A stretch of DNA of 29,172 bases from positions 1-29,172 of IMG/VR virus record IMGVR_UViG_3300030380_003538. One strand, 5' to 3'. Positions within the stretch are counted from its first letter, which is position 1; each line of letters begins with the position of its first letter. Made by a program: the position numbers and the translations under genes. This DNA comes from a virus. The notes under the pieces were generated by a model. It searched no databases. It was not told where the DNA came from and saw nothing but the letters and a program-made list of their open reading frames with translations. This document shows, in pieces, positions 1-29,172 of this stretch.

Positions 1-1031
1 CTAGTTATACTATGCAAAAAAATTCTGTTAATTTTACACCACAATCAGCTAATCACATGATCGTATCTCTTAATGGAACAATTCAAGCACCTGTAAATTC
101 TTTTACTGTTTCAGGTTCAACACTTACTTTTGCTAGTGCATTAACAAGTTCTGATGTAATTGACTTTGTTTTAGTATTAGGTAATGTAAATGATGTAGGG
201 GTGGCTAGTTCAGTTGTTGATAGTGCAATAACAAAAAACAAAACAGATTTTATTACTGATGGTTCTAGTGCAGGTGTCACAGTAAAAGGTAGTGGTTCAG
301 ATTCTGGAAGCATCGCCCTTAACTGTAGTTCTAACAGCCACGCAATACAGCTAATCAGCCCAGATCATTCGGCTGGACAATCGTATAAATTAAAATTACC
401 AGACAATAATGTTACTGCTGATAAATTTATAAAAGTAAAAAGTATAACAGGTAGTGGTGCTACTGCTACAGGTCAATTAGAATTTGCTGATGCTGGAGGT
501 GTTTCTACTTTACTATATGAGGCAACAGTAACAGGCGAGACAGGTGGATCAGATGATTATAATGATTCAACTTATTTTGCTGGTGGTACTTATGACAGAT
601 TTAGAGTTTATATAGATCAATTTGAACCTGCAAGTGACGGAACTAATTTACTTTTACAATTAAAATTAGGAGGTGTTTTAAGAACAAATAACTATGAATA
701 TCATACTAAATTATTTCAATCCAATAGTGATTCAGCTGTAAATAGAAGTACAGGCACAAGTGGTATTAGAATTATAGATGATGTTGGAACAAGCGGAGAC
801 GAACACGCACGATGTTGGTTTGAATATACAGCAAGAGAAACTCAATCTGATTCAAGATTGCCTCAAATAAGTTATCACTTTACAACTTCAACCTCTGGCA
901 ATAATTTTTCTGCTGGTTGGGGAGGCGGACAATGTTATGATAGTACAGGGACTTTAAGTGGTTTTAGACTTATTCCAACTGCTGGTGCATTAGGTGACTA
1001 TATAATAAGAATATACGGAATGAAATCATAA
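1..1031 (+). CDS. C-terminal part of the tail tip / receptor-binding fibre protein (gene crosses the window ends)
   Basis: This open frame is already open at base 1 and the first in-frame ATG (12) is probably not a start. No ribosome site precedes it, and the codons before it read Ser-Tyr-Thr, which fit the fibre motif that follows (SVNFTPQSANHMIVSLNGTI). Joined to the open frame that leaves the right edge, it completes a 1278-residue protein. The segment holds a beta-rich fibre domain (roughly the first 70 codons), then a second Gly/Ser/Thr-rich domain ending in IRIYGMKS, a C-terminal pattern I associate with marine phage receptor-binding fibres. Its role would be host recognition at the tail tip. 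The next gene starts at the A of its stop codon. Fibre identity is inferred from composition and position. Confidence 0.85.
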   Translation, partial: SYTMQKNSVNFTPQSANHMIVSLNGTIQAPVNSFTVSGSTLTFASALTSSDVIDFVLVLGNVNDVGVASSVVDSAITKNKTDFITDGSSAGVTVKGSGSDSGSIALNCSSNSHAIQLISPDHSAGQSYKLKLPDNNVTADKFIKVKSITGSGATATGQLEFADAGGVSTLLYEATVTGETGGSDDYNDSTYFAGGTYDRFRVYIDQFEPASDGTNLLLQLKLGGVLRTNNYEYHTKLFQSNSDSAVNRSTGTSGIRIIDDVGTSGDEHARCWFEYTARETQSDSRLPQISYHFTTSTSGNNFSAGWGGGQCYDSTGTLSGFRLIPTAGALGDYIIRIYGMKS

Positions 1032-1387
1032 TGAGTAATACAACTATTAAAGGAAGATATAGAACAGCTTATCCTTGGACTGTTGCTGACATCAAAGACA
1101 AAACAATGTCCTCTGATGAAAAAAAAGCAAGGGTAAAAGAATGGAATGACAATTATGAGGCAAAAGAAAAATTAAGATATAAGAAATATAGATTAGAGGG
1201 CAAACACTCATCAACAATAAATTCTACAACAGGTTTAAGAGAAAATTTTTCTAAAGACATTTCCTATGACTCAATAGGTGATCAACTTGATAAACTTTGG
1301 CACGATATTGACCAAGGTAAATTAGATAAGACAGGAACTTTTTATAAATCAATCAAAGCAGTTAAAGACAAATATCCGAAAGAGTAA
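1031..1387 (+). CDS. Small fibre-associated protein, possible fibre chaperone
   Basis: 118 residues, polar and charged, no membrane segment. The start ATG overlaps the stop of the fibre gene by one base. The C-terminal 40 residues (IGDQLDKLWHDIDQGKLDK, then FYKSIKAVKDKYPKE) look like a short helical module common in small proteins beside tail fibre genes of marine phages. Many of these are annotated only as hypothetical. From the position between two fibre-like genes I infer a fibre assembly or accessory role. The sequence shows no catalytic motif. Confidence 0.7.
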   Translation: MSNTTIKGRYRTAYPWTVADIKDKTMSSDEKKARVKEWNDNYEAKEKLRYKKYRLEGKHSSTINSTTGLRENFSKDISYDSIGDQLDKLWHDIDQGKLDKTGTFYKSIKAVKDKYPKE

Positions 1388-1390
1388 TTT

Positions 1391-1909
1391 ATGGCATTAA
1401 TTAAAACTAGATCAAGAGGAATTAATTTAGCAGATACTTTTGCTTTTACAGGTACAGTTTCTGGCGTAGGTGGTGGTGGAAAAATCGCACAGGTGGTTGA
1501 AACAAATTATACAACTTATGCAAATAATGCCACAAATTCTTTTAACACAAACATGGCTAGAACAATTACCCCAAGTGCTACTGATAGCAAAATTTATGTA
1601 TCAGTTACCGCTCAAATGTCTAAAGAAGCAGCAAACACAAAAGTTATTGGTAGAATATTTAGAGTAGTAGGTGGAAGCGTTGTAGCAACAAGAGTTTGTA
1701 CTGACAATCATCATTGGGACGGAGGCACTTATGGAAAAAGACAAGCAACTATGGGTATTCAATGGTTAGATTCTCCATCAACAACTTCTGAAATAACGTA
1801 TCAATATGCTTTTGCTAGTTATGATAATAGTACGCAAGTTCACATAAATAATTATAATGCTGGTGGAAGTTATGCATCTCAAATTACTTGTTGGGAAATA
1901 TTAGCATGA
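1391..1909 (+). CDS. Second tail fibre-like / receptor-binding protein
   Basis: 172 residues. The N-terminus (MALIKTRSRGINLADTFAFTG) resembles the short attachment leader of minor fibre proteins. A Gly-rich hinge at about residues 24-30 is followed by a beta-rich domain of about 140 residues (IAQVVET, then ITPSATDSKIYVSVTAQ) of the type seen in phage tail-spike/fibre ends and in host-contact domains of marine phages. It begins 3 bases after the previous stop. It could be a separate adhesin subunit docking on the large fibre, or a decoration protein. Assignment is by pattern and context only. Confidence 0.65.
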   Translation: MALIKTRSRGINLADTFAFTGTVSGVGGGGKIAQVVETNYTTYANNATNSFNTNMARTITPSATDSKIYVSVTAQMSKEAANTKVIGRIFRVVGGSVVATRVCTDNHHWDGGTYGKRQATMGIQWLDSPSTTSEITYQYAFASYDNSTQVHINNYNAGGSYASQITCWEILA

Positions 1910-2124
1910 CCGAATTAGAAAAATTACATCAAGCAATTAGAACATTAAAACCAAATGTTGGTTATATGATGGAGGGTGGTATTCCTACTAATGAAACTGA
2001 ATATAATCAATTTATGAAATGGGTAAGTGGTAAAGATGAGTGGGATAGAGCATTGTTCTATGAAAACAATCCGCATTCAGAATTAACATGGACAAAAGTC
2101 AAAGCTGAAATGGATAAGCTCTAA
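1906..2124 (+). CDS. Small conserved-type protein beside fibre genes
   Basis: 72 residues starting at the ATG that overlaps the upstream TGA (ATGA). A TTG 18 bases earlier would add six residues but lies inside the preceding frame and has no advantage. The protein is acidic-aromatic, with a central NEYNQF/MKWVSG segment and a C-terminal LTWTKVKAEMDKL that resembles short helical ends of tail-fibre assembly proteins. No enzymatic motif is visible. A fibre-accessory role is inferred from neighbours. Confidence 0.65.
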   Translation: MTELEKLHQAIRTLKPNVGYMMEGGIPTNETEYNQFMKWVSGKDEWDRALFYENNPHSELTWTKVKAEMDKL

Positions 2125-2129
2125 ATTGA

Positions 2130-2705
2130 ATGTGGAAACCTTTAATTATTGGCACAATATTAGCCACCATAATAATTTTTTTTCTCAATAGTATGATGAA
2201 CTCAGCACTTGCTGAGACAAACACAGTATCATCAACGGTAGTTACAAATTCGACACCTCCTACTGCAAATAGTCCAAGTGTAGTAGTAAATAATTCAGAT
2301 GTTTGTAAAACGGCTGTTGCAGGTGCCGTACAAACCCAGATTCTTGGAATTTCGTCTGGAATGACGGTGCGAGATGAAAATTGTGAACGATTAAAATTAT
2401 CTAGGTCTTTGTATGCTATGGGAATGAAAGTAGCTGCAATATCAACTTTATGTGCTGATAGTCGAGTTTTTGATGCGATGTGGAACGCAGGAACTTATTG
2501 TCCCTATAATGCAAACATAGGGGAAGATGCTAGAAAAGGTTGGGAAGAAAATTTAGAAGATATTCCAGAAGGTAGCGTAATATTTCAAAATATTACAGAG
2601 ACTAGAATTGAAATAAAAGAACAAACTGTAAGAGATTTAAATGATTTTGAAAAATTCGTTATTGTGGGCATGGCTATGTATATTGGTGTGCCTATCCTTT
2701 TCTAG
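2130..2705 (+). CDS. Exported Cys-containing protein of a marine-phage type
   Basis: 191 residues. Residues 5-27 form a signal peptide or anchor, with a plausible cleavage after ALA28. A low-complexity Thr/Ser/Pro/Val linker (about 30-55) precedes a domain with four cysteines (C59, C85, C108, C124) and the conserved-looking core GISSGMTVRDENCERLKLSR. I recognise this core from hypothetical proteins of marine phages, without a known function. The last 17 residues are hydrophobic. Paired cysteines suggest an oxidised periplasmic domain. It is the first gene of a run of envelope-directed proteins before lysozyme. Its 3' end overlaps the next gene by 65 bases. Confidence 0.75.
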   Translation: MWKPLIIGTILATIIIFFLNSMMNSALAETNTVSSTVVTNSTPPTANSPSVVVNNSDVCKTAVAGAVQTQILGISSGMTVRDENCERLKLSRSLYAMGMKVAAISTLCADSRVFDAMWNAGTYCPYNANIGEDARKGWEENLEDIPEGSVIFQNITETRIEIKEQTVRDLNDFEKFVIVGMAMYIGVPILF

Positions 2706-4227
2706 TAGAGCTGTTGATTGTACAACTGATACAGTTGGATTATGCACTCCTACGATTGAACAAATTATTGAAGAAACTAGCATTGAAACAATAGAGTTCC
2801 AAGCAGACGGAATACTTACGACTACTGAAACAACCACAACCACAACAACTACAACTGTTTCAAATCAAGATTCTGGCGATCTATTAGACGGAACTAATGA
2901 TTATGTAACGACAAAATATGAAGGCGATATGGATATTGATTGGGGAGGGCAAGGCCCTGCGTCCATGCCTAGTGGAAATACTTGTGGTCAATTAGGCACT
3001 GATAAATGTGCTATGATAACAGGAGGAGGAAGTTCAACTTCAACAATGGGTGTCGAAAATATGGGAACGACATTTATTCAAACTGTCAATATATCTGATC
3101 TAAATATTTCTAAAGGTGGACGAACTAATTATACAATTAAAGTAGAAAAACAAGATGCCCAGGATTCAATCTATATGCACATCACAGGGAAAAATGGAGC
3201 GACTGATGTTTTTTCTGGGACTGATATTTTATCTGCTAGCGGAACTAATAGTGGTTTTCAATCTTATGAAGGTGGATTTGATTTTTCTGGATCAATAACA
3301 ACAGTCATAATTGAAGTGGGAGGTAGAGATATAAATCTTGCCATAGGCCCCATGTTTGATGATGTCACCATCAATGTTTTGTATAATGTTATCAATACCA
3401 TTGTTGAGCAAACGATAACGAGTGTTGAAATGTTTGTAGCTTATAATATTGAAGCACCGGAAGAAGTCATAGATATAGTTGAAGATATTTTTGATTCTAA
3501 TATTCCTGTTGAAACAGATGTAGGATTAGACTTTGAACCAATAGAGATTGAAGAAGTTAATTATGAATCCGTTGAAATAGAAATTGCAGAAATAGAGATA
3601 GAAGAAATCCAAGTAGTTAATGTTGATTTATCAGAAAATGAGACTGTTGAAGTATCTATGGTTGATGTAGAAACTGAAATGGAATTAGAAATGGATTTAG
3701 AAATGGAAGTTGAAGATACTGTTGAAGCTCAACCAGAAGTCCAAGAAGAACCAGAAACAACAACAGAAGCGCCAAACGAAACGGAATCTGAAGAAACCAA
3801 CGAAGAATCTGTTGAAGAAGTAAAAGAGGAATCATCAGAAAAAGAAACAGAAATAGCAGAGTCAAAAGAAGAAACCAATGAACAAGAAATCCAAGAAGAA
3901 GAAAAAAAGGACGAAGAAGTAAAGACAGTTGATAAAAAAGAGTCATCTAAAGAAAAAGCAGCTAAAAAAATATTGAAAAAAATAGACGATAAAAAAAGAT
4001 ATGATTCTACTAGTCAATTAAAAACCCTTATAGTTATGCAAGTATTAGGGAACACTAAATCATTTTTTGAGGATCAGCAACAGTTGAACGATAGATTAGG
4101 ATTTTTTACAGATACTACTTTGCCAGATAGTTTTATTTCTGATAATAATATTGCAGGATATCTTCTATTTGGTGGAAGTGATTTTTTAATGAATGAAATG
4201 ATAGATAGTCAATGGCAACAGAAATAG
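2641..4227 (+). CDS. Large exported, Thr- and Glu-rich protein
   Basis: 528 residues. Residues 1-24 are a signal peptide (hydrophobic core LLWAWLCILVCLSF, then SSRA), which supports the ATG at 2641 even though it overlaps the upstream gene by 65 bases. A Thr run lies near residues 59-72. A Gly/Ser-rich beta domain (about 90-250) follows. Residues about 255-440 are extremely acidic (repeated Glu-Ile-Glu and EET/EES words), then Lys-rich, and about 440-528 is a mixed helical domain. Size and layout resemble acidic proteins seen in marine myo- and siphoviruses. Whether it is a virion part or a cell-envelope protein made before lysis is not shown. Its stop lies inside the start of the next gene. 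Confidence 0.75.
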   Translation: MILKNSLLWAWLCILVCLSFSSRAVDCTTDTVGLCTPTIEQIIEETSIETIEFQADGILTTTETTTTTTTTTVSNQDSGDLLDGTNDYVTTKYEGDMDIDWGGQGPASMPSGNTCGQLGTDKCAMITGGGSSTSTMGVENMGTTFIQTVNISDLNISKGGRTNYTIKVEKQDAQDSIYMHITGKNGATDVFSGTDILSASGTNSGFQSYEGGFDFSGSITTVIIEVGGRDINLAIGPMFDDVTINVLYNVINTIVEQTITSVEMFVAYNIEAPEEVIDIVEDIFDSNIPVETDVGLDFEPIEIEEVNYESVEIEIAEIEIEEIQVVNVDLSENETVEVSMVDVETEMELEMDLEMEVEDTVEAQPEVQEEPETTTEAPNETESEETNEESVEEVKEESSEKETEIAESKEETNEQEIQEEEKKDEEVKTVDKKESSKEKAAKKILKKIDDKKRYDSTSQLKTLIVMQVLGNTKSFFEDQQQLNDRLGFFTDTTLPDSFISDNNIAGYLLFGGSDFLMNEMIDSQWQQK

Positions 4228-4697
4228 ATGTAGGCGGAGTAAAATTTAGGGGAGGTAGATTATTTCTCATAATTACAATATTAAGTTCTTTCGTGGGTGT
4301 TTTATGGGGAGGATTTGAAGCATATCAACGATATTTAGATATGGAAGCTAAAATAAATAATTTTGTTTCACCGGATATGTCTGGATTTGATAAAAAATTA
4401 GAAGTCCTAGATACTGAATTCAATATGTTACAATCTGAAATATCAATAATACTTGAGGAAGTTGCATTAGTTGCTGATGTTGCTAAAGAACTTAAAAACG
4501 ATCTAAAAGCAGATGTTCGTAGAATTGAAACAATAGTTGAAGATGTGGAAACTAGAGTCAAAGAGGATTCAAGAGAGAATTCTAAAGATCTAAAAGAAGC
4601 AATAAATGAGATAAAAGACGATATGACTGAACTAGAAGAAAAGATAGAAAAGAAGATTAGAAACGCATTAGAGAACCCTTTAAGCCAGTTGAAATAA
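4212..4697 (+). CDS. Membrane-anchored coiled-coil protein
   Basis: 161 residues. The N-terminus is MATEIDVGGVKFRGGRLF, then one membrane segment (about residues 16-35). From about 55 to the end there are heptad-like patterns of Leu/Ile/Val with Glu/Lys, a long coiled coil. The topology would put a short tail on one side and a rod of about 120 residues on the other. It overlaps the acidic exported gene by 16 bases, so the two are probably translationally coupled and may act together. It could be a spanin-like or envelope-bridging part, but no partner with outer-membrane features sits beside it, so that remains a guess. Confidence 0.75.
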   Translation: MATEIDVGGVKFRGGRLFLIITILSSFVGVLWGGFEAYQRYLDMEAKINNFVSPDMSGFDKKLEVLDTEFNMLQSEISIILEEVALVADVAKELKNDLKADVRRIETIVEDVETRVKEDSRENSKDLKEAINEIKDDMTELEEKIEKKIRNALENPLSQLK

Positions 4698-4722
4698 AAA
4701 TAGGATATGGTATTTGTAAGAT

Positions 4723-4911
4723 ATGACTAAGATCACTCCAAAAACTACAAAAGAACATATAGTCAATATTTATAACAAAATTGAATTGTTAGAAACAAAT
4801 CATATTCATCATCTACAAAAAGAAGTTAGAAAATTAAATTATGTTTTATGGACTATTGCATTTATGGTTGCTACTCAGTTCATATCCTGGATATTGAGAA
4901 TGGTCGGATAA
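4723..4911 (+). CDS. Small single-pass membrane protein, possible holin or antiholin
   Basis: 62 residues. Residues 1-38 are polar with a helical heptad look (IYNKIELLETNHIHHLQKEV). Residues 39-58 are one membrane segment (LNYVLWTIAFMVATQFISWI). The stop codon overlaps the lysozyme ATG (TAATG). The position directly before the endolysin is the classic site for a holin. The more convincing holin lies downstream (5440), so this could be an antiholin or a pinholin-like partner. Confidence 0.7.
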   Translation: MTKITPKTTKEHIVNIYNKIELLETNHIHHLQKEVRKLNYVLWTIAFMVATQFISWILRMVG

Positions 4912-5357
4912 TGGATTTACATACATTACAACAAGAAATTATCCAAGAAGAAGGCGGAATCATTTTAAAACCTTATCAAGATCATTTAGGATATTGGACT
5001 ATTGGTGCAGGTCATTTGATTAGGGACAATGAAAAACAAGAACTTATGCAACCAATAACATATCAAAGAGGATTAGAATTATTTCTAAAAGATTTTAATG
5101 TTTCACAAAAAGATATGGAAACTTTTACAGAGGGCATGAATATTGATGATAATGCAAAAGAATGTGTTTTACATATGGTTTTTCAACTAGGTTTGCCACG
5201 ATTGAATAAATTTGTTAAATTTAAAAAATGTTTATCTGAAAATAATATTGAAGGTGCAATCGAAGAAATGAGGGATAGTTTATGGTACAATCAAACAACA
5301 AACAGGGCAAATCGCATAATAGAAAAAATGCAAAAAAGCGCAAAGTCAAACGCATAA
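4911..5357 (+). CDS. Endolysin, T4-type lysozyme (GH24 muramidase)
   Basis: 148 residues. It hydrolyses the beta-1,4 bond between N-acetylmuramic acid and N-acetylglucosamine in peptidoglycan at lysis. The E-D-T catalytic pattern of GH24 is visible: Glu14 (EEGG), Asp24 (YQDHLG) and Thr30 in GYWTIGAGH. The Glu-Asp spacing is one residue longer than in T4 lysozyme. Length is near the usual 145-165. I chose ATG 4911 (TAATG overlap with the upstream stop). An upstream ATG at 4848 in the same frame would add 21 residues that duplicate the coding of the previous gene. There is no signal peptide, so release depends on a holin. Confidence 0.88.
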   Translation: MDLHTLQQEIIQEEGGIILKPYQDHLGYWTIGAGHLIRDNEKQELMQPITYQRGLELFLKDFNVSQKDMETFTEGMNIDDNAKECVLHMVFQLGLPRLNKFVKFKKCLSENNIEGAIEEMRDSLWYNQTTNRANRIIEKMQKSAKSNA

Positions 5358-5440
5358 CAACTATGGAAGAAAAAAAAGAAATTGAAAAAAACAGATTATC
5401 CTACCTCAAAAGAGCATGGATATTATTAGGGGGTAAATAA
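5282..5440 (+). CDS. Small basic protein overlapping the lysozyme end
   Basis: 52 residues if it starts at the ATG at 5282 inside the last part of the lysozyme gene, or 25 if it starts at the ATG at 5363 after the lysozyme stop. The long form begins MVQSNNKQGKSHNRKN and is rich in Lys/Arg. The end reads RLSYLKRAWILLGGK. Its stop overlaps the ATG of the holin gene (TAATG), which favours a real, coupled gene. Without it there would be an 82-base gap. No membrane segment or motif reveals the role. The start is undecided. Confidence 0.5.
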   Translation: MVQSNNKQGKSHNRKNAKKRKVKRITTMEEKKEIEKNRLSYLKRAWILLGGK

Positions 5441-5856
5441 TGGTATTAGGAAAATTATTATCTGGAGGATTAGTTGATAGTGTTGGAAAAATAGTTGACG
5501 ATCTTCATGTAAGCGAAGAAGAAAAACAACAAGCTAAAGCAAAACTTATTGAATTAGAAAATCAAGTTAAACTAAAACAAATGGATATAAATTTAGCTGA
5601 CGCAAAATCTACAGCTGGTGGTATTTCTGGAATGTTGCAGCGTTCCTGGAGGCCCTTAATTGGAATGTCATGTGCATTAGCAATTTTTTGGGAATTCGTT
5701 TTAAGTAAATTTATTTTATTTATTTGTGGTTTGTTTCAATATGAAGTGGTAAACATACCAGAATTAGATATGGGAACTCTCATGCCATTAGTCATGTCAC
5801 TTTTAGGAATGGGGGCGCTCCGTACCTTCGAAAAAACTCGTGGGATTTCTAAGTAA
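5440..5856 (+). CDS. Holin of the three-TM gene-transfer-agent type
   Basis: 138 residues. The layout matches the GTA_holin_3TM family: an N-terminal amphipathic region (VDSVGKIVDDLHVSEEEKQ), then a charged helix, the motif SWRPLIGM near residue 70, three hydrophobic segments (about 72-86, 87-100, 112-128), and the typical end RTFEKTRGISK. In gene transfer agents and related phages it permits endolysin access to the wall. It lies just after lysozyme, as expected for a lysis cassette. Family assignment is from motif memory. Confidence 0.85.
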   Translation: MVLGKLLSGGLVDSVGKIVDDLHVSEEEKQQAKAKLIELENQVKLKQMDINLADAKSTAGGISGMLQRSWRPLIGMSCALAIFWEFVLSKFILFICGLFQYEVVNIPELDMGTLMPLVMSLLGMGALRTFEKTRGISK

Positions 5857-5872
5857 TTGAAAGGAGTACTGT

Positions 5873-6001
5873 ATGGCTATTAAAAAAATAGAACAGAAAG
5901 TAACAAAGTGGTGGCACGCATTTACTGAATTAAAATCATGGGTGCAAATTGTAATAGCAGTTGCATTAGTTGTAATTGTTCATAATTATGTGTTGCATTA
6001 G
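5873..6001 (+). CDS. Small membrane protein after the holin
   Basis: 42 residues, preceded by a good ribosome site (AAAGGAG, 8 bases before ATG). A basic Trp-rich N-terminus (KKIEQKVTKWWHAF) leads into one membrane segment (about 24-38, IVIAVALVVIVHNYV). It sits in the lysis region and might modulate holin timing. There is no family I can name. Confidence 0.65.
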   Translation: MAIKKIEQKVTKWWHAFTELKSWVQIVIAVALVVIVHNYVLH

Positions 6002-6004
6002 ACT

Positions 6005-6109
6005 ATGGCTAAAAAGAAAAAGAAAGCAGTTGGTCTAACTAATAAACAAAAGAAATTGCCGAAAGCATTACAAATGGCAATTTTAAAGAAACAAAAAAAG
6101 GGGAAGTAA
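6005..6109 (+). CDS. 34-residue Lys-rich protein
   Basis: This short gene follows the previous stop by 3 bases. It encodes MAKKKKKAVGLTNKQKKLPK and a further 14 residues; 14 of 34 residues are Lys. The core LTNKQKKLPKALQMAIL resembles small proteins encoded in clusters in marine phage genomes. Such charge suits nucleic-acid binding or membrane contact, but no function is known to me. It is supported by tight packing with the genes on both sides. Confidence 0.6.
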   Translation: MAKKKKKAVGLTNKQKKLPKALQMAILKKQKKGK

Positions 6110-6110
6110 T

Positions 6111-6212
6111 ATGCCTAGAGGAGTAGGATACGGTTCGGGTAGAATGAGCTCTATGAGATCAAAACCAATGAAACCTAAAAAATCAAAAAAGAAAAAGAAG
6201 AAAAAGAAATAA
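6111..6212 (+). CDS. 33-residue Gly/Met/Lys protein
   Basis: The gene starts 1 base after the previous stop and its stop overlaps the next ATG. The N-terminus MPRGVGYGSGRMSSMRS is followed by a tail with eight consecutive Lys. 15 of 33 residues are Lys or Arg. It belongs to the basic small-protein cluster at 6005-6540. Function unknown. The gene call rests on the overlapping starts and stops. Confidence 0.55.
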   Translation: MPRGVGYGSGRMSSMRSKPMKPKKSKKKKKKKK

Positions 6213-6394
6213 TGGTCAAAGTAGCTTCTATTAAAAATATTATTAAAGATTTAAGTCCAAGACAAAAAAGAACTATGAGCCGTCATGCGCGACATCATAC
6301 TCTTAAGCATATGCGTAGTATGGCTAGATCTTTAAAAAATGGAGCTACTTTCGCTCAATCACATGCTCGTGCCATGAGATCAGTTGGCAAATGA
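6212..6394 (+). CDS. 60-residue Arg/His/Met-rich basic protein
   Basis: The sequence contains SIKNIIKDLSPRQKRTMSRH and HTLKHMRSMARSLKNGATFA, then SHARAMRSVGK. I recognise the pattern (SPRQKxxMxxHxxHHxxKHM, then FxxAHxxAMxxVGK) from small conserved proteins of marine phages with no assigned role. It could be a nucleic-acid or internal virion protein given its charge. It is flanked by one-base and four-base overlaps with its neighbours. Confidence 0.7.
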   Translation: MVKVASIKNIIKDLSPRQKRTMSRHARHHTLKHMRSMARSLKNGATFAQSHARAMRSVGK

Positions 6395-6540
6395 CTGGAA
6401 TTACAACATCAACACTTATTACTGAGCTAATAGGTAAAAGACCAATAAAAAGAAGAAAACGAGATAGAAGATCATTAAAAGCCCCTCAAAATCGCAATTT
6501 AAAGGCCGTACAGAAGCTTTTAAGGCCTAGGGGTAGTTAA
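6391..6540 (+). CDS. 49-residue basic protein, last gene of the rightward block
   Basis: The start ATGA overlaps the previous stop. The protein is MTGITTSTLITELIGKRPIK followed by an Arg/Lys-rich stretch (RRKRDRRSLK) and ends RPRGS. Its stop codon overlaps by 4 bases the stop codon of the oppositely oriented nuclease gene. No family recognised. It closes the rightward transcription unit. Confidence 0.6.
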   Translation: MTGITTSTLITELIGKRPIKRRKRDRRSLKAPQNRNLKAVQKLLRPRGS

Positions 6541-6546
6541 TACCCC
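6530..6546. terminator. Short hairpin at the convergence of the two transcription blocks
   Basis: GGGGTA and TACCCC form a 6-bp stem around a 5-base loop (GTTAA) that holds both stop codons. No strong T run follows on either strand, so it may be a weak bidirectional terminator. Only the stem and location are seen. Confidence 0.4.
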
Positions 6547-7340
6547 CAAACCTCTTTTCTTGCCTTTAAAACGGTATCTTCTTTCCAAATCCAATTATCT
6601 GGGTTCGGAATCAATGAATTTTTCACATCTTCCGGTGAATTAACCGTTTCGAGATATTTTCCCATAACAAGTACAATATGTTCGCAAACTTTCATAGGTG
6701 GGCCATAATCAGATAATTCTAATTGTGTGAATTGAGGGCCTACAATTTTTGGGTTTTTAGCTTTTGAAGGTGATTTTAAATGCCATAACATTTGTCTAGC
6801 ATTTGTTGCTCTTTGATAGATTGCTTGTTGCATGGCATAAGACATAGTAAATTGAGCACTTTTATTTGATGTTTTAAGATCAATATAGAAATCCTCCTTT
6901 GTATTTTTATCTTCAAAATGAAAATCAGTAAAACCTTTGAACGGTATTCCTTTAATAAATACTTCAACTTGTTTTTGATAATCAATAAGATTCCATTGAA
7001 AAGCATGCTCCTGGAATTTTTTTGCCCCAAATGTTAAAAAAGGAATTAGATTAGTTCGCTCTTCATCAACTTTAGGATCATTAATTCTTGAGCAATTTGC
7101 ATCATATTCATCTAACATAAGTTTTTTTGCTTCTTTGATATCAAATCCATTTAATATTAAATTTAAACCAGATTCAACGGCTTTACCTCTTTCAGCTGCA
7201 GCACTACTAGGAAATTCATATCCAAAAATTCTTCGTAGCGCCCACCTTTCCCTATAAAAAGCGAATTCGTTTAAATGACTAAAAGATAAGGGCAATAAAC
7301 TTTTATCGCCCCTATCAAATTTTTTAAAATGCTCAATCAT
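6537..7340 (-). CDS. PD-(D/E)XK nuclease of the RecB/Cas4-like superfamily
   Basis: 267 residues. Motifs in order are RGKAVE (Gly52-Glu56), GFTDF with Asp139, an acidic-x-Lys motif IDLKT (Asp154-x-Lys156), and the helix MQQAIYQRA, which fits the QxxxY motif of RecB-family nucleases (Gln171-Tyr175). The second acidic residue is Asp rather than the usual Glu. The expected role is a metal-dependent DNA nuclease for recombination or end processing. A phage recombination exonuclease is the simplest reading, since an OB-fold-like protein is encoded in the same operon. No Cas4-type iron-sulphur cysteine set is visible. It is last in the leftward operon and its start overlaps the upstream gene by 8 bases. 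Confidence 0.8.
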   Translation of the reverse strand: MIEHFKKFDRGDKSLLPLSFSHLNEFAFYRERWALRRIFGYEFPSSAAAERGKAVESGLNLILNGFDIKEAKKLMLDEYDANCSRINDPKVDEERTNLIPFLTFGAKKFQEHAFQWNLIDYQKQVEVFIKGIPFKGFTDFHFEDKNTKEDFYIDLKTSNKSAQFTMSYAMQQAIYQRATNARQMLWHLKSPSKAKNPKIVGPQFTQLELSDYGPPMKVCEHIVLVMGKYLETVNSPEDVKNSLIPNPDNWIWKEDTVLKARKEVWGY

Positions 7341-7569
7341 TTTTAAGAATCTTTCCTGCTAATGATTTATTCATTCTAGAAACAACTTTGTTAAATCTTG
7401 ATTGCATATCTTTTAATTTTGATTGCATTTCTTCAAGATCGCCAAGTTCTTCGTGAACTTCATTCCATAAATCTAGATTATGTTCACCGTGTTTTTTGAT
7501 GAATTCATCTTTAGTTAGATTTCCTGCATCTTCTTGCATATCTAAATACCAAGCTCCTGTTTTACTCAT
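7333..7569 (-). CDS. Small acidic coiled-coil protein
   Basis: 78 residues. The N-terminal part is MSKTGAWYLDMQEDAGNLTK. From about residue 38 to 72 there is a coiled coil (LGDLEEMQSKLKDMQSRFNK). The start overlaps the upstream stop (ATGA), so it is probably translationally coupled to the HTH gene. It contains no catalytic motif. It could be a small partner of the nuclease encoded just downstream. Confidence 0.65.
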   Translation of the reverse strand: MSKTGAWYLDMQEDAGNLTKDEFIKKHGEHNLDLWNEVHEELGDLEEMQSKLKDMQSRFNKVVSRMNKSLAGKILKND

Positions 7570-7763
7570 TTTACCTCCAACGAATATTGTGCAAATGTTT
7601 TACCTTGTTTAGTAATATTTTCAGTATTTATATTATGCCCCTGTTTTCTTAAATCAAGAATTCTAGCACTCAATCTAAAACAACCAAATTTATTTAATGC
7701 TGTTATTGGGGTTAATTTTTTACCTTGTTTTAAGTAATTTAGTATTTGTGTATTCTGGCTCAT
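7566..7763 (-). CDS. Small helix-turn-helix protein (HTH_39-like)
   Basis: 65 residues. The core ILNYLKQGKKLTPITALNKF followed by GCFRLSARILDLRKQGHNI has the winged-helix layout of the phage HTH_39 family (helix, turn with TPITAL, recognition helix with SARI-LRKQG, wing with FAQYSL). A strong ribosome site (AGGAG, 5 bases before ATG) is present. It is the clearest transcription-factor candidate in the genome and could act at the dyad in the divergent spacer, though that link is inference. No dimerisation domain beyond the HTH is seen. Confidence 0.75.
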   Translation of the reverse strand: MSQNTQILNYLKQGKKLTPITALNKFGCFRLSARILDLRKQGHNINTENITKQGKTFAQYSLEVK

Positions 7764-7775
7764 ATAAACTCCTTT

Positions 7776-8129
7776 CTATAAGTTTTTAGCCAATTCCCTT
7801 TCGTTAACAACTTTTGTTCGTAAGTCGTTACGAAAAGCTTTGAAGGTTTCAAATCTAATTTTAGATTGATTCCTTGCCTTTAAGGTTTTTTCGTATCTAT
7901 CAAAAAAATCCTTAAACTTTTTATCTGAATAAATTTTTCCATTTAATTCAGTAATATTCTTATATCCGCCAAATTTTGTATAATAAAGCGTTAATTCTGC
8001 CACTATCATTTTTTCTTCTTTTTTCATCAAATCTATAGCTGTATCATTATCAGCAAATTCTAATCCTAGTTCTTCCTCCTTATGTGAAAGTACATTTGGA
8101 TCAAAATTAAGAGAATAAATATCGGTCAT
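7776..8129 (-). CDS. Unknown protein, 117 residues
   Basis: Mixed-charge helical protein (EKMIVAELTLYYTKFGGYKN in the middle, basic helix KTLKARNQSKIRFETFKAFR in the second half). It overlaps the HNH gene's 3' end by 23 bases. No motif I recognise. The position between the HNH and HTH genes suggests an early function in DNA metabolism or host takeover. A weak ribosome site lies before the start. Confidence 0.65.
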   Translation of the reverse strand: MTDIYSLNFDPNVLSHKEEELGLEFADNDTAIDLMKKEEKMIVAELTLYYTKFGGYKNITELNGKIYSDKKFKDFFDRYEKTLKARNQSKIRFETFKAFRNDLRTKVVNERELAKNL

Positions 8130-8406
8130 TGTTTTCTTTAATCCTTATTTTTTCTTCTAAAATATTTTGTAGATCTTCAATTTTAATTATCCTGGAATGT
8201 GCTTGATTATGACAATCCCTGCATAATGGAAAAAGATTATCAATTCTATTGAGTCTGTAATTTTTTACTCCACCCATTTTTTTAGCGATAATATGATGTA
8301 TATCTACGGCTTGTTGTTTATCACAGTGCCAACAAATAGGGGTATCCGTTTCTGAATACCCCCAAAAGTCTCTAAAAAGCTTTTTATAATCCTTTAAGGT
8401 TTTCAT
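8107..8406 (-). CDS. HNH endonuclease, compact
   Basis: 99 residues. A zinc-ribbon HNH fold is clear: CWHC (Cys25, Cys28), DIHHI (His37-His38), DNLFPLC (Asn57, Cys62), RDCHNQAH (Cys65, His66, His70). The enzyme would nick or cut DNA with one metal ion. It is free-standing rather than in an intron. Small HNH proteins in phages can be packaging cofactors, homing enzymes or weapons against host DNA. Here it lies in the early block, far from terminase. It overlaps genes on both sides by 23 bases. Confidence 0.82.
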   Translation of the reverse strand: MKTLKDYKKLFRDFWGYSETDTPICWHCDKQQAVDIHHIIAKKMGGVKNYRLNRIDNLFPLCRDCHNQAHSRIIKIEDLQNILEEKIRIKENNDRYLFS

Positions 8407-8806
8407 TAAAAGCTTTTACTGCATTTCTTGTAAGTTCATTGATATTATCTACGGAAAAATGTCCACTTCCCATAGAACGACCAACGACACCTGTAACAAA
8501 AATATCTAATCTTTGAGTATCGCTTTTATTGAACCCATTTGATTTGATTGGTGCAGATTGATTAAATCCATCGTCTTGATTTGTATGATTATCAGCTACT
8601 TGTATATCCTTAACATTTGTATACTGATTCCCATTTGATGATGTTTTTGTATTAATTATTGTAAAATTAATAGCATCACCGGGTTTAGGCATTGGATTTA
8701 AAACTGAGCCACGAGTATATAAACGAGTTCCGTCTATAAGATCTATAGCATAGTTTGGTTTACCATCTTCGCTATTATCGAAGATTTTATCTATAACATT
8801 TGTCAT
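8384..8806 (-). CDS. OB-fold-like protein, candidate ssDNA-binding protein
   Basis: 140 residues from the ATG at 8806, which has a strong AGGAGG ribosome site 5 bases upstream. An upstream ATG in frame at 8842 would read through that site. Residues about 15-65 alternate beta-strand patterns (YAIDLIDGTRLY, GDAINFTIINTKTS, GNQYTNVKDIQV) typical of an OB fold. A Gln/Asn/Ser linker follows, then a C-terminal helical segment (RLDIFVTGVVGRSMGSGHFS and on). This build occurs in phage single-strand-binding proteins, and the nearby recombination-type nuclease fits. The acidic tail of classical SSB is absent, so the function is a moderate inference. Confidence 0.6.
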   Translation of the reverse strand: MTNVIDKIFDNSEDGKPNYAIDLIDGTRLYTRGSVLNPMPKPGDAINFTIINTKTSSNGNQYTNVKDIQVADNHTNQDDGFNQSAPIKSNGFNKSDTQRLDIFVTGVVGRSMGSGHFSVDNINELTRNAVKAFNENLKGL

Positions 8807-8818
8807 AGTTCCTCCTTT

Positions 8819-8830
8819 ATTATTATTATT
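8819..8830. repeat. (ATT)4 tract before a ribosome site
   Basis: Four perfect ATT units on the plus strand, read as (AAT)4 on the coding strand, lie just upstream of the AGGAGG of the OB-fold-like gene. The same 12 bases occur at 9647-9658 and 10087-10098. Confidence 0.8.
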
Positions 8831-9269
8831 TGTTAAGTACATTATAACCTCTACCTTCTAGACAATTATTAATTAAATCTTGTCTAGTTGTTAGCTTAGG
8901 TGAAAGCCATAATACACGCCAACGAAGTCCATTATATATTGTTTTTCCTGTATCCATAACTTTATTAGTGTTATCTTTTACAATAGCTTCACAAGTATAA
9001 TAATCATCGTGGTATCTGTTCATATCACCATTGATATTTGCAGATGATTTGCCCCTACTATCTACGATTGGTTTGCTGCTACAACCAAATACTAACATCG
9101 CAATACATAGTAAAAGCAAAATTATTGAAACCTTACAACACAATTTGTAGTAAGTTTTTCTTTTTGGAAATTTATGATTAAATTCAAAAATAGGTTTTCT
9201 TGTTCTAGGACAATAACCCTTAATTTGCTGACTCATATATCCATAAGGAAAATATTTATGTTTTTTCAT
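8826..9269 (-). CDS. Predicted lipoprotein in the early operon
   Basis: 147 residues from the ATG at 9269. A longer frame to 9440 would lie inside the neighbouring gene and lacks support. A 47-residue basic N-terminal part precedes a hydrophobic segment (about 48-62, VSIILLLLCIAMLVFG) and a lipobox-like LVFGC with Cys63, then SSKPIVDSRGKS. The mature part holds HDDYYTCEAIVKD and a C-terminal NNCLEGRGYNVLN, a pattern I have seen in phage and bacterial small lipoproteins. The cytoplasmic tail is unusually long for a signal peptide; a start at Met12 is possible. Expression in the early block suggests surface alteration such as superinfection exclusion, which is inference only. Confidence 0.65.
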   Translation of the reverse strand: MKKHKYFPYGYMSQQIKGYCPRTRKPIFEFNHKFPKRKTYYKLCCKVSIILLLLCIAMLVFGCSSKPIVDSRGKSSANINGDMNRYHDDYYTCEAIVKDNTNKVMDTGKTIYNGLRWRVLWLSPKLTTRQDLINNCLEGRGYNVLNK

Positions 9270-9636
9270 TAAATACTCTTCTATAACCTTTATCTGCACA
9301 TAATTTTGCAAATTGTTTTGAACATTTACCGCTACAAAAATAGTAATCAGTATGATAAAAACTTTCTCCGTCCCATGTGTGCCAACTGTAACCAGATTCG
9401 CCTGTATATTTAGTTTTACCTGTTTCTTGAAAATAATCAAAATCAGTATGTTTTTTTTCTCTAAAACAATAAGCTATTTGATTTCCTTTATATAAATCAT
9501 TCAATTTATAACCAGAAGGGCCTCTTCCAAATTTAATTAAATCATTTGTAACATTAAAATGAGATTCACTCTTACGGCGAAATTTTTTTTGACAATTGAT
9601 GCAACATTTTACTTTTGGTTTCCAAATACTATTCAT
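9256..9636 (-). CDS. Cys-rich protein, possible zinc binder
   Basis: 126 residues from the ATG at 9636, whose ribosome site GGAG lies 6 bases upstream. An alternative ATG at 9648 overlaps that site. An N-terminal CCINC (Cys11, 12, 15) and a late CSGKC (Cys101, Cys105) plus Cys113 could hold a structural zinc. Between them are aromatic and Gly-rich segments (SGYSWHTWDGESFYHTDYYF). I do not recognise a family. It may be a small host-takeover or nucleic-acid-binding protein. It overlaps the lipoprotein start by 14 bases. Confidence 0.65.
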   Translation of the reverse strand: MNSIWKPKVKCCINCQKKFRRKSESHFNVTNDLIKFGRGPSGYKLNDLYKGNQIAYCFREKKHTDFDYFQETGKTKYTGESGYSWHTWDGESFYHTDYYFCSGKCSKQFAKLCADKGYRRVFNEKT

Positions 9637-9805
9637 TATCAACTCCATTATTATTATTAATTATTTTACTACTCATAACTAAATTAAAGTTATTATCAAA
9701 AACGGCACTACTGCCGTCTATGAATTCAATTTTAAAATAATGAGTGACCTTACCATTTTCGATAAGGTCAACTCTTTTAGTAGATTTAAAAAGTTTGGGA
9801 ATCAT
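9629..9805 (-). CDS. Small unknown protein, 58 residues
   Basis: The start ATG at 9805 overlaps the upstream stop (TAATG on the coding strand) and has a GGGAG ribosome site; a longer version from 9820 is unlikely. The body KRVDLIENGKVTHYFKIEFI then DGSSAVFDNNFNL suggests a small beta-rich fold. The C-terminus has four Asn encoded by an (AAT)4 tract. No function can be named. Confidence 0.6.
   Translation of the reverse strand: MIPKLFKSTKRVDLIENGKVTHYFKIEFIDGSSAVFDNNFNLVMSSKIINNNNGVDNE
9647..9658. repeat. (ATT)4 tract, second copy
   Basis: Encodes Asn-Asn-Asn-Asn in the 58-residue gene and at the same time sits directly before the GGAG ribosome site of the Cys-rich gene downstream, the same context as the copy at 8819. 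Confidence 0.8.
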
Positions 9806-10104
9806 TATAGACACTCCCAATAAGTTTTTTGATAAGTTACTAAAAATGTAGATTTCATTCTAGAAAGTAATTCAGTTCTTCTTTTAGCATTTTCATGAGA
9901 TAAAGAACCTTGAGTCAAATGATCAGCAAGAACTATTTTTGCTTCATCAATAAATTTTTTATTACCACTTCTAAATGCTAAATATAAAACATTTTCAGTA
10001 TGATAATTTGTATCAGTGTTTTCTTTTAGTAAGTCTTGGAAATCTTTAGCAGTCATTGAAAAGATTTCTTTATAAGTTTTTAGTCTATTATTATTATTAG
10101 TCAT
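9805..10104 (-). CDS. First gene of the leftward block, unknown 99-residue protein
   Basis: ATG 10104 has a strong GGAGG ribosome site (5 bases); the ATG 12 bases earlier contains that site and is rejected. The protein is helical and charged (TYKEIFSMTAKDFQDLLKEN, then AKIVLADHLTQGSLSHENAK). As the promoter-proximal early gene it is likely the first phage protein made, so a host-takeover or regulatory role is plausible but not shown. No family recognised. Confidence 0.65.
   Translation of the reverse strand: MTNNNNRLKTYKEIFSMTAKDFQDLLKENTDTNYHTENVLYLAFRSGNKKFIDEAKIVLADHLTQGSLSHENAKRRTELLSRMKSTFLVTYQKTYWECL
10087..10098. repeat. (ATT)4 tract, third copy
   Basis: Encodes the Asn run in MTNNNNRLK at the start of the first leftward gene. 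Identical in sequence to the copies at 8819 and 9647, but here it lies after the start codon rather than before a ribosome site. Confidence 0.8.
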
Positions 10105-10183
10105 TTTGACCTCCATATTATTAATTTAAAAATATCCTATCAGTTTGTCTAGGTTATGCGAAGCATTATTTTCATAAAAATAT

Positions 10184-10205
10184 CCTTGTTTTACAAGGTT
10201 TTTTT
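10184..10205 (+). terminator. Rho-independent terminator in the divergent spacer
   Basis: CCTTG and CAAGG form a 5-bp stem with a TTTTA loop, followed at once by seven T on the plus strand. The reverse strand has only a weak displaced T run. Its orientation would stop rightward transcripts that come from the left, or a short leader RNA started within the spacer. Confidence 0.7.
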
Positions 10206-10246
10206 GATAAAGTTTAATTATTATTTTTTTCATATAAGATAATAAT

Positions 10247-10275
10247 TGTAGTATGACCTCCAAAATTATACTACA
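10247..10275. promoter_or_regulatory. Operator-like dyad with overlapping -10 candidates
   Basis: TGTAGTAT and ATACTACA are perfect 8-base inverted arms with a 13-base spacer, so the half-site centres are two DNA turns apart. The right arm overlaps TATACT (10267-10272, plus) and TATAAT (10270-10265, minus). The -35 matches at normal spacing are poor (TTGTAG at 15 bases on plus; ACTAAT at 17 bases on minus). A dimeric regulator bound here could control both blocks. Confidence 0.55.
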
Positions 10276-10276
10276 C

Positions 10277-10307
10277 ATAGGGGGTGGATTAGTAGTTTGC
10301 CCCCTAT
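10277..10307 (+). promoter_or_regulatory. Hairpin covering the start of the first rightward gene
   Basis: ATAGGGGG and CCCCCTAT are perfect 8-base inverted arms around a 15-base loop. The left arm contains the only purine-rich ribosome-site candidate (AGGGGGTGG). The right arm ends in the ATG at 10306, and the loop ends in the alternative TTG start at 10297. In the mRNA this stem would hide the initiation region. Confidence 0.55.
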
Positions 10308-10680
10308 GACCAAAGAAATATCAATTCAAATAGCTTGCAATTTACTACTAGAAGAACTTTCAGATATTTATATTTTTAGACATTATCATGTAGCTAATGA
10401 GGGTAAAAGATCAGTACAATATCAAATGAAATTAAAAAAAATGGGTTTTAAAGCAGGAGTTCCAGATTTTGTTATAGAATATCCTCCTGGAAAACTACTC
10501 TATGTGGAATTGAAAAACGAAAAGGGCCAATTATCCAATTCTCAAAAATTATGGAAAATTCAATCTGTTGCTTTAAATACGCCATTTTTTGTAGTAAAAG
10601 GGAATATAGAACGATGTTTAATAGATTTGACAGAGATCATAGATAAAAATGTCCCGCGTCGTCCAAATAAGAAATACTAA
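10306..10680 (+). CDS. VRR-NUC domain nuclease
   Basis: 124 residues from ATG 10306, or 127 from TTG 10297, which has the better ribosome-site spacing (about 9 bases to GGGGGTGG); the start is unsettled. The VRR-NUC pattern is clear: HVANEGKRS near residue 27, GFKAGVPDF with Asp54, and LYVELKNEKGQLS with Glu68-x-Lys70, then the helix NSQKLWK. These are PD-(D/E)XK-fold metal nucleases, in phages often structure-specific or junction-resolving enzymes. It is the first gene of the rightward block, before the replication protein, so a DNA-processing role in replication or packaging is likely. Confidence 0.85.
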   Translation: MTKEISIQIACNLLLEELSDIYIFRHYHVANEGKRSVQYQMKLKKMGFKAGVPDFVIEYPPGKLLYVELKNEKGQLSNSQKLWKIQSVALNTPFFVVKGNIERCLIDLTEIIDKNVPRRPNKKY

Positions 10681-10897
10681 AATTTTATTACCGGAAGATG
10701 AAAAAAACCAAGACATATTTATAGGTTTATGGTTGAAAGCACAGAGCAAAGCTATTACAAAAGTCAAAGACGAATTTATTTTTGAAGATTATTCTACGGA
10801 CGAGATAGATGATAAAATAGATGAGTATACTTTAAAATTTTATAGACAATTAAAATATGGAGGTCACAATGTTTATAGACGAGAACTCGAAACCTAA
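10649..10897 (+). CDS. Small acidic unknown protein
   Basis: 82 residues, starting inside the nuclease gene (32-base overlap) and ending inside the next gene (29-base overlap). The N-terminus MSRVVQIRNTKILLPEDEKN is followed by an acidic helical half (FEDYSTDEIDDKIDEYTLKF). No family recognised. The double overlap suggests translational coupling of nuclease, this protein and the replication protein. Confidence 0.6.
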   Translation: MSRVVQIRNTKILLPEDEKNQDIFIGLWLKAQSKAITKVKDEFIFEDYSTDEIDDKIDEYTLKFYRQLKYGGHNVYRRELET

Positions 10898-11714
10898 AGA
10901 AAAATTAAAAGCTTGGTATTTATTTACCGAAGATTTTATCGCAGGAACTCAACATTTAACAAATCAAGAAATAGGAATTTATATTCGTTTGCTTTGTTGG
11001 AATTGGAATAAAAGATGTCCTGGACTTCCCAAAGATATGAATACTATATTACGAATTGCTAATTGTATTACTGATTCAGAAAAGTTTTCATGTGAAAAAA
11101 TAGTAAATGAGTTTTTCGTATTGATAAATGATCATTATCAAAATGAAAGACAACTACAAGAATTTTTATATATTACAAAAAGAATTGAAGCTTCTAAAGA
11201 AAATGGAAAATTAGGTGGTCGTCCAAAAAAACCTAGCACAAACCCCCCTACCTCTACCACTACCCCTACCAATAAAACCACTAGTAAATATAATCCTTTG
11301 TTTAATTTATTTTGGGATAAAATTAATAATAAAGTTTCTAAAGGAACAGCAGAAAAAAATTTTTTACGAATAGAACAAGAATGGCAAGATAAAGCTGAAG
11401 ATCTAGCAAAATTATATAATTCTTATTATGATTCAGTAAAAGATAAAGAATATGCAAAACAACCGGCTTTTTGGCTATCGGCTAAAAAATATTTAGATAA
11501 ACTTCCAGAAAAAAATTATAATTTTGGAGTAGTTAATAGAGATGAAGAACGAGTAAAAATGTTTGTAGAAGCAATAAAAAATAATAAAGTTACTCAATTT
11601 ATTAAGGATTATGCCTTACGAAACAAAGATATTATTGATATGGGAATAAAAAAAGGATTAATCACAAAAGATCAAGCAATTAATGATTTAGAAATGAGGA
11701 ATGAATATTTATGA
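10869..11714 (+). CDS. DUF1376-type replication protein
   Basis: 281 residues from ATG 10869, which has GGAGG 6 bases upstream; the frame extends to an ATG at 10857 that contains that site and is rejected. The N-terminal 100 residues match the DUF1376 pattern (WYLFTEDFIAGTQHLTNQEI, then YIRLLCWNW and LPKDMNTILRI), a winged-helix domain of phage replication proteins. A basic Lys/Pro/Thr linker (about 115-145) leads to a helical C-terminal part. In other phages such proteins pair with a DnaC- or helicase-type partner, which is absent here. It is the only visible replication-initiation candidate. Its stop overlaps the next ATG (ATGA). Confidence 0.75.
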   Translation: MFIDENSKPKEKLKAWYLFTEDFIAGTQHLTNQEIGIYIRLLCWNWNKRCPGLPKDMNTILRIANCITDSEKFSCEKIVNEFFVLINDHYQNERQLQEFLYITKRIEASKENGKLGGRPKKPSTNPPTSTTTPTNKTTSKYNPLFNLFWDKINNKVSKGTAEKNFLRIEQEWQDKAEDLAKLYNSYYDSVKDKEYAKQPAFWLSAKKYLDKLPEKNYNFGVVNRDEERVKMFVEAIKNNKVTQFIKDYALRNKDIIDMGIKKGLITKDQAINDLEMRNEYL

Positions 11715-12826
11715 ATATACAAGAAATAGAAATAGAAAAATTAATTCCATATCATAATAATCCAAGAAAAGATCAAGCAATAGATAAAGTTGCAAGTTCT
11801 ATAAATGAATATGGATTTCAGCAGCCAATAGTCGTAGATAAAAAAATGATTGTAATTGTGGGACATACTCGATTGTTAGCGTCTAAAAAACTTGGATTAA
11901 AAAAAGTTCCTGTGTTCATAGCAGATTTATCAGAAACAAAAGCAAAAGCTTATAGAATTGCAGATAATAGATTGAATGAAGATAGCGCCTGGGATTTAGA
12001 TTTATTGAATCTAGAGATATCAGATTTATTAGATGATAATTATGATCTTAATTTATTAGGATTTGATCCAAAAGAATTAGATAAAATAATTGTTGATGAT
12101 AAAGAATATTTTAGCGATGAAGATGAAATCCCAGAAAATGTATCAGATAGAGGAATAAAACAAGGCGATATATATGAATTAGGCCGTCATAGGTTGATGT
12201 GTGGGGATTGTACTGACGAAGAAAGTGTAAAAAAATTATTAAATAATGAGGAAATAGAAATGTCTTTTATTGATCCTCCATATGGCCTAGATTATGAATA
12301 TAACTCCTACAAAGATATAGAGGGAGCTGAATATCTTGCTTTTTGTGATAAATGGTTTCAATTATTAGAAAAATATTCAAAGTTTAATTTTATTACAGCT
12401 GGTTGGAAATATAATGAATATTGGATAAAAAAGGGGCCTAAAGATATATTTTATTGGCTATCTAGAAATAAACAAACAGGCGGAAAATTATCTCATTTTA
12501 GGAAGATTGAACCTATATTTTTATTTGGAAGTTTACCTAAAAAAGTAAGATATGATCTAGATTATTTTGATTTTAATAGTGATAGATTAGACGGATTGAG
12601 AGATTTACATACATGTCCAAAACCAGTAAAGTTTGTTGAATCAGCTATCAATGTTATTACAAAAAAGAATGTTTTAGATTTATTTTTAGGTTCTGGAACT
12701 TCTTTGATTGCATGTGAAAATCTAAATAAAAATTGTTTTGGAATGGAACTTGATCCTAAATATATAGATGTAATTATTCAACGATTTGAAAATTATACAA
12801 AGATAAAAGCAAAAAAAATTAATTAG
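11711..12826 (+). CDS. ParB-like nuclease domain fused to an N6-adenine/N4-cytosine DNA methyltransferase
   Basis: 371 residues. Residues 1-90 form a ParB/Srx-like domain (LIPYHNNPRKDQ, then GFQQPIVVDKKMIVIVGHTR and ADNRLNE). A linker leads to the methyltransferase: the catalytic motif DPPY at 188-191 comes before the SAM-binding FLGSGT near 325, the order of beta-class enzymes. It would methylate an exocyclic amino group in phage DNA using S-adenosylmethionine. ParB-methylase fusions are known in phages and mobile elements. No restriction enzyme is adjacent, so it is an orphan, probably protecting phage DNA or marking it for packaging. Confidence 0.9.
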   Translation: MNIQEIEIEKLIPYHNNPRKDQAIDKVASSINEYGFQQPIVVDKKMIVIVGHTRLLASKKLGLKKVPVFIADLSETKAKAYRIADNRLNEDSAWDLDLLNLEISDLLDDNYDLNLLGFDPKELDKIIVDDKEYFSDEDEIPENVSDRGIKQGDIYELGRHRLMCGDCTDEESVKKLLNNEEIEMSFIDPPYGLDYEYNSYKDIEGAEYLAFCDKWFQLLEKYSKFNFITAGWKYNEYWIKKGPKDIFYWLSRNKQTGGKLSHFRKIEPIFLFGSLPKKVRYDLDYFDFNSDRLDGLRDLHTCPKPVKFVESAINVITKKNVLDLFLGSGTSLIACENLNKNCFGMELDPKYIDVIIQRFENYTKIKAKKIN

Positions 12827-12886
12827 ATTTATTATAAAAAGTCTGCTAAAAAAAAATTACCTATACTCAAGGGGAAAGAGGATTGA

Positions 12887-13192
12887 ATGGCAAGACCTAA
12901 AAAATATAAAATAGATACTGATCAAGTAATCAAATTAGCTCAATTTGGTTGTACAAATAAGGAAATAGGCGAGTTTTTTGGATGTAGTCCAGATCTTATA
13001 GAAAAGAGTTATTCGGAATTTCTTACAAAAGGAAGAGTAAATGGAAAAATAAGACTGAGACAATTACAATGGAAAGCAGCAGATAAAGGGAATGTAGCGA
13101 TGCTTATATTCCTAGGTAAAAATATTTTAGGACAACAGGACACAATAGAATCAAGTCAAACGGAAGAACCTTTACAATGGTCATATGACTAA
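12887..13192 (+). CDS. terS: Terminase small subunit
   Basis: 101 residues, near the low end for the family. An N-terminal HTH (ARPKKYKIDTDQVIKLAQFG then CTNKEIGEFFGCSPDLIEKS) would bind the packaging site. The following helical part (GRVNGKIRLRQLQWKAADKG, AMLIFLGKNILG) fits the oligomerisation region and the GN-AMLIFLGK motif seen in many small terminases. A 60-base gap before it (12827-12886) is the largest in this part of the block, and a ribosome site AGAGGA precedes ATG. It overlaps the next gene by 8 bases and lies one gene away from the large subunit. Confidence 0.85.
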   Translation: MARPKKYKIDTDQVIKLAQFGCTNKEIGEFFGCSPDLIEKSYSEFLTKGRVNGKIRLRQLQWKAADKGNVAMLIFLGKNILGQQDTIESSQTEEPLQWSYD

Positions 13193-13940
13193 ATTAAAAG
13201 TTTTAGTTGCTTGCGAATATTCTGGAGTAGTAAGGGAAGCTTTTAAAAGAAAAGGACATGAATCCTGGAGTTGTGATATTTTAGAAACTGATGTTCCTGG
13301 AAATCATATTGTTGGAAATGTATTAGATCATTTGAATAAAAATTGGGATATGTTGATCGCCCACCCACCATGTACTTATCTTTCAAATGCTGGAGCTAGA
13401 CATTTATTTCCAAATGGTAAATTAAATGAAGAAAGATATAATTTAGGTTTAAAAGCTAAAGAATTTTTTATGAAATTATATGATGCTCCAATTCCAAGAA
13501 TTTGTATAGAAAATCCAATACAGAGTAAAATATTTGATTTGCCAAAACACACACAAACAATACACCCTTATCATTTTGGACACCCATATAGTAAAGCAAC
13601 TCGATTATGGTTGAAAAATTTACCTCATCTTTTTTCAAATACAAATCTCACAAATAATATGGATTTTTTTTCTACAAAAGAAGTATTAGACTATAAATCA
13701 TTATTACCTTCAAATACTGGCGGAAAAAAAAGAGGACAAAAATATCATTATACTAATATTTCTGCACATGATGCTAGTAAAACTTTTGAAGGCGTAGCTG
13801 CTGCTATGGCAGATCAATGGACTATACAATCTACTAAAGTGCCTGGTAATTGGTTTAATAAAGGTGGAAAAGATAGACAGAAAAACAGATCAAAATTTTT
13901 TCCAAATATGGCTAAAGCTATGGCTGATCAATGGGGATAA
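13185..13940 (+). CDS. C5-cytosine DNA methyltransferase-like protein between the terminase genes
   Basis: 251 residues. The N-terminus (KLKVLVACEYSGVVREAFKR) is the SAM-binding strand-loop. Catalytic motif IV appears as HPPCTYLS with Cys63, and motif VI as IENP with Glu109. The large target-recognition region of full-length enzymes is short, as usual for this phage group. The C-terminus is duplicated: ASKTFEGVAAAMADQW is followed about 40 residues later by RSKFFPNMAKAMADQW. Activity would be methylation of cytosine C5 in phage DNA. It starts inside the small terminase gene and is followed directly by the large one. Confidence 0.8.
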   Translation: MTKLKVLVACEYSGVVREAFKRKGHESWSCDILETDVPGNHIVGNVLDHLNKNWDMLIAHPPCTYLSNAGARHLFPNGKLNEERYNLGLKAKEFFMKLYDAPIPRICIENPIQSKIFDLPKHTQTIHPYHFGHPYSKATRLWLKNLPHLFSNTNLTNNMDFFSTKEVLDYKSLLPSNTGGKKRGQKYHYTNISAHDASKTFEGVAAAMADQWTIQSTKVPGNWFNKGGKDRQKNRSKFFPNMAKAMADQWG

Positions 13941-15155
13941 ATGTCTTTATCAAAACCTCAAAAAGAAGTCATAACAAATACATCAAGATTCCGTGTTTTA
14001 ATTACTGGGCGCAGATTTGGAAAAACATATTTAGCCATAAATGAATTAGCTAAATTTGCTAGATATAGTAATAAAAAAGTCTGGTATGTAGCTCCTAGTT
14101 ATAGACAAGCAAAATCAATTTGTTGGAATGAATTAAAAGACAAATTGATAAAGCATAAATGGGTAAAATCTATAAATAACAGTGATCTAACAATTGTATT
14201 AAGAAACAATTCTAGAATATCATTACGAGGAGCAGATAACGAAAATAGCTTGCGTGGAATAGGTCTAGATTTTTTAGTTATGGACGAATTCGCAGATATT
14301 CATAAGCAAGCATGGTATGAAGTTTTAAGACCGACATTATCTGATACACAAGGACATGCATTATTTTGCGGTAGTCCTAGAGGTTTTGGAAATTGGTCCT
14401 ATGAACTCTATAAATTAGGCGAAACTAATAAAGATTGGCAATCATTCAAATATACAACACTAGAGGGCGAGCAAGTATCAAAAGAAGAAATAGAACAAGC
14501 AAAAGATGATTTAGATTTAAGAACTTTTCAACAAGAATATGAAGCAACTTTTGTTAATTATTCTGGAATGATTTATTATAATTTTAATAGAGAAAAGAAT
14601 ATTATTGAAACATTTCGTAATAATCATTTAACTTATCATATTGGTTTAGATTTTAATGTGGAACCCATGTGTGCTGTTGTTTCTGTAATAGAAAATGATA
14701 TTATTATTGTTATAGATGAAATACAAATCTATAGTAGCAATACAAATGAAATGGTTGATGAAATAAAAACACGATATAATAAAAAAATTATTATTTACCC
14801 CGATCCGAGCGCTAGACAACGCAAAACTTCTGCTGGTGGAATGACTGATTTAGCAATATTAAAAAATGCAGGTTTTGAAGTTAGATGTAGAAATAAAGCT
14901 CCATTAGTAAGAGATAGAATAAACGCAGTAAATTCAAAATTAAAAAATGTAAAAGGACAAAATAGTTTGTTCATTCTAAATTCTTGCAAAAATGTAATAA
15001 AAAGCATAGAAAGACAAATATACAAAGAGGGAACACATATACCAGATAAAGATAGTGGCTATGATCATATGAACGACGCATTAGGATATTTAGTAGAATA
15101 TAATTATCCATTAAGGAGGGATTTTAATCCTAGTCCACCACAAAGGTTTAGTTAA
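13941..15155 (+). CDS. terL: Terminase large subunit
   Basis: 404 residues, on the short side. The ATPase domain has Walker A GRRFGKT (23-29), Walker B LVMDE (112-116) and the coupling motif CGSPRG (143-148). The RNase H-like nuclease domain shows GLDFN with Asp237, an acidic strand IYPDPSARQ near 285, and DHMNDALGY near 375. It translocates DNA into the prohead and cuts the concatemer. It begins one base after the methyltransferase stop, and its stop overlaps the portal start. The window shows no cos-like site that I can identify. Confidence 0.95.
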   Translation: MSLSKPQKEVITNTSRFRVLITGRRFGKTYLAINELAKFARYSNKKVWYVAPSYRQAKSICWNELKDKLIKHKWVKSINNSDLTIVLRNNSRISLRGADNENSLRGIGLDFLVMDEFADIHKQAWYEVLRPTLSDTQGHALFCGSPRGFGNWSYELYKLGETNKDWQSFKYTTLEGEQVSKEEIEQAKDDLDLRTFQQEYEATFVNYSGMIYYNFNREKNIIETFRNNHLTYHIGLDFNVEPMCAVVSVIENDIIIVIDEIQIYSSNTNEMVDEIKTRYNKKIIIYPDPSARQRKTSAGGMTDLAILKNAGFEVRCRNKAPLVRDRINAVNSKLKNVKGQNSLFILNSCKNVIKSIERQIYKEGTHIPDKDSGYDHMNDALGYLVEYNYPLRRDFNPSPPQRFS

Positions 15156-16585
15156 TGGATAGAAAAATTTTAACTCAAAAACATAGATTATGGAACGCAA
15201 ATATTGCTAATTGGGAGTTTTATATAAGAAGTTATCTTGGCGGAAACGATTATAAAAATGGATATTATTTACATAGATATATCCTGGAAACACCGGAAGA
15301 ATTTGATCAAAGGGTAAGACATGCTCCACTAGATAATCATTGTAAAAATGTAGTTCAGATCTACACAAGTTTTTTATTTAGAGTTCCTCCGACAAGAGAT
15401 TATGGAAGTTTAGACGGTGATCCACAGTTAGAATCATTTATAGCAGACGCAGATTTAGACGGAAGAAATTTTGATACAGTAATGCGTGAAGTTCAAATGA
15501 ACGCAAGTATCTATGGAAATTGTTGGGTTATAGTAGATAAACCACAAACAAATTTTAAAACTAGAGCAGAAGAATTACAACAAGATATTAGACCGTATAT
15601 TTCAATATATACTCCAGAAAATGTTGTAAATTGGAATTATAGAAGAGCTGCAAGCGGAAGATTTTATCTAGATTATTTAGTTTTAGTTGAAGATATAAAC
15701 GAAGATAGAGCAATATTAAAAGTATTTACTGAAGAAACTATTTCAACTTTTGAAGTAGAAGAATACGAAAAAGAATATGCAGAAGGTGAAGCAAAACTAT
15801 TAGAAGAAATTCCAAATCCAATAGGAAAAATACCTGCAGTAAATGTTTATAATTTAAGAGGAGCAAAAAGACCAATAGGAATCAGCGATCTTGCAGATGT
15901 TGCATATTTACAACAGTCAATCTACAACGATTATTCTGAAAAAGAACAACTAATTAGATTAGCAAATCACCCCTCATTAGTAAAAACTCCAAATGTCGAA
16001 GCTAGTGCAGGAGCTGGATCAATTATTGAAATACCGGAAGATATGCAAGCAGATTTGAAACCGTATATTATTCAACCTAGTGGACAAAATCTTGACGGAA
16101 TAATGAAATGTATTCAAATGAAAGTAGACGCAATTGATAGAATAACTCATATGGGATCAGTAAGAGCAACAGGGCAACAGATTGCTAGCGGTATTGCATT
16201 ACAAACAGAATTCCAATTATTGAACGCAAGATTATCAGAAAAAGCAGATTATCTAGAAAATGCAGAGGAACATATCTGGGGTTTATTTGCAAAATGGCAG
16301 GATAAAGATTGGGACGGATCAGTAGATTATCCAGATACTTTTGATATTCGAGATTGGGCAAATGATTTACAATATCTACAAATGGCTAAATCTAGTGGAA
16401 TCAAATCAGAAACTTTTAATAAAGAATTAGATAAACAAATAGCAGAAGCAGTCATTGATGATAATGAAATGATTAAAAGAATTAATGATGAAATAGATTT
16501 GACTAGAACTGTTAGAGGGCAATTTCAAACAACTGAAGTAGAGGGACAAACAGTAAATGGCGAAGAAGAAGAAGAAACGAGTTAG
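15155..16585 (+). CDS. Portal protein
   Basis: 476 residues. The position right after the large terminase, the length, and features such as HAPLDNHCKNVVQIYTSFLF (N-terminal wing), INEDRAILKVFTEETISTFE (strand-rich part) and IASGIALQTEFQLLNARLSE (crown/helical stem region) fit a dodecameric phage portal. It forms the DNA entry channel at one capsid vertex. The C-terminus is acidic (NGEEEEETS), and the five Glu codons are a perfect (GAA)5 tract also read as Lys in the overlapping downstream gene. The family is not certain, but the role is. Confidence 0.85.
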   Translation: MDRKILTQKHRLWNANIANWEFYIRSYLGGNDYKNGYYLHRYILETPEEFDQRVRHAPLDNHCKNVVQIYTSFLFRVPPTRDYGSLDGDPQLESFIADADLDGRNFDTVMREVQMNASIYGNCWVIVDKPQTNFKTRAEELQQDIRPYISIYTPENVVNWNYRRAASGRFYLDYLVLVEDINEDRAILKVFTEETISTFEVEEYEKEYAEGEAKLLEEIPNPIGKIPAVNVYNLRGAKRPIGISDLADVAYLQQSIYNDYSEKEQLIRLANHPSLVKTPNVEASAGAGSIIEIPEDMQADLKPYIIQPSGQNLDGIMKCIQMKVDAIDRITHMGSVRATGQQIASGIALQTEFQLLNARLSEKADYLENAEEHIWGLFAKWQDKDWDGSVDYPDTFDIRDWANDLQYLQMAKSSGIKSETFNKELDKQIAEAVIDDNEMIKRINDEIDLTRTVRGQFQTTEVEGQTVNGEEEEETS

Positions 16586-16751
16586 AAAAGTTCCTAGAGA
16601 TAAAGATACAGATGTTCCAAAAAAATATCTATCTGGATTAAAAGGATCAAGAAAAACTAGAAGAGCTAATCTTATCAAAAGAGTTTCATCTATCTATAAA
16701 TCCGGTGGATTTATTCCTAGAGGATTATTAAGGAGTAGAACAAAAGCATAA
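16557..16751 (+). CDS. Small very basic protein overlapping the portal end
   Basis: 64 residues, beginning inside the portal gene (29-base overlap). MAKKKKKRVRKVPRDK is followed by KGSRKTRRANLIKRVSSIYK. About a third of residues are Lys or Arg. Its Lys run is read from the same (GAA)5 that encodes five Glu in the portal. No family recognised. It could be an internal head protein or DNA-condensing factor. The stop overlaps the next ATG. Confidence 0.6.
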   Translation: MAKKKKKRVRKVPRDKDTDVPKKYLSGLKGSRKTRRANLIKRVSSIYKSGGFIPRGLLRSRTKA

Positions 16752-17017
16752 TGGCTAGAAAATTTAGAAAACCTTTATCAGCTTCAACTTTAAGAACATT
16801 AAAAGCAAAAGCAAAAAAATCAAAATTATTTAATCTGGCAGATCTGAAAGCTTCATATCGTAGAGGACAAGGAGCATTTTTATCAGGCGGAAGTAGACGA
16901 GTTCCTATGGCTGCATGGGCTATGGCTAGAGTAAACAAATTAATTAGTCGTGGTAGATCTGGAACTTTTGATAAGGATTTAATAGCTAGAGCAAGTAAAA
17001 GAAAACGAAAAAAATGA
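16751..17017 (+). CDS. Small basic conserved-type head-region protein
   Basis: 88 residues. The core ADLKASYRRGQGAFLSGGSR then RVPMAAWAMARVNKLISRGR resembles a motif (YRRGxGAFxSGGSRxxxxxxWAMARVN) found in proteins of many phages and some large viruses. These carry only DUF names and I do not know their role. Ends in RASKRKRKK. It is packed by one- and four-base overlaps with its neighbours between portal and head genes. Confidence 0.65.
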   Translation: MARKFRKPLSASTLRTLKAKAKKSKLFNLADLKASYRRGQGAFLSGGSRRVPMAAWAMARVNKLISRGRSGTFDKDLIARASKRKRKK

Positions 17018-17178
17018 GTGCTCCTAGTTTATCTTTATTGAAAAAAAAATTAAGACAAAAAAAAAGATTAGGCTCAACGGAAATGTCCTCAGCAATAGCT
17101 AGAGGATTAGTTGCTCGTAAATCCGGTAAATTTAAAGGAAAGAAAGTAAAAAGTAAAAAATATGGAGGGCCAGCTTAA
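17014..17178 (+). CDS. 54-residue basic protein
   Basis: Starts with the ATGA overlap and stops with the TAATG overlap. It encodes MSAPSLSLLKKKLRQKKRLG, then STEMSSAIARGLVARKSGKF and a Lys-rich end KYGGPA. No motif recognised. It belongs to the run of small basic proteins between portal and head morphogenesis genes. Confidence 0.6.
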   Translation: MSAPSLSLLKKKLRQKKRLGSTEMSSAIARGLVARKSGKFKGKKVKSKKYGGPA

Positions 17179-17456
17179 TGGCAACTTATCAAGGAAGAAA
17201 AGTTAAATTAGGAAAACCATTTAGGACTCCTGGACAATCTAAAAAATTTGCAGTTTATGTAAAAGATAAAAAAACAAATAATGTTAAAAAAGTTCGTTTT
17301 GGTGATCCAAATATGTCAATTAAGAAAAATATTCCTGCACGACAAAGATCGTTTCTTGCAAGAATGGGTGGAGTTTTAAAACAAGTAAAAGGACAAAAAA
17401 CTTTAAGTCCTGCATATTGGTCAATAAGAGCATGGAAGAAAAATTTTCCATTATAA
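17178..17456 (+). CDS. Conserved-type small head-region protein with RFGDPNM motif
   Basis: 92 residues. GKPFRTPGQSKKFAVYVKDK then VKKVRFGDPNMSIKKN and a final SPAYWSIRAWKKNF form a pattern I associate with many marine phages, where the domain is found alone or near prohead core or protease genes. The function is not established to my knowledge. Position beside portal and head proteins suggests a capsid assembly role. It starts in overlap with the previous stop and ends 3 bases before the gpF-like gene. Confidence 0.7.
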   Translation: MATYQGRKVKLGKPFRTPGQSKKFAVYVKDKKTNNVKKVRFGDPNMSIKKNIPARQRSFLARMGGVLKQVKGQKTLSPAYWSIRAWKKNFPL

Positions 17457-17459
17457 TTT

Positions 17460-18368
17460 ATGTCCAAAATTTTAGATCAATTAGCTGATCAACACGAAGA
17501 ACGAATATTAAATGTTTTATATAGATTAGAGGAAGATGTCGTTAATACAGTTACAACAGGTTTCAAAGGTAGTTTAGATCAAACAGATATTAGACTAGCA
17601 ATAGATTTACAACCACAATTAAGAAGAGCTATCCAAGAAACATTCTTACAAGAAGCTGATATCATTATTAATGAAGAATATAATAAAATTGCAAAAGTTG
17701 TATTAGATACTTTTGGAAAAATGCCTATTCCTGCTAGTTTTCGTGGACTTACACAAGTTGATCTAACGACTATAGATTTATTAAAAACACAAACATTTCA
17801 AGGATTTGAAGATATTGCTGAAAGATTTCTTAAAGTAATAAATGATGAAGTATATCAAAGTGTAATAGCTGGCAGACCTTTTAACGATATGGTTTCTAAT
17901 ATTAGAGGACATATCAACGGAGTATACCAACAATCAAATATCGCAGAAATAAACGAACTTGTTGATTTTATTAATGAAAATAAATTTGATCCTAAAATGG
18001 AAAAAAGAGTAAATGAAGCAATAAGAAAATTACAAACTCAATATGCTGCGGATCGTGCAGGAAATAATTTAAGAAGATATGCTAGTCAAATAGCACATGA
18101 TTCAGTTATGCAATTTCATGGACAATTCACAATTAAAAAAGCAAAAGACGCAGGACTAACTCATTTTATCTACACAGGCACATTAATAAGGGATTCTAGA
18201 CAATTTTGTAGAGATATGCTAAACAATAGACTAACCGAAGATGAAATCCGAGAGAAGTGGAATTCTGAGGGGTGGAAAGGCAAAAGTCCAGGCGATCCTT
18301 TTATAGTTCGAGGTGGATATCGTTGCCGACATACTTGGATTCCAACTGATCCAGATTGGTCTATATAA
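17460..18368 (+). CDS. Mu gpF-like head morphogenesis (minor capsid) protein
   Basis: 302 residues. The N-terminal two thirds is helical. The C-terminal third carries the gpF-like signature: SQIAHDSVMQFHGQFTIKKA, AGLTHFIYTGTLIRDSRQFC, and GGYRCRHTWIP. Proteins of this type sit on the inner face near the portal and may take part in DNA injection. A prohead protease is not seen as a separate gene, and no protease motif is visible here. It lies directly upstream of scaffold and capsid. Confidence 0.85.
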   Translation: MSKILDQLADQHEERILNVLYRLEEDVVNTVTTGFKGSLDQTDIRLAIDLQPQLRRAIQETFLQEADIIINEEYNKIAKVVLDTFGKMPIPASFRGLTQVDLTTIDLLKTQTFQGFEDIAERFLKVINDEVYQSVIAGRPFNDMVSNIRGHINGVYQQSNIAEINELVDFINENKFDPKMEKRVNEAIRKLQTQYAADRAGNNLRRYASQIAHDSVMQFHGQFTIKKAKDAGLTHFIYTGTLIRDSRQFCRDMLNNRLTEDEIREKWNSEGWKGKSPGDPFIVRGGYRCRHTWIPTDPDWSI

Positions 18369-18381
18369 CAGGGAGTATTAA

Positions 18382-19098
18382 ATGGCAGAAGAAAATCAAG
18401 TAGAACAAACTACGGAAACAAAGGTTGAAGAGCAACCTAAAGAACAAACAACTGAAATTGTTAATACAAATACATTTTCAGAAGATGATGTTAACAATAT
18501 AGTCAAACAACGATTGGCTAAAGAGAGAGCTTCAATTTATAAAAAATTAGATGTTGAAGATTTAGATACTGCTATTAATGCAGTCAAATCAACAAGAGAA
18601 ATTGAAGAAAAACAAAAAATACAAAAGGGTGAATTCGAACAAATATTAAAAGAAAAATCCGAAGAATACGGAAAAAAGATTGGAAGTTTGGAAAGTGAAC
18701 TTAAAGATATTAAAATTAATAAAGCTTTACTTTCTTCCGCTTCTAAAAATCGAGCTATCAATCCAGATCAAGTCGTTGAATTATTAAAAAATAATTTAAA
18801 ACTCAATGACACAGGAGGGGTTGAAATTATTGATAAAAACGGTATAGCTAGATATAACAGTAAAGGGGAACTTTTAACTACTGACGAGTTAGTTAATGAG
18901 TTTTTAACACAGAACCCGCACTTCGTTACTGCTACTCCTAGTGGTAGTGGCTCAGTGTCAAATGTGGATAGGACAGAGCTCAATAAACCTAAAAATTTGA
19001 GTGATTTAGATATGAATAATCCAGCGGATAGAAAAACCTATGCTGAATATAGAAAGCAAAGAGATTCAAGTCCAACGATTATTAACAATAAACAGTAA
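18382..19098 (+). CDS. Capsid scaffolding protein
   Basis: 238 residues. Very acidic N-terminus (Glu/Gln/Thr-rich, residues 1-35), then a coiled coil (about 50-115, TREIEEKQKIQKGEFEQILK, YGKKIGSLESELKDIKINKA), and a short polar C-terminus with NPADRKTYAEYRKQRD, as in phage scaffold proteins that contact the capsid lattice. It is directly before the major capsid gene with its own ribosome site (GGGAG). It would shape the prohead and be expelled before or during packaging. Confidence 0.85.
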   Translation: MAEENQVEQTTETKVEEQPKEQTTEIVNTNTFSEDDVNNIVKQRLAKERASIYKKLDVEDLDTAINAVKSTREIEEKQKIQKGEFEQILKEKSEEYGKKIGSLESELKDIKINKALLSSASKNRAINPDQVVELLKNNLKLNDTGGVEIIDKNGIARYNSKGELLTTDELVNEFLTQNPHFVTATPSGSGSVSNVDRTELNKPKNLSDLDMNNPADRKTYAEYRKQRDSSPTIINNKQ

Positions 19099-19118
19099 CC
19101 ATTAAGGAGTAAAATAAA

Positions 19119-19958
19119 ATGGCCAACGAAACAACATCGAGCACCATAAGTGAGCTATATACGGAGATCGTACAAGAAGCTTTATTTGTGGCAAGCGAAC
19201 AATCTATAATGAGAGGTCTAGTCCGAAACTACACTATTGCAGGCGGTGGTAAATCAGTTGAAGTACCGATTTATGCAACTGTATCAGCAGCAGCTGTTAG
19301 TGAAGCTTCAGATCTTTCAAATACTGCCGTCAATCCAAGTTCAGTAACAATTACTGCTTCAGAAATTGGCGTGATGACCACACTAACGGATTTAGCCAGA
19401 AATTCTGCGTCTAGAAATGTAGCTGCGGACATAGGAAGATTATTCGGTGAAGGTATTGCAACAAAGATTGATAGTGATCTAGCAGCACTTTTCACAGGAT
19501 TCTCAACTGAAAAAGGGCCTGGAGCAGGTTCAGAATTAACAGTTCAAGATTTATTTGAATGTGCAACTGAATTAAAAACTAATAAAGCACCTGGGCCTTA
19601 TTACGGTGTATTCCACCCTAAACAAATTTTTAATGTTAAAAAATCTTTAACAAATACATTTGTTGGTAGAGATACAGAACTTGCTAACGAAGCTATGAGA
19701 AGTGGCTTTGTAGGAAATATTGCAGGTATTCAAATTTTTGAAAGCTCTAATATTTCTGTTGACGGTTCTGATGATTCTATTGGAGCAGTCTTTAGTCAAG
19801 ACGCATTAGGTTTAGCGATGATGCAAGATCTAAAGATAGAAACACAAAGAGATGCTTCGCTTCGTGCGGACGAAATCGTTGCAACAGCAGTTTTTGGTGT
19901 TGGCGAACTTCATGATTCATACGGAGTTAAATTAACAGCAGATACTTTAGCTAACTAA
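19119..19958 (+). CDS. Major capsid protein, HK97 fold
   Basis: 279 residues. An N-terminal helix (SELYTEIVQEALFVASEQSI), then KSVEVPIYATVSAAAVSEAS and ITASEIGVMTTLTDLARNSA, and the later strand-rich FVGNIAGIQIFESSNISVDG and end ADEIVATAVFGVGELH match small HK97-fold coat proteins. No delta-domain protease site is obvious, so scaffold is separate. A strong ribosome site (AAGGAG) and a downstream terminator hairpin fit the most abundant virion product. Confidence 0.9.
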   Translation: MANETTSSTISELYTEIVQEALFVASEQSIMRGLVRNYTIAGGGKSVEVPIYATVSAAAVSEASDLSNTAVNPSSVTITASEIGVMTTLTDLARNSASRNVAADIGRLFGEGIATKIDSDLAALFTGFSTEKGPGAGSELTVQDLFECATELKTNKAPGPYYGVFHPKQIFNVKKSLTNTFVGRDTELANEAMRSGFVGNIAGIQIFESSNISVDGSDDSIGAVFSQDALGLAMMQDLKIETQRDASLRADEIVATAVFGVGELHDSYGVKLTADTLAN

Positions 19959-19969
19959 ATAACATAATT

Positions 19970-19996
19970 AAGGGGTGGTCAATCCGCCCCTTATTT
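19970..19996 (+). terminator. Hairpin terminator after the major capsid gene
   Basis: AAGGGGTGG pairs with CCGCCCCTT (9 bp with one G-U pair) around a TCAAT loop, followed by ATTTG, a short T-poor tail. It probably terminates only part of the transcripts, allowing lower expression of tail genes, or it protects capsid mRNA ends. Confidence 0.65.
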
Positions 19997-20011
19997 GATA
20001 TAAAAATTATT

Positions 20012-20212
20012 ATGAGTATTGAAACAGTAAAACTAATTAATAATAAATCCGGTTCAATCATTGAAAGAAAAAAAGTTGATTATGAAAACAATGTAAGAAT
20101 TTGGACTGAGCGTGGCTGGAGTTTACACACAGAAAAAAAAGAAATAGTAAAACCAATCAAACAAGAAAAAAAAGTTATTAAAAAAGTTATAAAGAAAAAG
20201 AAATCTAAATAA
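20012..20212 (+). CDS. Small protein after the capsid gene
   Basis: 66 residues. A short ordered half (TVKLINNKSGSIIERKKVDY, NNVRIWTERGWSLH) and a Lys-rich tail (about 40-66). The position between capsid and connector suggests a head completion or decoration part; no family recognised. Its stop overlaps the connector ATG. Confidence 0.6.
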   Translation: MSIETVKLINNKSGSIIERKKVDYENNVRIWTERGWSLHTEKKEIVKPIKQEKKVIKKVIKKKKSK

Positions 20213-20688
20213 TGGCAACAACTTTATTTGGAGTTGCGAATACAAATTTGCAAAAGATTCAACCAGATATTTTAGGTTTTGGAGTAACTGATTTTGGTGA
20301 TCAATTACAATTTGCAGAAAATGATGTTCTTCGTAGAATCCGTGAGGAATGGTGGGAGCGATACAGACATCAAGTAAGATATAAAGATATTACAAAAATT
20401 ACTACAGTCGAAATGACTAATAGTAAATTGACAACTTCTCAATGGACGCAATCAGTCGTTTATTTATCATTATGGAAATATATTTATCCAATATTGACTA
20501 AATGGCGCGATCCAGACACAGGCGAGGGCAAAGATACTTTCCAAGTACAAATTGATTTTTATAGGGACAGATACGAAGAAGAGTTCCAAGCAATTTTAAG
20601 GGACGGGGTTGAATATGATGAAGATGGTGGGGGAACAGTATCTGATAGCGAAAAGGAATCGTTACATCAATTACGATTAGTTAGATAG
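20212..20688 (+). CDS. Head-tail connector (adaptor) with an EF-hand-like loop
   Basis: 158 residues. Helical body (QFAENDVLRRIREEWWERYR, VYLSLWKYIYPILTKWRDPD) as in head-tail adaptor proteins found just after the capsid gene. Residues 136-147 (DEDGGGTVSDSE) fit an EF-hand calcium loop, with Asp at positions 1 and 3, Gly at 6, Val at 8 and Glu at 12, but Gly instead of Asp/Asn at position 5. The same DxDGxGTxS pattern occurs in phage connector proteins I recall. Calcium may stabilise the neck. Confidence 0.7.
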   Translation: MATTLFGVANTNLQKIQPDILGFGVTDFGDQLQFAENDVLRRIREEWWERYRHQVRYKDITKITTVEMTNSKLTTSQWTQSVVYLSLWKYIYPILTKWRDPDTGEGKDTFQVQIDFYRDRYEEEFQAILRDGVEYDEDGGGTVSDSEKESLHQLRLVR

Positions 20689-21161
20689 TGGTCGCTGAAA
20701 TCAAAATTGATGTGAACACAATTGAAGTGAAAAAATTAATTCAAAAAATTTCTAGAAAACAAAATATAGCAATTCAAAGAGCATTAAATAGAGTTTCAAA
20801 TATGGCTGTATTGATGATAACAAAAAGAACTCAAAGAGGACAAAAACCAGACGGAGGAAAATTTATTCCATATGCACCAGCAACAAAAATAGCATATGAA
20901 AGTATAAAAGAAAATTCTGATATAGTTGATCTTACATTATCTGGACAAATGTTTAGAAGTTTAGATTTTAGAGTTAGGGGAAAAAAGTCAACATTATTAT
21001 TTGCAAATAAAGATATGGAAAAAAGAGCATTTAGACATGATATCCTGGGTGTTGGAAAAAAGAAAACAAAAAGACCTTTTTTTAGTATAGGAAAACAAGA
21101 AGAACCAAAATTAATAAATGAATTTAGTAAATTTTATTTTCAACAGGTTGGGATTAGATGA
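20688..21161 (+). CDS. HK97 gp10 / virion-morphogenesis-type neck protein
   Basis: 157 residues, GTG start overlapping the previous TAG. Features include NVALQ-like basic helices (IAIQRALNRVSNMAVLMITK), the motif GQKPDGGKFIPYAPATKIAY, then LTLSGQMFRSLDF and a late GVGKKKTKRPFFSIGKQEEP. This fits the family of small neck and tail-completion proteins (HK97 gp10, phage virion morphogenesis). It stands between connector and tail terminator, as expected. Confidence 0.75.
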   Translation: MVAEIKIDVNTIEVKKLIQKISRKQNIAIQRALNRVSNMAVLMITKRTQRGQKPDGGKFIPYAPATKIAYESIKENSDIVDLTLSGQMFRSLDFRVRGKKSTLLFANKDMEKRAFRHDILGVGKKKTKRPFFSIGKQEEPKLINEFSKFYFQQVGIR

Positions 21162-21601
21162 GTAAAAGAGAAAATATCGCAAGTGATATTATAACAAAAC
21201 TAGACGCAGTAACTAGTCCAATAGAATTCAAAAAATTAACTAGAGAGCCATTTGATGTAGAGGAAGTAAGCGACGCACAATTTCCTTGTGCTTTTATTCA
21301 ATCTGGTGACGAAAGTAGAGAGCCAGCTTCAATAGGAGTTACAGGTGCGGGTTCATATAGAGCTACTATTGATTTTATTATTATTGCTTTTGGAAAAGGG
21401 ACATCAAGTAATATAGATACAGTAAGAAACCAAATTATTGAAGTAGTTGAAGAAACTTTAGATAATGATATAACTAGAAATGGAAATGCATTGGATACAC
21501 AAATTATTGAGGCATCGTCAGATGAAGGAACTATTTTTCCTTATGGAGCTGTAAGAATAACTGTGCGTGTAATGTATGAATTCACTAGAGGGAGTGCATA
21601 A
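21158..21601 (+). CDS. Tail terminator / tail completion protein
   Basis: 147 residues. Pattern IASDIITKLDAVTSPIEFKK, then FPCAFIQSGDESREP and beta strands SYRATIDFIIIAFGKG, VRNQIIEVVEETLDNDI, VRITVRVMYEF is the alpha-beta build of lambda gpU-like tail terminators and their relatives. It would cap the tail tube and join it to the head. It overlaps the gp10-type gene (ATGA) and the small protein after it. Confidence 0.75.
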   Translation: MSKRENIASDIITKLDAVTSPIEFKKLTREPFDVEEVSDAQFPCAFIQSGDESREPASIGVTGAGSYRATIDFIIIAFGKGTSSNIDTVRNQIIEVVEETLDNDITRNGNALDTQIIEASSDEGTIFPYGAVRITVRVMYEFTRGSA

Positions 21602-21771
21602 TGGCTAAAGACATTAACATGAAAAAAGGCGATAGCATGATTAAAGTATCGGAAGAATTTGTCGATCATTATAAAAAATTAGGTTATGAGACTTTTGATA
21701 ATAAAAAAAATATTTCAGTTGCAAAGGAAACTGAAAAGATTATAAAAGATTTAAAGAAAGAAAAGGAGTAA
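21601..21771 (+). CDS. 56-residue unknown protein
   Basis: Short gene with one-base overlap to the terminator stop. MAKDINMKKGDSMIKVSEEF then VDHYKKLGYETFDNKKN, ending in a Lys-rich helix. The stop is 3 bases before the tail tube ATG, whose ribosome site AAGGAG is within this gene. No family known to me; the N-terminal half could be a short HTH-like or membrane-free helix pair. Confidence 0.6.
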   Translation: MAKDINMKKGDSMIKVSEEFVDHYKKLGYETFDNKKNISVAKETEKIIKDLKKEKE

Positions 21772-21774
21772 AAA

Positions 21775-22164
21775 ATGGCAACACATCACGGTAAAGAAGG
21801 TGTTATGACAGTTGGCGGTTCTACTATTGCAAATCTAACAGGTTTCACAGTTGATACTACTCATGATGTTGTAGAAGATACAGCATTAGGTAATTCAATG
21901 AAATCTTTTTTAGCTGGTAGAGGAACTTTTACTGCTTCAGTAGATATGAACTATGACGAAACTGATTCTGGACAAGGAGCTTTAGTACAAGGCGCAAGTT
22001 TAACTTTTGCATTTTTGCCAGAAGGTAATGATAGTGGGGATCAAAAATTAAGTGGTTCTGGAATTGTTACAGGAATGTCAGTAGGTGTATCTTTGGACGG
22101 TGTATCAACAAGAACAGTTTCTATCCAAGGTTCTGGTGGTCTTACTATCGGTACTGTAGCATAA
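21775..22164 (+). CDS. Major tail tube protein
   Basis: 129 residues, small for the family but with its character: Gly/Thr/Ser-rich beta strands (GVMTVGGSTIANLTGFTVDT, THDVVEDTALGNSMKSFLAG, RGTFTASVDMNYDETDSGQG) and no Cys. It stacks in rings to build the tail tube. A strong ribosome site fits high expression. It is followed by the chaperone pair and the tape measure, the standard siphovirus order. Confidence 0.8.
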   Translation: MATHHGKEGVMTVGGSTIANLTGFTVDTTHDVVEDTALGNSMKSFLAGRGTFTASVDMNYDETDSGQGALVQGASLTFAFLPEGNDSGDQKLSGSGIVTGMSVGVSLDGVSTRTVSIQGSGGLTIGTVA

Positions 22165-22168
22165 TTAT

Positions 22169-22510
22169 ATGGCAGAAAAGGTAAATTACTTTGACGGAGT
22201 AAAATCACATTTTGATGATTTACAAATCAAAGTAATAGAAGTGCCAGAATGGGATTTAATTGGTGATAAAGCAATCTATGCTAAACCATTTAATATGCTT
22301 GAGAAAAGCAAATTGTTTAAGAATGTTAAAGGTGAAGATCTTAATATTCTAATTGATATTATAATTGAAAAATCTTTGAATAAAGATCATGAAAAAATGT
22401 TTACTCCAAATGATAAACTGAATTTCAAAACACATGCAGATACAGATGTTGTCGCAAGAGTTGCTAATCAAATATTAGGGACTGGTTATGATGACATTAA
22501 AAAAAACTAA
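22169..22510 (+). CDS. Tail assembly chaperone, short (G-type) product
   Basis: 113 residues. The N-terminus MAEKVNYFDGVKSHFDDLQI is followed by strands and helices (EVPEWDLIGDKAIYAKPFNM, DILIDIIIEKSL) like the small chaperones placed between tail tube and tape measure. It binds the tape measure protein during assembly and is not in the finished virion. The gene ends in ATT AAA AAA AAC TAA. The run lies on a slippery heptamer (22501-22507), so a fraction of ribosomes make the longer product. No ribosome site is obvious. Confidence 0.8.
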   Translation: MAEKVNYFDGVKSHFDDLQIKVIEVPEWDLIGDKAIYAKPFNMLEKSKLFKNVKGEDLNILIDIIIEKSLNKDHEKMFTPNDKLNFKTHADTDVVARVANQILGTGYDDIKKN

Positions 22511-22680
22511 AAAATCCAGATTTTTATAATGTAGTCGCTCTTGCTGAACGATTACATAAAACTATTCCAGAAATCTTGCAAATGTCCGTATATGAGTTTA
22601 ATATATGGGAAGCTTATTTTGAAAATCAAAGTAAGGAACATGAAAGACAATTAAACTTGATGAAAGCTCAGCGTAGATAA
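22169..22680 (+). CDS. Tail assembly chaperone, long (GT-type) product by -1 frameshift
   Basis: If ribosomes slip back one base at A AAA AAC (22501-22507), translation continues after Asn113 in the -1 frame from 22507 to the TAA at 22678-22680. This gives 170 residues. The added 57 residues (LKNPDFYNVVALAERLHKTI, then EILQMSVYEFNIWEAYFENQ and an end KAQRR) form a compact helical domain without its own start codon. That is the form expected of the T domain, including the VYEFNIWEAYFE motif. The stop overlaps the tape measure ATG by one base. Confidence 0.85.
22501..22507 (+). other. Programmed -1 frameshift heptamer A AAA AAC
   Basis: The zero-frame codons are AAA-AAC, so both tRNAs can re-pair with AAA-AAA one base back. 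The zero-frame stop TAA follows at once. No strong downstream hairpin or close upstream ribosome-like site is visible. An eight-A run (22499-22506) also allows transcriptional slippage as an alternative. Confidence 0.8.
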
Positions 22681-24755
22681 TGGCAACAAAAAAAGTTAAT
22701 ATTGATATTGTCGCTAAAGATAAATCGAAACAGGCGCTCAATAATGTAAACAATAATTTAGAGAGAACAAAAAGAAGTGTTTTGAATGTTAAAAATGCAC
22801 TTATTGGATTAGGTGCAGGACTTGCAATAAGATCAATAGTTCAAACAGGGATTCAAATTGAAGGCCTACAAGTAAGATTAAAAGCTTTATTTGGTAGTGT
22901 AGAAGAAGGCGCTAGAGCTTTTGATGTCATGGCTGAATTTGCTGGTAAAGTTCCTTTTTCATTAGAAGAAATACAAAGAGGTGCAGGAAACCTAGCTGTT
23001 GTTTCTGATGATGCTGAACAATTAGGCGAGATATTAAAAATTACAGGTAATGTTGCTGCAGCTACTGGTTTAGATTTTGAAACTACTGCAACACAAATAC
23101 AAAGAGCTTTTAGTGGTGGTATTGCTTCCGCTGATATTTTTAGAGAACGAGGTGTTAGAGATATGCTCGGTTTCTCTGCAGGAGCAAAAGTATCAGTACA
23201 AGAAACTATTGAAGCTTTCCAAAAAGTCTTTGGTCCAGGAGGTGAATTCGGATCAGTTACTGATGATCTAGCAAAAACTTTCGAGGGAACTTTATCTATG
23301 TTAAATGATAAAGTATTCAACTTTAAAAGAATTATAGTTCAAGAAGGTTTCTTCCCAGAATTAAAAAGGCAATTCGGTGACTTAGATCAACTCATAGAAG
23401 ATAATCAATCACAGATAGACGCATTTGCTAAAACTCTTGGATCAGGTTTAGGATTAGCCGTTGATAGATTAGGTGACGGTTTTGCATTTGTAAAAGATAA
23501 TGCTGATATACTATTAGAAATATTTAAACTCTTAATAGCAATAAAAATAGCTGGATTCTTCATCAATGCTGCTACAGGTGCTATGAAATTAGCAAAAAGC
23601 ATGATCGCAATTGCTTTAGCAACACAAGGAGCTTCTAAAGGATTAGCGGGAATAGCATTATCAATAGCAAAAGGTGGAGCTATATTTGTAGCTTTCAATG
23701 AATTAGATAAATTTTTTGACGGATTTATAAAAGATTTAAATGATTCTGCTACTGCAATAGGAAATACAGAAGATGAATATTTAAAAGCAAGTGACGCAAT
23801 AGGATCAGCTTCTAAAAAATCTGCAGATGCAGTAAAAAATGTTACATTAGCCGGTGACGGAACGATTGATATGCTGAAAGAAATGCAAAAGGTCGTTGAA
23901 GATAATGCAAAAGCATTCGAAAGAATAAATGAAAGAGGAATGAGTCCTCTAGATCAAATAGAAAATAATATGTTGAAAGAACTTAAATTAGTTCAAGATA
24001 CAATGGACGCATTAGAACATATTAGGATAGAAAAAATTACTAGAGATCTTTTATCAGAAAAAGAAGCTAATAAAGAATTCGCAGACGAAACATTTAAATT
24101 AGAACAATTAAAATTAAAAATAATCAAAGATGCTGCAAAATTAGAAGAAGAATTTTTAAGAAATAAAAGAGAACAAGAATTAAAAGATCAACAAGCGCAT
24201 TTTGATAAACAATTTAGATTAATAAAATCTTTTAGAATGGAAGATCTAGAACTTAATAAATTAACTGATGAAAATAAAAAACAACTTGCAATACAAACAG
24301 GTCGTGAAGCATTAGATCAATTATCAAGACATAACCGAACATTATTCCAAATTAACAAAGCTTTAGCTATTAAAGACGCAATAGTTAGTACAGCACAAGG
24401 GGTTACAAAAGCTTTAGGTATGGGGCCTTTCGGCATTCCATTAGCATTAGGAATTGGAGCTTTAGGAGCGGCTCAAGTTGCAACTATTGCTCAAACGCAA
24501 TACACAGGAAGAAGAACAGGAGGCCCAGTACAAAAAGATAAACCGTTTATAGTTGGTGAACAAGGCCCAGAATTATTTGTTCCAAATCAAGCAGGAGCAA
24601 TTCAACCAAATGGAAATGCAGGAATAAATATTAACTTTAATATTAATACAGTTGACGCAAGAGGATTTAATGAACTATTAGTCAATAGTAGAGGAACTAT
24701 CGTTAATATGATTAATAATGCAGTGAATGAAAAAGGTAAAATGGCAATTATATGA
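22680..24755 (+). CDS. Tape measure protein
   Basis: 691 residues, a short tape measure (by the usual 0.15 nm per residue, about 100 nm of tail). A basic N-terminus with MATKKVNIDIVAKDKSKQAL, then a helical body with two hydrophobic segments (about 280-300 and 310-345, LLIAIKIAGFFINAATGAMK), a charged coiled-coil part (420-540), and the common C-terminal RTGGPVQKDKPFIVGEQGPE. It determines tail length and may help DNA pass the membrane. It lies right after the chaperones, as expected. Confidence 0.9.
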   Translation: MATKKVNIDIVAKDKSKQALNNVNNNLERTKRSVLNVKNALIGLGAGLAIRSIVQTGIQIEGLQVRLKALFGSVEEGARAFDVMAEFAGKVPFSLEEIQRGAGNLAVVSDDAEQLGEILKITGNVAAATGLDFETTATQIQRAFSGGIASADIFRERGVRDMLGFSAGAKVSVQETIEAFQKVFGPGGEFGSVTDDLAKTFEGTLSMLNDKVFNFKRIIVQEGFFPELKRQFGDLDQLIEDNQSQIDAFAKTLGSGLGLAVDRLGDGFAFVKDNADILLEIFKLLIAIKIAGFFINAATGAMKLAKSMIAIALATQGASKGLAGIALSIAKGGAIFVAFNELDKFFDGFIKDLNDSATAIGNTEDEYLKASDAIGSASKKSADAVKNVTLAGDGTIDMLKEMQKVVEDNAKAFERINERGMSPLDQIENNMLKELKLVQDTMDALEHIRIEKITRDLLSEKEANKEFADETFKLEQLKLKIIKDAAKLEEEFLRNKREQELKDQQAHFDKQFRLIKSFRMEDLELNKLTDENKKQLAIQTGREALDQLSRHNRTLFQINKALAIKDAIVSTAQGVTKALGMGPFGIPLALGIGALGAAQVATIAQTQYTGRRTGGPVQKDKPFIVGEQGPELFVPNQAGAIQPNGNAGININFNINTVDARGFNELLVNSRGTIVNMINNAVNEKGKMAII

Positions 24756-25360
24756 GTGGAGCTTTACCTAATACTAATTTCAATGCTATTAATTTAAAAA
24801 GCAATCAAAAAACTTTATTTACAGAAACAGATAGCGGAAAAACATTTAGACGACAAATTCAAGGACAACGATTTAGTTTTACAGTTTCATATCCTCCTAT
24901 GAAAAGAACAGAGTTTGCTCCAATCATGGCTTTTATTATGAAGCAAAGAGCAAGAAAAGAAAATTTCACCATAACCTTGCCAAGTTATTTTAATGCACTT
25001 GGTAGTGAAACAGGAACATTGTTAGTGAATGGAGCTCACTCTGCAGCAGACACAACTATAGCTATTGATGGTTTTGCAAGTGACGGAGCGGGAAGATTAA
25101 AAGCTGGCGATCTTATAAAATTTGCACATGATAAAGTCTATATGATTATAGATGATGTAACTTCATCAAGTAATGCAGCAACTGTAACAATAGAACCTCC
25201 ATTAAGAACTGCTCTTACAAATAATAGTTCTGTTGTTTATGATTCAATTCAATTTACTGTTCATCTAACTAGTGATGTCCAGGAGTTTCAAACAGGACAA
25301 AATGATAGCGACGGTAATTTATTATTTAAATATGAATTTGATGTTATTGAAAGTTTATAA
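24752..25360 (+). CDS. Distal tail-type protein
   Basis: 202 residues, overlapping the tape measure end (ATGA). The N-terminal FRRQIQGQRFSFTVSYPPMK resembles minor tail proteins of marine and GTA-like phages. A middle part (GAGRLKAGDLIKFAHDKVYM, VTIEPPLRTALTNNSSVVYD) reads as a beta-barrel inserted into it. It probably forms the hub ring under the tail tube. The name is a position-based assignment. Confidence 0.7.
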   Translation: MSGALPNTNFNAINLKSNQKTLFTETDSGKTFRRQIQGQRFSFTVSYPPMKRTEFAPIMAFIMKQRARKENFTITLPSYFNALGSETGTLLVNGAHSAADTTIAIDGFASDGAGRLKAGDLIKFAHDKVYMIIDDVTSSSNAATVTIEPPLRTALTNNSSVVYDSIQFTVHLTSDVQEFQTGQNDSDGNLLFKYEFDVIESL

Positions 25361-25926
25361 TGGCAAGAGGATTATCGAGTTCGGTAAAAACAGAGTTAGC
25401 TACAGGAATAATTGATCCTGTATTATTAATTGATATTGAGTTTTCAACTCCTGTTTATTTAACAAATGCAAGTTTTGATATAACTTCTAATATATCAGGC
25501 ACATCTAGAACTTATCTATCAAATGGACATTTAAGAAGTATTACAGGAGTAAACGAAACTAATAGACCTACAAAAAATACTTTATCAATTAGTTTATCTG
25601 GAGTTGATCAAACATATGTTTCAGTAGCTCTAAATGAAAATATTATTAATGATAATGTTTTTGTTTATCGTGGATATTTAGATTCTAATAATGCTCTTAT
25701 ATCTGATCCTTTTTTATTATTTTATGGCACAATAGATGAATATAAAATTAGTGATAATACAACTACTGCTAATTTAATTTTAAGTATTACTTCTCATTGG
25801 GGTAATTTTAGTAAAACTGCAGGAAGAACAACGACTGATAATTCACAACAAAGATTTTTTAGTAGTGATAAAGGAATGGAATTTGCAGCTCTAACAGTTC
25901 GTGATATTAAATGGGGAAGAGTTTGA
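25360..25926 (+). CDS. Minor tail protein (DUF2163-like region)
   Basis: 188 residues, start overlapping the previous stop. The body (SSVKTELATGIIDPVLLIDI, NGHLRSITGVNETNRPTKNT, LFYGTIDEYKISDNTTTANL, ITSHWGNFSKTAGRTTTDNS) resembles the N-terminal part of GTA ORF13-like or DUF2163 tail proteins that link the hub to the tip. It ends in DIKWGRV. The next gene starts inside its last codons. Confidence 0.65.
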   Translation: MARGLSSSVKTELATGIIDPVLLIDIEFSTPVYLTNASFDITSNISGTSRTYLSNGHLRSITGVNETNRPTKNTLSISLSGVDQTYVSVALNENIINDNVFVYRGYLDSNNALISDPFLLFYGTIDEYKISDNTTTANLILSITSHWGNFSKTAGRTTTDNSQQRFFSSDKGMEFAALTVRDIKWGRV

Positions 25927-26366
25927 CTAGCTTTCATTTATATCAAGGTGAAAAAAAAGATGTAACAGATCTTTATAATTTATTGGTTGAATATAAAGAA
26001 GTAGATTTAGCTGATTGCGATTATCCAGAAATAGATAAAGATAAATTATTATTTTTTATAAATAGTATTGAACAAAAAGGAAAAATTATTTGTGTAAAAA
26101 ATTTAGATACAAATGAATTAGTTGGTACTTGTATGTTCAATAAATCTGAATATTGGTTTAGTAAAACTAAGATTATGATAATACAAATGATTTATATCAA
26201 ACAAGCTCATAGAAGTTATAAATTAGTAAAACAGATAATTGATTCAGTAAAAAATGTATCTGAAGATATGCCAATTGTTTTATCTATAACTTCTGGATTA
26301 GGAATTGATCCTGTATTTTATAAATTAGGATTTGAGAATATGGGTTCTAATTGGAGGTTATTATAA
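25911..26366 (+). CDS. GNAT-like acetyltransferase domain protein in the tail region
   Basis: 151 residues from ATG 25911; a TTG at 25923 with GGGGAAGA just upstream would give 147. Segments fit a GNAT fold: LYNLLVEYKEVDLADCDYPE (helix), KIICVKNLDTNELVGTCMFN (strands 2-4), IMIIQMIYIKQAHRSYKLVK (strand 4 and the acetyl-CoA helix) and FYKLGFENMGSNWRLL (end). The usual R-x-x-G-x-G/A phosphate loop is degenerate here (KQAHRSYK). GNAT-like proteins do occur at this place in marine siphoviruses. It could modify a tail protein or host molecule, or be only structural. Confidence 0.7.
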   Translation: MGKSLTSFHLYQGEKKDVTDLYNLLVEYKEVDLADCDYPEIDKDKLLFFINSIEQKGKIICVKNLDTNELVGTCMFNKSEYWFSKTKIMIIQMIYIKQAHRSYKLVKQIIDSVKNVSEDMPIVLSITSGLGIDPVFYKLGFENMGSNWRLL

Positions 26367-29172
26367 ATGGGCGGTTGGAATCCTTTTGAAGATATAGTCG
26401 ATTTTGTTACCGATATTGTTGATGTCTTTGTTGATATCATTGAAGATTTTGTTGGTTGGCTTGTACCAATGCCAGATATCCCAGACTTTGGCGATATGCA
26501 AGCTGATCAAACTGCAAAAGGTGTTTTAGTAAATAAATTTAGTGCTAATGCTCATATTCCTGTTGTATATGGAACAAGAAAAGTTGGCGGAAATGTTGTA
26601 TTTTTAGAAACTTCTGGAACTGATAATGAATTTTTATTTATGGCTATCGTGCTTAGTGAAGGTGAAATAAATGATATTACAAAAATATTTATAAACGATA
26701 ATGAAGTTACTTGGTCTGGTGATATAGCTGATAATACACAAATTACAGTTGCTAGTTCTGATTCAAATTTTTTTGATACAACTAATTCAGAAAGTTTAAT
26801 TACTTGTGAACCACATTTTGGAACAGATTCTCAAAGTGTATCTAGTCTTTTAGATAGTTTAACTTCCTGGACATCAAATCATAGACTAAGAGGATTAGCA
26901 TATCTTGCAATAAAATTTAAATGGAACGCCGATAAATTTGGTTCATTACCTACAGTAAATGCAATAGTAGAGGGAAAAAAAGTTTATAATCCTAATTTAG
27001 ATAGCACTGTTACAGGTGGAAGTGGATCACAAAGAAAAGATGATTCTACTACTTGGGCCTATTCTGATAATCCTATTTATCAATTATTAGATTATTTAAG
27101 AGATTCTAGATTTGGAATGGGAATTCCTAATAGTTATTTTGATTCTAATTTTGCTGATTGGCAAGTTGCCGGTGATGTTTGCGATACTAATATCACACCT
27201 TTTTCTGGAGCGAGTCAAATTGATTTAATGGATAGTCATATGGTTGTTGATACATCAAAAAAAGCCATTGATAATGTTCAAGAATTTATAAAGGGAAGTA
27301 GAGCTTTCCTAAATTTTAGTGCAGGAAAATATAAAATCCTAGTAGAAACAACAGGTTCTGCTTCTATAACTTTGACCGAAGATAATATTTTAGGAGGAAT
27401 AACTGTATCTAGTAAAAATAAAAATTCACGATTTAATAGAGTAATTGTTAATTTTATTAATCCAGATAAAAATTTTCAATCAGATACGGCTCAATTTCCG
27501 CCCGTAGATGAAACAGGAATAGCTAGTGCTGATCAGCATGCAACAATGAAAACAGCAGACGGAGGTTTATTATTAGAAGGTAGATTTGATTTTTCTATGT
27601 TTACTAGTCCATATCAAGCACAAGAAATGGCTGAAATAATTCTTCGTAGATCTAGATCAAGTTTAGATGTAACTATAAAAGCAGACGCAACAGCTTTAGA
27701 TTTATCTATTGGTGATATTGTAAATATTACACATGCTACTCCTGGATTTTCTGCTAAACCTTTTAGAGTACAAGGAATGACATTGAATTCTGATCATACT
27801 GTAAGTTTACAATGTTCTGAACATCAAGATTCTTATTATACCTTTGGAACACAGCAAGAAGTTGCAACTATACCAGATACTACTCTTCCAAATCCATTTT
27901 CAGTAAGTCCACCTGCAAGTGTAAGTTTAGATGATGAATTAATAGAATATGCAGACGGAATTGTCATAACAAGATTATTAATTACTATTGGAGTTTCCCC
28001 AGATAGTTTTGTTGATAATTATGAAGTACAAATAAAACAAACAAAAGATCAAAACGGTGCAACTGTTACTGATTCATTTAGAGAAATAGCAGTAGGAAAA
28101 ATATTAGAATATCAGCATTTAAATGTTATTGACGGAGCAGAATATCAAGTAAGAGTTAGAGCTGTAAATACTATCGGTTCTAAATCAACATTCGTTTCTA
28201 CAACAAGAGTTATTGTAGGAGGAGTTGAAGCTCCAAGTAATGTAGAAGATTTTGCAGTAGAAATGCACGGACAAAATCATATGAAATTAACTTGGACTCC
28301 ACCAAGTAAGAATAGCGATTTAGATATTTCTTTTTATGAAATAAGATATCAAAATGTAACAACGGGTGCAAAATGGCTTAATTCAACGAATTTAGTAAGA
28401 TGTCCTAGAAGAAAATGTGATAATGCTGTTGTTCCTGCACGCACTGGATCATATTTAATAAAAGCAGTAGATAAGAACGGAAATACCTCTGCTGAAGCCA
28501 CAATAGTCACAACAAATATATCTGATATACAAGCATATACTTTAGTTAGTACTTTTACTGAAACTCCAGATATATTTACAGCTGCTGATAATATGGACGC
28601 AAGTTTACCATTAGCAGTAAAAATAGATGCTTCAGGCGATACTATTCTTACATTAGATACTGTAACAAATTTTGATGATACAGTTGGAAACTTTGATAGT
28701 CCTAGCGGTGATTTCGAATTAGGAGGTACTGATACAACATCAAATCCTAATTTTAATAATACAAATAGGGACGCAAAAGGGTTTTACAATTTTACTAACA
28801 GTTTATCACTAGCACAAATTTATGACGGAAACATTGAGCCAACAATCACATTAGACGCAGAAAATCCATATGATTTATTTGATAGTGGACGAGGAGCATT
28901 ATTTTTTGATTCTGCAAAAGCACCTTTTGACGGTACTGAACAAATACACGCATTTCATAGAGTTCAAATCGCAACATCAACTACTTCATTAGCAAATTGC
29001 ACATCATTTGTAGATGTAACTCAATCGGCAACTTTTAAATTTAAGTTTGCAAAATTTAGATTAAAACTTACTAATGATGATGATCAAACATCAAGTAATG
29101 TAAAAACTGTTTCTATAAAATTAAATATGGAAGAACGAACTTTCGCTCAAAATGATTTGACAACTTCTTCTG
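26367..29172 (+). CDS. Tail tip / host-specificity (gpJ-like) protein, N-terminal part; gene continues at base 1
   Basis: 935 complete codons are visible and no stop is reached; the partial last codon g plus bases 1-2 gives GCT (Ala), and reading continues in frame to 1031, total 1278 residues. An N-terminal amphipathic stretch (WNPFEDIVDFVTDIVDVFVD) is followed by hub domains like lambda gpJ (IPVVYGTRKVGGNVVFLETS, YLRDSRFGMGIPNSYF, HMVVDTSKKAIDNVQEFI), two fibronectin type III repeats (about residues 518-618 and 620-712; YQVRVRAVNTIGSKS, KLTWTPPS, YLIKAVDKNGNTS) and beta-rich distal domains. It closes the tail and binds the receptor. Confidence 0.88.
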   Translation, partial: MGGWNPFEDIVDFVTDIVDVFVDIIEDFVGWLVPMPDIPDFGDMQADQTAKGVLVNKFSANAHIPVVYGTRKVGGNVVFLETSGTDNEFLFMAIVLSEGEINDITKIFINDNEVTWSGDIADNTQITVASSDSNFFDTTNSESLITCEPHFGTDSQSVSSLLDSLTSWTSNHRLRGLAYLAIKFKWNADKFGSLPTVNAIVEGKKVYNPNLDSTVTGGSGSQRKDDSTTWAYSDNPIYQLLDYLRDSRFGMGIPNSYFDSNFADWQVAGDVCDTNITPFSGASQIDLMDSHMVVDTSKKAIDNVQEFIKGSRAFLNFSAGKYKILVETTGSASITLTEDNILGGITVSSKNKNSRFNRVIVNFINPDKNFQSDTAQFPPVDETGIASADQHATMKTADGGLLLEGRFDFSMFTSPYQAQEMAEIILRRSRSSLDVTIKADATALDLSIGDIVNITHATPGFSAKPFRVQGMTLNSDHTVSLQCSEHQDSYYTFGTQQEVATIPDTTLPNPFSVSPPASVSLDDELIEYADGIVITRLLITIGVSPDSFVDNYEVQIKQTKDQNGATVTDSFREIAVGKILEYQHLNVIDGAEYQVRVRAVNTIGSKSTFVSTTRVIVGGVEAPSNVEDFAVEMHGQNHMKLTWTPPSKNSDLDISFYEIRYQNVTTGAKWLNSTNLVRCPRRKCDNAVVPARTGSYLIKAVDKNGNTSAEATIVTTNISDIQAYTLVSTFTETPDIFTAADNMDASLPLAVKIDASGDTILTLDTVTNFDDTVGNFDSPSGDFELGGTDTTSNPNFNNTNRDAKGFYNFTNSLSLAQIYDGNIEPTITLDAENPYDLFDSGRGALFFDSAKAPFDGTEQIHAFHRVQIATSTTSLANCTSFVDVTQSATFKFKFAKFRLKLTNDDDQTSSNVKTVSIKLNMEERTFAQNDLTTSS

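Follow-up and report, generated by a model that had tools for sequence, protein, structure and literature searches.

Three consecutive genes of a marine phage genome, here called P1, P2, and P3, are a conserved, co-diverging module, and it is well supported that this module is real and directed at the cell envelope. Our preferred explanation, which we put forward tentatively, is that the three proteins would form a late-expressed, envelope-bridging complex that takes over the part of spanins at lysis. An earlier note on this DNA had suggested that the genes bridge the envelope or replace spanins, and both suggestions are plausible in light of our analysis. Approximately 13% of surveyed phages, many of them marine, have no identifiable spanin, and how the outer membrane is opened in these phages is an open question (PMC6139136). 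For spanin-less outer-membrane opening in marine phages, the module is a concrete, testable candidate. Should its role prove to be surface exclusion, it would still count as an envelope system not described before, and one found across siphoviruses, podoviruses, and myoviruses.

We analyzed a stretch of 29,172 nucleotides (hereafter, the window) that makes up most of the 30,917-base virus record IMGVR_UViG_3300030380_003538. The genes of this record are of a small siphovirus type (terminase, portal, scaffold, capsid, and tape measure). The features of the locus, in window coordinates, are as follows:

2130-2705, + strand: P1, 191 aa, with predicted signal peptide, short S/T/N-rich segment, four-Cys domain (aa 59-131), and transmembrane (TM) helix (aa 172-190)
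2304-2522, + strand: four-Cys domain of P1 (C59, C85, C108, C124), the most conserved part of the protein
2641-2705, + strand: overlap of the P1 C-terminal TM helix and the P2 signal peptide, 65 nt, the same bases in two frames
2641-4227, + strand: P2, 528 aa, predicted to be exported
2752-3441, + strand: P2 predicted beta-sandwich, carbohydrate-binding-module-like (aa 38-267; AF2 pLDDT mostly about 90 or more)
3526-3942, + strand: P2 Glu-rich linker, predicted to be disordered (aa 296-434; pLDDT < 50)
3943-4224, + strand: P2 C-terminal helical region, whose distances track those of P1 and P3
4212-4697, + strand: P3, 161 aa, with predicted N-in TM helix and coiled coil
4674-4682, + strand: Asn-Pro-Leu (NPL) near the P3 C-terminus, invariant in 61 aligned relatives
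4723-4911, + strand: 62-aa protein with predicted C-terminal TM helix, adjoining P3 in close relatives only; a neighbor outside the core
4908-5357, + strand: lysozyme (endolysin), a neighbor (PF00959, E 3e-10)
5440-5856, + strand: 3-TM holin, a neighbor (PF11351, E 4e-10; phrog_3427, E 1e-25)

The four ORFs reported earlier, their overlaps, and their share of about 9% of the genome are all real: positions 2130-4911 cover 9.5% of the window and 9.0% of the whole record (2782 of 30,917 bases), with overlaps of 65 nt between P1 and P2 and 16 nt between P2 and P3. The 62-residue gene, previously counted as the fourth member of the cassette, falls outside the core because the stretch between P3 and the lysozyme differs among relatives. 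Upstream of P1, ORFs match tail-fibre PHROGs. The lysozyme probably starts at 4908 rather than at 4848, judging by the onset of lysozyme-like sequence. Throughout, the calls of signal peptides and TM helices come from reading the sequence rather than from a dedicated predictor. Elsewhere in the window, one ORF (11711-12826) matches both a ParB-like domain and DNA methyltransferase PHROGs.

Confirmed relatives of P1 occur in at least 599 stretches in a scan of IMG/VR, and a tblastn search of 50,697 records identified nine phages: six pelagiphages, one Roseobacter phage, one Mediterranean fosmid phage, and one spring-water phage. P1 is followed by P2- or P3-like genes in all nine; the middle gene of the module differs in CRP-207, and the second gene of ctXG6705 has no clear relation to P2. 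Bacterial or archaeal assemblies yielded a further 22 loci; as most of these assemblies are metagenome bins, the loci are probably viral. Among the 52 P1 loci with at least 5.5 kb of downstream sequence, which define the testable set, a P3 profile match was present on the same strand in 51 and a P2 profile match in 47; the counts are not independent, since many of the contigs are close relatives of one another or duplicates of a single contig. With the window's holin as anchor, P1-P2-P3 were recovered on its upstream side in almost every locus that offered 4.5 kb or more. The exceptions are contigs L212 and L213, in which the lysozyme-holin pair is present and the trio absent; in two others (L106 and L093), the holin precedes P1. 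At the module's usual place, L212 (6997-7867) and L213 (4180-5050) encode membrane proteins of 78 aa and 213 aa.

Across 48 loci, the pairwise distances of P1, P2, and P3 correlate with r of 0.80-0.91, versus 0.38-0.60 between the trio and the adjacent holin and lysozyme in the same loci. The co-occurrence of P1 and P3 goes beyond chance, and together the co-occurrence and these correlations show that the trio is inherited as a unit, partly independent of its neighbors. The earlier note had proposed co-occurrence across marine phages as a check on its idea, and the outcome favors a unit over independent occurrence. Co-divergence is evidence of co-inheritance, not of physical contact.

Previously described as a Cys-containing exported protein, P1 is indeed predicted to be exported and has four cysteines; what that description overlooked is a C-terminal hydrophobic helix. 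Because this helix is present besides the signal peptide, P1 in the window's clade is probably a type-I membrane protein. The four cysteines are invariant in a 10-sequence alignment, and each is at least 90% conserved in 75 sequences. Many relatives carry S/T/N/G-rich segments, of which the P1 of the window has one short example. The AlphaFold (AF2) model of P1 (mean pLDDT 82, mostly at least 90 over residues 90 to 160) combines a beta-hairpin and helices with a long helix at the C-terminus; this and the other structure models were built on alignments of loci from outside the annotated phage records. Neither the comparison of the model with PDB folds (best E 0.85) nor a PDB sequence search gave a match. 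P1 matches phrog_20531 (E 5e-11), as do nine of ten tested phage P1s.

The overlap between P1 and P2 merits separate consideration. The C-terminus of P1 is hydrophobic in 94% of 84 loci where the two genes overlap, versus 20% of 30 loci where they do not. Within the overlap, third-position changes in P2 fall from 0.46 to 0.31, and P1 varies least at its second codon position, in a comparison that is ungapped and unphylogenetic. This substitution pattern suggests that both reading frames are under constraint. Given the pattern, we do not favor the idea that the C-terminal TM helix of P1 is a mere by-product of the P2 signal peptide.

For P2, a head with a CBM4/6-type beta-sandwich fold is strongly predicted. 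Foldseek matched the modeled head to CBM4-2, the Fbs1 sugar-binding domain, and CBM6 (prob 1.00, E 4.5e-5 to 1e-3), and two P2 relatives weakly matched CBM_4_9 (best E 0.009). Distances of the helical tail correlate with those of P1 and P3 at r 0.82-0.91, and those of the head track P1 least (r 0.77).

P3 has a TM helix near residues 17-37, followed by a coiled coil, and net charge places its N-terminus on the inside in 52 of 62 relatives. The protein is strongly predicted to be a type-II (N-in, C-out) inner-membrane protein with periplasmic helices, which is the topology of an i-spanin. Outside the NPL, its length and sequence vary; the C-terminal NPL is present in 152 of 157 P3 ORFs versus 24 of 7636 other ORFs. 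An assignment of P3 to DUF2730 was discarded, as this family is absent among the Pfam matches shown, which are generic coiled-coil. CRP-207 gp73 (L009 3292-3873) looks misnamed: it is annotated as ‘putative lysozyme’, but its product is a TM coiled coil that resembles P3 and has the terminal NPL. Separately, a TM coiled-coil protein is common to HTVC019P (L229 38973-39338; phrog_20984) and HTVC115P (L001 7836-8198), located upstream of the terminase or inside the module; it is an i-spanin-like candidate without a lipoprotein partner.

We detected no lipoprotein or spanin gene in the record, in agreement with the earlier statement that no clear spanin pair is seen. No lipobox ORF was found in any frame of the 30,917 bases, and the same scan recovers T7 Rz1. 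The lipobox scan extended to the module phages other than Mosig, with HTVC023P covered up to its last 1,278 bases. Once ORFs opposite longer ORFs were removed, HTVC202P, S28-C10, ctXG6705, and HTVC023P had no lipobox ORF, and those of HTVC115P, HTVC033P, and CRP-207 are all doubtful. Baldr is not clean, because one doubtful ORF was kept and an intergenic candidate (37082-37246) was dropped by the opposite-ORF filter. The Rz family PF03245 gave no match over the cut-off in any of the nine phages that carry the module, and T7, the positive control, was recognized. HTVC019P has neither the module nor Rz, and a missing spanin is therefore neither a predictor of the module nor diagnostic of it.

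P1-P3 have no Pfam or PHROG spanin match and, more generally, no Pfam, NCBIfam, or functional PHROG assignment; together with the lack of any description in the literature searched, this bears out the earlier view of an undescribed system of exported and membrane proteins. No outer-membrane anchor is evident in P1-P3 (no lipobox and no predicted barrel), and P1, which has the C-terminal TM helix of a unimolecular spanin, has no lipobox. Judged by sequence, we reject membership of the module in the spanin family because the lipobox is lacking. Profile searches gave no support for either spanin or curli family membership, with no Pfam match between the P1-P3 sets and the curlin, CsgG, or CsgF families.

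The position of the module varies across phages. In the window's clade, it adjoins lysozyme and holin, and an endolysin (family-confirmed or annotated) lies within four genes of it in HTVC023P, ctXG6705, and HTVC033P. In the T7-like phage S28-C10, it is located between the tail-fibre genes and the terminase, a region that holds Rz/Rz1 in T7. It lies beside the terminase and far from the endolysin in HTVC202P and Baldr, among capsid and head-completion genes in contigs L033 and L048, and beside lipoprotein genes in L060 and L065 (neighbors in these four contigs were named by eye). Given these last two phages and four contigs, we rejected a strict tie to lysis cassettes as a general rule. With neighbors this varied, the module is thus portable, traveling with lysis genes often, not always. 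In L060 (6052-7565) and L065 (11209-12749), which are probable pelagimyophage contigs, a run of lipoprotein and membrane genes forms an envelope island. In HTVC115P, a gene annotated as toxin-activating lysine-acyltransferase (L001 11243-11692) is downstream of the module.

As the module is far from lysis genes in some phages, surface exclusion and surface display stay rivals to a role in lysis. Under the former, the exported proteins would coat or mask the envelope of the infected cell and keep out other phages or their DNA (superinfection exclusion), with no part in lysis. All three proteins are predicted to be exported or membrane-bound, the glycan-binding-type head of P2 is the part that tracks P1 least, the module lies beside a lipoprotein cluster in L060 and L065, and P1 homologues occur by themselves in bacteria and the phage JWDelta. 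However, in most of the phages examined the module is surrounded by late or structural genes, and in several separate lineages it adjoins holin or endolysin; we consider exclusion unlikely. For HTVC033P, Mosig, S28-C10, and CRP-207, the holin was called from seeds of our own choice, and PHROGs lists these families as unknown or gives them no match.

The adjacency to holin and lysozyme would also suit a complex that tethers the inner membrane to peptidoglycan and delays or localizes lysis without breaking the outer membrane. A glycan-binding-type head combined with inner-membrane anchors and no outer-membrane anchor is what such envelope stabilization would call for; on the other hand, an endolysin is not always nearby, and the timing effect is itself conjectural. 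We regard this explanation as improbable. That the genes lie beside fibre genes in the window, and beside capsid genes in L033 and L048, could instead mean that the proteins belong to the virion or its assembly, being encoded among tail and head genes. This is very improbable, given that two of the proteins have signal peptides, that P1 and P3 have TM helices, and that the neighbors change among phages while the trio stays; the earlier suggestion of virion parts exported to the surface is disfavored.

Homologues of P1 also exist outside the module. Relatives in Burkholderia and Variovorax match phrog_20531 as well, and in these replicons the P1 homologues are found near Ser/Thr/Gly/Asn-rich exported proteins, without P2 or P3. 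Two of these loci (L114 6476-9785 and L113 6953-8953, from Burkholderia and Variovorax) combine a P1-like protein with other Ser/Thr/Gly/Asn-rich exported proteins and regulators, possibly a bacterial surface system without family assignment. Among 295 scanned genomes of a single bacterial order, P1 was detected only in the genome already known, which argues against P1 as a common chromosomal gene in that order. The Achromobacter phage JWDelta has a P1 homologue without P2 or P3, and a separate Rz-like lysis gene. The JWDelta relative is annotated as similar to ORF070 of Ralstonia phage RSL1; RSL-1 is listed as spanin-less (PMC6139136), a connection that is anecdotal.

The company kept by the Burkholderia-type relatives, along with the S/T/N/G-rich segments in many P1 relatives, would fit extracellular display, in which P1 and P2 act as surface fibres that make infected cells stick, like the proposed phage curli; curli genes and ‘sibling capture’ have been discussed for pelagiphages (PMC7029224, PMC9599517). 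The curlin, CsgG, and CsgF searches speak against this explanation, as do the shortness of the S/T/N-rich segment in the window's P1, the predicted membrane anchoring of that protein, and the predicted retention of P3 in the inner membrane. We judge it decidedly improbable.

We thus return to an envelope-bridging complex that acts at lysis. Here, P3 would be anchored in the inner membrane and extend its coiled coil into the periplasm; P1 would be exported, with a periplasmic four-Cys domain that is probably disulfide-bonded, and in the window's clade its C-terminal helix would hold it in the inner membrane. P2 would also be exported, and a long acidic tether would link its glycan-binding-type beta-sandwich to the helices at its C-terminus. 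The C-terminal NPL of P3 and the P2 helices may dock on one another or on P1, and the complex would tie the inner membrane to envelope glycan. Once holin and lysozyme have removed the peptidoglycan restraint, it would collapse the envelope. The physical complex, its glycan target, its late expression, and its role in outer-membrane disruption are what we infer from inheritance as a unit, adjacency to holin and lysozyme, the lack of detected spanins, the i-spanin topology of P3, and the sugar-binding-type head of P2. Against this stand the positions in HTVC202P, Baldr, L033, L048, L060, and L065, the lysozyme-holin pair without the module in L212 and L213, and the P1 homologues without P2/P3 in Burkholderia, Variovorax, and JWDelta, the last having its own Rz-like gene. 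With no recognizable outer-membrane anchor, the outer-membrane end is missing from the bridging model. The broader claim, that the module is a lipoprotein-free, three-protein machine for outer-membrane disruption in abundant spanin-less phages of SAR11 and other marine bacteria, is doubtful at present.

The module shares features with several known systems. With phrog_20531 it has P1 in common, and the difference is that the JWDelta relative and the bacterial loci have no P2/P3. P2 aa 38-267 are predicted to share a fold with CBM4 and CBM6 modules at low sequence identity (about 10-15%); unlike these, P2 has an acidic linker and helical tail attached, has no enzyme domain, and its glycan binding is putative. 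Like the pelagiphage curli (CsgG/CsgF), which have been suggested to act in lysis or aggregation, P1-P3 are exported envelope genes of marine phages, but they lack a curli family match. The P1 of the window's clade resembles the unimolecular spanin T1 gp11 in combining an exported N-terminal part with a C-terminal TM helix; it differs in having a signal peptidase I-type signal, no lipobox, and, by conservation, two partner genes. Compared with the two-component spanins (lambda Rz/Rz1, T7 gp18.5/18.7), the module has three conserved genes, no lipoprotein partner, no detected Rz homology, and a large secreted protein with a carbohydrate-binding-type head. Shared with them are a type-II inner-membrane coiled coil (P3) made alongside exported proteins, gene overlaps, cysteines in one of the exported partners, and a frequent location in lysis cassettes or near the terminase. 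The P1/P2 overlap resembles the ‘overlapped’ spanin architecture, in the description of which a type-I inner-membrane protein could act as an i-spanin (PMC6139136).
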